DNA of 64,000 nucleotides, from contig JAJCYR010000056.1 in assembly GCA_029262775.1 (NCBI GenBank), forward strand, positions 340,676-404,675. Direction: 5' to 3'. This document shows positions 1 through 64,000 of the stretch, piece after piece. The notes below the pieces were generated by a model. The model saw only the letters and a list, made by a program, of their open reading frames with translations. It was not told the origin of the DNA and searched no databases. Numbering within the stretch: the stretch's first letter is position 1; the number at the start of each line of letters is the position of its first letter. The position numbers and the translations under genes are program-made. Source of the DNA: Bacteroidota bacterium. GTDB lineage: Bacteria > Bacteroidota > Rhodothermia > Rhodothermales > UBA10348.

Positions 1-1
1 G

Positions 2-121
2 TACACATGCCACTTCCGCGGCTTTTTCAGTGACGGGACGGAGTGCCTTGAACGGATGCAGTATGGCCATGGAATTGCAGCGCTGAGTAGTCGTATTGAC
101 ATGAATAACGGGCGTAATTGA
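2..121 (+). CDS. Possible C-terminal tail of an upstream CDS (partial at left edge)
   Basis: Frame 2 is open from the window edge to TGA at 119-121 (YTCHFRGFFSDGTECLERMQYGHGIAALSSRIDMNNGRN*); no family recognised. Confidence 0.3.
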   Translation, partial: YTCHFRGFFSDGTECLERMQYGHGIAALSSRIDMNNGRN

Positions 122-195
122 AAATACAATTCCGCAGGGCAAACACCATATTTCCAGACGGAATCTTCAAGGTCTTCAAGCGGCCCTGGCATTGG

Positions 196-222
196 TTGTG
201 GCGTAAATATTTCGTAACTTGA
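196..222 (+). promoter_or_regulatory. Possible promoter of the tRNA-fMet gene
   Basis: TTG at 196-198, then TAACTTGA at 215-222, about 10 nt before the tRNA 5' end; resembles the Bacteroidota TTTG / TAnnTTTG type. Weak match. Confidence 0.25.
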
Positions 223-231
223 TGTTTCAAT

Positions 232-304
232 CGCGGGGTGGAGCAGCTGGTAGCTCATCGGGCTCATAACCCGAAGGTCGCAGGTTCGAATCCTGCCCCC
301 GCTA
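232..304 (+). tRNA. tRNA-Met (CAT), initiator type
   Basis: Full cloverleaf; anticodon loop CTCATAA; three G-C pairs next to the loop (GGG/CCC); A11-U24 pair; unpaired position 1-72. CCA not encoded. Confidence 0.95.
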
Positions 305-307
305 CTT

Positions 308-345
308 GCGCGCGGCTCCGGAACGGAGCCGCGCGCTTATTTTTT
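308..345 (+). terminator. Intrinsic terminator downstream of tRNA-fMet
   Basis: 12-bp perfect stem GCGCGCGGCTCC / GGAGCCGCGCGC with loop GGAAC, followed by TTATTTTTT. Confidence 0.9.
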
Positions 346-480
346 GCCCGGAGTCGAGCGGGCCCGTCTTCGGTGTGGCCGGGGTCCTGAATCGCCGCCG
401 CAGAAGGGTGTGTGATGGTTTTTCAACACGCTTCTGGCACTGGAAGGCCGTGTTTTTGTCACCGGATCTGCTGTAAACGC

Positions 481-1461
481 ATGCCCCCTGCCCCGATTCT
501 TTTCCTGTTCGTGGATGGCATTGGCCTGGGCGCTGAAGTGGACGCCAATCTGTTCGCGACGCTTCCCCTGCCCGGCTTCCGGGCGTGGACGGACGGAGCC
601 GCCTGGACCGGCCGCGGGGCGCTGGCCCACGACGCGCCGTCAGACGCGCCTGGGACTGGGACGACAATGCCCCGGATCGTATTCAAAGGAATCGATGCCA
701 CGCTCGGCGTACCGGGCCTGCCGCAGAGCGGTACCGGCCAGAGCACCCTCTTTACCGGCACGAACTGCGCCAAGCTCATGGGTCGGCACTACGGTCCCTG
801 GCCGCCCACCGTGACGCACGCACTGCTTGATTCAGAGAGTCTGTTTCATCGTATCGAAAAGCACGACCGCGGCCGTGTTCTGTTCGCCAACGCATACCCG
901 GACGTGTTTTTCGAGCGGCGGCGAAGCACCGGACGGTGGCCCACAACGACGCGTGCCGCGCAATCGGCCGGGCTACGGCTGCGAACACTCGAAGACCTGG
1001 CGGCCGGCCGCGCCCTCGCTGCCGACATCACGGGCCGCGGCCTGTCGGCCTTTCCCCGTGCGCCGCATCCAGTCAGTGAACAGGTGGCCGCCGAGCGCCT
1101 CGTTGCGCTCGTGGCGTCGCACAGGGTCGTCGTGTTCGAGTATTTCCACACCGACAAGGCAGGGCATAGCACATCCCGAGACGAACTGAGCCGCGTCCTC
1201 GTGTCTCTCGATACCTTTCTGCTGGCGCTCTTCCATGCATGGCCTGTCGATGCCACGCTCGTCGTGACCAGTGATCATGGAAACGCCGAAGACCTGTCCG
1301 TGAAAACACATACGCGAAACTCCGTGCCGCTCCTGGTGCGCGGTCCGCTGGCGGGGCATTTCAGCGACGTCCGCGACCTGACCGGCGTGACGCCCGCCAT
1401 GATGCGGGCACTGGGTCAACGGGGTACGCCGAGCTCCTCGAGAAGGCGCGAGGCATTGTAG
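481..1461 (+). CDS. Alkaline-phosphatase/phosphoglycerate-mutase superfamily metalloenzyme
   Basis: FLFVDGIGLG, LPQSGTGQSTLFTG nucleophile-type motif, TSDHGNAED metal-ligand motif. ORF opens at 412; ATG at 481 (MPPAPILFLFVDG) preferred. Confidence 0.8.
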   Translation: MPPAPILFLFVDGIGLGAEVDANLFATLPLPGFRAWTDGAAWTGRGALAHDAPSDAPGTGTTMPRIVFKGIDATLGVPGLPQSGTGQSTLFTGTNCAKLMGRHYGPWPPTVTHALLDSESLFHRIEKHDRGRVLFANAYPDVFFERRRSTGRWPTTTRAAQSAGLRLRTLEDLAAGRALAADITGRGLSAFPRAPHPVSEQVAAERLVALVASHRVVVFEYFHTDKAGHSTSRDELSRVLVSLDTFLLALFHAWPVDATLVVTSDHGNAEDLSVKTHTRNSVPLLVRGPLAGHFSDVRDLTGVTPAMMRALGQRGTPSSSRRREAL

Positions 1462-3650
1462 ACGCGGTCGAGCGCAGTCAGAATGGCGCGCACATCGACA
1501 GAAATGGCGCGTCCCTGTCCGGGCAAAAGCGCAAAATCGTCCGGCAGTTTCTCTTCGTTGCTGTCGAAAACAACGCCCACGAGCGCTCCCGTCGTATCTA
1601 CTACGGGCGAACCCGAACTGCCCCCCGTGATGTCGAGTGTCGACACGAAGTTCAGCGGCGTGTGGACGAACGCGCTGTCGGCCATCTGCCAGGCGGCGTG
1701 CAGATCCCATTCGTCGGGCTCAGGGTGAGCGCTGGCCAACGCCTGCATTCCTGAAATGCGCGTAAAAGCGCCTGCGTGCCGGCGTGTAGCGCGGACCCGA
1801 CCGTCGGAGTAGCGGGGCATGAAGGACGCGTCGGGCGGGCTCGCCGTACCGTGCAGGTGGTAGCGGAGCTCCTCGATTTCGGCCATCGATACATTTTCAC
1901 GCGAGAGTAGACCCCTCCATTCCTGGTCAAACGTTAGAAAGAGTGGTCCAAGAGCGCGGATCACACCGACCGATACATCTCCGCTCGCCAGGTAATTGGC
2001 GTTGAGCACCTCTTCGAAACTGGTACTGCGGAGCAGCGCCGAGAAATCAGCCAGCGAATCGGCGAGAGCCTCGGGCGATGCCGACTCGAACAGGCGCCGG
2101 ACGGTTGGATCACGCGATCCGAGGACCTGCTGGAGTTCAACAAGCCGCTGCCGGATGAGACCGCGCTCCACCTCGCGCGGCCAGTCCTCGAGCGAGAGCG
2201 CTTCCCGGCGGATGTCGGCCAGATCCTTTTCGGTGGCCCCGCGCTGTTTCCACTGGGTATACACGTTGGCGTAGAGCGCCCGCGTCAGGATGCGGGACGA
2301 TACCGAGGGATCGGCAAAAAACAGGAATGCCCGCCCGCGCCGCATACTCGATTCCTTGGACTCCTGTACCAGGGCAAGTTGCTCGTGTACGTTGTCAAAA
2401 GCCTTTCGTAGCGAATCGTCACGGCGAAGATTGCGCCGCAGGTCCCGCTCCCAGGTGGCCCGAACCGGGAGCACGCCGTGCTGAACAAGTCCCTGGAGCT
2501 TGCCCACGTCCGCCTTGTGCATGTTCTGGATCTGCATGAGGGCGTGTCGCATGTCGACCGAGTCAGAGGGCGCGTTAACGTAGGCCTCAAGCACATCCAT
2601 GCGCCGTGCGAGCGCCTCAATGCGCGCCGGCAAATGCGCATCGCGTTCAAACTCAAGTACCGATACGGGTGCCAGGCGCATGGTACGTCCCGGGCTTCCG
2701 ACTGCAAAAACGGGTTCCTCGTCCTCCGCACCCGACGGATCGATCGGAAGCCAGTATTCGGGGGCATGGGCAACGCCGACGCTGTCCACGACGCGCAGCA
2801 GCGCCACATCGAACGTGTGACGTGGCCACGAAAAATTGTCCGTATTGCCACCAAAAATGCCGGAGCTGCCCTCGGGCGCGAAGACCAGGCGCAGGTGTTT
2901 ATGGCGGCGGTAGACGTACGCGCTGTACTCTACAGCGCTGTACGTTTCAAAGACCTCGACCACGTAAGATGAATCCGGGCCATTCAGGTCATTTTCCATA
3001 CGCCGCTCGATGGCGCTGGCCCGCTTTCTTCTGGCCTCCTGCCTGTGGTCAGCGCCGCGTACGTCGCGGGCAGCCCGCAGCACCTCGGGTGTGACATCCT
3101 CAATGCGGAGCAGTTCGTCGACGTAGACATCGTCGAGCGCCCGCTCCAGCGAGTCGTGGCGGGCCAGAAATCCCGTCGTAAGCAGATCCTCTCCTGGGCG
3201 CCCCACATCCTCGAGCAGATTCCGGACACAGTGGTGGTTGGTCAGAACCAGCCCCCGGGACGATACAAAAGCCGCACTACAGGTGCTCCCGAGCCTGAGA
3301 GCGGCCCGTTGGGTGGTCACGCGCCACGTCGAGTCGGGCCGGAACCCATAATCGCGCGCCCATTCTGCTGCTGGCACGTGATTCGGAGGCCAGATCCTTC
3401 CATCGACCTGGGGTGGCACTTCGACCACATCGTACGGGTAGGCATCCTCGCCCAGTCCCACCTCCAGCGGATGGACATTCCTGGCCTGGTTTTCGGTCGA
3501 TGCGGCGCCCGGCGGGGGTTTGGGCCTCGAGGTCACTTCGGCCACTTCCCGCGGTGGCGTACAGGATGCAACCACAACGAGCAGCAGCACGGCCATCGTG
3601 GCAACGCGGCCAGGTACGGGATATGGACGATATTCGGGAATACGTATCAT
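1416..3650 (-). CDS. S46 family serine peptidase (DPP7/DPP11-like), lipoprotein signal
   Basis: TNHHC, ITGGSSGSPVVDTTGALVGVVFDSN; N-terminus MIRIPEYRPYPVPGRVATMAVLLLVVVASC is lipobox-like. The ORF extension to 3860 runs antisense through tRNA-Leu and is rejected. Confidence 0.9.
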   Translation of the reverse strand: MIRIPEYRPYPVPGRVATMAVLLLVVVASCTPPREVAEVTSRPKPPPGAASTENQARNVHPLEVGLGEDAYPYDVVEVPPQVDGRIWPPNHVPAAEWARDYGFRPDSTWRVTTQRAALRLGSTCSAAFVSSRGLVLTNHHCVRNLLEDVGRPGEDLLTTGFLARHDSLERALDDVYVDELLRIEDVTPEVLRAARDVRGADHRQEARRKRASAIERRMENDLNGPDSSYVVEVFETYSAVEYSAYVYRRHKHLRLVFAPEGSSGIFGGNTDNFSWPRHTFDVALLRVVDSVGVAHAPEYWLPIDPSGAEDEEPVFAVGSPGRTMRLAPVSVLEFERDAHLPARIEALARRMDVLEAYVNAPSDSVDMRHALMQIQNMHKADVGKLQGLVQHGVLPVRATWERDLRRNLRRDDSLRKAFDNVHEQLALVQESKESSMRRGRAFLFFADPSVSSRILTRALYANVYTQWKQRGATEKDLADIRREALSLEDWPREVERGLIRQRLVELQQVLGSRDPTVRRLFESASPEALADSLADFSALLRSTSFEEVLNANYLASGDVSVGVIRALGPLFLTFDQEWRGLLSRENVSMAEIEELRYHLHGTASPPDASFMPRYSDGRVRATRRHAGAFTRISGMQALASAHPEPDEWDLHAAWQMADSAFVHTPLNFVSTLDITGGSSGSPVVDTTGALVGVVFDSNEEKLPDDFALLPGQGRAISVDVRAILTALDRVYNASRLLEELGVPR

Positions 3651-3744
3651 GAGCGAACCTGTAGCATCACTGAAGTGGGGTAATGTGGCGGCGAGTCGCC
3701 TGGCGCGGAACCGGTCGACAGCCCTGGAATAAGAGGCGCCACCA

Positions 3745-3828
3745 GCGAGAGTGGCGGAATTGGTAGACGCGCCAGATTTAGGATCTGGTGTCCGAGAGGA
3801 CGTGGGGGTTCGAGTCCCCCCTTTCGCA
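3745..3828 (+). tRNA. tRNA-Leu (TAG)
   Basis: GCGAGAG/CTTTCGC acceptor, long variable arm, anticodon loop TTTAGGA. Confidence 0.95.
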
Positions 3829-3856
3829 CTGAACGCCCCTGCAATTCGGCTGGCCA

Positions 3857-4753
3857 TCAATTCATCATGGCCGAATAGTCCGACACATGCGGTGGGTCTG
3901 TCACAGAGAGCAGTTCAAACGCCTGTGATGCCTGACGGGAGGCTTTGAAGATGGAAGCCAATTCCTGGTATTTAGCCGAAAAAAACTGATCAAGGTAGTA
4001 GGATCGGGCTACGTTTTCCCGGAGGGTGGCAAGCTCTCCTATGACCTGGAGCACCGTGTTGCGAGCGGCATCCTGGTCCTGCAGAAAGGCGTCAAGGCCA
4101 CCAAAATGGTAATGGAAGTAGGCTTCCCGGAGCGGTCTGTACCGGGAGTCCACGATCTGATCAATCAGCTCGCCACGCGTCCGGTTGCCTCCAATCGACG
4201 ACCAGCCGGAGCCGCCTGCTCCCTGCGCCGTCTGGGCAATACGCCTTGCCTCCTGAAACCAGGGCTGCCCGCCGCGCAGATCGAACGTGTCGTAGTCAAA
4301 ACCGAGCATCAGGTAGGCGTAAAAATCCAGGACGGACGTGATGGGGTGAAACCGGTCCGGCTGGAATACGAGAGGTGTTCCCCGCGTGTACTCGAATGAC
4401 CAGGATTCGTCATTGAGCTGCAACACCGTAGTCTGTTGGGCCGTGCCATAGATGGGTCGCCGCATGGCGACGATGAGACGCGCCCGGAAATTGGTCAGAC
4501 CGGTGGCATCGGTCATGACCACCTGCATGGAGCAGTCAATCCGCTCGTCCGACAGAAACCGGTCATCGGTCCACTCGCGACGATTCATGTACTCCAGGAT
4601 CCTGTCCCGCAGTTCATCCAGGAAACTGAAATCCGTACCGGTCAGACTGGCGTAGTTGACGCTCACGCTGCACCGGAATTCCTGCGCCGAGGACGTGTAC
4701 ACGGGCGTGAGGAACAGGAAGAAGAAAAGTAAGGGAGGCAGTCTGCGGAGCAT
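3857..4753 (-). CDS. porD: DUF4835 / PorD family protein (type IX secretion associated)
   Basis: Signal peptide followed by QEFRCSVSVNYASLTGTDFSFLDELRDRILEYMNRREWTDDRF, typical of DUF4835/PorD. ORF is open to 4816; start at MLRRLPPLLFF preferred. Confidence 0.85.
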   Translation of the reverse strand: MLRRLPPLLFFFLFLTPVYTSSAQEFRCSVSVNYASLTGTDFSFLDELRDRILEYMNRREWTDDRFLSDERIDCSMQVVMTDATGLTNFRARLIVAMRRPIYGTAQQTTVLQLNDESWSFEYTRGTPLVFQPDRFHPITSVLDFYAYLMLGFDYDTFDLRGGQPWFQEARRIAQTAQGAGGSGWSSIGGNRTRGELIDQIVDSRYRPLREAYFHYHFGGLDAFLQDQDAARNTVLQVIGELATLRENVARSYYLDQFFSAKYQELASIFKASRQASQAFELLSVTDPPHVSDYSAMMN

Positions 4754-4956
4754 GGGCTGCTGCGAATGCATGATGTACGACGTCGATGAAAGGTGCCGCG
4801 TCTGCCCTGTTACCACGTGCCAAGGTTACAGTTTCGGTAAAAATGGGTCCCTATGGTATGCACACGTTGATCCATATTCCCACGCCGTTCAGTCCCACTC
4901 CAGCTCCCGGACCGGCCACGCACCGCTGCTGCAGAGGCGACGCGAACGGGCCTCAA

Positions 4957-5958
4957 ATGCGCGGCATGGGCTCGCGGCGAGCAAGATCGCGGTGGACGTG
5001 GAGGCGGTGGACGAGATTGCGATGGCTGCGGACGCGGCGGGCAAGATCGCGGTGGACGTGGAGGCGGTGGACGAGATTGCGATGGCTGCGGACGCAGCGG
5101 GCAAGATCGCGGTGGACGTCGGCCCGGCGGATACAATCGCCCAGGGCGGTGCTGCTTGTCACTCTTGGCGCATTCACGTTGATGCCTTCCGCGACCTGCC
5201 TGGCGCAGTGGCCTCCAGACGCGGAAACGGCTGGGCGGGGCGGAGCGGCGGGTGCCCGTGTGGGGCACCACTCGCCCCACCGCCCCGCCCCGCTGCCCGA
5301 CGTTGGCACCGGGATAGAACTCGCCCGCGCGGTGCCGTTGGGTGTCAGCGCGCTGGCAACGTCATCTGTGCGCGCGTGGCACGCACGGGGCCAGTGGACA
5401 GGCAGTCTGGGCGTCGACGTGCAGTCGTTTGACGCGTGGTCTGCTCTTCGGCCCCATGTATCCATATCCACGCGGCTGCATGGCCTCGACAGCGGTCTTC
5501 GCCTTGGGGCAACAGTCGCCGCTGAACGCGAGAAACTGGGACTGCTTGGACACCGGACGACCCCGCTCCTCGTAGTCGGCGCTCGCGCCGTGCTCATGAA
5601 GCGGGTCCATCTCTCGGCGCACGGTATCAACTCACGCGCTGCCGCCCGTCAGGGCGCTCGCGCCGCCGTGCAGGTCAGTGTGGCCTGTGAAGGGTGTCCG
5701 CTTATCGGGCACGCCGCCTGGAACCTGCATCCCCACGAGGGAAGCCTCTGGTCGGCGGGTGGCGAATGGATGCTGTCCCGTTGGCTGTCTATCGGTATGG
5801 GGGCGCAGTCTGTTCCGCTCGCGATGGGATTTGCGGTGCGCGTCAGGGCTCCCGGAAACGTCGCGGCACGCGTTGCTGCGCTCTCGCACCACAACACGGC
5901 CCCAACACATGCCTTTTCTCTGCGAGCGACCGGCCGACTGGGCAAGACAGAAGAATAG
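4957..5958 (+). CDS. Predicted exported/outer-membrane protein of unknown function; start uncertain
   Basis: Hydrophobic segment RAVLLVTLGAFTLMPSATCLAQ followed by an alternating polar/hydrophobic region. N-terminal part of the ORF is the 60-bp repeat in an Arg/Trp-rich frame. Confidence 0.55.
   Translation: MRGMGSRRARSRWTWRRWTRLRWLRTRRARSRWTWRRWTRLRWLRTQRARSRWTSARRIQSPRAVLLVTLGAFTLMPSATCLAQWPPDAETAGRGGAAGARVGHHSPHRPAPLPDVGTGIELARAVPLGVSALATSSVRAWHARGQWTGSLGVDVQSFDAWSALRPHVSISTRLHGLDSGLRLGATVAAEREKLGLLGHRTTPLLVVGARAVLMKRVHLSAHGINSRAAARQGARAAVQVSVACEGCPLIGHAAWNLHPHEGSLWSAGGEWMLSRWLSIGMGAQSVPLAMGFAVRVRAPGNVAARVAALSHHNTAPTHAFSLRATGRLGKTEE
4973..5133. repeat. 60-bp tandem repeat, about 2.6 copies
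   Basis: 4981-5040 and 5041-5100 differ at one base (gacgcggcgg / gacgcagcgg); a third copy is partial (5101-5120 identical, then diverging). Confidence 0.95.
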
Positions 5959-5970
5959 TGGAGACCGGCT

Positions 5971-7608
5971 ATGCGTTTCAACGAAAGGTGTAAATATATA
6001 CTACTACCAGAAAAATATGGTGTATTTATTAACACCTGTCCTTTGAGCACCTGCCGTTGGCTTTTTCTGGTTTTGTTCACCTGTACAACCGTAGCGCCGG
6101 GCCAGGCACAATCGACATCTGCCGAAGCACTGACCGATTCCCTCTGGTCCCTGGAACAACTGGATGACGAAACGCGCGAGGATGTGCCCCGTGCCGCGCC
6201 TGTGTCCACGCAACTCCGAACGCTACGTGCCCGCTATTCCATGTTGGCCGAACCTGGCCCTGGCCAGGCCCGTTCGCATCTCGATCTGGCGTGGGAGCCT
6301 GCGCCATGGATCAGCATGAAAGCCAGCGCAGTGAGACAACGGGGCGAAGCGCTCCGATTCCGCCCGCGCGAGCAGTGGCTGGGAGGGGAACACACGATGG
6401 CCTACGCGGAGCTCCGGCGACAGGGAGCGCGTCTCGTACTTGGCGATTTCCGCATCAGGTCGGCCGCCTCGGTTTCCGATTTCACGTCCCGAAACCTGGT
6501 CGTTTCGCGGGCGCACCCGGAGCGCAGTGCGCTCGGCCATACCGGCATGCGCCCATACGCCGGTGCCGCGGAGGGACCGGCTCCAAGGGGCGTCGCGGCC
6601 CAGTTGCCACTCGGGCCCCACGCCAGCCTGCTGGCGTTCGCATCCAGAAGACGGGAAGACGGCGATGGCAGGCGCCGTTCCCGGCTGGTCGCCGCGCACG
6701 GACTCGGCGTTCGTACGGGCAGTAGTCACTACAGCGCGTCACTCTCCTGGACCCGATTCCGTCTCGGTCAACCCCACATATCATGGCTCGAAGCCGGGCT
6801 CTCCGTGCATTCTCCGGGTGTGCCGGTACGGGCCGGCGTGGCCGTTGCCGTGCGCGGCGCCAAGCGAGCTCATGTGCGCATGGCCGAGGTCACGTGGTCA
6901 CTCCCCGCGACATCGGTTACCGCCTGGCGGCACGACCTTCCTTCCTGGAACATATCGCCGTGGGGATCCGGCAGCCGGGTCGATGACCGCGACCGGAGTA
7001 GTCTGGCCACAGGCCTGGCCATTCGAAGTCGCGTCGGCGGGCGTGCCTGGCTGGCCACGGGTGTTGCCAGACAGACGGTTACGAGGCTCGAGGCCGGAAG
7101 AGCGCCACTGCGCCAGTCGGAGGCGTACGCCCGCGTGGACTCCCCCCGGATTGTGGCAGAGTGGCGCGTGGTCATGGCCGATCAGGATGCGCTGGCGGCC
7201 GCTGCGCCCGCTGTTCGTATCCGCACCGTCGAGAGCACGCGTCGACACAGGACAGCCATCACGCTGAAAGGGGGCAATTCCGCGCGTTGGAATTGGTCCC
7301 TGCGAGGCCTGGCCGCCTCTTCCCGCGGGCTGAGTGCGCAGCTTCGCCGCGCCGGAGAGCGGCGCAGGCTGGTGCTGACACGGGCCGTCACGTGGGGCCG
7401 CACCCCTGAGGCCTGGGCCGTCATCTACACGGACCGGATGCCCGGTCACATGGGCCTGTTACGCGCCAGTCGGCCTCGAACCGTGCAAATGGTCCGGTTT
7501 GAGAGTCGCGGCGGAGCCGGGCGGAGCTGGACGCTGGCCGCTCTGGTCGAGACCGACATGGAGACCGGCGAAGCCGAGTTCACATGGGCACTCGCCTGGA
7601 GCCAGTGA
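5971..7608 (+). CDS. Predicted outer-membrane beta-barrel protein (resembles the barrel part of Bacteroidota HHH-domain OM proteins)
   Basis: Signal-like WLFLVLFTCTTVAPGQAQ; LVLGDFRIRSAASVSDFTSRNLVVSRAHPERS and later amphipathic strands. Confidence 0.6.
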   Translation: MRFNERCKYILLPEKYGVFINTCPLSTCRWLFLVLFTCTTVAPGQAQSTSAEALTDSLWSLEQLDDETREDVPRAAPVSTQLRTLRARYSMLAEPGPGQARSHLDLAWEPAPWISMKASAVRQRGEALRFRPREQWLGGEHTMAYAELRRQGARLVLGDFRIRSAASVSDFTSRNLVVSRAHPERSALGHTGMRPYAGAAEGPAPRGVAAQLPLGPHASLLAFASRRREDGDGRRRSRLVAAHGLGVRTGSSHYSASLSWTRFRLGQPHISWLEAGLSVHSPGVPVRAGVAVAVRGAKRAHVRMAEVTWSLPATSVTAWRHDLPSWNISPWGSGSRVDDRDRSSLATGLAIRSRVGGRAWLATGVARQTVTRLEAGRAPLRQSEAYARVDSPRIVAEWRVVMADQDALAAAAPAVRIRTVESTRRHRTAITLKGGNSARWNWSLRGLAASSRGLSAQLRRAGERRRLVLTRAVTWGRTPEAWAVIYTDRMPGHMGLLRASRPRTVQMVRFESRGGAGRSWTLAALVETDMETGEAEFTWALAWSQ

Positions 7609-7649
7609 TGTGGAAGCCAGTGACGTTTTAACGGTTGGGCTGCACTACA

Positions 7650-10550
7650 TTACGGCAGCTGATCGATAAGGGACACATCGCTTACCCATGTCCGGGCATC
7701 CAACAGATAGGACCACCGCCAGCGCAGATCCAGGTCGATGGTGTGCCCGAGGCGAAATTCCACACCGAATCCCAATCCAACAGAGGCCAGGTCGTCGCTG
7801 AAATCACGGGTATTGTGAAGCCGCTCCGTGAAACCGAACGCGTAGGCGGAGCGCAGGAAGAGGGGCACAATCTGAAAACCGTCATCGACGAAAACAACCG
7901 GCTGCCGCACTTCAGCGCCGAGCATCAGAAAGTCACCGGACGGCACAAACGCGCGCTCCCAGCCCCGTGGCCGAAAACCGGTCAAATTGAATACACCCCC
8001 GACATTCTGGTGCAGAAACCCGGCAGACAGGCGGATTCCGGTATTGAACCGGGAGAGCACGCCCACGTACTGGTCGGCGCGGGCAATCCACCCGCGACGC
8101 TTTGAGAATTTTTCGGCCTCCAGATCAAACTCGCCCACCCAACTGAGCCGCGTACCCGTTCGGGGAAGGCCACCGCGTGCCGTCTGGTGCAGTTTCCAGG
8201 TGTACCGGAATGATGGCGTAAACGCCCAGCGGCTGAACGAGTTGGTTATTTTGTTGAGGTCGTCGTCGAGAAACTGATCTTTTCGCCACGAGAGAGACAG
8301 CGTCGCGAAGAATGACGACCGCGTCACATTGTCCCGGAGTATCCTCGGCAGGGTTACTCCCGCCCGGAATCGAGTCCGGTCGCGGATGCTGCGTCTGGCC
8401 TCCGTCGTCCCCGTTCCCGTCTGCACCAGTGCCGTGACGGTTTCGGGCCTTCGCCCCCACTCCACGATCGGTATCAGATCCCATCCTCCGTAGAGCAGAC
8501 CAATCTCTCCCCACGGACGTCCTTTCTGGATAATGCCCTCCCCCCACCAGGACACGGTCTGGAGCGGATCGGATCCCTGCACCCCTACACCGACACCCAG
8601 GCCGAGTCGGGCATCGTCATCTGCCGAGCGGCTCTCGTCCAGATACGCCGTTGGAAACACCATGCGGGGCAGCAGACGGGGCCACGGGCTGTACGCCCGG
8701 TCTACCGATGTACCGCCCGTACCCGTACCCGTACTCTCCGGCATGACTGGTCCTGACCTCGCCTCGCTGCCGGGTCGCTCTCGCGGCGCGTCCCAGTCCA
8801 GAAGCCATGTGTGGTTAGCCATGTCCCGGTTTTCTTCGGCGTCGGCCGTCAGCGCGAGGGGCTCGACGACGAGGTCAAACCGCTGGTCGCGGTAAATAAT
8901 GTATGCAATCCGCTCGGCACCGGGCGAGACGTCCGGCTCCATGGCGGCATACGGGTCATCGGTTATCCGGTAGAGCTTCTCCGTGCCAACATCCAGGACC
9001 CAAGCCTGCATGATACCACCCACATCGGCCGTAAAGGCCAAATGCGTCCCCGTGGCGTTCCAGGAAGCATCGTACACGCTCGCATCCTGAAAACCAATCC
9101 AGGGTTGGACCGTCTCCGACGGTGTGCGCAGAAAAAGCGCCTGGTGTCCGCGGACATTGGCCACAAATGCCACCGAGTCGGATACCGGGCTCGCGGCAAT
9201 GGACGCGATGCGCATTTCCGGATAGGACACCACCACCTCGTCGTCCCCATCCCGCAACTCCATGATGTCAGACCAGGGGCCGCGCTGCCGGACATACCAG
9301 ATGCGACCGTCCTGGAGCATGACCGGATTGAGCATGTGCGTATCGGGTGCCAATTCTTCCGCCCGCCGCGCTCCCTGCCGCAGGACGTAGCCCCGCGCGT
9401 ATGACGTGATGGGAGAGACAGGGTGGGGATCGTACCGGGAGAAAACCAGATCTCCCGACGGAGTGCGCGCATAACGTATGTCTTCGGTCATCCCCTGAAT
9501 GGACCAGGTCGATGCATCGGTAGACGGCCACGCATACGTCCGGAAACCCGATGGCAGGTTGTAGGCAAAGCTGAATGTGACCACGTGCGTGTCGTCGAGC
9601 CACTTGGGCGTGTGCTGCACGAGACCGTTCCGTCCCGCATGCCAGTACCGGTTGGAGAGCGCCGGATCGGCGTGTCCGTAGGTGCTGTCATACCACACCT
9701 GCATGTCGCGCCTGATTTCGCGAGGCCACTCGCCGGTTGCCAATGCCAGCACACCACCAAAACCGAGTATGGGAATGCGGTGCTGCCAGCGGGCCACGCT
9801 CCGGACGGTCTCCTGTCCCCACCGCTCCATCATGTACCGGGTGAACAGAGAGCCGCCCAAATAAAAACGGTTGAACGGGCGCGTATAGTCCGGTTCTTCG
9901 AGCATCTGGGAGAGTGACCAACCTGTTCCCCGGTCCATCCCCGCGCGCTGCTGCATATTGAAAAACGGGTGGTTCAACCTGCCGGCGCCGGGCGTGAGGG
10001 CGCTTTCGCGGTAGACGGCCAACCCTTCTGCCCATCCGGATGGAATCGCCATATTCAGCGAACGCGCGAAATCAGGAGAAAATGGCCATATGATGCGATT
10101 CAGACCGGTTTTCCAGCGGGCGTCGGCCTGAACGGCATGGACAAGTTCGTGCGCCGTCACAACGTGCGTCCAGCTTTCATGGCGAAGGGAAAGCCCTCGG
10201 CCCATAATGGCGGCCGCTTCTATTTCCGATTTGAACGGCTGCGTTGAGACGTAACCGTTGGCACGGTCATTGAAATTGTTCAGGACGATACTCAGGCGCG
10301 GTGGCGAGCCGTCGCCGATGAGCGCATCGGTTGCCGTAAAGGTAGTCTGCAGTGTGTGGAGCAGCTCCTGCGCCTGCGCCCGGTTTCCTTCCTGGTAAAT
10401 GATTTCCCACGGACCGGCATCGAGCACGCGATAGGTCACGCCGACGGGGCGCTGCAGAATGTCGTAGAGCCTGATGACCTGCGCTTCGAGTCGGGAGGTT
10501 TGGCTTCCAAGAAGAACACACAGGAAGAGCAGTGCGTGGAAGCGTCTCAT
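7650..10550 (-). CDS. Exported gluzincin-like metalloprotease domain + TolB/PD40-like beta-propeller + C-terminal beta-barrel
   Basis: VVTAHELVHAVQ (HExxH) with downstream GWAEGLAVY glutamate; PD40-like repeats (SPVSDSVAFVANV, THLAFTADVGG, SPGAERIAYIIYR); C-terminal strand-rich region. ORF open to 10571. Confidence 0.75.
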   Translation of the reverse strand: MRRFHALLFLCVLLGSQTSRLEAQVIRLYDILQRPVGVTYRVLDAGPWEIIYQEGNRAQAQELLHTLQTTFTATDALIGDGSPPRLSIVLNNFNDRANGYVSTQPFKSEIEAAAIMGRGLSLRHESWTHVVTAHELVHAVQADARWKTGLNRIIWPFSPDFARSLNMAIPSGWAEGLAVYRESALTPGAGRLNHPFFNMQQRAGMDRGTGWSLSQMLEEPDYTRPFNRFYLGGSLFTRYMMERWGQETVRSVARWQHRIPILGFGGVLALATGEWPREIRRDMQVWYDSTYGHADPALSNRYWHAGRNGLVQHTPKWLDDTHVVTFSFAYNLPSGFRTYAWPSTDASTWSIQGMTEDIRYARTPSGDLVFSRYDPHPVSPITSYARGYVLRQGARRAEELAPDTHMLNPVMLQDGRIWYVRQRGPWSDIMELRDGDDEVVVSYPEMRIASIAASPVSDSVAFVANVRGHQALFLRTPSETVQPWIGFQDASVYDASWNATGTHLAFTADVGGIMQAWVLDVGTEKLYRITDDPYAAMEPDVSPGAERIAYIIYRDQRFDLVVEPLALTADAEENRDMANHTWLLDWDAPRERPGSEARSGPVMPESTGTGTGGTSVDRAYSPWPRLLPRMVFPTAYLDESRSADDDARLGLGVGVGVQGSDPLQTVSWWGEGIIQKGRPWGEIGLLYGGWDLIPIVEWGRRPETVTALVQTGTGTTEARRSIRDRTRFRAGVTLPRILRDNVTRSSFFATLSLSWRKDQFLDDDLNKITNSFSRWAFTPSFRYTWKLHQTARGGLPRTGTRLSWVGEFDLEAEKFSKRRGWIARADQYVGVLSRFNTGIRLSAGFLHQNVGGVFNLTGFRPRGWERAFVPSGDFLMLGAEVRQPVVFVDDGFQIVPLFLRSAYAFGFTERLHNTRDFSDDLASVGLGFGVEFRLGHTIDLDLRWRWSYLLDARTWVSDVSLIDQLP

Positions 10551-10601
10551 GCGGCGTTGGGGCTGGGGCACGGGTTGGCGGGATCAGCGCAATATACAGA
10601 G

Positions 10602-10633
10602 TGGCCCCGATTGCCTGTCGGCAATCGGGGCCA
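10602..10633 (-). terminator. Perfect hairpin downstream of tRNA-Ser, candidate terminator
   Basis: 14-bp perfect stem TGGCCCCGATTGCC / GGCAATCGGGGCCA with 4-nt loop, starting 5 nt after the tRNA 3' end; poor U-tract. Confidence 0.6.
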
Positions 10634-10637
10634 TGTG

Positions 10638-10724
10638 CGGAGGGAGAGGGATTCGAACCCTCGGTACCCCAAGGGGCACAACGGTTTTCGAGACCGCCCC
10701 GTTCGACCACTCCGGCATCCCTCC
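10638..10724 (-). tRNA. tRNA-Ser (CGA)
   Basis: GGAGGGA/TCCCTCC acceptor, G73 discriminator, long variable arm, anticodon loop CTCGAAA. Confidence 0.95.
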
Positions 10725-10797
10725 AAGGGTGGAAGCTACTGCCCCGGCGCGTTCCGGGCAAATACCAAAGCGTCAAGTGACCTTGAATATTCCAGGA

Positions 10798-13617
10798 TCA
10801 GCACCCAATCACAGATTCAGCCGCATCGAGGGCCTTCTGCAGGTTTTCCGGCTGCTTGCCTCCGGCCGTCGCGAGGGTGGGACGACCGCCCCCTCCTCCG
10901 CCCACGAGTCCCGATAGCGCACCTACAATCCTGCCAGCCGACAGGCCCTGCGTAACGAGGTCATCGGCTACGGCCGCACACAGGTAGACTTTACCCTCGT
11001 CATCGTCACGACTTCCAAGGACCAGCACGTAGCCCTCGCCGGCCTTGTCCCTGAGAGCTTCCGTGGCCGTGCGGAGCGCATTCATGTCCGCTCCATCGAG
11101 CATCCCCGTTACCAGACGGATACCGCCGGCCACGGTGCGGGCTGACTGCAACAGCTCCATGGAGGCCGTGGCAAGTGCCCGCTCGCGCACCTCCTGAAGT
11201 TCCTTCTCGAGCTCGCGCCATCCGGCCTGTAGCCGCTTCACTTCCTCGTCGACCGGGTGCTGCAACGATTTGAACAGCTGGCGTGTACGCTCGAGTTCGT
11301 CGAGCTGCGCCTGCACCCATTGATAGGCGTCCATCCCGGCCACCGCTTCCACGCGCCGGATTCCCGCCGCGACGCTACCCTCGGATGTGATACGAAACAA
11401 GCCGATTTCGCCGGTTGTGGCCACATGTGTGCCTCCGCAGAGTTCCATGGACCAGTCCGGATCGAACGTAATAATACGTACACGCTCGCCGTACTTCTCC
11501 CCAAAGAGGGCCGTCGCGCCGCGTTCCATGGCCTCTTTCATGGGTACACTGCGCTCTTCTGCGAGGGCGATGTTGCCCTGGATCGCTTCATTCACGCGCG
11601 TTTCGACCGTACGTAGATCTGCATCCGAGACCCGCTCGAAGTGCGAAAAGTCAAAGCGGAGGTGACCGGGTGCAACGAGCGAGCCCTTCTGTTCGACGTG
11701 ACTTCCCAGCACCTCGCGAAGGGCTGCGTGCAGCAGATGCGTAGCCGAGTGGTGTTTGGCCGTGCGGTGCCTCCGCTCCGCGTCTACGCGCGCCGTAACA
11801 CGTCCTGTCAGATTGGCGGGTAGCGCACTGACCATGTGCACAATCTGTCCTCCAATCCGCTGCGTATCGAGCACCTCGATCTCCTGGTCATCAATGACGA
11901 GCGTACCTGTGTCTCCCACCTGTCCCCCGCTTTCGGCATAGAAAGGTGTACGCTCAAGCAGTAGCCGATGCGACATATCGCCCCCTTCTGCACTCGTGAC
12001 CGACTGCACGGCCCGGATGGTGACGTCATCTTCGACAAGGGTATCGTATCCTGTGAAGACGGATGTGGGCCCCTCGCTGAGGCGCGTCCATCCATCGTCG
12101 CCACCGAGATCCACCTTGAAGGACGAGGCGGCGCGCGCGCGCGACTTCTGCGCATCCATGCAGGCCGTGTAACCGTCCATGTCCACTCCAAGCCCCGCCT
12201 CCCGCGCCATGAGGGCCGTCAGGTCAATCGGAAACCCGAAGGTGTCGTGCAGCAGGAAGGCAAACGGGCCGGGAACGAGCCCCGTCGATGCGGTTTCCTC
12301 GAAAAGCGCCAGTCGTTCTCTTTCGGAGGAGATAGTTGGCATGGACTTTTCCAGCAGGTCCTTCACGGTGCGGTCTTCCGGCACCGGATGTCCTTTGGAC
12401 ACCGCCTCGACATGCGGCAGAAGCCTCTCAAACAATTGGATACCGGTACCCAGCGTCTCGAGGAAGCCCCGCTCTTCTGACTGAACCACGCGAACAATGT
12501 AATCCTGCTTTTCCACGAGTTCCGGAAACTGCCCCCCCATCAGCTCCACAACGGTCACGACCACTTCCGAGAGTACGGGTTCGCGGAAGCCGAGCGTCTG
12601 GTAGCCGTAGCGGACAGCCCGGCGCAGAATACGGCGAATAACGTAGGCCCGTCCAGCGTTTCCCGGAATGACACCATCGGCGATGGCGAAGGATATGGTA
12701 CGTGCATGGTCGGCCATGACGCGAAGGGCAGTCCTGATGCGCTCCCCTTCAGGCTGCGGAAATCGGAGCGCATCGTCGTAGCGGTCCAGTCCCTCGATGT
12801 CTGCCCGGGAGGCAATACTGTCCAGGATGGGCAGAAACAGGTCCGTGTCGTAATTGCTCCTCCTGCCCTGGAGAACGGCCACAATCCGCTCAAACCCCAT
12901 TCCTGTATCTACATGTTTGGCCGCCAGTGGGGTGAGCGAGCCGTCTGTTTGGGCATTGTACTGGATGAAAACGAGGTTCCAGATCTCAATCACCTGCGGA
13001 TGGTCGGCGTTGACCAGCGTCATTCCGGGCGTAGTGAGGCGCTCACTGTCCGGGCGCATATCCACATGGATTTCCGAACACGGTCCACAGGGGCCCGTGT
13101 CACCCATCATCCAGAAATTGTCCTTTGATCCGCAGTACAGGATGTGATCGTGGGCAATGGTCGTTTCTTCTCTCCAGCAGGCCGCCGCTTCGTGGTCGGC
13201 CTCCAACCCGAGCGCTTCATCACCCTCATGCACCGACACATACAACCGGTCCCCGTCAAGTCCCCACGTATTGACGAGCAATTCCCACGCCCAACGGATG
13301 GCTTCGCGCTTGAAATAGTCTCCGAAGCTCCAGTTTCCGAGCATCTCGAAAAAGGTGTGGTGATAGGTGTCATACCCCACTTCTTCGAGGTCATTGTGTT
13401 TTCCGGACACGCGCAGGCACTTCTGCGTGTCGACAGCCCGCCGGTACGAGCGTTCGCCCTCGGCAAGAAACACGTCCTTGAACTGGTTCATGCCCGCATT
13501 CGTGAACATGAGTGTTGGATCGCTGCCCGGTACGAGGGAGTCGGACGGGACAATGGTGTGCCCCCTGTTCTCGAAAAAGGTCAGGAATTCGGATCGGATT
13601 TCGGGAGCGGTCTTCAC
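10798..13617 (-). CDS. alaS: Alanine--tRNA ligase
   Basis: MKTAPEIRSEFLTFFENRGHTIVPSDSLVPGSDPTLMFTNAGMNQFKDVFL; HHSATHLLHAAL editing motif; ELCGGTHV. Confidence 0.98.
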   Translation of the reverse strand: MKTAPEIRSEFLTFFENRGHTIVPSDSLVPGSDPTLMFTNAGMNQFKDVFLAEGERSYRRAVDTQKCLRVSGKHNDLEEVGYDTYHHTFFEMLGNWSFGDYFKREAIRWAWELLVNTWGLDGDRLYVSVHEGDEALGLEADHEAAACWREETTIAHDHILYCGSKDNFWMMGDTGPCGPCSEIHVDMRPDSERLTTPGMTLVNADHPQVIEIWNLVFIQYNAQTDGSLTPLAAKHVDTGMGFERIVAVLQGRRSNYDTDLFLPILDSIASRADIEGLDRYDDALRFPQPEGERIRTALRVMADHARTISFAIADGVIPGNAGRAYVIRRILRRAVRYGYQTLGFREPVLSEVVVTVVELMGGQFPELVEKQDYIVRVVQSEERGFLETLGTGIQLFERLLPHVEAVSKGHPVPEDRTVKDLLEKSMPTISSERERLALFEETASTGLVPGPFAFLLHDTFGFPIDLTALMAREAGLGVDMDGYTACMDAQKSRARAASSFKVDLGGDDGWTRLSEGPTSVFTGYDTLVEDDVTIRAVQSVTSAEGGDMSHRLLLERTPFYAESGGQVGDTGTLVIDDQEIEVLDTQRIGGQIVHMVSALPANLTGRVTARVDAERRHRTAKHHSATHLLHAALREVLGSHVEQKGSLVAPGHLRFDFSHFERVSDADLRTVETRVNEAIQGNIALAEERSVPMKEAMERGATALFGEKYGERVRIITFDPDWSMELCGGTHVATTGEIGLFRITSEGSVAAGIRRVEAVAGMDAYQWVQAQLDELERTRQLFKSLQHPVDEEVKRLQAGWRELEKELQEVRERALATASMELLQSARTVAGGIRLVTGMLDGADMNALRTATEALRDKAGEGYVLVLGSRDDDEGKVYLCAAVADDLVTQGLSAGRIVGALSGLVGGGGGGRPTLATAGGKQPENLQKALDAAESVIGC

Positions 13618-15641
13618 GTACGATCGGATTGGATGGAAGGGTCGGAATATACGGAGAGCATCCAGTTTTTCAGCGCGTCCACATGCTGGATGGGGGCGTG
13701 ACAGACCGTTCCTGTACAGATCTGTACATGGGCAGAGGAAGGAACAGATTCGGGTACGTATGGAGCACGACCACCCATCGAGCCCGTGATCAGAAACAGA
13801 TTCGGTGCGAAAAGGCGTTTTGCGGCCGTTGAAAGGACGTCTCCGTCGGCTGCCTGTACGGTCATTTCACCGCGGGGAGCCAGGTTTTCGAGCAGAACGG
13901 CACCGGTTCCGGTACATGCAAGCGGATACGCCTCGGCCGCCGATACCATCAGCGAACGCAGCCCCTGTGCCACCTCCTGCCAGCCGTCATCCCGGTACAT
14001 CCGGTCCAGGATCTCCATGCACCGTAACAGTACAGACGCCCCGGACGCATACGCTTCGTCATGGTAACGCGTCATGCGAAGGGGTACATCCGTTTCCGCA
14101 GACACATACCAATCGCCCGTTATCGGGTCATGCAGCTGCTCGCGCGCTTCATACAGCAGTCTGCGAGCCCGATCCAGATCATCCGCCTGACCGGAAATTT
14201 CTGACAGGTGGATGTAGCCCTCAGCCAGAAACGCATAGTCATCGAGCTGACCGGCAAAACGGGTGGATCCATCAAATGACGAGCGCTTGAGTGTACCCGA
14301 TTCCATGAAGGTGGCCCACGCCGCCTTCCCGAGACGAATGGCGGCATCGAACGCTTTGCTGCTACCGGTATACCGGGCGGCAGCTGCCAGAGCCGAGAGC
14401 GTCAGCCCGTTCCAATCGGCCAGCCGTTTGGTGTCGCACAGCGGTGGCACCCGCTGGCGGCGCGCCGTTTGCAACTGGGCCAATTCATCCACGACGCCGG
14501 AAATAAGCGATGGATCTTTGGCGCACAACACGTTACGCCCGGACTGGCGGTGTGTGGCCTCATCCAGGAAGTTGCCCTCCCGGTCCACGTCAAAGGCCGC
14601 GTGCAGGCGCTCGCGCCCACTTTCACCCAGCACACGACCCAGTTCTTCCCACGTCCACGTATAATACCGCCCCTCTTCCCCCTCACTGTCCGCGTCCCAG
14701 GCGGCATGGTACAGGTAATCCTCCGCGCGAAAATCCCGTTCCAACGCATCAACCAGTTCGTTCGCCGTCTCGCCGAAAAGCGGGTTGCCCGTGGCAGCGA
14801 ACGCCTCCGCGTAGGTCCGCAGTGCCCACGCCTGGTCATAGAGCATTTTCTCGAAGTGTGGCAAGCGCCAACGCCTGTCTGTGCTGTAGCGGTGAAATCC
14901 GCCGCCGACATGGTCCCATATGCCGCCCGCTCTCATGGCTGCCAGCGAGGTAGCAGCTATGGCCTGGCCGTTTTGATCGGTTCGGAGCAAAAATACCAGA
15001 TGGTGCCAGGACGGAAATTTCGGGGCGGTCCCAAAGCCTCCATGCTTCTCGTCAAACGCCTCGGGAAGCGCCTCGTGCATACCTCTGACCGCGCTTGCAG
15101 AGCGGTCTGCACCCAGCGTGTCGGCACTCCCACTCGTCAGGCGCGTCCCCTCGAGCGCCCGATGAAGCTGGTCCGTGGCCTCCTCCACGTGCGACCGGCG
15201 CTCCTTCCACACGTGGGCCACGCGTTGCAACAGTTCTATCAGCCCCGCCTGTCGAGGCGTAGAATCGCGTGGAAGGTAGGTTGCCACGTAGAACGGCCTC
15301 CCGTCGGGAAGAGCAATCACGGTCAATGGCCAGCCGCCCTGTCTTCCACTCGCCTGACAGGCCGTCATGTAGAACTGGTCCACATCGGGACGTTCTTCCC
15401 GGTCAATCTTGACGGGTACGAAGTACGTGTTCAGGAGCTCCGCCACGCGTTCGTCTTCGAACGACTCATGCGCCATGACATGGCACCAGTGACAGGTGGC
15501 ATAGCCGACCGACAGAAACAGTGGACGGTCCGTCCGGCGCGCAAGCTCATGCGTGTCTCTCGCCCACTGTTGCCAGGCGACGGGTTGATTCGCATGTTGG
15601 TGCAGGTACGGGCTTCCGGACCCGGCGAGCGTGTTCTTCAT
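13614..15641 (-). CDS. Thioredoxin domain-containing protein, DUF255 / YyaL (SPATA20-like) family
   Basis: KNTLAGSGSPYLHQHANQPVAWQQWARDT...GYATCHWCHVMAHESFEDERVAELLN; start MKNTLAG at 15641; 4-nt overlap with alaS. Confidence 0.93.
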   Translation of the reverse strand: MKNTLAGSGSPYLHQHANQPVAWQQWARDTHELARRTDRPLFLSVGYATCHWCHVMAHESFEDERVAELLNTYFVPVKIDREERPDVDQFYMTACQASGRQGGWPLTVIALPDGRPFYVATYLPRDSTPRQAGLIELLQRVAHVWKERRSHVEEATDQLHRALEGTRLTSGSADTLGADRSASAVRGMHEALPEAFDEKHGGFGTAPKFPSWHHLVFLLRTDQNGQAIAATSLAAMRAGGIWDHVGGGFHRYSTDRRWRLPHFEKMLYDQAWALRTYAEAFAATGNPLFGETANELVDALERDFRAEDYLYHAAWDADSEGEEGRYYTWTWEELGRVLGESGRERLHAAFDVDREGNFLDEATHRQSGRNVLCAKDPSLISGVVDELAQLQTARRQRVPPLCDTKRLADWNGLTLSALAAAARYTGSSKAFDAAIRLGKAAWATFMESGTLKRSSFDGSTRFAGQLDDYAFLAEGYIHLSEISGQADDLDRARRLLYEAREQLHDPITGDWYVSAETDVPLRMTRYHDEAYASGASVLLRCMEILDRMYRDDGWQEVAQGLRSLMVSAAEAYPLACTGTGAVLLENLAPRGEMTVQAADGDVLSTAAKRLFAPNLFLITGSMGGRAPYVPESVPSSAHVQICTGTVCHAPIQHVDALKNWMLSVYSDPSIQSDRT

Positions 15642-15699
15642 ACTGGCAGTGTCTGCCCCATCACATCCATGATTGCTGTCGTGCTGTACGGACAGCTCT

Positions 15700-18261
15700 T
15701 CAGTACGCCGATTGGAACAGGATGGCATTCAGGAAAAGGCGTTGGGAACCAAGCCAGTAGGCCCGGAAGTTGACGCGGTTCATAAAGGCCACGACACGGC
15801 CACTTCCCTGGCGCTCGACAACGAGTGTGGCTGCGCCTGGCGTGTCGGCGAGACGCTCCTCTGAAATGTAGCCACTCAGCAGGGCGCTTGGACCGTAGGC
15901 GCCAATGAGGGTACCCGGGCTACCGGTAGATTCGAAGAACTCCGAGTTGTTGTGGAATACCGGCAGATGGCCTCCGATACCGAAAGACAACGGATGCGTT
16001 TCGTCCAATTCCGACAGGAAAATCGTACCGCCCACCGCCTGGGCTCCCCGGGCGTCGGACACCATGGACCACGGCTGCCCGGTAGCCAGGGAGTCGAGGT
16101 CGAGTGAGCGTTCCTCCACCGCCAGAAGCTGATTGTCGACAGCCCATGAGGTAGCGCCTGCCATCACGAGCAGGCGTCCCCCACGCTGGACCCATCCGGT
16201 CAGCGCCTCCGTGGTATTGACAGGCGGACGCCCACCGGGGACAATGATAACAGAGTATCTGGACAGGTCCGCTCGCGCCGCAACAGACGGCTCAACGAGT
16301 GAAACCGGGATGTGAAACCGCTCGGAGAGGGCGTGCCAGGCTTCACCCGCCTGCAGGGAGCTGACACCCGGACCCGCCAGTACGGCAACCGAGGGCTTGG
16401 ACAGATGCACAGCGCTCGGCCCGCCCAGATCGGGGCCCTCCGATGCAAGCCCTGTGGCAACTCCATGAAAAACGACTCCCCATGTGCGTGCAAGCCGTTC
16501 AACGGCCTCATGAACCTCATCGCTCGGGAGCGCACCATCGCGCCGTGACGTGGGAATATATACAGAGCCTGCCGGAAACGTCACCGTTTCGCTACCATCA
16601 TGGACACGCACGTCTTTCAGTGTAACCCGCGGCGTGACCCCCATGTCCATTAGCGCATACAGGGCGGCCGGAGCAAAGAACTCGTCCCAGAGCAGCATAT
16701 AACCGGCCCCTGCGCGTGGACGTTGGACCTCCCCGCCGCGCCGTGCGTCTCCCGCAAAGGGAGCCCCGAGGACGTCCAGATCCAGGCGCCCCACCATGTG
16801 CACCGGCGTATTGAACGCGTAGGGCAGTGTCCAGGTGCTCACGTCATAGAACAGGCTGTCTTCGTAGGTAAGCGTTTCTTCCGTAGCCGCCTTGAGCAAC
16901 CGGTACTGACTCTGGCGCAGCGGAACGACAAGTGCCTCACCGGGCTGGTAGTCCGTGCCAGCGGCTTTGAGACTCCGGGTCAGATCGTAGACCTCAATCC
17001 GGTGGCGGCGCAGCACGTCCGCAAAGAGCATGGCACGGGTTCCGTCGTGACGAAGGTCTATCAGCATGGCCTGGTCCGTATCCCGTGCAGCGCTCCGGAG
17101 GGCTTCCTCGTAAAAATCGCGCTGTAGTTCATGCAGGGGGACGCGCAGATCGACGGCTGCCGCCAGGGTCGAGAGTGATGTCATGAACTGGTTGCGCACC
17201 GTGAATGCGTAGTGCAGCGTTCCATCTACCACCTCGCTCTCGAGCGCCCGGGACGAACCCTGTTCAAACAGGATGCCTACCGAACCATTCACATCCGGAA
17301 AGGCAGACCCCTTGCCATAGTAATAGTCGTCGAACGACTCGCGGGAGTAGTAGGTCGATCCTATGCTGTCCAGGTAGCGCGCATGATAGGTCGCGATTTC
17401 GGCCGTCAGTTCCTGATTCCGGTCTGGCGTATTGGGGTTTACACGGGATGGGATACCCGGTTGAAAGAAAAACGTACTGTTGCCCCCCATTTCATGATGG
17501 TCCGTCACCACGTTGGGTCGCCACTCATGGTAGAGCCCCATCCGTCCCTGCGATTCCGGATGCTGCATGACGAGCCAGTCGCGGTTGAGGTCGAACCAGT
17601 AGTGGTTCGCTCGCCCTCCTGGCCACGGCTCGTTGTGCTCGCGATCGGCCGGATCGGTGCTGTGCGCACCTCCTCGGTTTCGGTTCACCCAATCGGCGAA
17701 TCGGTCCCGACCATCCGGGTTCAGCATGGGATCGAGCAGGACGACCGCATTTCGAAGGGCCTCTTCTATTTCCAGGCCCTGTCCCGCGGCCAGGTGGTAG
17801 AGGTAAACCAAGGCCGCATCGCTCCCCGAAGCCTCATTGCCGTGAACACTGTAGCCCTGATAGACCACCGCCGGCATGGACTCCAACTCCTCCTGTGTCA
17901 CTGAGGCGGGGTCGTCTGCCAGGCGCTGGTGCTGCGTACGAATCTGGTCCAGACGGACATGGTTTTCAGGCGCGGTCACAATGGCATGGACAAGCGCGCG
18001 GTTTTCATGGGAACGAGCGTGCTCGCGGACTATGACGCGATCGCTCGCCTCGGCTACTGCGCGCACATAAGCTTCGATTTCATGGGGAGTCGTATGCCGC
18101 GTTCCAATCATGAAGCCGAGCACCTCTTCAGGCGTCGGTATGGCAGCGTCGTACGACACGACGCCCATCGCGGGTGTGTCAATGGCAAGCGGGACCGTCT
18201 GGCCAGCGGCCATCGCTGTCCCCAGGAAGAAAAAGGCAGCGCAGAGATACAGAACTTTCAT
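15700..18261 (-). CDS. M14 family zinc carboxypeptidase, exported
   Basis: Signal peptide; YSVHGNEASGSDAALVYLYHLAAGQ, LLDPMLNPDGRDRF, VVTDHHEMGGNSTFFF. Confidence 0.9.
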   Translation of the reverse strand: MKVLYLCAAFFFLGTAMAAGQTVPLAIDTPAMGVVSYDAAIPTPEEVLGFMIGTRHTTPHEIEAYVRAVAEASDRVIVREHARSHENRALVHAIVTAPENHVRLDQIRTQHQRLADDPASVTQEELESMPAVVYQGYSVHGNEASGSDAALVYLYHLAAGQGLEIEEALRNAVVLLDPMLNPDGRDRFADWVNRNRGGAHSTDPADREHNEPWPGGRANHYWFDLNRDWLVMQHPESQGRMGLYHEWRPNVVTDHHEMGGNSTFFFQPGIPSRVNPNTPDRNQELTAEIATYHARYLDSIGSTYYSRESFDDYYYGKGSAFPDVNGSVGILFEQGSSRALESEVVDGTLHYAFTVRNQFMTSLSTLAAAVDLRVPLHELQRDFYEEALRSAARDTDQAMLIDLRHDGTRAMLFADVLRRHRIEVYDLTRSLKAAGTDYQPGEALVVPLRQSQYRLLKAATEETLTYEDSLFYDVSTWTLPYAFNTPVHMVGRLDLDVLGAPFAGDARRGGEVQRPRAGAGYMLLWDEFFAPAALYALMDMGVTPRVTLKDVRVHDGSETVTFPAGSVYIPTSRRDGALPSDEVHEAVERLARTWGVVFHGVATGLASEGPDLGGPSAVHLSKPSVAVLAGPGVSSLQAGEAWHALSERFHIPVSLVEPSVAARADLSRYSVIIVPGGRPPVNTTEALTGWVQRGGRLLVMAGATSWAVDNQLLAVEERSLDLDSLATGQPWSMVSDARGAQAVGGTIFLSELDETHPLSFGIGGHLPVFHNNSEFFESTGSPGTLIGAYGPSALLSGYISEERLADTPGAATLVVERQGSGRVVAFMNRVNFRAYWLGSQRLFLNAILFQSAY

Positions 18262-18278
18262 ATTTATGGAGATTACAG

Positions 18279-19358
18279 TCAGGATTGTTCAAACAGATAG
18301 GCAAGCGGGACGAGGCGTGCGCCGTCCCGATCGGCCATGGCGAAACTGCCACGGCCGCCCCATATTTCGGCGCCGCCCACGAGACCGTCCCGGCGGAGCG
18401 CATAAAACTGCACATTGAACCGGGGACGGCCCTCCACGTCGAGCAGATAGGCAGGCTTTGTGCGCGAGGCAATGCGCCGACAGGCAAACAGACAGGCCTC
18501 CTCTGGCGTGTCACCCGCGCGCATGCGCTCGACAACCAGAAAGGAGGCCAGCGATTCGAGATTGGCCTCGCCACGGCCCGTCGAACCGGCTGCTCCGACC
18601 TCGTTGTCCACGTACAGGCCGGCACCAATGATGGGCGAATCCCCGACGCGGCCTGGGATCTTGAAGGCCAGTCCCGAAGTCGTGGTCACGCCGGAAATAT
18701 TTCCGTTCAGATCAATGGCGTTGCAGTTGACGGTGCCCCAGTGGCGCTCATTCCAGCCATCTGCCTGGCCAATGGTAGCATCCTCTAAGTCGTGCTCCGG
18801 CAGATATTCGTCATCTACAGATAGATTTTCTTTCCATCGCAGCCACTGTCGTCGGGACGTGTCAGTCATCAGGTCCTGGATGGGAAACCCGTGCATGCGT
18901 GCAAACTCCTGGGCTCCTTTTCCAACGAGCAGGACGTGGTCGCTGCGGCGCAGCACCTTCAGCGCCACGCGCGAGGCATGCACCACGCCCTCGAGCGCAG
19001 CCACCCCGCCCGCCCTGCCAGACGGTCCGTGCATGACCGACGCATCGAGTTGAACCACGCCATCGGCGTTGGGAAGGCCGCCGTAGCCCACGCTCGTATC
19101 GCTTGGATCTTCCTCCACGAGGTTTACGCCTGCCACAACGGCATCGAGGGCATCGGCTCCAGCCTCGATTTCTTCCATCGCGCGGCGTACGGCCCTCGTC
19201 CCGTTCCGGCTTGAAATGGTGACCGGACCGTTGAAGTCAAAGCGGCCCGCGTGTGCGTCCGGCGCCGGACCAGCCAGTGCGCCGCCGCTTGCCGCCGTGG
19301 CGCCCAGTCCGAGCACGACCGATTTCTTGATGAATTGACGTCTATTGGAGTCCATCAT
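18279..19358 (-). CDS. N(4)-(beta-N-acetylglucosaminyl)-L-asparaginase / isoaspartyl peptidase family, Tat-like signal
   Basis: NRRQFIKKSVVLGLGATAASGG; GTVNCNAIDLNGNISGVTTTSGLAFKIPGRVGDSPIIGAGLYVDNEVGAAGSTGRGE with the Thr nucleophile region. Confidence 0.92.
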   Translation of the reverse strand: MMDSNRRQFIKKSVVLGLGATAASGGALAGPAPDAHAGRFDFNGPVTISSRNGTRAVRRAMEEIEAGADALDAVVAGVNLVEEDPSDTSVGYGGLPNADGVVQLDASVMHGPSGRAGGVAALEGVVHASRVALKVLRRSDHVLLVGKGAQEFARMHGFPIQDLMTDTSRRQWLRWKENLSVDDEYLPEHDLEDATIGQADGWNERHWGTVNCNAIDLNGNISGVTTTSGLAFKIPGRVGDSPIIGAGLYVDNEVGAAGSTGRGEANLESLASFLVVERMRAGDTPEEACLFACRRIASRTKPAYLLDVEGRPRFNVQFYALRRDGLVGGAEIWGGRGSFAMADRDGARLVPLAYLFEQS

Positions 19359-19462
19359 TTCGTTTTCTACGTAATACCCTCGATGTTATATGCTGGCAGG
19401 AAACCTACGGCGTTACCAACCCATGAACAAACAGCCAGCCGCTGTTTCCTATTCCTGAACCC

Positions 19463-20086
19463 ATGCAACTGCACGTCATCACCGATTTTCACCTACAACA
19501 GCGCTACTCCCATGCAGACCTCACGAAGATGGCCCTGCGCGGCGGTGCCACCCACGTTCAGTTTCGACAGAAGGCTGGATCTGTCCGGGATCGCTACCAA
19601 TCGTGCCTTGAGGCGCACAGCATCGCTCGCAGCCATGGCGGCGGCGTGTTTATTGTGAATGACCGCGTCGACCTGGCCCTCGCCGTCGGAGCCGACGGCG
19701 TTCATGTGGGAGAGGACGACCTGCCCGCTCATGTTGTTCGGGCCATTCTGGGCCCTGACAAGGTGCTCGGCGTCACGGCAACGACTACCGAAGCAGCCAT
19801 CCGCGCTGAACGAGATGGCGCAGACTATATTGGATTCGGCCCTGTATTCTCCACGGCCTCCAAAGCCAACCCGGCATCGGTCAAAGGACTCCAGGGCCTT
19901 CTGGATGCGGCGCGTGCCGTCCGCATTCCCGTGATTGCCATTGCCGGTATCACCGAAGCGCGCATTCCACTGCTCCTTGGGCATGGCGCGGCCGGATGCG
20001 CCGTTCTGTCTGCCGTCTGTCTCGACCCGGATCCAGAGCAGGCGACACGCGCATGTGCCTCTCGATTGTCCCTGAAGCTCCCTTGA
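19463..20086 (+). CDS. thiE: Thiamine phosphate synthase (ThiE/TenI family)
   Basis: VQFRQKAG, FIVNDRVDLALAVGADGVHVGEDDLP, LGVTATTTEAAIRAERDGADYIGFGPVFST, IPVIAIAGI. Confidence 0.92.
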   Translation: MQLHVITDFHLQQRYSHADLTKMALRGGATHVQFRQKAGSVRDRYQSCLEAHSIARSHGGGVFIVNDRVDLALAVGADGVHVGEDDLPAHVVRAILGPDKVLGVTATTTEAAIRAERDGADYIGFGPVFSTASKANPASVKGLQGLLDAARAVRIPVIAIAGITEARIPLLLGHGAAGCAVLSAVCLDPDPEQATRACASRLSLKLP

Positions 20087-20160
20087 GACGGGACTTGTGC
20101 TTGTAATCCGTCCCTTTGCCTCCTACTTTTCGAAAACCCCTCCCTTGCTCTCATTCCATC

Positions 20161-21270
20161 ATGTCCCACTCTGCACGTTTACGGCGTCTTCACGCCGCGC
20201 TTGAAGCGTCGCCGCTTCATGCCATCGTACTCAACGCTGGTCCCAGTCTGCCCTATATGACCGGACTGCACGTTCACCTCAGTGAACGGCCGGTCGTCGC
20301 CTGTTTTGCGCCAGGCATGTCGCCCACGCTCGTCCTGCCCGCACTCGAAGCCCAGAAAGTGGCGCACCTGCCATTTGGAATGGACGTGTACACATATTCC
20401 GAGTCATTGCCCTCGTGGGATACGGCGTTTGAGGCCGCCCTGGGACACCTGCCAGAGGGTGCCGTGATCGGTGTCGAGGACGGCGTGTTGCGCTTCCTTG
20501 AGCTGCGCTATCTCCAGAAGGCCGCCCCTACCGCGCAGTTCGTGTCCGGTGAAGACATCATGGCCACGCTTCGCATGCGAAAGGATGGCGCCGAGCGGGC
20601 GCTCATGCAGGAGGCCGTGCGCATCGCGGAAGAAGCGCTTCGCAACACACTCCCCCATGTGAAACCGGGTGTGACTGAAAAGGAAATCGGTTCGAGGCTC
20701 ATAGCGCAAATGTTGAACGAGGGTTCCGGTGGTGAACTTCCGTTTCAGCCTATCATTGCGTTCGGCGCCAACAGCGCGAATCCACACGCGGTGCCCACCG
20801 ATTACGCCGCCCGGGAGGGAGACCTGATCCTGTTCGATTGGGGCGCCAACAACGAGGGTTATTTCTCTGATATGACCCGGACCTTTGTGCTCGGCGAGCC
20901 CGACGAGACCGTGCGTCGCATGTACCAAACTGTGGAAAAGGCCAACGCAGCCGGACGCGCTGCCGGCAGACCGGGCGCAACGGCCGGCTCGCTGGACGCG
21001 GCCACGCGGAGCGTGATTGAAGCAGCCGGATTTGGAGCGCGATTCGTTCACAGGACCGGTCATGGACTGGGGCTGGACGTTCATGAGCCGCCCTACATAC
21101 GAGCCGGCAACGATGCGCTCCTTGAGGTGGGCACAACCTACACGATCGAGCCGGGAATCTATGTACCGGAAGAGGGCGGTGTACGCATTGAGGACGACAT
21201 GATCATCACGGAACATGGAAGTGAGAGTCTCACATCCTTTCCCCGAGAGCTCACCATCCTGCCCCTCTGA
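20161..21270 (+). CDS. M24 family metallopeptidase (Xaa-Pro aminopeptidase-like)
   Basis: LILFDWGANNEGYFSDMTRTFVLG, FVHRTGHGLGLDVHEPPY, TIEPGIYVPEEGGVRIEDD. Confidence 0.93.
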   Translation: MSHSARLRRLHAALEASPLHAIVLNAGPSLPYMTGLHVHLSERPVVACFAPGMSPTLVLPALEAQKVAHLPFGMDVYTYSESLPSWDTAFEAALGHLPEGAVIGVEDGVLRFLELRYLQKAAPTAQFVSGEDIMATLRMRKDGAERALMQEAVRIAEEALRNTLPHVKPGVTEKEIGSRLIAQMLNEGSGGELPFQPIIAFGANSANPHAVPTDYAAREGDLILFDWGANNEGYFSDMTRTFVLGEPDETVRRMYQTVEKANAAGRAAGRPGATAGSLDAATRSVIEAAGFGARFVHRTGHGLGLDVHEPPYIRAGNDALLEVGTTYTIEPGIYVPEEGGVRIEDDMIITEHGSESLTSFPRELTILPL

Positions 21271-22700
21271 TGGAGACCAATGCGGTACTCATCCTGACGG
21301 GCAGACGGGCGTTTGCACAGGAGCTGGTTGACACACTCTCGGATGTCTTCACATGCCGAATCAACGTGCCAACGGGCCTGACACCATCCGACCTCGATGT
21401 GTCCCTGGTATTGATTGATCTCGATGACAGGGACCAGGACTGGGATACGGTCATGGCGCAGACGTGTCACGAATCCCGCGGCGCCTGCGTGCTCCTTGCC
21501 CCGTATCACCCGGATCCGGTAGAAGGTGCCCGGTTTACCCGGATGGGGGCCCAGGACATTTTGGACGTCTCGCAGATGAACGGGCAGGAGCTGGCGTCAC
21601 GTCTGACCATGGCCGCCGAACGGGCGCGCATTCTGACCATTTCGCAAGAGGCGACGCTGCATATCCGCTCCGTCATTGAGCTCGTATCCGATGCCATCCT
21701 GATCATTGATGACCAGATCACCGTGGTCTTTGCCAATTCGGCCAGTGAAGAGCTCTTTGGCAAATCGATTGAGGAACTGTTTGGGGCCCCCTCTCCTGTA
21801 GACGTTTCTGACGGAAACCAGGAATACCGGCTTCTCGAGTTTCTTCGCCCGGACGGACATATGGTACACGCCAGTCTCCATACGTCCAGAATTCTTTGGG
21901 AGGGCCGCCATGCCCACATGCTGGCCATGCGCGACCTCACGACAGAGACCGAACTCAGGCAACATCTGCTCGATGCGCAGATCACGTCTGAAAAAACAAA
22001 AGAACTCAAAGCCTCCTTTCTCGCCAACATGAGCCACGAGTTGCGAATGCCACTGGCCAGTATCGTGGGGTTTGCCGAGATCATTGAGGAGACGTCCGAG
22101 AACGCCGAGATGAAGGAATTTGCGGCGCTCATCCAGGAATCCGGTGGTCGCCTTCTGCACGCTATCAACTCCGTGCTGGACATGTCTCGCCTCGAGGCTG
22201 GCCGTTTCGAAGCCATGCCCGAGGACGTGGATATAGCCGAAATCATAGACGGTGCTCTCCGCCTGATGAAACCCCTGTCACGGGAAAAGGATATTGAGTT
22301 GGTGGCCGATGGTCCCTCCCCCCTGTTCTTCAACACAGATCCGGTATTCCTGGAGCGCGTGATGAACAACCTGGTGGGCAACGCCATCAAGTTCACGGAC
22401 ACCGGATTCGTCCGTGCAGAATGGAAGCTGCACGACGCAATGCTGGATATCCGGGTATCCGACACCGGAATTGGCATATCCCCCGATTTCATCCCCCGCA
22501 TTTTCGAGGAATTCAGCCAGGAAAGTACAGGACGCGCCCGGCAATATACCGGTACCGGGCTGGGCCTGGCCATCACACAGCGACTGATTACCGAGCTCGG
22601 CGGTCGTATCAGCGTCAGTTCCGAGAAGGGCGCCGGCACCACGTTTTCAGTTCAGATTCCACAGTCCCGACCGGCGGAGGACGACACTACAGAGTCGTGA
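21270..22700 (+). CDS. PAS-domain sensor histidine kinase with degenerate receiver-like N-terminus
   Basis: N-term LVLIDLDD region; PAS-like IIDDQITVVFANSASEELFGKS; SFLANMSHELRMPLASIVGFAEI; NNLVGNAIKFTDTG; DTGIGIS; GTGLGLAIT. Confidence 0.9.
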   Translation: METNAVLILTGRRAFAQELVDTLSDVFTCRINVPTGLTPSDLDVSLVLIDLDDRDQDWDTVMAQTCHESRGACVLLAPYHPDPVEGARFTRMGAQDILDVSQMNGQELASRLTMAAERARILTISQEATLHIRSVIELVSDAILIIDDQITVVFANSASEELFGKSIEELFGAPSPVDVSDGNQEYRLLEFLRPDGHMVHASLHTSRILWEGRHAHMLAMRDLTTETELRQHLLDAQITSEKTKELKASFLANMSHELRMPLASIVGFAEIIEETSENAEMKEFAALIQESGGRLLHAINSVLDMSRLEAGRFEAMPEDVDIAEIIDGALRLMKPLSREKDIELVADGPSPLFFNTDPVFLERVMNNLVGNAIKFTDTGFVRAEWKLHDAMLDIRVSDTGIGISPDFIPRIFEEFSQESTGRARQYTGTGLGLAITQRLITELGGRISVSSEKGAGTTFSVQIPQSRPAEDDTTES

Positions 22701-23878
22701 TTACCGATCCAACCACCCTGTTCGCCGTCCTCGCAGCCGTTCTGGCCGGAATTTTCTGGCTTGCGACGCTGCCCCAACTGAAACGCTTTTTCCAGTTCAT
22801 GCCGCCGGTCATCTGGGCTTATTTCGTACCCATGATCCTGACCACAGCCGGTATTACGCCCGCCCAGAGCGAAGTCTACGCCTGGATGTCGCGCTATCTG
22901 CTGCCATTCGCCCTGTTCCTGCTCATGCTGACGGTCGATCTTCCAGCCATACTGAAGCTCGGAAAGACGGCGCTGCTGATGATGCTTGCCGGAACGCTCG
23001 GCATCATGCTCGGGGCGCCCATCGCCTACCTCATTTTTGCATCAGTCCTGCCGCCCGATGCCTGGCAGGGACTCGCCACGCTCTCCGGAAGCTGGATCGG
23101 CGGCACGGCCAACATGCTCTTCATCAAGGACAGCGTGGGCACGCCCGACTCCCTGGTCGGTCCCATCATCGTGGTCGATACGGTCGTTGGTTACGGCTGG
23201 CTTGGCGTACTCGTATTTCTGAGCACATTCCAGGACCGGTTCGATACGTGGATTGGTGCCGATAAAAGCGTCATTGAAGCCACAAACCGGCGCCTGGCAG
23301 AGATCGACACGACCCGTGAGCCGTCCGATACTCCGGACCTGGCCTACATTCTGGGATTGACCCTTCTTGTCACGGTACTTGCGCTGGCGGCTGCAATGTA
23401 TTTGCCCGACATCGGTAACCCGACGGTGATCACGAGCAGCACATGGGGTATTCTGATTGTGGTCTCAGTGGGTATTGCCCTGTCTTTCACGCGCCTTCGC
23501 AGGCTCGAGCACCGGGGTGGCTCCAAAGTAGGCTACCTGGCACTGTATCTGCTATTGACGTCCATAGGGGCGCAGGCCGACGTAGCCGCGGTGCTCCAGG
23601 TGCCCATGTACATGCTGGCAGGGGTCGTGTGGATTCTGGTGCACATTTCCATTCTGTTACTGGTAGCCCGATGGCTGCGCGCTCCTCTGTTCTTCGTGGC
23701 CACCGGAAGCATGGCCAACATCGGTGGCGCGGCGAGCGCTCCTATCGTGGCGAGCGTTTATTTTCCCGCCATGGCGCCTATCGGACTCCTGATGGGCGTA
23801 TCGGGCTATATCCTGGGTATTTACGGTGCTCTTCTGACGGCACAACTCCTGGCCTGGATGTCAGGATTTCTGGTGTAG
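22697..23878 (+). CDS. DUF819 family membrane protein
   Basis: GTG start overlapping the HK stop (GTGA); hydrophobic multi-TM sequence, FYVPMILTTAGITP-type and SGSWIGGTANMLFIKDSVG motifs. Confidence 0.85.
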   Translation: MITDPTTLFAVLAAVLAGIFWLATLPQLKRFFQFMPPVIWAYFVPMILTTAGITPAQSEVYAWMSRYLLPFALFLLMLTVDLPAILKLGKTALLMMLAGTLGIMLGAPIAYLIFASVLPPDAWQGLATLSGSWIGGTANMLFIKDSVGTPDSLVGPIIVVDTVVGYGWLGVLVFLSTFQDRFDTWIGADKSVIEATNRRLAEIDTTREPSDTPDLAYILGLTLLVTVLALAAAMYLPDIGNPTVITSSTWGILIVVSVGIALSFTRLRRLEHRGGSKVGYLALYLLLTSIGAQADVAAVLQVPMYMLAGVVWILVHISILLLVARWLRAPLFFVATGSMANIGGAASAPIVASVYFPAMAPIGLLMGVSGYILGIYGALLTAQLLAWMSGFLV

Positions 23879-25645
23879 GGCCTCTGCCTCCTGGATAAGA
23901 TCGGCGATGGCATCGACCCCGGACTGCCAGAAGGCGGGATCCCGGAGATCTATTCCAAGCTGTCCCACCAGTACGTGCGGCCAGTCGGATCCGCCGGCCG
24001 AGAGAAGTTTCGTGTAACCGGATACGAACGTATCGGGGGCCAGGAGGTAGCGCCTGTAGAGTGCGAGCACCAGCAATTCGCCGAACGCGTAGGCGTACAC
24101 GTATCCGGGTGTGTGCAGGAAATGCGGAATGTAGCTCCACCAGTGGCGGTAGTTTTCGCCCAGCGTGACAGATCCACCGAACATTGCCTCCTGCGTATCC
24201 ATCCACGCCGTGCAGAACTGGTCTGTGTCCAGTTCTCCGTCCGAGCGCCTGATGGTGTGGATCCGCTCCTCAAAACGATTCATGGATACCTGCCGGAAGA
24301 CGGTGGCCATGGTGTCGTCAATTTTGCCCATGAGCATGGCCAGGCGGTGCTTCGGGTCAGCTTCCGCAGCCAGCATGTTCTGGAAGACCAGCATCTCTCC
24401 GAAGACGGAAGCCGTTTCGGCCGTTGTAAGCGGTGTATCGGCGTGGAAAATACCCTGTTCGCGGGAGAGGTACTGGTGCACGCCGTGCCCGAGCTCATGA
24501 GCCAGCGTCTGCACGTCCCGAACCTTGCCGGTATAGTTCAGCAGGATGTATGGGTGCGCCGACGGAACCGCGCCGTGACTGAACGCGCCTCCGCGTTTGG
24601 CATCACCGAGCGCCGCATCGATCCAGTTTTCTTCAAAGAAACGTTCCACGATTCGGCCCATTTCCGGAGAGAAATCAGCGTAGGAGACCGTCACGAGTTC
24701 CCGCGCACGCTCCCATGTCCAATGACTGTCGGCCTCGCCAATGGGAGCGTACCGATCATACTCGGTCATTTCGTCGAGTCCGAGGAGCTGTTTCTTGAGC
24801 TGGTAGTACCGGCTGACCAGATCATAACTGCCCGTGACGGTTGAGATCAGGGCCTCCACGTCCTTCCCGTCCACTTCGTTGGACAGATTTCGGGACTGGA
24901 TCCATGATGTGTACCCGCGCAGACGGTCATCGGTGGCTTTGTCGGCGAGGAGGGTGTTGAAAATGTAGGTCAGCGTGCGCTGGTTCTCGCGGAGCCCTTT
25001 GCTGAAGGCATCCGCAGCGCCTTGGCGTACGGAGCGGTCCCCCTCGTGCAGTTTGGCCAGAACCTGCTGCTGCGTGAGCGCATCGCCATGCAGCGTGAAA
25101 CGCATGGCCCCCATGGTCTCATCGAAGTAGCGGTTCCAGGCCGAGCGCCCCGAGAGCCCCTTCTCCACCAGGATCCGTTCTTCAGGCTCCGTCAGCACAT
25201 GGGGCTTGTGAAGGCGCAGGAGTTCGAGATAGTGTGCGGCGAGAGCCTTCGTCCCGGGGTCCTGCATATAGTCGGCCGCGACCACGTCGTCAAGGTCCGT
25301 CCACTCGAGCTCGAAAAAGAGCAGTTTTGTGCTGAGAGTTGTGTACTCCTCCTTGACGGCTTGAAGCAGTTTCCCCGTCGCCGGTGATGCGGTATTCGTG
25401 GACCAGGCCAGATAGGCATATGTGTAGGCACGTCCCGCCTTGTCCTGTATGTCCGCGTAGACCGTCAGGGCGTCAGCGAATCCACTGGCGCCGAGCTCGG
25501 CCAATTTTCCCCGGTTGGCGTCGGCAAAATCGCTGGCCGCGACCGTGGCTGCCTTAAGGGTCTCGAGCGCATCCCTGTCTTCAGAAAAAAGCCCGGACAG
25601 ATCCCACTGAATGTGCTCTGCTCCTGTTGAACGATCGGTGGACAT
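23861..25645 (-). CDS. pepF: Oligoendopeptidase F (M3 family)
   Basis: DVQTLAHELGHGVHQYLSREQGIFHADTPLTTAETASVFGEML. Confidence 0.93.
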   Translation of the reverse strand: MSTDRSTGAEHIQWDLSGLFSEDRDALETLKAATVAASDFADANRGKLAELGASGFADALTVYADIQDKAGRAYTYAYLAWSTNTASPATGKLLQAVKEEYTTLSTKLLFFELEWTDLDDVVAADYMQDPGTKALAAHYLELLRLHKPHVLTEPEERILVEKGLSGRSAWNRYFDETMGAMRFTLHGDALTQQQVLAKLHEGDRSVRQGAADAFSKGLRENQRTLTYIFNTLLADKATDDRLRGYTSWIQSRNLSNEVDGKDVEALISTVTGSYDLVSRYYQLKKQLLGLDEMTEYDRYAPIGEADSHWTWERARELVTVSYADFSPEMGRIVERFFEENWIDAALGDAKRGGAFSHGAVPSAHPYILLNYTGKVRDVQTLAHELGHGVHQYLSREQGIFHADTPLTTAETASVFGEMLVFQNMLAAEADPKHRLAMLMGKIDDTMATVFRQVSMNRFEERIHTIRRSDGELDTDQFCTAWMDTQEAMFGGSVTLGENYRHWWSYIPHFLHTPGYVYAYAFGELLVLALYRRYLLAPDTFVSGYTKLLSAGGSDWPHVLVGQLGIDLRDPAFWQSGVDAIADLIQEAEALHQKS

Positions 25646-25733
25646 GGTTTGGCAAAAGTTGACGTGTCAGGGTAACGGAACGGAATGCCGGTCCACGCAT
25701 GGAAGCACATGCACGTTCCCCATGGAATTCAGA

Positions 25734-26390
25734 ATGACGGAATATTCGAGAAGCCCCCTCCCCGGCGCTGGTCTGGGCCCGCGCCGCGGCCCCTTCCCTG
25801 GCCTTGGCGTGCTCTCACTGGCGCTTGTTTTCCTGGTATCGGCCTGCACGGGTCGGGACGGGGCCGACGGAGCTCGCGATACGCCCGGGGAGACTACTGC
25901 GAACGCGCGTTCCGATATCCGCACCGAGACCATCGATGGTACGTCGATCGCCTACCTGAACCAGGAGTTACCCTCTTTTTCGGCGCAGGTCATACGGGGG
26001 GGAGAAATTGACGAGCGTCTGCTCAAGGACCGAATATCGCTCGTAAACTTCTGGGCAACCTGGTGCGGCCCGTGCATTATAGAAACACCCGAACTGGTTG
26101 GGCTCTATGAGGAGTGGTCAGACCGGCCGTTTCAGATTGTGGGTATTTCCATGGATACCTATGCAGACGAGGAAGTGGCTGACTTCGTGGACAACTTCGA
26201 GGTCACCTACCCGGTTTTTGTCGATACAATGGGGGTCGCTGACGCCTTTGGCGGCGCTTTTGCCCTCCCTACGACCTATCTGGTGGACGGCACCGGCACC
26301 ATCATCCGACGATACATTGGTCTGTTTCCCATGGCGAGGGTCCGCCCAGAACTGGACAGCATGGTCACGGCGCTGGAACGCGTGAGGTAG
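25734..26390 (+). CDS. TlpA-like thioredoxin-fold lipoprotein
   Basis: LALVFLVSAC lipobox; VNFWATWCGPCIIETPELVGLYEEW. Confidence 0.9.
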   Translation: MTEYSRSPLPGAGLGPRRGPFPGLGVLSLALVFLVSACTGRDGADGARDTPGETTANARSDIRTETIDGTSIAYLNQELPSFSAQVIRGGEIDERLLKDRISLVNFWATWCGPCIIETPELVGLYEEWSDRPFQIVGISMDTYADEEVADFVDNFEVTYPVFVDTMGVADAFGGAFALPTTYLVDGTGTIIRRYIGLFPMARVRPELDSMVTALERVR

Positions 26391-26396
26391 GGCCTT

Positions 26397-27695
26397 TCAT
26401 TCTGTTGGCTCGAAAACGCCCACAGTACGCTGATCGCGCGAGTAGATGGCGCCGATCGCGTCCTGAACATCCTGGGATGTGCATGCGCGTGCCGCGTCCA
26501 GATATGACGCAAACCGTTTCCAGTCGCCCGATGCAATGGCCTCGTTCAGCGCCGCGGCCGTGCTGAACGAACCGTCCGTACTGTAGGCAAACGCCGCTTC
26601 GAGCCCGCTCAGCGCCCGTTTCATTTCCTCCTCTGTGGGACCCTCCCCTGCCAGCCGCTCCATTTCTGCGTCCACCGCCTTCTCCACGTCCACGAGGTCT
26701 ACTCCCGCACCCGGAGACGCATAGACCATGAAGAGCCCCGGATCGTGCAGGGGCGTGTAGAGCACCTGCTGGGCCGTCGCAAGCCCCGTCGCCACGAGGC
26801 GTTTGTAGAGACGTGTTGTTCTGCCGCCTGAAAGTACCTGGCCTGCGAGTTCGAGGGCAACGCTCCGCGGCTCCCGGGCAGGAAACGCTTTCCAGCCCAT
26901 GAGCAGAAGCGGCACGTCACCCTGCATGCGGACGGCAACGCGCCTTTCCCCGCGCTGGCGAGGTTCCACGGATCCAACATCCGGCAGGCGCTCGGCTCCC
27001 CGGCCAATGGGACCGAACGAGCGCAGAATCCATCTGAGGACGTCCGCTTCATCAAAGTCACCAATCACAGACAGCGTGGCGTTTTCCGGCCAGTAGTAGC
27101 GATCATAAAAGGAACGCAGCTTGGCAGCGGTTACCTCTTCAATATCCCGGCGCCACCCGATGGTCGGATGATGGTAGGTGTGGGCTTCGAAGGCGGCCGA
27201 CCAGACCGCCTGGTATAGTTTTCGGAAGGGTTCATTTTCCCCCCGATCAAACTCATTCAGGATGACTGTTTTTTCGGAGTCGACGTCCTCGTCGCGGAGC
27301 AGTAGCCCCCGCATGCGATCGGCCTCAACGTCCACCACGGTCTTCAGGTGCTCGGACGGAAGCATCGCATAGTAATTCGTGCGGTCCATCCACGTGGTGG
27401 CGTTTACCTGGGCGCCTACAGATTGGAGCAGGTTGAAGACAGATGTACCGCGCTCCCTGTTGTACCTCGCCGTTCCCTTGAACATCATGTGCTCAAGAAA
27501 ATGCGTCGCACCGGTTTCCCCCGTTCGTTCATGGCGACTGCCAACCGTGTAGGTAATCATGAAGGTAGCCACAGGTGCCAGGCGGCGGGGAAGCAGCAGA
27601 ACCCGTAACCCGTTCGAGACCAGACGGTAGCAGTCAATACCGCCACACGTTTCCACGAATTCCACGCCATCCACGACGGTCGTACGCGTCTGCAT
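26397..27695 (-). CDS. M16 family zinc peptidase (insulinase-like)
   Basis: GATHFLEHMMFKGT (HxxEH), STAAALNEAI, typical M16 length. Confidence 0.93.
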   Translation of the reverse strand: MQTRTTVVDGVEFVETCGGIDCYRLVSNGLRVLLLPRRLAPVATFMITYTVGSRHERTGETGATHFLEHMMFKGTARYNRERGTSVFNLLQSVGAQVNATTWMDRTNYYAMLPSEHLKTVVDVEADRMRGLLLRDEDVDSEKTVILNEFDRGENEPFRKLYQAVWSAAFEAHTYHHPTIGWRRDIEEVTAAKLRSFYDRYYWPENATLSVIGDFDEADVLRWILRSFGPIGRGAERLPDVGSVEPRQRGERRVAVRMQGDVPLLLMGWKAFPAREPRSVALELAGQVLSGGRTTRLYKRLVATGLATAQQVLYTPLHDPGLFMVYASPGAGVDLVDVEKAVDAEMERLAGEGPTEEEMKRALSGLEAAFAYSTDGSFSTAAALNEAIASGDWKRFASYLDAARACTSQDVQDAIGAIYSRDQRTVGVFEPTE

Positions 27696-30514
27696 CAGTG
27701 CGCCTCCAACCAGTTTGAGCCCGTGTTCATTTCAACTTCCACCGGGATGGACAATGTCATGGCGGACGTCATGGCATCACGAACCATGGTCTTCACCACA
27801 TCTACGTCGGCCTCGGGTACTTCGAGCACGAGTTCATCGTGCACCTGCATGAGAAGGCGGGCCGTTCCCCCGTAGGACAACAGGCGCTCGTGCAGGGCGA
27901 TCATGGCCAGCTTGATCATGTCGGCCTGCGTCCCCTGAATGGGCATGTTGACGGCCACGCGTTCGGCAAACGAACGCACATTGTGGTTGCGCGCCTTGAT
28001 GTCGGGGATGTAGCGGCGCCGCCCGAAGGCGGTTTCTGCATAGCCCCTGTCGCGCGCCACCTCGACCTGGTCGTGCAGGTAGCGGGCGACGCCGGGATAG
28101 GTGCGCTTATAGGTGTCAATGAGTTCAGACGCCTCCGGCACGGGACACCGGAGGCGCTGGGCCAGTCCAAAGGCGGAAATGCCGTACGGAATACCGTAAT
28201 TGACCTCTTTGGCCCGGCGTCTCATGTCGGGCGTGACTTCGCCCAGCGCAACCTTGAAGACAAGCGCTGCCGTCGCAGTGTGAACGTCTTCGCCCGACGT
28301 AAAGGCGCGGCACAGCTCCTCGTCATTGCTGAGCGATGCCAGGATGCGAAGCTCAATCTGCGAATAATCGGCCGACAGCAGGACGTACCCCTCTTCGGCC
28401 ACAAACGCCCGTCGAACGGCCCGCCCCCGCTCTGTCCGGATGGGAATATTCTGCAGGTTGGGCCGGGAACTGGCCAGACGTCCCGTGGCAGCCGTCGTCT
28501 GGCTGTAGGTTGTATGGATGCGACCGGTTTCGGGATGAACCATCGATGGAAGGGCATCGACATAGGTGGACTTGAGTTTCGAAAGTTCGCGCCAGTCGAG
28601 GATGCGGGCTGGCAGTTCATGCTCCGTGGCGAGTTGCTGCAGCACGCTCTCCCGCGTAGATGGCTTTCCGGTACCCGTTTTTTCGAGCACCGGCAAGCCA
28701 AGCTCTTCGAACAGAATGGTGCCTATCTGTGCAGGAGACCCGATATTGAATTCCCTGCCGGCCAGTTCGTGAATCCCGGATTGCAGACGTTTGATATCCG
28801 CGCTCAACGCTGTGGACAGTCGTGCCAGCTCGTCCAGATCGACCTTCACGCCACGCACCTCCATGGCAACCAGGACCGGCAACAGAGGAAACTCCATACC
28901 GCCAGCCATGTCGGTGAGCCCATCCTTGGCCAGCATGCCGTCGAGGACGGGCTTGAGCCGGAACGTGACGTCCGCATCCTCACATGCGTACGGACTTACC
29001 TTTGCGACCGGTACGTCCCGCATGGACAGCTGATCCTTTCCCGAGCCTATCAGCTCGCTGATGGGTACTGGAGTATAGCTGAGCAGCGTCTGTGCCAGAT
29101 GATCCATCCCATGCGGTTCTTCCGGCGCGCAGAGGTAATGTGCGATCATCGTATCGAAAAACGGCCCCCTGACATGAACTCCATGCCGCGCAAGCACAAC
29201 GAGGTCATACTTGATGTTCTGACCTACCTTTCTGGCTCCGGAATTCAGCGCCGGCTGTAACTGGGCGAGCACCGTATCAGTCGGCGTACCGTCGGGCATG
29301 GGTGTCGGAACGTACCAGGCCTTGCTCTCGGCCGTCGAAAACGACACGCCGACGAGTGAGGCGAGTGTGGGATCGATCGAGGTGGTCTCGGTGTCCATGG
29401 CCCACTCGTCGGCCTCCTCCAATTCCCGGATGAGTGCCGACAAGGCGTCCAGGTGCGCGACGGTCCGGTAGGAGACCTGCTCCAGATCAAGGCGCCCCGG
29501 CTCCATGGGCCCGGGTTCCGGTGCGGACGCGCGGCCCGGTGTATTTTCCGGGGCCTGGGGACCCTGTTTTGGGACCTGGGGACCCTGTTTTGGGACCTGG
29601 CGACCCTCCGAATGGTCCAGGCGCGCAAAGACGCGCGCCACCCGGTCCTGCAGCCGCTCAAATTCGAGCTCTTTGAAAATGTCCCGTACGCGGTCCAGGT
29701 CCGGATGCCGGACCACAAAATCATCCCACGTCTCGGAAATGTCCAAATCGGTCCGGATGGTGGCCAGCTTCTTGGATAGAATGGCATTGTCGGCATGCTG
29801 CTGCAGCCCTTCCCGGGCCCGCTTGCCCTTGACCTCATCCGCATGCGCGAGCAGGTTCTCAATGCTTCCGTATTCCTGTATGAGCTTGAGTGCCGTTTTC
29901 TCTCCAATGCCGTGCACGCCCGGGATGTTGTCTGCCGAGTCCCCCATCAGCGCCAGCAGGTCAATGAACTGCACCGGTTCCAGGTCATACTGCTTCCGGA
30001 ACGTATCGCCGTTCATGATATCAAAACTTTCGCCCCTGTAGGCCGGACGGAACTGGGAGATATGGCCGGAAAGCAACTGCCGGAAATCCTTGTCCGGAGA
30101 CACAATTACGGCCTCTGCCCCATCTTTCTCGGCGCGAACGGCGAGCGTTCCGATCACGTCGTCAGCTTCCACGCCGCCCATTTCGATCACTGGAATGTCG
30201 AGCGCCTGGACAATCTCCTTGATGAACGGCAAGTTGGCCAGCAGTTCATCCGGGGGTGGGTCGCGGTGCGCTTTGTAGTCATCGTAGAGTTCGTCCCGGA
30301 ATGTACCGCCCTCCTCCATCACATCGAATACGACAGCCATATGGTCCATGCCATGGTCTTCAACCAGTTTGGCAAGTGCCGATACAAAACCATATGTGGC
30401 ACTTGTGTTGAATCCCTTGCGGTTGATCAGCGGACGACTGATGAAGATGAAGTGTGCCCGGTAGGCCAGAGCCATGGCATCGAGCAGATACAGGGTGGGT
30501 TTACCGGTGGGCAT
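27695..30514 (-). CDS. polA: DNA polymerase I
   Basis: LYLLDAMALAYRAHFIF, AMDTETTSIDP (3'-5' exo), LLSADYSQIELRILA, MQVHDELVLEVPE. Start MPTGKPTLYLLDAMA preferred over 30676. Confidence 0.97.
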   Translation of the reverse strand: MPTGKPTLYLLDAMALAYRAHFIFISRPLINRKGFNTSATYGFVSALAKLVEDHGMDHMAVVFDVMEEGGTFRDELYDDYKAHRDPPPDELLANLPFIKEIVQALDIPVIEMGGVEADDVIGTLAVRAEKDGAEAVIVSPDKDFRQLLSGHISQFRPAYRGESFDIMNGDTFRKQYDLEPVQFIDLLALMGDSADNIPGVHGIGEKTALKLIQEYGSIENLLAHADEVKGKRAREGLQQHADNAILSKKLATIRTDLDISETWDDFVVRHPDLDRVRDIFKELEFERLQDRVARVFARLDHSEGRQVPKQGPQVPKQGPQAPENTPGRASAPEPGPMEPGRLDLEQVSYRTVAHLDALSALIRELEEADEWAMDTETTSIDPTLASLVGVSFSTAESKAWYVPTPMPDGTPTDTVLAQLQPALNSGARKVGQNIKYDLVVLARHGVHVRGPFFDTMIAHYLCAPEEPHGMDHLAQTLLSYTPVPISELIGSGKDQLSMRDVPVAKVSPYACEDADVTFRLKPVLDGMLAKDGLTDMAGGMEFPLLPVLVAMEVRGVKVDLDELARLSTALSADIKRLQSGIHELAGREFNIGSPAQIGTILFEELGLPVLEKTGTGKPSTRESVLQQLATEHELPARILDWRELSKLKSTYVDALPSMVHPETGRIHTTYSQTTAATGRLASSRPNLQNIPIRTERGRAVRRAFVAEEGYVLLSADYSQIELRILASLSNDEELCRAFTSGEDVHTATAALVFKVALGEVTPDMRRRAKEVNYGIPYGISAFGLAQRLRCPVPEASELIDTYKRTYPGVARYLHDQVEVARDRGYAETAFGRRRYIPDIKARNHNVRSFAERVAVNMPIQGTQADMIKLAMIALHERLLSYGGTARLLMQVHDELVLEVPEADVDVVKTMVRDAMTSAMTLSIPVEVEMNTGSNWLEAH
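29553..29607. repeat. 21-bp short tandem repeat inside polA
   Basis: cctggggaccctgttttggga period, about 2.6 copies; encodes (VPKQGPQ)n in the linker. Confidence 0.85.
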
Positions 30515-30614
30515 GCGGTCGTCTGGAAAGCCGGAAGGTTGATGGGGTGGAACCCATTGCGCGGACGACCTTACACGGACAGAACCGTTTCGGGGTCCCT
30601 CGCATTTTTCAGCT

Positions 30615-31664
30615 ATGGCAGTCTTCAGACCAGAGTGTGTGCTCGTCACCGGCGGAGCCGGATTCATCGGATCCAACTACCTGCGCCATATGGTGACGGC
30701 GCATCCCAACACGCGCTTCATTACTATCGATGCACTGACCTACGCCGGGAACCGCACCAATCTGGCCGGCATCGAGGGCGCCAGCAACTTCCGGTTTGTT
30801 CATGCGGATATCACGGACGCCGACGCGGTAGCGCAACTTTTCGCGCACGAGCCGATCAACGCCGTGGTTCATTTCGCCGCCGAAAGCCACGTGGACCGCT
30901 CCATTGCAAGTGCCCGCAGCTTCGTCCACACAAACGTGGAAGGCACCCGGGTGCTACTCGATGCGGCTCGGCACGCCTGGGCACAGGTACGCCGACGCAC
31001 CTGCCGCTTCCACCATATATCTACCGATGAAGTGTTTGGTGCGCTGGGCCCTGAGGGCGTATTTACGGAAGAGACCCCCTACGCCCCCCGCTCGCCCTAC
31101 GCCGCCTCGAAAGCGGCAGCCGACCACCTGGTCCGGGCCTGGAGCGTGACACACGGGCTTCCGGCGGTCATTACGAATACCTCAAACAATTACGGCCCCT
31201 ACCAGAACCCCGAAAAGCTCATCCCACTGGTTATTTCCAGGGCGCTTGCGGGCCTACCGGTGCCTGTCTACGGAAAGGGAGAACAGGTTCGGGACTGGCT
31301 CTACGTGGAGGACCATGTGGACGCGCTCGAGCGCGTCCTTCTGCGCGGCGAGATCGGACGCACGTACCTGATTGGGGCAGGCCAGGAGGTGCGGAACATT
31401 GACCTCGTTGAGCAGCTACTGGACACCGTCGACGCTCAGCTCGATCGGCCTCCACAATCGTCCCGGCGCCTCATCACATTTGTGACAGACCGGCCCGGAC
31501 ACGACTTCCGGTATGCCCTCGATTGCTCGCGCATGGAAGAAGAACTCGGCTGGACGGCCCGTCATGCCATTGGTGGCGGACTCGAAAAAACCGTGTCCTG
31601 GTACCTGGCCAACACGGACTGGATTCAATATGCTCATAAGAAGCTGACGCAGCCCACTACATGA
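30615..31664 (+). CDS. rfbB: dTDP-glucose 4,6-dehydratase
   Basis: VLVTGGAGFIGSNYLRH, HFAAESHVDRSI, FHHISTDEVFGAL, YAASKAAADHL. Confidence 0.95.
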   Translation: MAVFRPECVLVTGGAGFIGSNYLRHMVTAHPNTRFITIDALTYAGNRTNLAGIEGASNFRFVHADITDADAVAQLFAHEPINAVVHFAAESHVDRSIASARSFVHTNVEGTRVLLDAARHAWAQVRRRTCRFHHISTDEVFGALGPEGVFTEETPYAPRSPYAASKAAADHLVRAWSVTHGLPAVITNTSNNYGPYQNPEKLIPLVISRALAGLPVPVYGKGEQVRDWLYVEDHVDALERVLLRGEIGRTYLIGAGQEVRNIDLVEQLLDTVDAQLDRPPQSSRRLITFVTDRPGHDFRYALDCSRMEEELGWTARHAIGGGLEKTVSWYLANTDWIQYAHKKLTQPTT

Positions 31665-32401
31665 AAGGAATTGTCCTGGCTGGCGGAACCGGCAGCCGCC
31701 TCTACCCGCTTACGCGCGTCACGAACAAGCATCTCCTGCCTGTCGGGCGCTACCCCATGATCTATCATCCGCTCGTACGCCTGCGCCGCGCCGGCATCAC
31801 GGAGGTGGCCATTGTGACGAGTCCTGAACACATGGGCGATGTCGTCAACCTGCTCGGCAGTGGACGCCGGCTCGGCGTTGATCTGACCTACCGCGTCCAG
31901 GATGAGCCAGGCGGCATTGCACAGGCCATGGCGCTCTGCGAGGCCTTTACGGGCGGAAAATCGTTCGCTGTCGTACTGGGTGACAACATCCTGGGCAGTG
32001 ACATTACAGCCGAAGCCGAGGCCTTCCGGGATCAGGAATCCGGTGCCCGGGTGCTGCTCAAGGAAGTGCACGATCCCGAACGTTATGGCGTACCCCGTTT
32101 CGAAAACGAGCGGATTGCGGAAGTCATTGAAAAACCGTCGCATCCACCCAGTTCATTCAGCGTCACCGGAATTTATTTCTACGACCAGCAGGCCTTTGAC
32201 TTCATCCGTGAACTCACGCCGTCCGCGCGGGGGGAATACGAAATCAGTGATGTAAACAACCGGTATGCCCGGCTGGGGCAGCTGACGCACGGCATCCTGG
32301 ACGGATTTTGGGGCGATGCGGGCACGTTCGACGGGTGGGACGAGGCCAATGTGCTCGCCCGGGACGTGCAGTATCCGGAACTGGACGAGAGGGCACACTG
32401 A
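31661..32401 (+). CDS. rfbA: Glucose-1-phosphate thymidylyltransferase-like sugar nucleotidyltransferase (short form)
   Basis: MKGIVLAGGTGSRLYPLTRVTNKHLLPVGRYPMIYHPL, LGDNI; 246 aa. Confidence 0.88.
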   Translation: MKGIVLAGGTGSRLYPLTRVTNKHLLPVGRYPMIYHPLVRLRRAGITEVAIVTSPEHMGDVVNLLGSGRRLGVDLTYRVQDEPGGIAQAMALCEAFTGGKSFAVVLGDNILGSDITAEAEAFRDQESGARVLLKEVHDPERYGVPRFENERIAEVIEKPSHPPSSFSVTGIYFYDQQAFDFIRELTPSARGEYEISDVNNRYARLGQLTHGILDGFWGDAGTFDGWDEANVLARDVQYPELDERAH

Positions 32402-32892
32402 TGGGCGGTTTTCCAAATTGGGTCGATGCATCGATCCGCGATGTGACCGTACGGGACATGAAGACCTTTCGCGACGAGCGGGGATGGCTCATGGAGATCT
32501 TCCGCCGGGATGAGCCCGATGGGGCCGCGGCGCCAGCCATGGGGTACGTGTCGCTGACGCACGCGGGCGTAGCGAGGGGGCCTCACGAGCATCGGCAGCA
32601 GACGGACCGTTTTGCTTTTTTTGATGGGCTATACACGGTGTTCCTGTGGGATGCGCGGCAGACGTCGCCCACCCTGGGCAACCGAATGGTCTTCCGTGCG
32701 GGACAGCGCGCGCCGAGGCTCGTAATCATTCCACCAGGCGTCGTCCACGCCTACCGGAACGACGGGGATACGGACGCACTCGTCACCAATTTTCCTGATA
32801 CACTCTACGCCGGTGAGGGTAAGCGCGAAAAGGTAGATGAAATACGCCACGAAGACCTGGACGACTCTCCATTCCGCATGGAGGGGCCTTGA
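32401..32892 (+). CDS. dTDP-4-dehydrorhamnose 3,5-epimerase-related cupin protein
   Basis: YVSLTHAGVARGPHEHRQQTDRF, LVIIPPGVVHAYRN, LYAGEGKREKVDEIRHEDL; TGATG overlap with the preceding gene. Confidence 0.82.
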   Translation: MGGFPNWVDASIRDVTVRDMKTFRDERGWLMEIFRRDEPDGAAAPAMGYVSLTHAGVARGPHEHRQQTDRFAFFDGLYTVFLWDARQTSPTLGNRMVFRAGQRAPRLVIIPPGVVHAYRNDGDTDALVTNFPDTLYAGEGKREKVDEIRHEDLDDSPFRMEGP

Positions 32893-33605
32893 TGTTCATC
32901 GTATTCGACATTGACGGCACACTCATGCTGACCCGTGGTGTCGGGCGAGGGGCAATTGAGGCGGCCCTGGAGCAGCACCTCGGGCGCCGCATTTCTACGG
33001 AAAGAGTGTCCTTCTCAGGGCGGACCGATCCGGCCATTCTGACGGACGTGCTCCTGGCGTCGGGCGTACCGCGGGACGAAATCCCGGGACTGCTTCCGGA
33101 AACGCTCCTCGCCTATGAAGCCGAGCTGTGCCGCCGGCTGGGGCCGCAACACGTGGACCTGCTGCCGGGCGTCATGTCGCTGGTTGGCCTGCTGAGCCGC
33201 CGCGCAGACACGCATCTTGGGATTCTGACAGGAAATATTGAGGGTACCGCACGGGCCAAATTGGCGGCTGCAGGTCTTGGCAATCTGTTCGGGACGGGTG
33301 CCTACGGAAGCGATCATGAAGACCGCAACCTGTTGCCTGCCATTGCCCGCGAGCGCCTCTACCTGGCAACCGGCGTGGACATGCCACCCGAACGCACGGT
33401 CATCATCGGCGATACGGAGCATGATGTGGCGTGCTCACGCGCGCATGGTGCGTGGGCACTTGCCGTGTGCACCGGTTTCGTGCCGCGCGCCCGTCTTGAG
33501 GCCAGCCGTCCCGATCTGCTCCTGGACAGCCTCGACCCGCCACACGCGGTGCTGACCTTCATTGACGGCATCCCGCTGCGCGGTCAAGCGTTAGAAGGCT
33601 GTTGA
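32889..33605 (+). CDS. HAD family hydrolase
   Basis: IVFDIDGTLMLTRGVGRGA, VIIGDTEHDVACSRAHGAWALAV. Confidence 0.9.
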   Translation: MMFIVFDIDGTLMLTRGVGRGAIEAALEQHLGRRISTERVSFSGRTDPAILTDVLLASGVPRDEIPGLLPETLLAYEAELCRRLGPQHVDLLPGVMSLVGLLSRRADTHLGILTGNIEGTARAKLAAAGLGNLFGTGAYGSDHEDRNLLPAIARERLYLATGVDMPPERTVIIGDTEHDVACSRAHGAWALAVCTGFVPRARLEASRPDLLLDSLDPPHAVLTFIDGIPLRGQALEGC

Positions 33606-35111
33606 TGCTTCACCGGCGTTCAGTGGTCCCAGCGTACGGTCCACGAGGCGTTTATTGAAGAACATGAACACCCCCATAACCAGCGCCCACTGTACGACAA
33701 TGGTCATGACGGAATAGGGGTCGAACGGGTTGAACCACGTGTCAGGCGCATAGACCGTCGCCGAGAGTGTGAACCACCAGACGAGCAGGACAACGGCCTG
33801 CGCAGGAATGGCCCACGTTATAAGGACCTCCCAAAGTCGTCCGGCTCGCCAGTCTCCGGCGGCTACATCCACCGCATCGTGGCGGAATGCGGATACGCCG
33901 TAGCGGATGACCGAAAAAGCGATGAATGCCCCCGAAATCATGAGCGCAATGCCCCAGACAAAATCCTGATTGCCAAAAATATTCAAATTGACGGCCGACG
34001 GGACGCCAAGAACAAACCCAACCGTTACGACGGAAATGACCGCAGACCGCCGGCTCAGTCCGAGATCTACGAGCAGGCGGGTCGTGAGTTGGATCATGGA
34101 GATCAGTGAACTGATGGCAGCAAACGCGAGGCCCAGAAAAAACAGGACGGCAAGCACTTCTCCGAAGGGCATTCTGGCGAAAAGCTGCGGCATCCAGATG
34201 AACGTCAGGCCGGTCGCAGCAGGGCCACTGGTCTGCATGATATTCAGCACCTCGGAGCGCGACATTTCGGCCCCCAGCGTCGCGAATACAGTGCCGAATA
34301 TGACGATGGCAGCCATGATGCTGACCGAGTTGTTGCCGAAGCCTGTGATAAGACTGTTTTTGACCACGCCGTGCCGTGCATGCATGTACGCCCCATATGT
34401 CAGGATCAGACCCCACCCTGCCCCGGTGTCCCAGGCATTCTGCGTGAGCGCCTCAAGCCATACACGGGGCTCGGACAGTGTAGACCAGTCGGGGCGAAAC
34501 AGGAAAGCAACCCCTTCCCACGATCCGTCCAGCGTGAGCGTCCTGACGAGGGCAATCAGCACAATGGCCAAGAGCATGGGAATGAGCACCTTGTTCGCCT
34601 TTTCAACGGACGATATACCCCGGATGACCACCACCCCACACAGCACCATGGCCAGGCCATGGAATGCAATGGGCAGCCCACCCTGTTGAAAAGAATCCCA
34701 GATCGCCGTGGACTGTTCTACTGAGATGGGCAGCGGGGACGCAACCATCTGCGTCACATAGTACATACACCAGCCAGCGACGACCGAGTAGTAGAACATG
34801 ATTGCCGTCGCCACAAAACCCACGAAGGCGCCCATCCATCCGAACCGCCTGCCCGCGACCTTGGCCAGCGTGCCAATCACGCCCATCCGTCCCCGGCGTC
34901 CCAACGCATACTCCGCGATGATCAGGGGAATGGACCATATGAGCAGGAAAATGAACCAGGCAAACAGAAAGGCACCCGCGCCATCATCACCGGCGTTGCT
35001 CGCGGCAATGCGCGGAAAACGCCAGATATTGCCCGTTCCCACGGCAATTCCGAGTACACTCAGTATGAGACCGAGTCGGGATGAAAAACGGGCGTCCTGC
35101 TCATTGGGCAT
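33591..35111 (-). CDS. Neurotransmitter:sodium symporter (SNF) family transporter
   Basis: FSSRLGLILSVLGIAVGTGNIWRFPRIAASNAGDDGAGAFLFAW; multi-TM. Confidence 0.93.
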   Translation of the reverse strand: MPNEQDARFSSRLGLILSVLGIAVGTGNIWRFPRIAASNAGDDGAGAFLFAWFIFLLIWSIPLIIAEYALGRRGRMGVIGTLAKVAGRRFGWMGAFVGFVATAIMFYYSVVAGWCMYYVTQMVASPLPISVEQSTAIWDSFQQGGLPIAFHGLAMVLCGVVVIRGISSVEKANKVLIPMLLAIVLIALVRTLTLDGSWEGVAFLFRPDWSTLSEPRVWLEALTQNAWDTGAGWGLILTYGAYMHARHGVVKNSLITGFGNNSVSIMAAIVIFGTVFATLGAEMSRSEVLNIMQTSGPAATGLTFIWMPQLFARMPFGEVLAVLFFLGLAFAAISSLISMIQLTTRLLVDLGLSRRSAVISVVTVGFVLGVPSAVNLNIFGNQDFVWGIALMISGAFIAFSVIRYGVSAFRHDAVDVAAGDWRAGRLWEVLITWAIPAQAVVLLVWWFTLSATVYAPDTWFNPFDPYSVMTIVVQWALVMGVFMFFNKRLVDRTLGPLNAGEASTAF

Positions 35112-37515
35112 CTTGTTCTCCGGTATCGTTGGCAGCGGTGATTCTGGTCAGGTCGAGCGCATAGTAATCAAACGAGACAAAAGTCTCCACGTGGGCATCA
35201 TAATGACGAGAAAACGGATTGCCGGACTGACCACCCGGATAAACCCCCCACGCGCGGGGCGGTCCGTCTGAAAAGTCCACTACGACCCGCCACGAGGCCG
35301 AGTGCGTAGCCTGCATGCCCCGGGCCGGCGATAACGTCTCCTTCCATCCCGGATAGGACATGTTCTCCCGCCATACCGCCCGGAGTGCCGGACTGCGCGT
35401 GATGTGCCGCATCTGGAGCGTATGAACGTCTCCCCACGGAGTGACATCATCCGGCGGCCCCTGTCGCCGGATGGCTTCGCGCAGGACGTCAGCGAACGTC
35501 TCCCGGTCAGGCGTCGAGACCATGTCAAACCATACGGGATCGGCCGCCGGCGCCTCCTCTCCCGGCTCAGCAAACATGCGCACAAAATGCGGCCGGGGTA
35601 TATCCATGAACACGGGCTCGTCCCAGACCAGATCGTAGAGCGTATCGGCCAGTGCGGCGAAGAGGGTCGCCGCGCGCGACGTCGTCGTCATGCGCCGGTC
35701 CCAGCCCTGTAGCCGCCTGACCAATTCCTGACCGGCCGGATCCAGGCCGGAGAGCGTATCGACGAGAGGAATCAGGTAGTCGGCCTGTACGGCGTGTACG
35801 TCCGCCTGATAGGCCTTCAGATCCTCGGCATCGTGCCCCTTTTTTCCGGATAGCAACGTGTGGATGCGACGGCTCCGGAATACGGAACGCCAGTCGCGTC
35901 CCATGTACGGCCCGGCAGCAGCGGCCGGGCGCTGGTTCGTGGATGTCAGAAATCCACGCCCGGGGTTGGTCCAGGCCGGAAGCTCGTCGAACGGCACGCG
36001 CCCCTGCCACTCCGCATCCGATGTCGAGCCATCGAGAAGGCCCTCTCCCGATTGCCGCCGCGGCCAATAGCCGGTTGCCCGGATGGATATCGTACCGTCG
36101 GCGTCGGCATAAAGGATGTTCTGCATGGGGGAGTCCCACTGGCGCGTGGCCTCCTCGAATTCGGCATGGCTGCGCGCCCGGTGCATTCCCCAGAGCGCCT
36201 CCAGTGTACGGTTGGGCTCATGTCCCACCCAGCGGACGGCGACCGGCCCAAACGGCGTGTCTTCGACAGGGCCATGGTGGGAATATGTCAGGGTCGATAC
36301 GACGGGCTCGCCGCCCCGCACGCGAATGGTATCGGGAATCAGGGTAAGCGGCCGATACGCGCCATCGTGCAGGTACTGCCCGCCCGAGGCATCGAGCGTA
36401 AGCAGGTAGCGGTCAATCTGATCGGCTCCCGTGTTGGTGAACGTCCAGGCGTGACGATCCGTGATGCCCTCCACAATGACCGGCACGGATGGGAACGTGA
36501 CGCCGTAGGATCGGGCCGTCGGTGTATAGAGACCGATTTCATACCATATGGCGGGCAGCGATAGATTAAGGTGCATGTCGCCAGCCAGAATGGGCTTTCC
36601 TGAGGCCGACCCCTCGCCGCTCACGGCCCAGTTGTTTGAACCTGTGCCTTCGATGTAGCCGCGCGCGAGGGACTGCAGGCCGATGGCGGGCGCGGCCTCC
36701 CCGCCAGGGCGCCAGGATCGGGAGGTTTGATGAGTCGGGAGCGCCCCGGATACCGATGTGGCCTGGCCCCCGGAGGCCGCGCCCGCAGATGCCGGCACGA
36801 TGGGCTCTTCGTGGCCCGACGCTTCTGGAAAAAGGGCCGCGTAGTCTTCGGCTGAGAGTAGGCGCCGCGCCTGTTCGTATGCCACGTCACCACTGCTGTA
36901 ACTCAGGTCGAAGGTCATGAAGAGCTGCAGCGCAGCCGTATGCTCCGCGGTGAACGGTGCGGGTGCAAACCCGAGAAGCCGGTATTCGAAGGGGTACTCG
37001 TCCCGGGTCAGACTGCTGATCCAGGCGTTTGCCCCCTCCGCGTACCAGCCCATGGCGCGACCAGCATCGCTCGTGAGCCGCTCCGTCCTGAGGGCCTGGT
37101 CATGCACAGCGCGCGCCATACCTATCCGGCGGAAATACTGATCCTGCGCGAGAGCATCCCGGCCGAGCACCTCCGAAAGGCGACCCGTCGCAACGCGCCA
37201 AAGGAATTCCATCTCGAATAGACGATCCCGGGCCACGACGTACCCCATGGCCATGACGGCATCACGATCAGAACCGGCCGTGATGTGTGGTACGCCCCGC
37301 GCATCCATGTCCACAACCACGGGCGATGTCATGCCCTCGAGCAGCAACACGTCACTTTCATGCGGTGTGGCGTGGCGCGCGGTGGCATAAAGACCTCGAA
37401 CGGGTTCGAGCAATGGACCGGGCGTGAACGATCCCCCGACAGGTCTTCCCAGAATCCAGAGAAGTCCAACGAGCAGTGCAACGGGTGGTAGCAGGTAGCG
37501 AATTCGCCTCCTCAT
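35101..37515 (-). CDS. Penicillin acylase family protein, exported
   Basis: DARGVPHITAGSDRDAVMAMGYVVARDRLFEMEF; GTGSNNWAVSGEGSASGKPILAGDMHL (autoprocessing Ser, SNNW). Confidence 0.93.
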   Translation of the reverse strand: MRRRIRYLLPPVALLVGLLWILGRPVGGSFTPGPLLEPVRGLYATARHATPHESDVLLLEGMTSPVVVDMDARGVPHITAGSDRDAVMAMGYVVARDRLFEMEFLWRVATGRLSEVLGRDALAQDQYFRRIGMARAVHDQALRTERLTSDAGRAMGWYAEGANAWISSLTRDEYPFEYRLLGFAPAPFTAEHTAALQLFMTFDLSYSSGDVAYEQARRLLSAEDYAALFPEASGHEEPIVPASAGAASGGQATSVSGALPTHQTSRSWRPGGEAAPAIGLQSLARGYIEGTGSNNWAVSGEGSASGKPILAGDMHLNLSLPAIWYEIGLYTPTARSYGVTFPSVPVIVEGITDRHAWTFTNTGADQIDRYLLTLDASGGQYLHDGAYRPLTLIPDTIRVRGGEPVVSTLTYSHHGPVEDTPFGPVAVRWVGHEPNRTLEALWGMHRARSHAEFEEATRQWDSPMQNILYADADGTISIRATGYWPRRQSGEGLLDGSTSDAEWQGRVPFDELPAWTNPGRGFLTSTNQRPAAAAGPYMGRDWRSVFRSRRIHTLLSGKKGHDAEDLKAYQADVHAVQADYLIPLVDTLSGLDPAGQELVRRLQGWDRRMTTTSRAATLFAALADTLYDLVWDEPVFMDIPRPHFVRMFAEPGEEAPAADPVWFDMVSTPDRETFADVLREAIRRQGPPDDVTPWGDVHTLQMRHITRSPALRAVWRENMSYPGWKETLSPARGMQATHSASWRVVVDFSDGPPRAWGVYPGGQSGNPFSRHYDAHVETFVSFDYYALDLTRITAANDTGEQDAQ

Positions 37516-38330
37516 ACTCCCATGGCTTCGGTTGCGGACTCGGTTTCCGGACTGGCCTGGTCCCGGTGCCCGATTCGCACCATCAGTTCCTCGGCTGCGC
37601 TGGCATAGTCCACCGCACCACGGGCATGCGCGTTGCGACTGTACACCGTCCCACCCGGGCCATGCGAAATGGACAGTGTCGTGCACGTCCGAATGATCTG
37701 CCGCATGACGTGCGCGCCGTACTTCTCCCGCATGTACGCCCTGTACGAGCGGTGATTCTGCTTGCGGCCATCGACCATGGTCAACAGGAAGCTGGGCTCA
37801 TCCAAACCGGGGTTCAGCCTTTTGCGCACCATCTGCGCGGTTTGCCAGGTCTGTTCCGCACCGACGACGGGTTGGTACTCCGGCAGAACGGGAATCACCA
37901 CATGATCACTGGCCGTCAGCGCATTGAGACTGTAGACGGTAACGGCCGCCGCGGTATCGAACAGCAGGACATCATAACCGAGTGAGGGGGCATCCCGTTC
38001 AACAAATTCCTTGAGCCAGAGCACATCGACTGGACGCGTGAGTTTCCGCATGCCGGCAGAAAGGGCCGAAGAGGATGGCATGAGGTCAAAGCTACCCGTC
38101 TCGACGATGGGCAAATCGCGGCCCTCCTTGGCATCGGGATCGAATAGAATGGTCGACGACTCGGCGGCATCCGGCTCGCCAACGCCCACCATCCGCGTCA
38201 GGAAGCCCTGAGGATCCAGGTCAACTACCAGGACGTTCAGGCCCGACAGCGCCAAGGCAGCCGACAGGTTGATGGAAGACGTGGTTTTGCCCGTCCCCCC
38301 TTTGTGATTGCAAACCGAAATCGTGATCAT
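37512..38330 (-). CDS. ParA family ATPase
   Basis: MITISVCNHKGGTGKTTSSINLSAALALSGLNVLVVDLDPQGFLTRM. Confidence 0.92.
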   Translation of the reverse strand: MITISVCNHKGGTGKTTSSINLSAALALSGLNVLVVDLDPQGFLTRMVGVGEPDAAESSTILFDPDAKEGRDLPIVETGSFDLMPSSSALSAGMRKLTRPVDVLWLKEFVERDAPSLGYDVLLFDTAAAVTVYSLNALTASDHVVIPVLPEYQPVVGAEQTWQTAQMVRKRLNPGLDEPSFLLTMVDGRKQNHRSYRAYMREKYGAHVMRQIIRTCTTLSISHGPGGTVYSRNAHARGAVDYASAAEELMVRIGHRDQASPETESATEAMGV

Positions 38331-38375
38331 GAACGAGCGCGTGCACCCATGTTGCGGAACGCGCAAGTTAGTTCA

Positions 38376-39827
38376 ATGGATCTACAACATCCAAGGTCGT
38401 ATTTGGCCGCCGTGTCCGTGGCCTGCCTGGCCGGCCTCCTGCTCGCTGCCGCTGCGCCGCCTGCCGTTGTGTCCATAACGGCTCTTCCGTCTCTTCTGGT
38501 CCTCTTTGTGTCCATTAAGCTACTGGCTCCACACCGGGATGTCGTGTGGCCTCTCTTCGCCTACCTTTTCGTGGGCTGGGGCATCTCCTACGGATGGATT
38601 CTGGATCATGCCTGGCCCCAGACGGCACTTGTTTCCATGCTGCTGCTCGCCCTCGTCACCCTCATTGGCGCCATTCTCGCCCGGACAGGCTTCAGGCTGG
38701 CTGGCGTCTTCGGGGTTGTAACGGCCATGATGCTGTATGAAGCCATACTGACCTTCGGGCCCGTCCCCATGCCGCTTGTTTCTGTAGGCTATACGGCAGA
38801 GGGCACGTCGTGGGCGGGACTCGTGTCTCTTTTCGGCATCACGGGCGTGTCGTTTCTGATGTGGGGGCTCGCCGCCCTGGCTGCGCAGCGGCGCGTGCGG
38901 GTTCAGATTGCGGTCGCGGTGTTGTGGGTCCTGGCCGCAGTATCCGGGCTTGATGAGCGCATTGGACATTTCCCTTCGCGCCACGCACCGCCCCTTTCCA
39001 TTGTGCTGGTGCAGCCGGGTACGTCTTCGGAAACCTGGGCGGATATCTACGACGATCAGCGTGTGGAAGCCCTGGTCGCGCTCTCGGGCGCAGCCGACGG
39101 GCTCTGGATCTGGCCAGAGACGGCGCTGCCGATTGGAACCGTCAGCCGGCAGGATTCGCTGCTCAGGCGGCATGCCTCCACAGATGTGATCTCAGGTGGC
39201 ATTGTTGTCGGCGACGGTGGCGACGTGCACAACGCGGCGGTGTACTGGCGGGCGCCGCATCGACCGGAAAATGAACAGTTGACATGGAATGGAAAACGGC
39301 GATTGATTCCGCTCGTTGAATTCATTCCAGGTCTTGCGTGGATGCCTTGGCTGCGTTTCCTGCGCGTGGACAGTGGGGGCGCTCTCGGGTATTCGCCGGG
39401 CGGGGAGCGAGCCGTCTGGAACGCCGGTGACCTTCGCGTGTCCGCTCTGGTCTGCTTTGAGAGCCTCTTCGCCTCAGAAGCCCGGGCAGCTGCGCTTGGT
39501 GGTGCTCAGCTGATCGTCGTGCTGTCGAATGACGGGTGGTGGGAGAGCGACCGTATGCAGTTGCAGCACAGGGATATGACGGCGCTTGTCGCGCGCGCGA
39601 CGGGACGCACTATCGTCATGGCCGGCGTATCCGGGTGGTCCGGAGTGCTGTCCGAAACGGGGCGCATGGTAGATGAGATGCCCATGGGCGAGGCGTCCTC
39701 GCTCCGCACGGAAGTTCGGCCCCATCCCCGGGATACATTGTATCTTGCGGCGGGCGAGTCTTTTTCGGCGTTGTTTTTCCTGGTGGTAGTGTGTTTGAGT
39801 TTGATGCAGTGGAAAAGGCATGATTAG
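38376..39827 (+). CDS. lnt: Apolipoprotein N-acyltransferase
   Basis: Multi-TM N-terminus; LWIWPETALPI (Glu), NGKRRLIPLVEFIPG (Lys), ALVCFESLF (Cys), VLSNDGWW. Confidence 0.92.
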   Translation: MDLQHPRSYLAAVSVACLAGLLLAAAAPPAVVSITALPSLLVLFVSIKLLAPHRDVVWPLFAYLFVGWGISYGWILDHAWPQTALVSMLLLALVTLIGAILARTGFRLAGVFGVVTAMMLYEAILTFGPVPMPLVSVGYTAEGTSWAGLVSLFGITGVSFLMWGLAALAAQRRVRVQIAVAVLWVLAAVSGLDERIGHFPSRHAPPLSIVLVQPGTSSETWADIYDDQRVEALVALSGAADGLWIWPETALPIGTVSRQDSLLRRHASTDVISGGIVVGDGGDVHNAAVYWRAPHRPENEQLTWNGKRRLIPLVEFIPGLAWMPWLRFLRVDSGGALGYSPGGERAVWNAGDLRVSALVCFESLFASEARAAALGGAQLIVVLSNDGWWESDRMQLQHRDMTALVARATGRTIVMAGVSGWSGVLSETGRMVDEMPMGEASSLRTEVRPHPRDTLYLAAGESFSALFFLVVVCLSLMQWKRHD

Positions 39828-40416
39828 TTTTCTTGTACCTTTTGTTTTGGCATCGGCCAGCCCAAGGCGCCGGCACCTCGTTGCGCAGCTGATCCGCGAC
39901 GCCCAGTACGACGTTTCCGATTCGGAAGAGCAGTTTCTTCCGGGAGAAGAGGCGCCCATGGCCGTGACGCGACTCGCCCGCGAAAAAGCGGAAACCGTAT
40001 CTGAAAGACACCTGCCGGCGCTGGTGCTGGGCGCAGACACGGTAGTTGTGCTTGACGGCACCATTCTCGGAAAACCGTCCGATGCGCAAGATGCCGCCCG
40101 TATGCTGGCCTCCCTCTCCGGACGCACGCACGATGTGTATACGGGCATCGCGCTGGTGCATGGGCCGACTTCGCGCGTCGTAACCGAAGCTGTCTGCACC
40201 CGGGTCCATTTCGATACCCTGTCGGACGAGGAGATAGCAGCGTACGTCCGCTCCGGCGCACCCCTGGACAAGGCCGGAGCGTACGGCATACAGGACGACA
40301 CGGGAGCCCTTTTCGTGCGGGGCATAGACGGAGATTATTTCAATGTGGTGGGTCTACCGCAGAACAGGCTTTACAGGCTGCTTCGGGCCTATTTCAACGA
40401 CCTGGTCGCCCCATGA
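39820..40416 (+). CDS. maf: Maf family nucleotide pyrophosphatase
   Basis: FVLASASPRRRHLV, LGADTVVVLDGTILGKP, SGRTHDVYTGIAL, KAGAYGIQDDTGALFVRGIDGDYFNVVGLP. Confidence 0.96.
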   Translation: MISFLVPFVLASASPRRRHLVAQLIRDAQYDVSDSEEQFLPGEEAPMAVTRLAREKAETVSERHLPALVLGADTVVVLDGTILGKPSDAQDAARMLASLSGRTHDVYTGIALVHGPTSRVVTEAVCTRVHFDTLSDEEIAAYVRSGAPLDKAGAYGIQDDTGALFVRGIDGDYFNVVGLPQNRLYRLLRAYFNDLVAP

Positions 40417-41150
40417 GCGCCTTCCCGAATATCTCCGCCCTGCTCATTCAAGCTCGGACTGAAGCGGATATGCTGCAGCAGGAGCTCGATTGCTTTCTGG
40501 AGCGGACGCGCCTCGCCGATGGTCAAATCCGGACGCGGAATGTAGTTACTGACCCGTTGGACGAGGACCTGCCGAGTGGCTTCGATGTCGTGTTCATTGG
40601 GGGGGCTGGCGAATTTTCGGCAGCCGACGACCACACATGGATACCTGGCCTCCTCGAACGGGTACGCCGTTTGGTCCGCTCAGGCACTCCCCTGTTTGGC
40701 TCGTGTTGGGGGCATCAGATCATAGCCCGCGCGCTGGGTGGCCGCGTAGAACACGACTCCCTGAGAGCCGAAATGGGATGCCTACCAGTCGAACTTACCG
40801 ACGCCGGCCGCACCGACGCCCTTTTTTCAGGATTTCCGGAGACTTTCCTGGCCAATATGGGGCACCATGACCGAGTCACCGTTCTTCCTCCGGGTGCCAT
40901 CGAGCTGGCGCGCAGTGCCACGCAGCCTTTTCAGTCATTCAGAATCGCTGGCGTGCCGGTATACGGGACGCAGTTTCACTCCGAGTTGGACGCTGCCCGG
41001 GAGAAAGAGCGGCTCATCAGGTATCAGAAGTATTACATGGATGAAATGCCGGATGCGACGGCCCTGCAGGGGGTTATGGATGCGCTCGCCGAAACCACAG
41101 AAGTAGATCATCTCCTGTACGATTTTCTGCGCACGTTCACTCAGGCCTGA
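40413..41150 (+). CDS. Type 1 glutamine amidotransferase
   Basis: PLFGSCWGHQIIARALGG (Cys nucleophile), VYGTQFHSEL (His/Glu). Confidence 0.92.
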   Translation: MSAFPNISALLIQARTEADMLQQELDCFLERTRLADGQIRTRNVVTDPLDEDLPSGFDVVFIGGAGEFSAADDHTWIPGLLERVRRLVRSGTPLFGSCWGHQIIARALGGRVEHDSLRAEMGCLPVELTDAGRTDALFSGFPETFLANMGHHDRVTVLPPGAIELARSATQPFQSFRIAGVPVYGTQFHSELDAAREKERLIRYQKYYMDEMPDATALQGVMDALAETTEVDHLLYDFLRTFTQA

Positions 41151-41169
41151 TAGAGCCTGCTACTGAGAT

Positions 41170-42150
41170 TCAGCCCGTGAAGCCGGGGTGGATCATGACA
41201 TCGACAATTGAACGCCGCGGCGTCGGCGCACCGGACGCACCGCTGCTTTCCGCCATGCGCAGGAATATCTGCGGCGTACCCTGCAGGGAGAGTGCTTTTC
41301 CGAGTTTTATTCGGACGTGCCCCAGATGTAGTGGCCTCGATGCCAGCGACACGACCAGATTCTCACGTGTGGCTGCGATAAGGCCACTTTCCAATGCAAT
41401 TCCTCCCTGGAACCACGATAACATTCTATCGCCATGCGTCACAAGCACACCAAACACAGCTCCTTCCGATTCGGCGAAGAATGAGGAGGCATTGAGCTGC
41501 ATTCCACCGGGAATTCCGTCCCGACTCCGTACGCGGTTTGGATGTCGCCACATAGCCTCCTCCTTTGCCAGCAACCGGACATCTTCCCTGTTTTCTTCAA
41601 CAATCTGCAACACGATCCGCATGTCCTCCGGGCTGATCAGAGACATCGTTGCGCCCTTTCGCTCCATTTCGTGTTGAACAGATGCCACGGTTCCCACCGG
41701 AGGAGGGAGAACTGCCTCGTGGGGCGCAACCGTTCGTCGGGCCAACAGGTATTCCAGCGCCGAGGTGTCTATATCCCGACCGCTGCGCGCGTCTACATCG
41801 ATACGGGCCAGCAGATCGGGATCAGACAGATCCGGAAACCTGGATACACGATAGGAAAACCCAAGTGCCATGAGGGCGAATGTCAGGTTTTGGAGTGCCG
41901 CACAGCAACTCATCAGCATGCATCGATCCTCCGGATCTATCGCTGGAAGCCCCCTGCTGCGATCCGCATACAGAAAGACCGATGCATCGGTGACCCGAAA
42001 CAGCCACGGTTGGGAATTATGGGTCGATGGCGCAAGCACGGCAAACTGAAGCGCATACTTGAGCTGAACGTGCCTGGGCGCATCGAATGGGAATCTGCCG
42101 GGTTTCACATCCCTCGGACTATCTCGGATACGCTGCTGGGAAAGCGGCAT
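41170..42150 (-). CDS. Nitroreductase-like protein (Acg family)
   Basis: LKYALQFAVLAPSTHNSQPWLFRV, MLMSCCAALQNLTFALMALGFSYRV. Confidence 0.8.
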   Translation of the reverse strand: MPLSQQRIRDSPRDVKPGRFPFDAPRHVQLKYALQFAVLAPSTHNSQPWLFRVTDASVFLYADRSRGLPAIDPEDRCMLMSCCAALQNLTFALMALGFSYRVSRFPDLSDPDLLARIDVDARSGRDIDTSALEYLLARRTVAPHEAVLPPPVGTVASVQHEMERKGATMSLISPEDMRIVLQIVEENREDVRLLAKEEAMWRHPNRVRSRDGIPGGMQLNASSFFAESEGAVFGVLVTHGDRMLSWFQGGIALESGLIAATRENLVVSLASRPLHLGHVRIKLGKALSLQGTPQIFLRMAESSGASGAPTPRRSIVDVMIHPGFTG

Positions 42151-42171
42151 GCAAAGGTGCTCAGTTGTACG

Positions 42172-42909
42172 TCATTTGGCATCGCGCAGACGGAACCGGA
42201 TGGGAATGGCCATCCGGACGCGAACGGCACGGCCTCGCTGCATTCCCGGCTTAAAGGATAACTGCATCACAGCGCCCACGGCGGCTTCATCCAGTACCTG
42301 TCCGGCGCTTCTCGCAACCTCTGGAAGCGAAGGCTTGCCGTCGGGCAGTACGACAACCTGAATGACGACGAGCCCTTCCAAGCCGGCTTTTCTCGCGATT
42401 TCAGGGTATTCAAGATATTTGTACACCTCTTGACTGCCGCCGATGATCGTTGGCATTTCCTCGACAACCACGAAGATCTCCATCTCATCTTCCTCCGGCC
42501 CGTCGTCCATGGCGGGAGTGGGTGGCGGCGGTGGAAGGTCTGTGATGGCCGCATCCAAATCGAGCATGGCATCAAGATCCAACTCGACTTCTTCGAATAC
42601 GTAGTCATCAGGAACAACGACCGGCACAGGTGGCCGAGGCGGCGGCGGCGCTTTGATTTCCTGCTCCGTCTGGACAATTTCTTCCATCTGCACAGTTTCC
42701 TGTGCCGTCAAGGTAATATCCAGTCCTTCTCCTGATGGCCGGAGATCCATGCGGACCATGGTGGTCATGAGCGTGAGGGAAACCACAAATCCAAACATGA
42801 CTTTCGTCTCGTAGTGAACTTTGTGTTCGAGGCCCGCATTTTTCTTGGGCCTGCGCGGATTGTCGTAAAGCAGGCCCTGGTCAGGATGGGTTTGTTGTGT
42901 AGCCCTCAT
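42172..42909 (-). CDS. tonB: Energy transducer TonB
   Basis: N-terminal TM, Pro-rich APPPPRPPVPVVVP, C-terminal YPEIARKAGLEGLVVIQVVVLPDGKPSLPEVARSAG...DEAAVGAVMQLSFKPGMQRGRAVRVRMAIPIRF. Confidence 0.92.
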   Translation of the reverse strand: MRATQQTHPDQGLLYDNPRRPKKNAGLEHKVHYETKVMFGFVVSLTLMTTMVRMDLRPSGEGLDITLTAQETVQMEEIVQTEQEIKAPPPPRPPVPVVVPDDYVFEEVELDLDAMLDLDAAITDLPPPPPTPAMDDGPEEDEMEIFVVVEEMPTIIGGSQEVYKYLEYPEIARKAGLEGLVVIQVVVLPDGKPSLPEVARSAGQVLDEAAVGAVMQLSFKPGMQRGRAVRVRMAIPIRFRLRDAK

Positions 42910-43027
42910 GGCGACCTCCTTGGGTGCGTTGGAATCATGCTGGATTCACACGCAGTGTACGGAGACACCTATCTCATGGTCGCCGGGAGACGTCTTACAC
43001 GTATGCGGGTGGGGGGCGTGAAGCGAC

Positions 43028-43044
43028 GTAGGGAAATTTCCTAC
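43028..43044. promoter_or_regulatory. Near-perfect 17-bp palindrome, candidate regulator binding site
   Basis: GTAGGGAAATTTCCTAC in the 194-bp intergenic region upstream of tonB. Confidence 0.4.
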
Positions 43045-43103
43045 ATCTGGCTCCTGCATGTGGACGCCGGGACATTCAGGCCTCTACTTGTTCAACATCC
43101 CGG

Positions 43104-43754
43104 CTAGTCGGAGCGCTCACCTTCCACCCACTGCACGGCATGCTGCATGAGCTCGGCCGCGTTGCCGAGGTTCAACTTCACTTTTATCCGGGCCCGATAG
43201 GACTCCACTGTTTTGACCGACAGGTGCAGCCGTTCTGCAATATCACGTGTGCCGTATCCACGGCCCGTCAACTCAAACACTTCCAGCTCCCTGTCGGACA
43301 GAATGTCCAGTGGCGATTGGGCAAGCCCTTCGTGACCTGAGGCCATGCCGAGGAGCAGCCTTTCATTGATTTCCTCGGAGACGTAGATCCCACCATTCAC
43401 GATGCGTCTGACGGCTTTCACGATGACGTCACCGGCCTCCAGCTTCATCACATAGCCACGGGCACCCGCCCGGATGGCACGTTCAGCATAGAGCGATTCA
43501 TCGTGCCGGGAAACAACGAGCGTTTTCACGTCCGGCCGAATGGCATGCAGTTGTTTGACGAGCTCAAGTCCGCTCATTCCCGGAAGTGAGATGTCTATGG
43601 CTGCCACATCTGGATTGAGTTGTTCAATGAGACTCAAGCCCTCCTCAGCACTGGACGCCTGGCCGATGACTTTGATATCAGACTCTGCCTCCAGCGACAT
43701 CACCAATCCCTTTCTCATCAGCGGATGGTCGTCAATTACAACTATTTGAATCAT
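43104..43754 (-). CDS. NarL/LuxR-type response regulator
   Basis: IQIVVIDDHPLMRKGLVMSLEAE, DVAAIDISLPGMSGLEL; LSDRELEVFELTGRGYGTRDIAERLHLSVKTVESYRARIKVKL. Confidence 0.96.
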   Translation of the reverse strand: MIQIVVIDDHPLMRKGLVMSLEAESDIKVIGQASSAEEGLSLIEQLNPDVAAIDISLPGMSGLELVKQLHAIRPDVKTLVVSRHDESLYAERAIRAGARGYVMKLEAGDVIVKAVRRIVNGGIYVSEEINERLLLGMASGHEGLAQSPLDILSDRELEVFELTGRGYGTRDIAERLHLSVKTVESYRARIKVKLNLGNAAELMQHAVQWVEGERSD

Positions 43755-43768
43755 AATTCCGTTTCGGA

Positions 43769-45106
43769 TTATTCAGGTGAAAGGACACATCGCACACGGG
43801 TTCCCCCGTCGGGCCTGCGTTCAATGGTCAGGATTCCCCCGATCACACGGGCCCGGTAGCCCATGATGTCGACGCCCATTCCGCGGTCCTCTGACAAGGT
43901 GTCCGGAAAACCTATTCCATCGTCATCGATTGTGATTTCGAGGGCACGCCCCAGATCAGTGACAGACACGGTGACCAGGTTTGCCTGTCCGTGTTTCACG
44001 GCATTGCTGACCGCCTCCTGCGTAATCCTGTAGAGGTTCGAAGCGGCGCTGCTGTCATCCACACGAATGTCACCGTTTATTTCCAGTGTACAGGCAACGT
44101 CGAAAAGCCGTTCAGCATTCCTGCACAGGTTTCGGAGCCCAGCAGTCAGTCCATCCCCCTCCAATTCGACCTGAATCAGTCCGTGGGCCAGGTTTCTGGC
44201 CATCTGGTCCGATTCACGGATCAACTCGGTAATTTCCTGTGCCCGTTCTGCAAAGCGGGAGTCTTCCTTTTGCATTTCACGGGTCATGTTCTGGGATATA
44301 AGTCCAATTCCCGTCAGCATCTGCCCCAGGCCGTCGTGCAGATCCTGCCCAATTCGCCTGCGCTCCTGCTCAGATATGCGCAAAACCTCGTGCTCGAGGC
44401 GCCGACGCTCAGAGATGTCCCTCACGACCCCCGTAAAATAGGTTTTGCCATGCCGCCTGATCTCCGATACGCCGAGGTCCATGGGGAACAGCACTCCATT
44501 TTTTCTGCGGCCCGTGACCTCACGTCCTATACCGATGATCTTGGCCACACCGGTTTCCACGTAATTCCTGATGTAGTCGTCATGACGCTCACGGTGTGGC
44601 ATGGGCATCAACATGGACACATTGCGCCCCTTGACCTCGGCGCTGGTATAGCCAAAGACGACTTCAGCCGATCGGTTGAACGACTCAATGATTCCCCGGT
44701 CGTCAATCAAGATGATCCCATCGACTGTGGAATGAAATACAGCGGCAAACTCACGCTCCTTCATCTCACGGATTCCGACGCGGCGTTCAATAAACGGAAG
44801 ACGCTCTGCAAGGTCGTCCAGACCACTGAAAAGATCGTCAATGTGGACGGCATCATGAATCATGTGTGCGAGCGAGGCATGCGCAAGGCATACACGTTGC
44901 TTCTCATACTCATACCCGCCGCCGAGATTGTCCACCAACCCCTCGGTGCCCACTATCAGAATCAAATCCGCATCCAACGTTTTTTTACCGGGTGCGCAGG
45001 CCGGACCGCCGTTTACTTCCAGAACAGTGTGACCGCGCGACCTGACCAAACTGGAAATCCCTTCCGTGGACGTATTGGAACCAATGATCAGGACCTGCAT
45101 GCACAA
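43769..45106 (-). CDS. PAS-domain sensor histidine kinase, HisKA_3 (NarX/DegS) type
   Basis: PAS IILIDDRGIIESFNRSAEVVFGYTSAEVKGRNVSMLMP; EQERRRIGQDLHDGLGQMLTGIGL; ITQEAVSNAVKHGQA. Confidence 0.95.
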   Translation of the reverse strand: MCMQVLIIGSNTSTEGISSLVRSRGHTVLEVNGGPACAPGKKTLDADLILIVGTEGLVDNLGGGYEYEKQRVCLAHASLAHMIHDAVHIDDLFSGLDDLAERLPFIERRVGIREMKEREFAAVFHSTVDGIILIDDRGIIESFNRSAEVVFGYTSAEVKGRNVSMLMPMPHRERHDDYIRNYVETGVAKIIGIGREVTGRRKNGVLFPMDLGVSEIRRHGKTYFTGVVRDISERRRLEHEVLRISEQERRRIGQDLHDGLGQMLTGIGLISQNMTREMQKEDSRFAERAQEITELIRESDQMARNLAHGLIQVELEGDGLTAGLRNLCRNAERLFDVACTLEINGDIRVDDSSAASNLYRITQEAVSNAVKHGQANLVTVSVTDLGRALEITIDDDGIGFPDTLSEDRGMGVDIMGYRARVIGGILTIERRPDGGTRVRCVLSPE

Positions 45107-45181
45107 TCTGCGTTGAATGCTTTGGTGTAACGGTCCGAATATAAAGGAAACCCAACTGACAGACGGACCAAACAGGACCCC

Positions 45182-47578
45182 ATGAAAGACGAAAACTGCT
45201 ACGATACCGCTTGCTTCCCTTTTGAGTCACGATTGTCTTTACGGCCCTTGGTGAAATTCTGGCAGACCGAGGCGAGCTCTGACGACGTGCTACGCGCTGG
45301 CGTTGCCCGGCAGGTCCTGGCCGAAGCGGAGGCGCTACGGGACCTCATCCAGGAAAATCCGTCATCGGACGTGATCGTTGCCAATACGAACGTTATTCGC
45401 AGCCTGCTGACTTCCGTCTTTCCTCCTGCGCTCTGGTCAGACATGTTGGTCGCGGCGACGGCCCCGTTCGGCACGGACCCCATCGTTGCAACAGACAATT
45501 TCATCCAGCTCAACCTGTTGGCAGACAACGAGGCCAACTTCAGTCTGCTCGGTGGTCGGGTATCCCACCAGGATATGCATCGTGGAAAAGCCCTTGCGGC
45601 CTACTATGAAATCCTGAGAATCCATTATGGCGTGGATATCGACAAGCCTGTAACCTTCGTGACCGAGCGCCGGGATGACGGTGGCAGAACGTCCCGTTTT
45701 TACCGGCTTGAGCTTGACAGCCGCTTCATTGAAGTTGAACTGACTGGTGACAAACCAGTCCTGACATCGACGGACCTGCGCGATTTACTGGCCCATCCGA
45801 ATGATCTCGAGCGATGGGTGCGCGTACTCCCCCCCGCCCGGTTCGTTTTCGTTGGTCTGGCGTGTATTACTGCTACCGATGTGACACGCGAAGAAGCGCT
45901 CTCGCGTCTGAAGCAGGATCTGCTTTCAAAAAACGCCCTCCTGACGAAGGATAGTATCAATCACCTGCAGCGCCGTGTGCGCTCCTTCCTGCGGCTTCCC
46001 GATCTCCAGTTGGGAATCATTGCCCTGGACCGGTGTGAGACGGGTGAAGTAGGCGGGGCTCGCGCAATAGGGAAAAGCATCCTGCTCGACAACGGTATGC
46101 CGTCCTGCTCTCGAGAAAAGGAGTCGTTGTACTGGAATGTCATGCAGCGTGGTGAGAGCGTCGTCATCGAAGACCTGGAAGAATCCGGCAACAACACAGG
46201 ATTCGAATCCAGACTGCTCGAAGAAAACATCCGGAACATTTTTGTCTCGCCACTCCTGACGAACGACCACGCCGTGGGCATCCTGGAGATTGGTTCTCCG
46301 AACGTGGGGGATCTGAACAGCCTCAACTCGATCTGGCTGGTTGAACTGTCGCGGATTTTCGCTACCGCCCTTCAGCGCAGTTTGGATGAGCAGGAAGATC
46401 GGATCCAAGCGCTTATCAAGCGTCAGTACACGGCCATTCACCCTGTCGTGGAATGGAAATTCCGCAAGGCAGCCATCAAACACATAACGGCGTTTGAAGA
46501 GCATGGGGAAGTAGAGTGGCCGAAGATCAGGTTCAAAAATGTAGTCCCCATTTACGGTATGAGTGACATCCGTGGTTCATCGACTCAGCGCGCACATGCC
46601 ATCCAGGCAGATCTCGCCGAACAACTCGGATTGGCCCTGGCAACCGTTATTGCGGCCGCTACTGTTCGTCCCAGACCCTCACTGGATGAACTCGGGTACC
46701 GACTTTCCAAGCATATCGAATACGTACTGAAGGGGCTCGCCAGCGGAGACGAGTCATCACTGCTCGGCCTTTTGCAGCGTGAAGTCGAGCCCCTGCTCGA
46801 TGAGTTCAGCGCATACTCGGAGGACGTTGCAAAACAAGTAGACCAGTACAGACAAGCACTCGACCCCTCCCTCGGAATCGTCTATGAAGAGCGGCGGAAA
46901 TACGAGGACAGTGTGTCCGCGCTCAATGAGGCCATGGCCGCCTACCTGGAGGAGCGCGATGAGGAAGCGCAGGACATGGTGCCCCATTTCTTTGAGCGAT
47001 TCAAGACCGACGGTGTGGACTACAATATTTACGTAGGGAAAGACCTGGTCGAGTCCGGCAAATTTACGGAAATGGACCTGCGAAATATTCGCTTGTGGCA
47101 GCTCACGACAACCGCCGGAATCGCTACGGTCGCATCCAAACTGAAATCGTCGCTACCCGTCCCGTTGGATGTTGCCCATCTTATCCTGGTGCAGTCCGAA
47201 CCGCTCGATATCCGCTTCCGGGAAGACGAAAAGAAGTTTGATGTGGATGGCGCCTATAATATCCGCTATGAGATAGTCAAGAAGAGAATTGACAAGGCGC
47301 ATATTTCTGGTTCCAGCGAACGCCTGACGCAACCGGGGCATGTCGCCATAGTGTATTCGCTGGATGCGGAGCGGGATGAATACCTGCGCCACATCGACTA
47401 TCTGACAGCCTCAGGATATTTCGTTCAGGAGCCAGAGTTGTTGAACCTGGAGGATCTGCCTGGTGCCAATGGTCTGCGGGCCATTCGAGTACGGATCGCC
47501 GAAGACGCGCCTGGTAGACCGTTTCTGTCGCTTCCAGAAGCTAACCAGAGGGAGAGGGCAGTAGTCGTGGCGGAATGA
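45182..47578 (+). CDS. Uncharacterised 798-aa protein with a probable GAF domain
   Basis: Central region LQLGIIALDRCETGEVGG...SVVIEDLEESGNNTGFESRLLEENIRNIFVSPLLTNDHAVGILEIGSPNVGDLNSLNSIWLVELSRIFATAL is GAF-like; flanking regions unrecognised, including FKNVVPIYGMSDIRGSSTQRAHAIQADLAEQL. Confidence 0.75.
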   Translation: MKDENCYDTACFPFESRLSLRPLVKFWQTEASSDDVLRAGVARQVLAEAEALRDLIQENPSSDVIVANTNVIRSLLTSVFPPALWSDMLVAATAPFGTDPIVATDNFIQLNLLADNEANFSLLGGRVSHQDMHRGKALAAYYEILRIHYGVDIDKPVTFVTERRDDGGRTSRFYRLELDSRFIEVELTGDKPVLTSTDLRDLLAHPNDLERWVRVLPPARFVFVGLACITATDVTREEALSRLKQDLLSKNALLTKDSINHLQRRVRSFLRLPDLQLGIIALDRCETGEVGGARAIGKSILLDNGMPSCSREKESLYWNVMQRGESVVIEDLEESGNNTGFESRLLEENIRNIFVSPLLTNDHAVGILEIGSPNVGDLNSLNSIWLVELSRIFATALQRSLDEQEDRIQALIKRQYTAIHPVVEWKFRKAAIKHITAFEEHGEVEWPKIRFKNVVPIYGMSDIRGSSTQRAHAIQADLAEQLGLALATVIAAATVRPRPSLDELGYRLSKHIEYVLKGLASGDESSLLGLLQREVEPLLDEFSAYSEDVAKQVDQYRQALDPSLGIVYEERRKYEDSVSALNEAMAAYLEERDEEAQDMVPHFFERFKTDGVDYNIYVGKDLVESGKFTEMDLRNIRLWQLTTTAGIATVASKLKSSLPVPLDVAHLILVQSEPLDIRFREDEKKFDVDGAYNIRYEIVKKRIDKAHISGSSERLTQPGHVAIVYSLDAERDEYLRHIDYLTASGYFVQEPELLNLEDLPGANGLRAIRVRIAEDAPGRPFLSLPEANQRERAVVVAE

Positions 47579-48053
47579 GCGCCTGAAGCATGCCCTGCCC
47601 CCGCAGACGACCTCGTACCCAGTCACTCTCGTCGAAATCGACGACCGCAACTGCTGCCGTAACATAAGTGACCTGATTTCCTCCCGTGAGCAACGACAGC
47701 AGCCCGGCAAGCGTCGGCTGATGGCCAACCATCATCAGCACGCCAGCATGAGGGGTGTGCTCTGAGAGTACACGAAGCGCCCTCGTCGGCGCTGCCAGGT
47801 ACAATGCATCCAGGAAGTCTACCTTGTGGTCCTTCCACCCAGAGACAGAGAGCACATGCTTGAGCGTTTCGCGCGTCCTCTGGGCCGTGGAGCAGAGTAT
47901 CCATTCAGGAACATACGCCGCCTGTCCCTGCAACAGTATTCCAATGGAACGGGCAGCCTTTTCCCCCCGCTCGTTGAGGGGACGTTCATGATCGGTATCA
48001 AAGTCGGCGCTCCAGTCCGACTTTCCATGCCGCATGAGCAAAAGACGTCCCAT
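47541..48053 (-). CDS. SixA-like histidine phosphatase family protein
   Basis: MGRLLLMRHGKSDWSADFDTDHERPLNERGEKAARSIG...LCSTAQRTRETL...GVLMMVGHQPTLAGLLSLLTGG. Confidence 0.93.
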   Translation of the reverse strand: MGRLLLMRHGKSDWSADFDTDHERPLNERGEKAARSIGILLQGQAAYVPEWILCSTAQRTRETLKHVLSVSGWKDHKVDFLDALYLAAPTRALRVLSEHTPHAGVLMMVGHQPTLAGLLSLLTGGNQVTYVTAAVAVVDFDESDWVRGRLRGQGMLQALIPPRLLPSPSG

Positions 48054-48631
48054 TACACCATTCCGCTATTGAATACAACCCAGATATAGACACCAATAAA
48101 ACTCAGGATACCCAGAGTCAGGGCGACCATGAACATATTATAGGAAACGCGCAGTAGCGCAAATTTCCTGGACAATACCGATCCGAGACCGTAAATATCC
48201 CTGATCATGTTACGGTACATGAGGTTACGATCGACCATGACTTCCGTCATTCCTTCCTCGAACTCTTCTTCGCTCAGATGCGAATAGTGGCCGAAGAAGA
48301 GAATGTTTCCCTCCCGTTTCTGGATTTCTCCCAGCGATATCGGATCGCGGGGAACCCGGGGGCGCGCCGATATGACCGCGTAGATGATGGAGATGAGACA
48401 GCCAACCAACAGAAAACTCGTGGGTATGAGAAGCCAGGGGTTTGTGTCTATCTTGGGCGAAATCGAGGCGATGATGATGGAAATGATGATACCGTTGATG
48501 GATATCATGATATTTGATTTGGCGTCGGCCAGGGACGTCAGGTCCATATGAACCCGATATGTCGTCCGCAGCATGGTCTCAACACCGCGTTTCCGGGATC
48601 CCAACTTGATGTCCTCCTGTTCAGCTTCCAT
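48053..48631 (-). CDS. PycTM (DUF5706, Pycsar system effector family) membrane protein
   Basis: RTTYRVHMDLTSLADAKSNIMISINGIIISIIIASISP; NILFFGHYSHLSEEEFEEGMTEVMVDRNLMYRNMIRDIYGLGSVLSRKFALLRVSYNMFMVALTLGILSF. Start may be at 48574. Confidence 0.85.
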   Translation of the reverse strand: MEAEQEDIKLGSRKRGVETMLRTTYRVHMDLTSLADAKSNIMISINGIIISIIIASISPKIDTNPWLLIPTSFLLVGCLISIIYAVISARPRVPRDPISLGEIQKREGNILFFGHYSHLSEEEFEEGMTEVMVDRNLMYRNMIRDIYGLGSVLSRKFALLRVSYNMFMVALTLGILSFIGVYIWVVFNSGMV

Positions 48632-48649
48632 CGAATAACCCTGTTTTCC

Positions 48650-49480
48650 GTGATTTTGCGACTATTTCCTGTCCTGCTGTCATTTGTACTGTTTGGTGCC
48701 TGCCACGCACAGCCGGTACTGCATGCCCCGTACCTGTTCGACGCCCCGGATGATTCGTTTCCGCTCCCGGATATCCTGAAAGAGATTTCTGGACTTGGTA
48801 TGTTTCCGGACGGAACGCTTGCGGCTGTCCAGGACGAAAACGGACTTCTGTTCAGGATTGATGCCCGAACTGGCAATATACTGGAAGAAATTCGTTTTGG
48901 CTCGGACCGGGACTACGAAGGCGTAGAAATCGTCGCGCAGACAGTTTGGATTCTGGAATCGGACGGTGACCTGTTTTCCTTTCCGTTGAATGATCCTGGA
49001 AACCTGTCCAGAACACCCACGGGACTCTCCCGGAGCTTCAACACCGAGGGCCTCGGCGTGGACTTGGACGGCCATCTCCTGATTGCGGCCAAGAATTTTC
49101 CAGGACATGACTATGACGCGGACAATGAACGAACCATTTGGTCGTTCAACCCGGAAACCGGTTACATGTCCGAAAGGGCTCGTTTTGTGCTGGACGAGCG
49201 GGCCGTGGACCCGGAGGGCAACAAGAAGAAACGAATCGAGGACGTCAACCCCTCGGCTGTCGCCATCCATCCGTCCACGGGCCATCTGTACGTAACGTCT
49301 CCGACGGGCAACGAATTGTATGTCCTGACACGCGAGATGACGCTCGTGGAGCGCGTGGAATTTGACCTGGAAGGCATGGTGCAACCGGAGGGAATAGTAT
49401 TTTCCGCCGATGGCACGCTCTTCATATCGTCGGAGGGCCATGACCAGCCAGCCCGAATCTTCGTCTTCCACCAGCGGTAA
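48650..49480 (+). CDS. SdiA-regulated-like exported lipoprotein (beta-propeller)
   Basis: KEISGLGMFPDGTLAAVQDENGLLFRID, PSAVAIHPSTGHLYVTSPTGNEL, MVQPEGIVFSADGTLFISSEG. GTG start at 48650 gives MILRLFPVLLSFVLFGAC lipobox; ATG alternative at 48548. Confidence 0.75.
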   Translation: MILRLFPVLLSFVLFGACHAQPVLHAPYLFDAPDDSFPLPDILKEISGLGMFPDGTLAAVQDENGLLFRIDARTGNILEEIRFGSDRDYEGVEIVAQTVWILESDGDLFSFPLNDPGNLSRTPTGLSRSFNTEGLGVDLDGHLLIAAKNFPGHDYDADNERTIWSFNPETGYMSERARFVLDERAVDPEGNKKKRIEDVNPSAVAIHPSTGHLYVTSPTGNELYVLTREMTLVERVEFDLEGMVQPEGIVFSADGTLFISSEGHDQPARIFVFHQR

Positions 49481-49487
49481 CCCCCAC

Positions 49488-52400
49488 ATGATGCCCTCAC
49501 CTCGGACTGTCCTATACGTCCTCCTGCTGGCTTCGGCGACGGGAGCCGCTGCCCAGAACCACATCCTGCCCCCATCCGGCCAGTCACATGACATAGAGTC
49601 CCGACTTGTGATCATCGGGGATGCGGGTGGTGCCGATGCATCGGGTACCACTCCTGCCCTTGACCTGCTTCGCCGCGTGTTGGCCGATACATCCACGGCT
49701 GCGCATGTCATTTTCACGGGAGACAACATCTACTGTTGTGGATTGCCCGATTCAACTTCTCCGGATCGTAGTCAGGCAGAACGCCGACTCACCGCGCAAC
49801 TCCGGGCTGTAGAGAACGCCCGGGGAAAAGTTGTTTTTGTACCGGGAAACCACGATTGGGGCGAGGCCCCGAATTACGACCCGGCCATACTGAATCGACA
49901 GGAAAAATTCATAGAATCGTGGGGCGATGGCACGGTTCGAATGCTGCCAAACAACGGCCTGGCGGGCCCACACGAGATAAAGTTGTCGGACTACGTTCGA
50001 CTTGTAGCCATCGACACCCAGTGGTGGCTCATGGACAAGCCGAAGCCGACTGGAGAGTCAGACGACTACGAAGTAGCCGAAGACGGGGAGCTTCTCGCTG
50101 CGCTCTCGGACCTGTTGAACAAGAGGGACGACGAGCTCGTCATAGTCGTAGGACACCACCCCCTGATGTCAATGGGGCGCCATGGTGGCTACCACCCCCT
50201 CCGTGACCATATTTTCCCGCTTACGGAGGTGTGGGATCATGCATGGATTCCGCTGCCGATAATCGGGTCGCTCTACCCACTGCTCAGAAATGCGATTGGA
50301 GCTGAACAGGATGTATCGAACCGGAAATTCCAGGCGTTCGCACGCACCATGCTCTCCATGATGCAGACGGAAGAAGGCCGTTCCCTCTACGTAGCGGGGC
50401 ATGAACACGGTCTGCAACATATTCCAGTGGGGCCACTCGACCATATTCTGATCAGTGGTGGGGGGTCACGTCCCACGTGGGTGTCATCGGGGCCACCGTC
50501 CGCCTTCACATACGGAGGATATGGGCTTCTTGTCGTTGATGTGTTGCGATCTGGCAGTGCAATCCTTTATGCGGTGTCTCCGGCCGAAAACGCCAGCGGG
50601 TACCAGGTTCTCTACGAAACGGAACTGCTCCCCGAAAAGCGGATCATTCTTGATGAGGCTCTCCCTGCCAGTGCACCCTCCCTGCCAGACAGTGCCACCG
50701 CCGTCCTCGATGCCGATCTCGGAGCGGGTGCCATCCGCTCTTTTTTCTGGGGCGACCATCATCGTCGGGCATGGACACAGAAAGTTAAAGCGCCTGTCTT
50801 TGATATCGGAACGGTGCAGGGCGGCCTGCAGCCGGTGAAGAAAGGTGGTGGTTTGCAGACCACATCGGTGCGACTGGTCGACAGCCTGGGCCATGAGTAT
50901 GTGCTGCGTACCATGAACAAGGATGCGACGGCGACCATACCGGATCCCTTCAAGAAGACCATTGCCCGCCAGGTCTTTGCCGATCAGACCAGTGCCATTT
51001 TCCCCTATGGGGCCCTTCTGGTCCCGCCCCTGTCACAGGCTGCCGGCATATATCACCCCACTGCAAGGCTCTATTACGTTCCGCGTGACCCGCGATTTGG
51101 TCCGTTCGAGGACCTGGTGGCGGACCGCCTCATGCTATTCGAACGCCGGCCAGATGATGACATGACCGGTTTTCCTCAGTTCGGTGAGTCACCCGATGTG
51201 GAGTCGGCTGCCAAGTTTCATCGTGAACTCCGCGAAGACAATGATAACCGGGTCGATGCCAAGATGTTTGCCCGGGCTCGCCTGCTCGACATGTACATGA
51301 GCGATTGGGACCGGCACCAGGATCAATGGCGCTGGGCCTCGTTTGACAACCCAGACGGCAAGGGGCGGTTGTTTCAGCCCATTCCCCGCGACCGCGATTG
51401 GGCATTCAACTACATGAATGGCGTACTCCCAAGTATCATCAAGTCACCGTGGGTGCTTCCCAAGTTCCAGGATTTCCGGCCAGAATTCGGAATGCTGCGT
51501 GGCCTCAATGCCAACGGAATGACGCAGGACAGGCGGCTTACGGCCGAATTGACCCGAGAGGACTGGATCGATGAAGCCGAAACGCTGCAGCGTACAATCA
51601 CACCGGATGTGATTGCTGCCGCACTCGACGGAATCCCCAAGGAACTGCAGGATGACTACGGTGAGTGGTTCGGGCAGACGCTGCGCGCACGTCTGGCGGA
51701 ATTGCCGCGCATAGCCTCCGACTACTACGATCTCCTGAGCAATCTGGTGGATGTGGTAGGCACGGACAAACATGAGCTGTTTTCCGTCCGCTCGAGCGGA
51801 GACGAAGTTGAAGTTGTCATGTTCAAGACGCTGAAGGACGGGGAAGTCCGGAAGGAGTTGTACCGGCGCACGTTTCATGCCGATGAAACGGAGGAAGTCC
51901 GGCTCTATGGTCTGGCGGGCATGGACACGTTCCAGATAACGGGAAATGCTGAAGTGCCCATCCGGATTTACGCCGTCGGTGGAACGGACCTGGACACCTA
52001 TTCGGATAACACCCGGGGAACAGCCACGAACAAACATTTTATCATTCGTGATACGATGTCCGGTTCCACAGTTACCGCTGGGGTATCCACACGCGACAAA
52101 CGGGACCTGGATCCCGTCTCAACTGCCTATGATCCGGGCGAGTACTGGTTCGAAGTGCTTCTCCCCCGCGTGTTCGTGGAGTCGAATCAGGATGTCGGGT
52201 TTGCGTTCGGAGGCGGCTTCACCCATACGTCCTACCGTTTCAGGCGTGAGCCGTACAGCACCTATCATACGGCTGCCGCCAACTTTGCCCCTGAAACCGG
52301 CGGCGTTCACATCAACTACCTCGGTCATTTCACCAATCGTTTACGTGACTGGGGAGTACTTCTGCGCGCCGATGTCCAGTCACCCAACTCCACGGTCAAT

Positions 52401-53189
52401 TTCTTCGGCTTCGGCAATGAGTCCGATCGCTTCGTGTCAGGCTCCAATTTTTACCGAACACTCATGACCGCTACGGAAGTGGATTTCATGCTGGAAAAGC
52501 CGGTCTCCGAACATCTGACAGCGCGGTTTGGCCATAGCTTCGAGCTGTTCGACGCCCAGCGGGACGAGAAGCGGTTTACCGGAACGGCCACTGCCGAAGT
52601 GGATCCCAACGATTTTGATCGCCAGCTTTTTGGCGGCCTGATAGGAGAAGTGGAAGCTGATTTCCGGGACAATCCCGTCGCCCCAAGCTACGGATTTTTC
52701 TGGGCAGCCCGCACACATGCCCGCGTCGGATACAACGACGCTTCCAAACCGTCTGCGGACCTGTCCACGCGGATTTCGTGGTTCAATCCACTCCTTGGCA
52801 GTCCCGACCACATTCTGGGTTTGCAACTCGGTGCAGGTCACACGATTGGCGACGTTCCTTTCTTCCTTGCGCAGTCCATTGGAGGGTCGGGCTCACTCAG
52901 GGGATGGCGTATGAACCGTTTTTCCGGCCGGACGTCCTTTTTTCAGAACGTCGAAATCCGGTCACAATTTTTTCGCTACGCAACGCCCGTTGCGGTCGGA
53001 ACGGGTGGTGTGTTTGCCTTTTTTGACAATGGGCGCGTGTGGATCGACGATGATAATTCGGACCGGTGGCACCAGAGTGTGGGAATGGGGTTGTGGACAA
53101 ATGTGTTCGACCTGACCGTCATCAACATCAATCTCTCCCTCTCCGAAGAGGAAACCGCGCTATCCGGCGGACTCGGTTTCGCCTTTTGA
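49488..53189 (+). CDS. Calcineurin-like metallophosphoesterase fused to a C-terminal outer-membrane barrel (BamA/D15-like)
   Basis: Signal peptide; LVIIGDAGG, VIFTGDNIYCCG, FVPGNHDWGE, VVGHHPLMS, VAGHEHGLQ; C-terminal SIGGSGSLRGWRMNRFSGRTSFFQNVEIR...LSGGLGFAF (terminal Phe). Confidence 0.88.
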   Translation: MMPSPRTVLYVLLLASATGAAAQNHILPPSGQSHDIESRLVIIGDAGGADASGTTPALDLLRRVLADTSTAAHVIFTGDNIYCCGLPDSTSPDRSQAERRLTAQLRAVENARGKVVFVPGNHDWGEAPNYDPAILNRQEKFIESWGDGTVRMLPNNGLAGPHEIKLSDYVRLVAIDTQWWLMDKPKPTGESDDYEVAEDGELLAALSDLLNKRDDELVIVVGHHPLMSMGRHGGYHPLRDHIFPLTEVWDHAWIPLPIIGSLYPLLRNAIGAEQDVSNRKFQAFARTMLSMMQTEEGRSLYVAGHEHGLQHIPVGPLDHILISGGGSRPTWVSSGPPSAFTYGGYGLLVVDVLRSGSAILYAVSPAENASGYQVLYETELLPEKRIILDEALPASAPSLPDSATAVLDADLGAGAIRSFFWGDHHRRAWTQKVKAPVFDIGTVQGGLQPVKKGGGLQTTSVRLVDSLGHEYVLRTMNKDATATIPDPFKKTIARQVFADQTSAIFPYGALLVPPLSQAAGIYHPTARLYYVPRDPRFGPFEDLVADRLMLFERRPDDDMTGFPQFGESPDVESAAKFHRELREDNDNRVDAKMFARARLLDMYMSDWDRHQDQWRWASFDNPDGKGRLFQPIPRDRDWAFNYMNGVLPSIIKSPWVLPKFQDFRPEFGMLRGLNANGMTQDRRLTAELTREDWIDEAETLQRTITPDVIAAALDGIPKELQDDYGEWFGQTLRARLAELPRIASDYYDLLSNLVDVVGTDKHELFSVRSSGDEVEVVMFKTLKDGEVRKELYRRTFHADETEEVRLYGLAGMDTFQITGNAEVPIRIYAVGGTDLDTYSDNTRGTATNKHFIIRDTMSGSTVTAGVSTRDKRDLDPVSTAYDPGEYWFEVLLPRVFVESNQDVGFAFGGGFTHTSYRFRREPYSTYHTAAANFAPETGGVHINYLGHFTNRLRDWGVLLRADVQSPNSTVNFFGFGNESDRFVSGSNFYRTLMTATEVDFMLEKPVSEHLTARFGHSFELFDAQRDEKRFTGTATAEVDPNDFDRQLFGGLIGEVEADFRDNPVAPSYGFFWAARTHARVGYNDASKPSADLSTRISWFNPLLGSPDHILGLQLGAGHTIGDVPFFLAQSIGGSGSLRGWRMNRFSGRTSFFQNVEIRSQFFRYATPVAVGTGGVFAFFDNGRVWIDDDNSDRWHQSVGMGLWTNVFDLTVININLSLSEEETALSGGLGFAF

Positions 53190-55217
53190 CCATCCCACAA
53201 ACTGGTCGTAACGCGTATTCTGAGCACGCACCGCTGGCACCGATTCGTCTCTCTCAACAAAGCCATTATACCGCTCCTCATTGAGGGTTCGCGCCTTGAC
53301 GTTGTCCGACAACTGCAGTTCAAGCCACTCCTTCAAAGAGGCCGCCAACCCGCTATCCAGCACGGGCGCCGCCACTTCTATGCGCCGATTCATGTTGCGC
53401 GTCATCCAGTCAGCGCTGGCCATGTAGACGGCTTCACGCCCGGGTTGTTCGAATATATAAACGCGTGCGTGTTCCAGAAAGCGGTCCAAAATAGAGATGG
53501 CGCTAATGTTGTCGGAAAGCCCCGGCACGCCCGCCCGCAAACAGCAGATACCCCGCACGATCAGATCAATCTGTACACCGTCTTGTGATGCCATGTACAG
53601 TGTCTGGATCAGGTCGGGGTCTTCCAAGCTGTTCATTTTCAGGATCATGCGCGCATGTCTACCCTCCCGGGCTACCGATCGCAAGGTGTCCACCTCCCGC
53701 ATGAATCCCTGTCGCAGCTCGTTCGGCGCAATCAGCAGGTGTGTTGCCAGAGGAAAAGCCGCGGAGTGTTCCAGATGGTTGAAGACACGGCCGACATCTG
53801 ATGTAACGCCGGAATGCGCCGTAAACAGCGTGATATCGTCGTATAACAGTGCAGTCTTCTCGTTGAAATTACCTGTCGATATGAGCGCCACGTCGTGTCC
53901 GCTACCGACGGAGAACCGGATATGGACCAATTTTGCATGCACCTTGATCCCGGGCCGACTGGTCTCCACAATGGCGCCCGCTTCGCGCAGCCGATCCATC
54001 ACAGACAGATTACTGGCTTCATCAAAACGCGCCTTCAGCTCTACAAATACGAAGACGCGTTTACCATTGCGGGCTGCCGAGCAGAGTGCGCTGATAATCT
54101 CCGAGTCAGACGAGACCCTGTACACGGTCATTCGGATTTCTTCGACATCATCTCGATGGGCGGCCTCCTGCAGGAGGTTGATGACGGGTGCATAGGACTG
54201 GTGAGGCACGTGCAGCAGGCGGTCTGCCTCGCGAATGCGGGCCACCATATGGTGTCCGCGTGCCAGGACCGGGTGCGGAAGGGGCGGCATCGGTTTGTCG
54301 CGGAGCTCATCCGGACCGCGATCCAGGATGCCGAAGAAGTCCGAGAAATTGTGGTAGCGACCGCCGAGCTGCGCATCGATCACATCGACCTGCAGTAGTT
54401 CCAGCACCCGGTTGAGTACCACCTGAGGCATATGCCCATCGTAGAGCAACCGCGTGGGACGTCCGGTTTCCCGCTTCTGGAGGCTTTTGCGGATCAGCTT
54501 GGCGAGATCGGCGGTGAACTCGTCTTCCAGATGCAGATCGGCGTCGCGGGATATTTTGATAGCCCACATGTTGGCCATTTCCATCCCTTTTTCTGTTCGG
54601 GACAGCAGGACGCGAACGGCGTCGTCCACAAAGCAAAACGCACCGTCCTCAAAGTGAATGAACCGCCTTGTGGTCGGAAAGTGAAGTGTGCACATGCAGA
54701 TCTCGCCACGCTGGGCTTCCAGGTCTTCCCAGACGGAAGCTGTTCTCAGGCAAACAAGGACCATTTCTCCGTCTTTCAGGAACGGTGCAGAACGACCACT
54801 GGCCTCCCTCCAGAGCCCCATGTGTGGTGAGAGTGCCTCGTCTATCCATTCGAGGCGCGATGGTGCACCAATTTCCCGTGGCGACAGCAGCGGCATGCCG
54901 GCCCGCGAGAGGCCCGGCAGAATGACCTCCCGGAATACCCGGCCGAAGCGTGCCTGGAGCAGGTCGACCTGATGTTGGATCTCCCTGACAAGAGCATCGG
55001 GCGCATACCCCAGTTTCTCCTGCTTACGCGCCGAGACCTCGCCCAGATTCCGGAGACCCGCCACACGAACCCGGTAGAACTCGTCCAGGTTGGATGAGAA
55101 TATGGCAAGGAATTTCAGTCGCTCCAGAAGCGGGTTGTGATCATCTTCTGCTTCCTGCAACACGCGCTCGTTGAAATCCAGCCAGGAGAGTTCACGATTC
55201 CGGTACGTATCCATCAT
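53160..55217 (-). CDS. ppk1: Polyphosphate kinase 1
   Basis: TYRNRELSWLDFNERVLQEAEDDHNPLLERLKFLAIFSSNLDEFYRVRVAGL; IRMTVYRVSSDSEIISALCSAARNGKRVFVFVELKARFDE. Confidence 0.96.
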   Translation of the reverse strand: MMDTYRNRELSWLDFNERVLQEAEDDHNPLLERLKFLAIFSSNLDEFYRVRVAGLRNLGEVSARKQEKLGYAPDALVREIQHQVDLLQARFGRVFREVILPGLSRAGMPLLSPREIGAPSRLEWIDEALSPHMGLWREASGRSAPFLKDGEMVLVCLRTASVWEDLEAQRGEICMCTLHFPTTRRFIHFEDGAFCFVDDAVRVLLSRTEKGMEMANMWAIKISRDADLHLEDEFTADLAKLIRKSLQKRETGRPTRLLYDGHMPQVVLNRVLELLQVDVIDAQLGGRYHNFSDFFGILDRGPDELRDKPMPPLPHPVLARGHHMVARIREADRLLHVPHQSYAPVINLLQEAAHRDDVEEIRMTVYRVSSDSEIISALCSAARNGKRVFVFVELKARFDEASNLSVMDRLREAGAIVETSRPGIKVHAKLVHIRFSVGSGHDVALISTGNFNEKTALLYDDITLFTAHSGVTSDVGRVFNHLEHSAAFPLATHLLIAPNELRQGFMREVDTLRSVAREGRHARMILKMNSLEDPDLIQTLYMASQDGVQIDLIVRGICCLRAGVPGLSDNISAISILDRFLEHARVYIFEQPGREAVYMASADWMTRNMNRRIEVAAPVLDSGLAASLKEWLELQLSDNVKARTLNEERYNGFVERDESVPAVRAQNTRYDQFVGWSKGETESAG

Positions 55218-55581
55218 TTCTGTCGCATTTGTAGGTGGTTTCCGCGCGGTCACACGGGCCACCTACCGGTGGATTCACTTTGCGAACCGTTACCTGGACA
55301 CTCTCTACACGGGGCGATTCCCGGAGCATTCGACGGGCCATCAGATACGCCAACCGCTCGATCAGAAAGAACCTGTTGTTCAGAATGATCTCCTTCGCAA
55401 GTGCATATACGTGCTCGTAATCGACCGTTTTTGTCAGGTCGTCTGACGCTGCCGCATCGCTGAAGTCGAGTTGCATCTCAACATCGACTTCGTAGCGGCC
55501 ACCGATGCGATGCTCTTCCTGCATAACCCCGTGATGGGCGTAGAACACCGCATTAACAAGGCGAACAATTCCTTTGGACAT
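55192..55581 (-). CDS. folB: Dihydroneopterin aldolase
   Basis: GIVRLVNAVFYAHHGVMQEEHRIGGRYEVDVEM...KTVDYEHVYALAKEIILNNRFFLIERLAYLMARRML. Confidence 0.9.
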   Translation of the reverse strand: MSKGIVRLVNAVFYAHHGVMQEEHRIGGRYEVDVEMQLDFSDAAASDDLTKTVDYEHVYALAKEIILNNRFFLIERLAYLMARRMLRESPRVESVQVTVRKVNPPVGGPCDRAETTYKCDRNDGYVPES

Positions 55582-55604
55582 GACGGAGGTGGACTGGTGT
55601 TGAT

Positions 55605-56609
55605 TCAGGAGGCATCTGCATCGACCGGAATTCCCTGTTCCATAAGGAGCAGGGAATCGGAGGCGGATCCCCTTCCGGACAAAACCCGGACCCGGACCCG
55701 CGACAGAAATATGGTGGCGTAAAGACCCAGTATGGTATCCGATCTACGCATATGTTCATTCATGACGGACGTAACAACGGCATCCCGGGCATCGTTGTCG
55801 ACATCAATATAGCGCGCGCCATTCGGGCCGGGATCAGCGGGTGCCGGAAAACTGCGCTCCGGCTCAAACGCCCGGTTTCCTCTGTGGCAACCCAGGCACT
55901 GAATTGGTGACTGTAGGGGGTCCGGCTCTTTGAAAATCCGATCCGTGAGGTGTCCGTCGCCGTCATACGACACGTAGTCCCATGTGTCACTTTGACGCTT
56001 CCACATGATGGTTGTCTCCATAATCTGGTTTTCGACCATGTGGTCCGCCACGAACAACGTTCCCTCAGGATAGATCAGCGCTCCGCCTCGGGAGCGCTCA
56101 GAAAGCGCATGGCGCACAGCCGATTCCTGTACCGAGACGACCCTCTCGTACGGCGACATGGAGCCTTTGACGGGAATCCGTAACCAGCCCTCGGCTTCCC
56201 GCCAATTGCCCACGCGCTCTATCCATTCGCCAATTGAACGGGGATGGCCTGCAGCATCGTGCCAAGTGTCCTGAATGAAGGTTGAAAAAATGTCCCAGTC
56301 CACGAATTCATGCGTCAGAAGCGGCAGAAGGCCGGGAGCCTTGCTGCGGATGGAGTCCTCCGGAGCGAGATAATACATACCATCGGAATGGTACAGCACG
56401 TTGGCCGAAAGCGGGTCGCGTGGCGGGTCCAGGTACACGTTCAGCCAGTACGTCAACAGGACGTCCTGTCCCGGTTTTTCGAGATCCACGGCCAGGGACC
56501 CGGGCGGAACCGGAGGTGACGGCTGCGCACAGGCCGAGAGCGCAACGAGGAGCACCAGGAACAGGGAAGCCGGGGCTGAATTCGGACGTGACAAATGGTG
56601 GACTGTCAT
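55605..56609 (-). CDS. Lipoprotein with CxxCH haem motif, cytochrome P460-like
   Basis: LVALSAC lipobox; YPEGTLFVADHMVEN...WDYVSYDGDGHLTDRIF...IQCLGCHRGNRAFEPERSFP. Confidence 0.65.
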   Translation of the reverse strand: MTVHHLSRPNSAPASLFLVLLVALSACAQPSPPVPPGSLAVDLEKPGQDVLLTYWLNVYLDPPRDPLSANVLYHSDGMYYLAPEDSIRSKAPGLLPLLTHEFVDWDIFSTFIQDTWHDAAGHPRSIGEWIERVGNWREAEGWLRIPVKGSMSPYERVVSVQESAVRHALSERSRGGALIYPEGTLFVADHMVENQIMETTIMWKRQSDTWDYVSYDGDGHLTDRIFKEPDPLQSPIQCLGCHRGNRAFEPERSFPAPADPGPNGARYIDVDNDARDAVVTSVMNEHMRRSDTILGLYATIFLSRVRVRVLSGRGSASDSLLLMEQGIPVDADAS

Positions 56610-56714
56610 GATGCCAGCCCAACGACCTGGCGGAGACGGGCGTTCCCTTTACATTTCAGGTTTCGGAGATTCGTCCGATTTTGTAAAGTACGAGGTCCAT
56701 CCATTCCAATATAG

Positions 56715-57668
56715 TTGGCATATTACCCCCTACATATTGTCGTCATTGCCGTCATGGTGTCCATGGTGGCCGGCTTGCTGGCGGGATGGATGGTGGCCCG
56801 CCTCGCACTTTCCAGGCTGCGGGATGATCTGGACCTGACCAATCGCCGCCTGAAGTTGCAGAACATGAAGCTGGAGCGCGAGCGGTTCAATCTATCCCGT
56901 GCCCAATTGCAGTCCCTGGACGCCGATGACGATGCCTCTCAGCATGATGCCGATGCAAGCGATACTCCTGTCGATAGTTCGACGTTACATGCAGGGCTGA
57001 CCGAAGAAATCGATGGGCTTCAGCTCGAAAACGACCTGCTCCGGAGCGAGTACGCTCTGGAGACAGCAGTACTTCGGGATCGGATACTGGCACTCGAGGA
57101 ACAGTTGAACCAGCGATTCGTGGGGCAAGAAGCAGTCTATGAGGACCTGGACGGGTTGGTTGAACCGGACGAAATTGAGCTGGACGAAGTCGAACCGGAC
57201 GAAATTGAGCCCCCAGAAGTCCGAGTCCAGGAAAAAAAGGCGAAACCGACCGCACCGGACACCTTCCGCTTTGGCATGCATTGGGTGGAGCCGCCCGCGC
57301 CAAGGCCTGTGGCTGGAAAGAAGGTCCCTCCGAAAATTGAAAAACCGGTGTTTAAGCCTGTAATCAACATGATGACGGGCGCGGACACCTCAGCAGGCAC
57401 CACAAACAGTGCCCTACAAAGCCTGCTCGGGCTCAATTCCGAGTTGTTTCACATGCTGCGGGACGCAGGGTACACCAATGTGGATCGGATTGCCCGCCTG
57501 ACGCCAGCCGAAGTGGACGCCCTGTCCGAACTACTCCGCATTCCGGCGGCACGCATTGAAATGCGCTGGATCCCGGACGCACAAATGGCACAGTTCAGTC
57601 CCGAGTTCAGTTCCAAATTCAGTGAAGGGCTGAATAACGGACCTGGATCTGAGACGCCGGAATCGTAG
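56715..57668 (+). CDS. Membrane-anchored coiled-coil protein with C-terminal HHH-like segment, unknown function
   Basis: N-terminal TM (IVVIAVMVSMVAGLLAGWMVA), coiled-coil, acidic linker, FHMLRDAGYTNVDRIARLTPAEVDALSELLRIPAARIE. Confidence 0.7.
   Translation: MAYYPLHIVVIAVMVSMVAGLLAGWMVARLALSRLRDDLDLTNRRLKLQNMKLERERFNLSRAQLQSLDADDDASQHDADASDTPVDSSTLHAGLTEEIDGLQLENDLLRSEYALETAVLRDRILALEEQLNQRFVGQEAVYEDLDGLVEPDEIELDEVEPDEIEPPEVRVQEKKAKPTAPDTFRFGMHWVEPPAPRPVAGKKVPPKIEKPVFKPVINMMTGADTSAGTTNSALQSLLGLNSELFHMLRDAGYTNVDRIARLTPAEVDALSELLRIPAARIEMRWIPDAQMAQFSPEFSSKFSEGLNNGPGSETPES
57162..57210. repeat. Short direct repeat, 19 bp at 30-bp spacing
   Basis: gaaccggacgaaattgagc at 57162-57180 and 57192-57210; encodes EPDEIELDEVEPDEIEPP. 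Confidence 0.8.
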
Positions 57669-58563
57669 TCAGAGTTCGAAAAGCGTTGATTCTGTTCTCT
57701 ATATCTGTCATAGCCAACGCCAGCAGACGCTCCGGGCCAAAACTTTCCACGCAACAGGACGCAACTGCGCTTCCAAATACAAGAGCGTTTTTCAGATCGT
57801 CACTTCCGAAGCTGTTCGCCGCGTCAAGATACCCGGCAAATCCACCCATGAATGCATCCCCGGCACCCGTCGGATCCTGAATGTCTTCAAGGGGATATGC
57901 TGGAACGGCGAAAACCTCTTCTTCTGTGAACATGAGTGCGCCATGCTCACCTTTCTTGACGATCACAATGTTGGGTCCCATGTCCCTGATGAGCCGGGCC
58001 GCTCGCACCAGATTGGGCTCGCCGGAGAGTTCGCGGGCTTCTGAATCATTGATGGCCAGACAATCCACACGGGCCAGCACTTCTCGAAGCGCATCGGGAG
58101 TACTCTCGATCCAGTAATTCATGGTATCACATAATACGAATCCCGGTGACTCCACCTGATCCAGCACACGGAGTTGAACGGCCGGATGAAGGTTGCCGAG
58201 ACAAACGACACGGGAATTGACGAAGGAGTCTGGTAAAACGGGTGAGAATGACGCCAGAACGTTCAGGTCCGTATACAGTGTATCCCGTTGGTTCAGATCA
58301 TAATGGTACTTCCCTCCCCAGGCGAACGTTTTGCCCTTTCCGTCCACTTCGAGTCCCGACAAATCGATCCCGGAGGACTCGAGGACACTCATGTATTCTT
58401 CAGGGAAGTCCGCCCCCACCACAGCCACGATCCGTGGGTGTGGTGTGAAAAACCGTGCAGCCATCGTTATGTACATGGCACTCCCCCCCAGTGCCCGATC
58501 GCGTTTGCCGAATGGCGTTTCAATACGATCAAAGGCAACGGTGCCTACTGCCAAAATGCTCAT
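57619..58563 (-). CDS. PfkB family carbohydrate kinase
   Basis: LAVGTVAFDRIETPFGKRDRALGGSAMYITMAARFF; DIQDPTGAGDAFMGGFAGYLD. Confidence 0.93.
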   Translation of the reverse strand: MSILAVGTVAFDRIETPFGKRDRALGGSAMYITMAARFFTPHPRIVAVVGADFPEEYMSVLESSGIDLSGLEVDGKGKTFAWGGKYHYDLNQRDTLYTDLNVLASFSPVLPDSFVNSRVVCLGNLHPAVQLRVLDQVESPGFVLCDTMNYWIESTPDALREVLARVDCLAINDSEARELSGEPNLVRAARLIRDMGPNIVIVKKGEHGALMFTEEEVFAVPAYPLEDIQDPTGAGDAFMGGFAGYLDAANSFGSDDLKNALVFGSAVASCCVESFGPERLLALAMTDIENRINAFRTLTTIPASQIQVRYSALH

Positions 58564-58731
58564 GAAATTGAGGGAGGTTGTGGCCGATGTAACGATGTTG
58601 GGCGACAGGACGGGCCAAATATACGTCGACCCCGATCGGCATACAGGAATCTTGTGCAGGCGGAAACGTCCGTGCAGACTGATAGTACTTTGCCACTACC
58701 CATTCCGTTGCCCACCTTCAGTCCGAACCGC

Positions 58732-61700
58732 ATGACAACAAAGCTGATCTCCCGCATTGTTCTGCTCCTGCTCGTTCTTGACGGCAGTACGGGTGCGCTT
58801 CGCGCCCAACCCGTAGACCGTGCCGCGGAACGCCAGTTTGCAGAGGGTCTGGAGATGTTTCACAGCGGTATGTTTGCGCGAGCCATCGACGAGTTTGGTG
58901 CCCTGACGGTAGACCAGCCAGACCATGTACGCACGATAGACGCCCTGTATTACATGGCAGAGGCCCACCTGGCGCTGGGTCACGAGGACGAAGCCATTCG
59001 CCTGCTCGAAGTATTCGACACCAATTACCCAAGGCATCCATTCGCCTTCGGGACCCGTCTGGCTCTCGGGAAATATTTTTTCGACCGGGGCGACTACGAA
59101 AGATCATATGACCTTCTTGCAGGTGTTCTTCAGCGCAGTCCGACCCGGGAGTCTTCAGCCGTTGCGCTCTACTGGATGGCAGAGTCCCGTTCGGAGACAC
59201 GCCGTCCGGACGAGGCCCGAGATCTGTTTGACCGTATCGTGGACGAGTTTCCCGATACGGACGCCGCTCCAAGGGCAGCCTACGCCGCGGCTCTTATCGA
59301 CGTCGAAGAACATCTGTTCACCTCTGCCGCAAGGCGCTTGGAGGCGTTGGCCAGCACCTTCCCAGATTCCGAGTTTACCCGGAACATGGGCCTTGCGCTT
59401 GCGGAAACGTATTACGAAATCAGCGATTACCGACGTGCCGCTGACGAAATTGTCCGTCAGCGACCTTACCTGGACGGCGAGGCCTACGACCGCGCTACGT
59501 TTCTACTCGCTGAATCGTACAACCAGTTGGGGCGCCATGAGGACGCCATAATTTCCTACAGGTACTTCACAGAAGAACGTCCGGAGAGTCCATATTACAG
59601 ACGAGCACTGTACGGCCTGGCGTGGAACTATCACCACCAGGAGACCTGGCAATGGGCAGCCGACAATTTCCGGCTCGTCCATGAATCCGGAGCTGATGAC
59701 CTGGCAGCGTCGGCCATGTACCATGCTGCCGTCAATCTCCGATTGGCCCGTCAGGACCGGGAGGCACTCAATACGTTTGAGCGCTATGTGACGAATTGGC
59801 CCGAACATGACCTTGCAGACCGGGGATGGTTCGAGTTGGGCATTCTGAGATACCAGCGGCGCGATTGGGCCGGTGCCCGGGAAGCCTTTAAGGTTTTTCT
59901 GGACGGTTTCGAGGACTCGGCCGTTCGTGGAGATGCGCTCATGCATTTGGGGAATACCAATGTAGCGCTGGGTGACTTCGATGCCGCGCTCAACGCATTC
60001 GACGAAGCCATCGCTCTGGATGCGGCTCCACGAGAGCTCCGCGAGCGCATCATATTTCAAAAAGCATGGTTGTTGTACAGAAATCGTGACTACCGGAGGG
60101 CCTCGGAAGAATTCCTCGCGCTTTTCGCGGCAAACAACTCCTCAGACACAGCCGATCAGACCCTGTTCTGGGCAGCAGAAAGTTTTTTCCAGTTGGAAAA
60201 CTTCGACAGGGCAGGTGCACTTTTTGAACAATACCTGCGAGATTTCCCAAGCGCTGACCAGGTCGATGCAGCGCAATACGCCCTCGGCTGGACCTATTTT
60301 CGTCAGGGCCGCTATGCAGACGCCATACCCCGGTTTGAATCGTTCCTCGCAGCCTATCGTGGCATTGGAGACACCGTTCCGTACCGCAGCGACGCCCGGT
60401 TACGCCTGGCTGACAGCTATTTCGCATTGAAACAATATCCGCAGGCCGTACGCGTGTACGGACAGTTGGCGGCCGAGGGTGACGATTATGCCCTTTTTCA
60501 AATCGGACAGGCATATTCGAATGCAGGCGACGCCCTGGAAGCCATTTCCACGTTCCAGCAACTGATCGAGGACTACCCCTCCAGTGAATGGCGGGAAGAA
60601 ACCCGCTACCAGTTGGGATATCTGTACTTCCTGAATCAGGAATATGAGTTGGCCGTGGATTCCTATCGCGAGTTGACGGAGTCCTTCCCAACGGATCCGC
60701 TCGCTGCCAAAGCCCAATACGGTATTGGAGATGCGTACTTCAATGCAGGACGCACCAACGACGCCGTAAATGCCTACATGGCTGTTCTCAGTGACTATCC
60801 GGACAGTCCATTCACAGCCGATGCGGCATCCGGCATCCAGTTCGCTCTCCTGGCAAGTGGCAACGCGGATCGATCCGACGCTATCATCGACTCACTGGCA
60901 CAGATACATGCTGGCTCCTCCCTGGCGGAAGTGCTCCGCTTCCGCCAGGCCGAAACACGGTATCAGTCCGGACTTCCGGACCAGGCACTGGCGGATTTTG
61001 AATCGCTTTTGGCCGATGGCGTGTCCCGCGGCAGACGAGCCGATGTGTACTGGTACATGGGTCTTATCCAGCGTGAGAACGGCAATACCGCTGCCGCCAT
61101 GAGGGCACTACGCTTGGGTCTCGAAGACACTGATTCCGGTCGCCGGAAGGACTTGGCGCGGCTTCTCGGTGCGCTGCAGCTGGTAGAGCAGGACTACGAT
61201 GGAGCGCTGTCGACGTACGATATCATGGTGCAAGTCACGACTCCCGGCACCAATGAGCGTGCACAGGCGCTCTATGGTCGCAGCCGTGCACTCTCCGGTC
61301 TCGGACGCGCCGAGGAAGCCCGCGGATTACTTGAGGATGTGGTTCAAACGGCTCCAGACAGTCCGGCATCGTATCCGGCACTACTTGGTTTGGCGCGAAT
61401 CCATATTGAAGCCAGAGCGGTCACCCAGGCAATCACCCTTCTGGAAAAGGTTTCTCGCAACGCACGCGATGCCACAGGTGCGGAGGCACTCTTCGTTTTG
61501 GGAGAATTGTATTTCTCAGAGGGCGACGCTGCTCGTTCCATCGCGACTCTTTCTCGCATGTCTGCCTTATTTCCAGGGTATCCTGAATGGATGGCGCGTA
61601 GTCTTGGACTGCAGGGACGGGCCTTCGAGCAGATGGGCAATCCGGGCGAAGCGCTTCGCATCTACAAGGAACTTGTGGCCACGTATCCGGAGAGTCCGGA

Positions 61701-61746
61701 CGCCGGGAATGCCCGGGAGCGCATTGAAGATCTGGAGGTTGAATAA
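58732..61746 (+). CDS. Large tetratricopeptide repeat protein, exported
   Basis: Signal peptide MTTKLISRIVLLLLVLDGSTGALRAQ; many TPR units (e.g. ALGWTYFRQGRYADAIPRFESFL, YQLGYLYFLNQEYELAVDSYREL). ORF opens at 58288; 58732 preferred. Confidence 0.92.
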   Translation: MTTKLISRIVLLLLVLDGSTGALRAQPVDRAAERQFAEGLEMFHSGMFARAIDEFGALTVDQPDHVRTIDALYYMAEAHLALGHEDEAIRLLEVFDTNYPRHPFAFGTRLALGKYFFDRGDYERSYDLLAGVLQRSPTRESSAVALYWMAESRSETRRPDEARDLFDRIVDEFPDTDAAPRAAYAAALIDVEEHLFTSAARRLEALASTFPDSEFTRNMGLALAETYYEISDYRRAADEIVRQRPYLDGEAYDRATFLLAESYNQLGRHEDAIISYRYFTEERPESPYYRRALYGLAWNYHHQETWQWAADNFRLVHESGADDLAASAMYHAAVNLRLARQDREALNTFERYVTNWPEHDLADRGWFELGILRYQRRDWAGAREAFKVFLDGFEDSAVRGDALMHLGNTNVALGDFDAALNAFDEAIALDAAPRELRERIIFQKAWLLYRNRDYRRASEEFLALFAANNSSDTADQTLFWAAESFFQLENFDRAGALFEQYLRDFPSADQVDAAQYALGWTYFRQGRYADAIPRFESFLAAYRGIGDTVPYRSDARLRLADSYFALKQYPQAVRVYGQLAAEGDDYALFQIGQAYSNAGDALEAISTFQQLIEDYPSSEWREETRYQLGYLYFLNQEYELAVDSYRELTESFPTDPLAAKAQYGIGDAYFNAGRTNDAVNAYMAVLSDYPDSPFTADAASGIQFALLASGNADRSDAIIDSLAQIHAGSSLAEVLRFRQAETRYQSGLPDQALADFESLLADGVSRGRRADVYWYMGLIQRENGNTAAAMRALRLGLEDTDSGRRKDLARLLGALQLVEQDYDGALSTYDIMVQVTTPGTNERAQALYGRSRALSGLGRAEEARGLLEDVVQTAPDSPASYPALLGLARIHIEARAVTQAITLLEKVSRNARDATGAEALFVLGELYFSEGDAARSIATLSRMSALFPGYPEWMARSLGLQGRAFEQMGNPGEALRIYKELVATYPESPDAGNARERIEDLEVE

Positions 61747-63476
61747 TGAAGCCGGTATACACCATCACGTTATGCTGCCTGTTCGCCGGCCTCGCCCAGG
61801 CCCAGGAGACGCCGGTTCTGCCCGACCTCGCACCGAGACAGGTAGAAATCACCGGAGACCTTACCATTTCATTTCCGTCACTCAGACGACAACCGTTGAT
61901 CGGGTTCAACCCGCCGCCGTCGGTCCCGAACATCCCGGATGCGCGACGCCCCTACACGGGTACCTACAAACAATCGGGGGCCGAACTGCCACCCAGCCCG
62001 CTGGCACCCCCGGCTCCCCCTCCAGTTTCCGCATTTGCATCCCGAGAGGCCAAGTCCGGGAGTATCACGCTTCAGGCCGGTCGCTATCTGGATCGACTCG
62101 TGGATGCGGACGTGGAGCTGTACGTGGACAATATTCAGTCGGTCACGGTATCGGTTTCCTACTTTGGGACCGACGGACACGATTCCACACCGACTGGGGG
62201 CTCCACCGATCGGGACCTCTTTTCTTCTGACCTCAGGTGGCGCCGGGTAGCTGGTCCCGGACTTTTGGGCCTCCAGGCCGGACTGACGCGTGACTCGTGG
62301 AGTCTTGTCGGCGCCACTCCCGTTCCTGGTGCACTGTCTTTGCCCAATCCGGAACGAACCGTCTCGGCCCTGCGCCTGGGTGCACGATGGGGTTCTCGGC
62401 CGGGCTCCAATCTACCCTACGATGTAGGCCTGAAATGGACCTCGTCGGAAGTCGACACAGATATTTTTGATACGGCCGTGCGGGAAGATCCCTCTACCGA
62501 TCGGCATGAAAACAGACTGGTTGGGAGCGGACGCGTAACCATTCCCGTTTCCTCGTGGTCTCTCGCCATGAAAGCCTCCGGTGCACTCTCTGGTCTTGAC
62601 GAAAATGGTTCGGTCTCTCTGGGTACGACCAGCGATGCCGACGCCCGCATCAGCGTTGCTACGCCGCGTGGGCGGCGTCTGGAATTGGAGCTGGGTGCCG
62701 CGCTTCTTGCGCTCGATAGCGATCCGCAGGGTCCGGGCACCTCGTCCCGAAGCGAAACCTTCATCGTCCCGATGGGCAAACTGCGATTCTGGCTCAATGA
62801 GTCGACCTCGTTCTTCGCTGGATCAGATCCCGGCTTGATTAGACAGTCCTCGCTTTCCATATTGGATGTCAATCCGTTTATTCGTGATGAGCCGTTCATC
62901 CTGCCCGATCTGTACAGTATTCGTGGTTATGCCGGCTTCCTGAACACCGCTCGATACACGGAATGGGAGGTGCGTGCCGGTTTCGACCGGGCGCCCTCCT
63001 TTGGCTTTCATACCGAAAGCCTCGTTCCCCTCGGTGGATACAGTGCAGGTTATTTTGACCGGGGAATCGACGAAATGGATCGATTCTACGTCGAGTCATC
63101 CTTTGCAGTCATCCTGTCTCCAGCTTTCCATAGCGGCGTGAGTGCCACGCTGCAGCAAACGGAACTGGATGTGACGGGCGAAGATGTACCGTTCATTTCG
63201 CCTGTTTCCGTGAAACCGTGGATTCAGAGCAGCAGCTTTGGTGGACGGCTGGACGTGTACAGTGAACTGCTGTTCGAGTCAGCCCGAGACCGTGATACCA
63301 GGGGAAATCTGGAAACCGATGATTATTGGCGATTTGGTGTCCAGACGAGATATCACCTGCGTCCGGGATTTGCCATCTCCGTTGGATTAAGGCATGTGTT
63401 TTCGGAGCCTGACTTCTGGTCAGGCCAACCACTGGAAGAATCTGCCGTCCACGCCGGGGTCGGGTGGCGCTGGTGA
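61746..63476 (+). CDS. Predicted outer-membrane protein, unknown function
   Basis: Signal peptide MKPVYTITLCCLFAGLAQAQ; strand-rich sequence ending HAGVGWRW; TAATG overlap with the TPR gene. Confidence 0.75.
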   Translation: MKPVYTITLCCLFAGLAQAQETPVLPDLAPRQVEITGDLTISFPSLRRQPLIGFNPPPSVPNIPDARRPYTGTYKQSGAELPPSPLAPPAPPPVSAFASREAKSGSITLQAGRYLDRLVDADVELYVDNIQSVTVSVSYFGTDGHDSTPTGGSTDRDLFSSDLRWRRVAGPGLLGLQAGLTRDSWSLVGATPVPGALSLPNPERTVSALRLGARWGSRPGSNLPYDVGLKWTSSEVDTDIFDTAVREDPSTDRHENRLVGSGRVTIPVSSWSLAMKASGALSGLDENGSVSLGTTSDADARISVATPRGRRLELELGAALLALDSDPQGPGTSSRSETFIVPMGKLRFWLNESTSFFAGSDPGLIRQSSLSILDVNPFIRDEPFILPDLYSIRGYAGFLNTARYTEWEVRAGFDRAPSFGFHTESLVPLGGYSAGYFDRGIDEMDRFYVESSFAVILSPAFHSGVSATLQQTELDVTGEDVPFISPVSVKPWIQSSSFGGRLDVYSELLFESARDRDTRGNLETDDYWRFGVQTRYHLRPGFAISVGLRHVFSEPDFWSGQPLEESAVHAGVGWRW

Positions 63477-63500
63477 GGGTATACAGGGTATCTTGCAGGC

Positions 63501-64000
63501 ATGATTGATCCGGAGTCCACACACAGGGAAGCGGTTTTAACCGTAGCATACCGTCTGATGAGCGGTAGGCGCACCTCTCTTGCGCGGCTCGGTGAACTCA
63601 GAACCGTGCACGAGAGTGCTCGAAAGCAGGGAACGGCCTGGTACCCTCCCGCCGAGCGGGTCATTTTCGACCCTTCCAGAACCAGGGGCGAGGATGAGCC
63701 ACCATCTGCCGTTGATTTTCTGTCGCGCGAAATCAGAAGCCGCCTCGCAGAGCACGGACGTGCACGTATGGACGGTCTGGGTGTTTTCTCGTCGGAGGAC
63801 GGTGAAGTCCGATTTTCAGCGGCGAGCGATCTGCAGCATGTCGTCAATCATGCCTATGCGCATCTCGAGTCGCATGAACAGCCTCTAACCAAAGAAGGCG
63901 CCTTCGCCGTGACGGAGGAAACCGCCAGCAAGGCGGAACCCGAGGGCACCACCGGAAATCGCGAACCGGATTCGACGGAGACGCCTCCCATCCCCCCCGT
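63501..64000 (+). CDS. Hypothetical protein, possible HU-like N-terminal domain; truncated by window edge
   Basis: Open reading frame from ATG 63501 to the window end (MIDPESTHREAVLTVAYRLMSGRRTSLARLGEL...RSRLAEHGRARMDGLGVFSSEDGEVRFSAASDLQHVVNHAYAHLESHEQ...); absent from the ORF track because there is no stop. Confidence 0.6.
   Translation, partial: MIDPESTHREAVLTVAYRLMSGRRTSLARLGELRTVHESARKQGTAWYPPAERVIFDPSRTRGEDEPPSAVDFLSREIRSRLAEHGRARMDGLGVFSSEDGEVRFSAASDLQHVVNHAYAHLESHEQPLTKEGAFAVTEETASKAEPEGTTGNREPDSTETPPIPP

Follow-up and report, generated by a model that had tools for sequence, protein, structure and literature searches.

Pycsar anti-phage systems pair a cyclase, PycC, with an effector, and their PycTM effectors disrupt membranes (PMC11224242). 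The PycTM family, whose known action is to kill cells infected by phages, is named after this system, and defence finders will count the resident type of PycTM protein that we describe here. Apyc1-like enzymes of hosts have prompted the suggestion that cNMP signalling by the host may exist outside Pycsar (PMC9117128), and among open-licence PMC papers we found no published description of the PycTM module that concerns us. This module lies in a window, i.e. the whole stretch of DNA that we analysed, of 64,000 nucleotides from a bacterium of the order Rhodothermales (Bacteroidota). We propose that it is resident in the cell and serves signalling at the envelope, not defence, with PycTM as the receptor or effector in the inner membrane, and we give this reading a probability of about 0.6. 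That the locus is a non-defence module, taken by itself, is very probable, and its PycTM probably works on a cyclic nucleotide. The genes of the module are the following.

45182..47578, (+) strand: GAF protein, 798 aa, convergent with the SixA-PycTM pair (GAF_2, 5.9e-6).
47541..48053, (-) strand: SixA-like histidine phosphatase, 170 aa (His_Phos_1, 8e-11; 2rfl, 2e-12).
48053..48631, (-) strand: stand-alone PycTM-family membrane protein, 192 aa (PF18967, 7e-28; PADLOC PycTM profile, 9e-21).
48584..49480, (+) strand: SdiA-regulated / phytase-like beta-propeller protein (PF06977, 4e-9; PF13449, 7e-8).
49410..53189, (+) strand: calcineurin-like phosphoesterase, central conserved domain and Omp85 barrel in one protein of 1259 aa (PF00149, 9e-10; PF01103, 1e-9).
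53160..55262, (-) strand: polyphosphate kinase 1, second copy of the genome, PPK1b (PF13090, 2e-66).

The initial annotation of this DNA had recognised a PycTM/DUF5706 pattern at 48053-48631(-), and an HMM search bears this out: the protein belongs to PF18967 (E=7.1e-28, 97.6 bits for a cut-off of 27.2) and is the sole match to this family in the genome. It carries neither an HD nor a cyclase domain. Its AF2 model is made for the most part of long helices (pLDDT 80), and a search of this fold against the PDB gave nothing at E<=0.001. The gene overlaps described earlier hold as well. The TAA stop of PycTM (48055-48053) and the ATG of the SixA-like gene (48053-48051) have one base in common within bases 48055-48051, and the SixA-like gene runs 38 bp into the GAF gene convergent with it. 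The copies in a congener are 96% identical for PycTM and 89% for the GAF protein. Because of this identity, and because all three are conserved across families, the PycTM, SixA-like and GAF proteins can be taken as real. The propeller protein is counted as 298 aa from 48584, its ORF opening at the ATG at 48548, and the gene in the equivalent position of locus L055 matches PF06977 at 1e-12. The other PPK1 copy of the genome is located at G000:C5.

Conservation of the neighbourhood reaches over families and classes, far past the close strains at which the earlier reading had set its check. Within the order, the layout GAF protein, SixA, PycTM, propeller and phosphoesterase-Omp85 recurs, with GAF proteins that beyond the genus are mostly 36-50% identical, and PycTM, SixA, GAF and phosphoesterase-Omp85 pieces recur throughout the phylum. 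Where the GAF gene is found elsewhere, PycTM still adjoins the phosphoesterase-Omp85 gene (L067, L069, L072, L073, L074 and L081). PycTM has no steadier companion in the genome than this last gene, which lies within 10 kb in 55 of 77 PycTM-selected loci, taken one per genome (the GAF-selected loci L168-L247 are not counted), against which the GAF protein is found at this distance in 23/77, SixA in 21/77 and PPK1b in 18/77. SixA is directly 3' of PycTM on the same strand in 16 of the 77. In these comparisons the ORFs of other loci were called mechanically and the family profiles were purpose-built; incomplete genomes can hide genes, and f18, f28 and f31 are labels for families only.

The same association is found when whole genomes are compared. 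PycTM is present in 155 of the 393 sampled genomes, and most of these proteins are of the resident type: the match is strong in 139 of the 155, and a strong phosphoesterase-Omp85 match accompanies it in 126 of these 139, versus 23 of the 254 other genomes (OR 97, Fisher p=2e-62). The GAF protein, counted by strong matches, is found only together with PycTM (87/87 genomes, p=7e-51 over the 393), and the same 87 genomes all encode the phosphoesterase-Omp85 protein. Naturally, these p-values overstate the independent evidence because related genomes share ancestry, and it is the size of the effect that matters. The window PycTM belongs to a chromosomal clade that travels with the phosphoesterase-Omp85 protein, the GAF protein, SixA and PPK1. 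Co-occurrence alone does not exclude a defence role.

Could the window PycTM then be an orphan Pycsar-type anti-phage effector, its cyclase encoded elsewhere or lost and the SixA and GAF proteins acting as regulators? The family match speaks for this, as does the membrane disruption described for Pycsar PycTM effectors. So does the distribution of the module, which is patchy within the family: about half of its genomes lack both PycTM and the GAF protein, and in one congener (G002) PycTM and the GAF protein are both missing, as is any strong phosphoesterase-Omp85 match. Against it stands the co-inheritance with the phosphoesterase-Omp85 protein throughout the phylum. The neighbours too are conserved and of housekeeping kind, and none of the 20 neighbouring genes scanned has a credible PADLOC match. 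Among the matches that PADLOC did return, a DRT-like one is DNA polymerase I and a weak DrmC one is PPK1; a weak partial match falls on a ParA-type ATPase. On plasmids, close relatives of the window PycTM are all but missing. Used as a query against 72,556 plasmid records, the window PycTM finds a single one, an 859-kb replicon of Persicobacter (Bacteroidota), and a query with a PycTM of Pycsar type retrieves three genes on plasmids that carry the annotation of Pycsar effector, with an annotated cyclase near two of them.

The phylogeny also weighs against an orphan effector. A tree of 114 PycTM domains places the window protein inside a Rhodothermales clade (SH-aLRT 96) beside the f18 clade (95), and the large group that contains it is split (98) from most Pycsar-like rows, which are long-branched; two Pycsar-like rows lie inside the window group and some placements are unsure owing to long branches. 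Moreover, a true Pycsar pair exists separately in a relative (G033), where a 161-aa PycTM accompanies a cyclase matching the solved structure 7r65, which we take to be a pyrimidine cyclase, at 2e-46. Of what characterises Pycsar the locus has the effector, and we rejected membership for the absence of an adjacent PycC, the absence of a defence-island or mobile context and the different clade. An orphan Pycsar effector is very unlikely here. The anti-phage framing of the initial annotation falls with it, since the neighbourhood is conserved over families and classes with housekeeping genes and the window PycTM clusters with relatives on chromosomes, apart from most Pycsar-like effectors that are paired with a cyclase; what stands of that reading is the identity of PycTM and the lack of a class III cyclase. 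It had named three observations that would count against it, and these came out mixed: there is an HMM match and the conservation is wide, no defence-island context is found, and the module is not in every relative, as G002 shows.

The earlier remark that no cyclase was in sight proves true for the genome as a whole as far as PF00211 is concerned: neither the assembly of the window, about 95% complete, nor three congeners have a match to this class III cyclase family. This speaks against an orphan Pycsar effector. It is also what one would expect if PycTM were a structural or scaffold protein with no nucleotide ligand, serving phosphate/polyphosphate or envelope homeostasis, with the GAF protein as a sensor acting by contact. 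The partners of PycTM fit such a role, since they comprise the phosphoesterase-Omp85 protein, SixA, PPK1 and the phytase-like propeller. Yet, related families have PycTM next to a class III cyclase or joined in one protein with such a cyclase or with an HD domain that is weakly PDE-like. Seven f18 genomes have a class III cyclase gene, of about 650 aa, 36-114 bp upstream of PycTM; in two further ones it is the adjacent gene, and cyclase-PycTM fusions are found in five (L139, L145, L326, L327 and L328). In f28, three genomes (L311, L313 and L314) have HD-PycTM tail-to-tail with a class III cyclase whose N-terminal half is hydrophobic, and this cyclase occupies the slot that the GAF protein takes elsewhere; L312 has the equivalent cyclase, and its PycTM was not resolved by the ORF caller. 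Many Bacteroidia encode an HD-PycTM fusion with weak similarity to PDEase_I (E=0.0015). These links of one PycTM clade to cyclases and to HD phosphohydrolases, by fusion or by pairing and in more than one family, point to a nucleotide ligand and make a scaffold rather unlikely. At the base-selecting position, where Lys is usual in class III cyclases that use ATP, the linked cyclases of f18 and f28 have Gln. An MBL gene between PycTM and the cyclase in L069 was considered as Apyc1 and rejected, its best PDB matches being RNase Z.

If PycTM has a nucleotide ligand, the distribution of cyclases bears on its possible source in the window genome. A class III cyclase is found in 51 of the 52 PycTM genomes that lack the GAF protein versus 46 of the 87 that have it, which leaves 41 genomes with PycTM and the GAF protein and no such cyclase. 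The difference is also seen outside f18 (22/23 versus 46/87, p=7e-5). The rate in genomes with the GAF protein is about equal to the background of 115 in 254 genomes with no strong PycTM. An independent-pairs phylogenetic test of the GAF protein versus the cyclase gives two supported pairs only, because the apparent complementarity leans on few clades.

The GAF protein is a candidate for this source. A GAF domain (~267-398) precedes a conserved alpha/beta domain (~445-775) at the C-terminus. The GAF_2 score of the window protein is slightly under the cut-off, and 37 of 52 relatives match this family, the best at 7e-9. In the AF2 model (pLDDT 87), the GAF domain is followed by a strand (450-464), a helix (466-495), a helical insert, a helix (570-599), a strand (603-609), a D610-G611 turn, a strand (611-618), a helix (630-655), further strands, a helix (692-705) and a strand (720-725). 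This modelled order resembles that of a class III cyclase domain, and would place D462 and D610, both invariant in an alignment of 52 relatives, at the two metal positions. The best Foldseek matches of the model are sensor-cyclases, among other proteins with a sensor and an output part; the phytochrome-cyclase construct 6fht comes first at 9.5e-7 and soluble guanylate cyclase is at 9e-5, and the whole-chain TM-scores of the best matches are low. GAF-only crystal structures are matched too, GAF-only and phytochrome-core matches lying mostly at ~5e-4 to 1e-3.

The sequence is less accommodating. Comparisons by hhalign, repeated with the insert removed and judged against permuted and reversed nulls, gave nothing versus 28 cyclases and a result inside the permuted null versus 68, and the sequence thus lends no support to the protein as a cyclase; Guanylate_cyc is absent among the Pfam families listed for the 52 relatives. 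In the presumed catalytic helix N693 is kept in most rows and E697 takes the position of the Arg, and the Asn/Arg pair expected of a cyclase, at a spacing of four residues, is thus incomplete. A scaffold PycTM would accommodate this want of sequence evidence for an enzyme, and is at odds with the strongly conserved polar residues of the C-terminal domain, which suggest catalysis or ligand binding. From the model and the two invariant aspartates, we regard it as the best hypothesis on the source, tentative and with the odds somewhat against it, that the GAF protein makes the ligand of PycTM, perhaps as a divergent cyclase. The bolder proposal, that with it begins a new family of GAF-regulated nucleotide cyclases, with a helical insert and altered catalytic residues, feeding a phylum-wide non-immune PycTM pathway in which class III cyclases replace it where it is absent, we hold to be unlikely. 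One might also speculate that the ligand comes from a cyclase of another class encoded elsewhere, e.g. class IV or of c-di-AMP type, and that the GAF protein is a regulator only, given that our search for nucleotide synthases covered PF00211 only. This is at odds with the position of the GAF protein in the PycTM-adjoining slot that the f28 cyclase takes, and with its never occurring without PycTM among the 393 genomes; we consider it distinctly improbable.

How might a resident signalling module of the envelope work? A ligand inside the cell would be sensed by the GAF protein, whose C-terminal domain might make a cyclic nucleotide. By analogy with the PycTM of Pycsar, the inner-membrane PycTM would bind a cyclic mononucleotide and alter the state of the membrane or the activity of a partner. 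The phosphoesterase-Omp85 protein and PPK1, whose association with PycTM is observed, may set the output in the envelope or in phosphate/polyphosphate chemistry. The central domain of the former had been considered kinase-like, which we rejected as Pfam gave no match there. We would place SixA in the phosphate chemistry, as a putative accessory phosphatase and not as the off-switch. Its superfamily membership is clear, and its best PDB matches are SixA proteins, e.g. 2rfl; versus the equivalog profile TIGR00249 it scores 56.6 bits (2.5e-15), under the cut-off of 74.5. Among the ideas of the initial annotation, a GAF protein as a possible signal source and a role outside defence are those that best fit these findings.

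Because PycTM sits in an old, phylum-wide chromosomal cluster, these results suggest a cyclic-nucleotide switch that also has an everyday, non-immune job. If this is true, PycTM signalling may serve the normal physiology of the cell, defence having arisen from this role or alongside it. The module would offer a direct route to the roles of cyclic mononucleotides in Bacteroidota outside immunity, and the uncharacterised family of its GAF protein could be a new nucleotide cyclase.

The comparison with known systems summarises both the kinship and the distance. With Pycsar (PycC and PycTM) the module shares the PF18967 family and, in its relatives, the pairing or fusion of PycTM with a class III cyclase. 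It differs in that the window PycTM belongs to a separate, chromosomal and phylum-wide clade in a genome that yielded no class III cyclase, in that its constant partners are the phosphoesterase-Omp85 protein, the GAF protein, SixA and PPK1, and in the linked cyclases, which have Gln at the base-selecting position and of which the one tested from f18 is closest to 3mr7 in the PDB, not to PycC. The HD-PycTM fusions of Flavobacteriaceae and other Bacteroidia belong to the same PycTM clade, with the GAF protein tail-to-tail and the phosphoesterase-Omp85 protein, whereas their N-terminal HD phosphohydrolase domain is missing from the window PycTM. SixA phosphohistidine phosphatase is, like the window protein, a histidine phosphatase of RHG type and gives its best PDB matches; the window protein is under the equivalog cut-off, and linked to PycTM instead of a phosphorelay. 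Finally, GAF-linked class III cyclases such as 6fht share with the window GAF protein the succession of sensor GAF, helix and alpha/beta output, are its best fold matches and, if the modelled fold is right, have Asp at the two expected metal positions in common with it. Yet, there is no detectable sequence similarity between them, and the window protein has an extra helical insert of ~60-100 residues and Glu for the catalytic Arg.

Class III cyclases are joined to PycTM in one chain in family f18 and lie tail-to-tail with HD-PycTM, the form with an N-terminal HD domain, in family f28. A further locus in a relative, L069, carries a response-regulator cyclase in a row with PycTM:

L139:8921-10069, (+), cyclase-PycTM fusion (f18)
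L145:8241-9374, (+), cyclase-PycTM fusion (f18)
L326, L327, L328, cyclase-PycTM fusions (f18)
L311:8273-9385, (+), cyclase opposite HD-PycTM (f28)
L314:10211-11380, (-), cyclase opposite HD-PycTM (f28)
L069:9691-12853, PycTM, metallo-beta-lactamase-fold gene, response-regulator cyclase

The f28 cyclases of L311 and L314 have a hydrophobic N-terminal half and occupy the slot of the GAF protein relative to HD-PycTM. The base-selecting position of class III cyclases is usually lysine in ATP-using enzymes. Glutamine replaces it, in the motif QYY-GD or QYV-GD, in all f18 and f28 PycTM-linked cyclases checked (L136-L138, L142-L144, L147, L311-L314, L324-L328). Judged from sequence, these enzymes may make a product other than cAMP. 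At L069, we rejected Apyc1 as the identity of the metallo-beta-lactamase-fold gene, whose best match is RNase Z.

A strong phosphoesterase-Omp85 match is absent from all five genomes with a cyclase-PycTM fusion. Within the genus of the window's genome, G002 lacks PycTM, the GAF protein and a strong phosphoesterase-Omp85 match, and the module therefore seems to be lost or gained as one unit.

Around the GAF gene, and among its paralogues, we found:

window 43104-45106, (-), genes for a PAS histidine kinase and a LuxR-type response regulator, transcribed divergently to the GAF gene
L056:6069-8480, GAF-protein paralogue in genome G004, the second there and the more remote (35% identity), with no PycTM found nearby

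The histidine kinase, the response regulator or both also adjoin the GAF gene in L053, L054, L059, L062 and L065. GAF-protein genes occur in Pontibacter, Adhaeribacter, Hymenobacter and others (L178-L182, L188-L210), nearly all without PycTM or phosphoesterase-Omp85 inside the fetched flanks.

The central region of the phosphoesterase-Omp85 protein lies here:

window 50697-51929, central region, residues about 430-840

The window's genome holds a second phosphoesterase-Omp85-like gene, G000:C23:29889-32366, which matches the phosphoesterase-Omp85 profile at E=6e-236 over positions 7-850. A Pfam search of the central region gave no match. Its invariant residues, D632-x-D634-R-H636 and D661-x-D663, loosely resemble motifs of secreted/HipA-type kinases.
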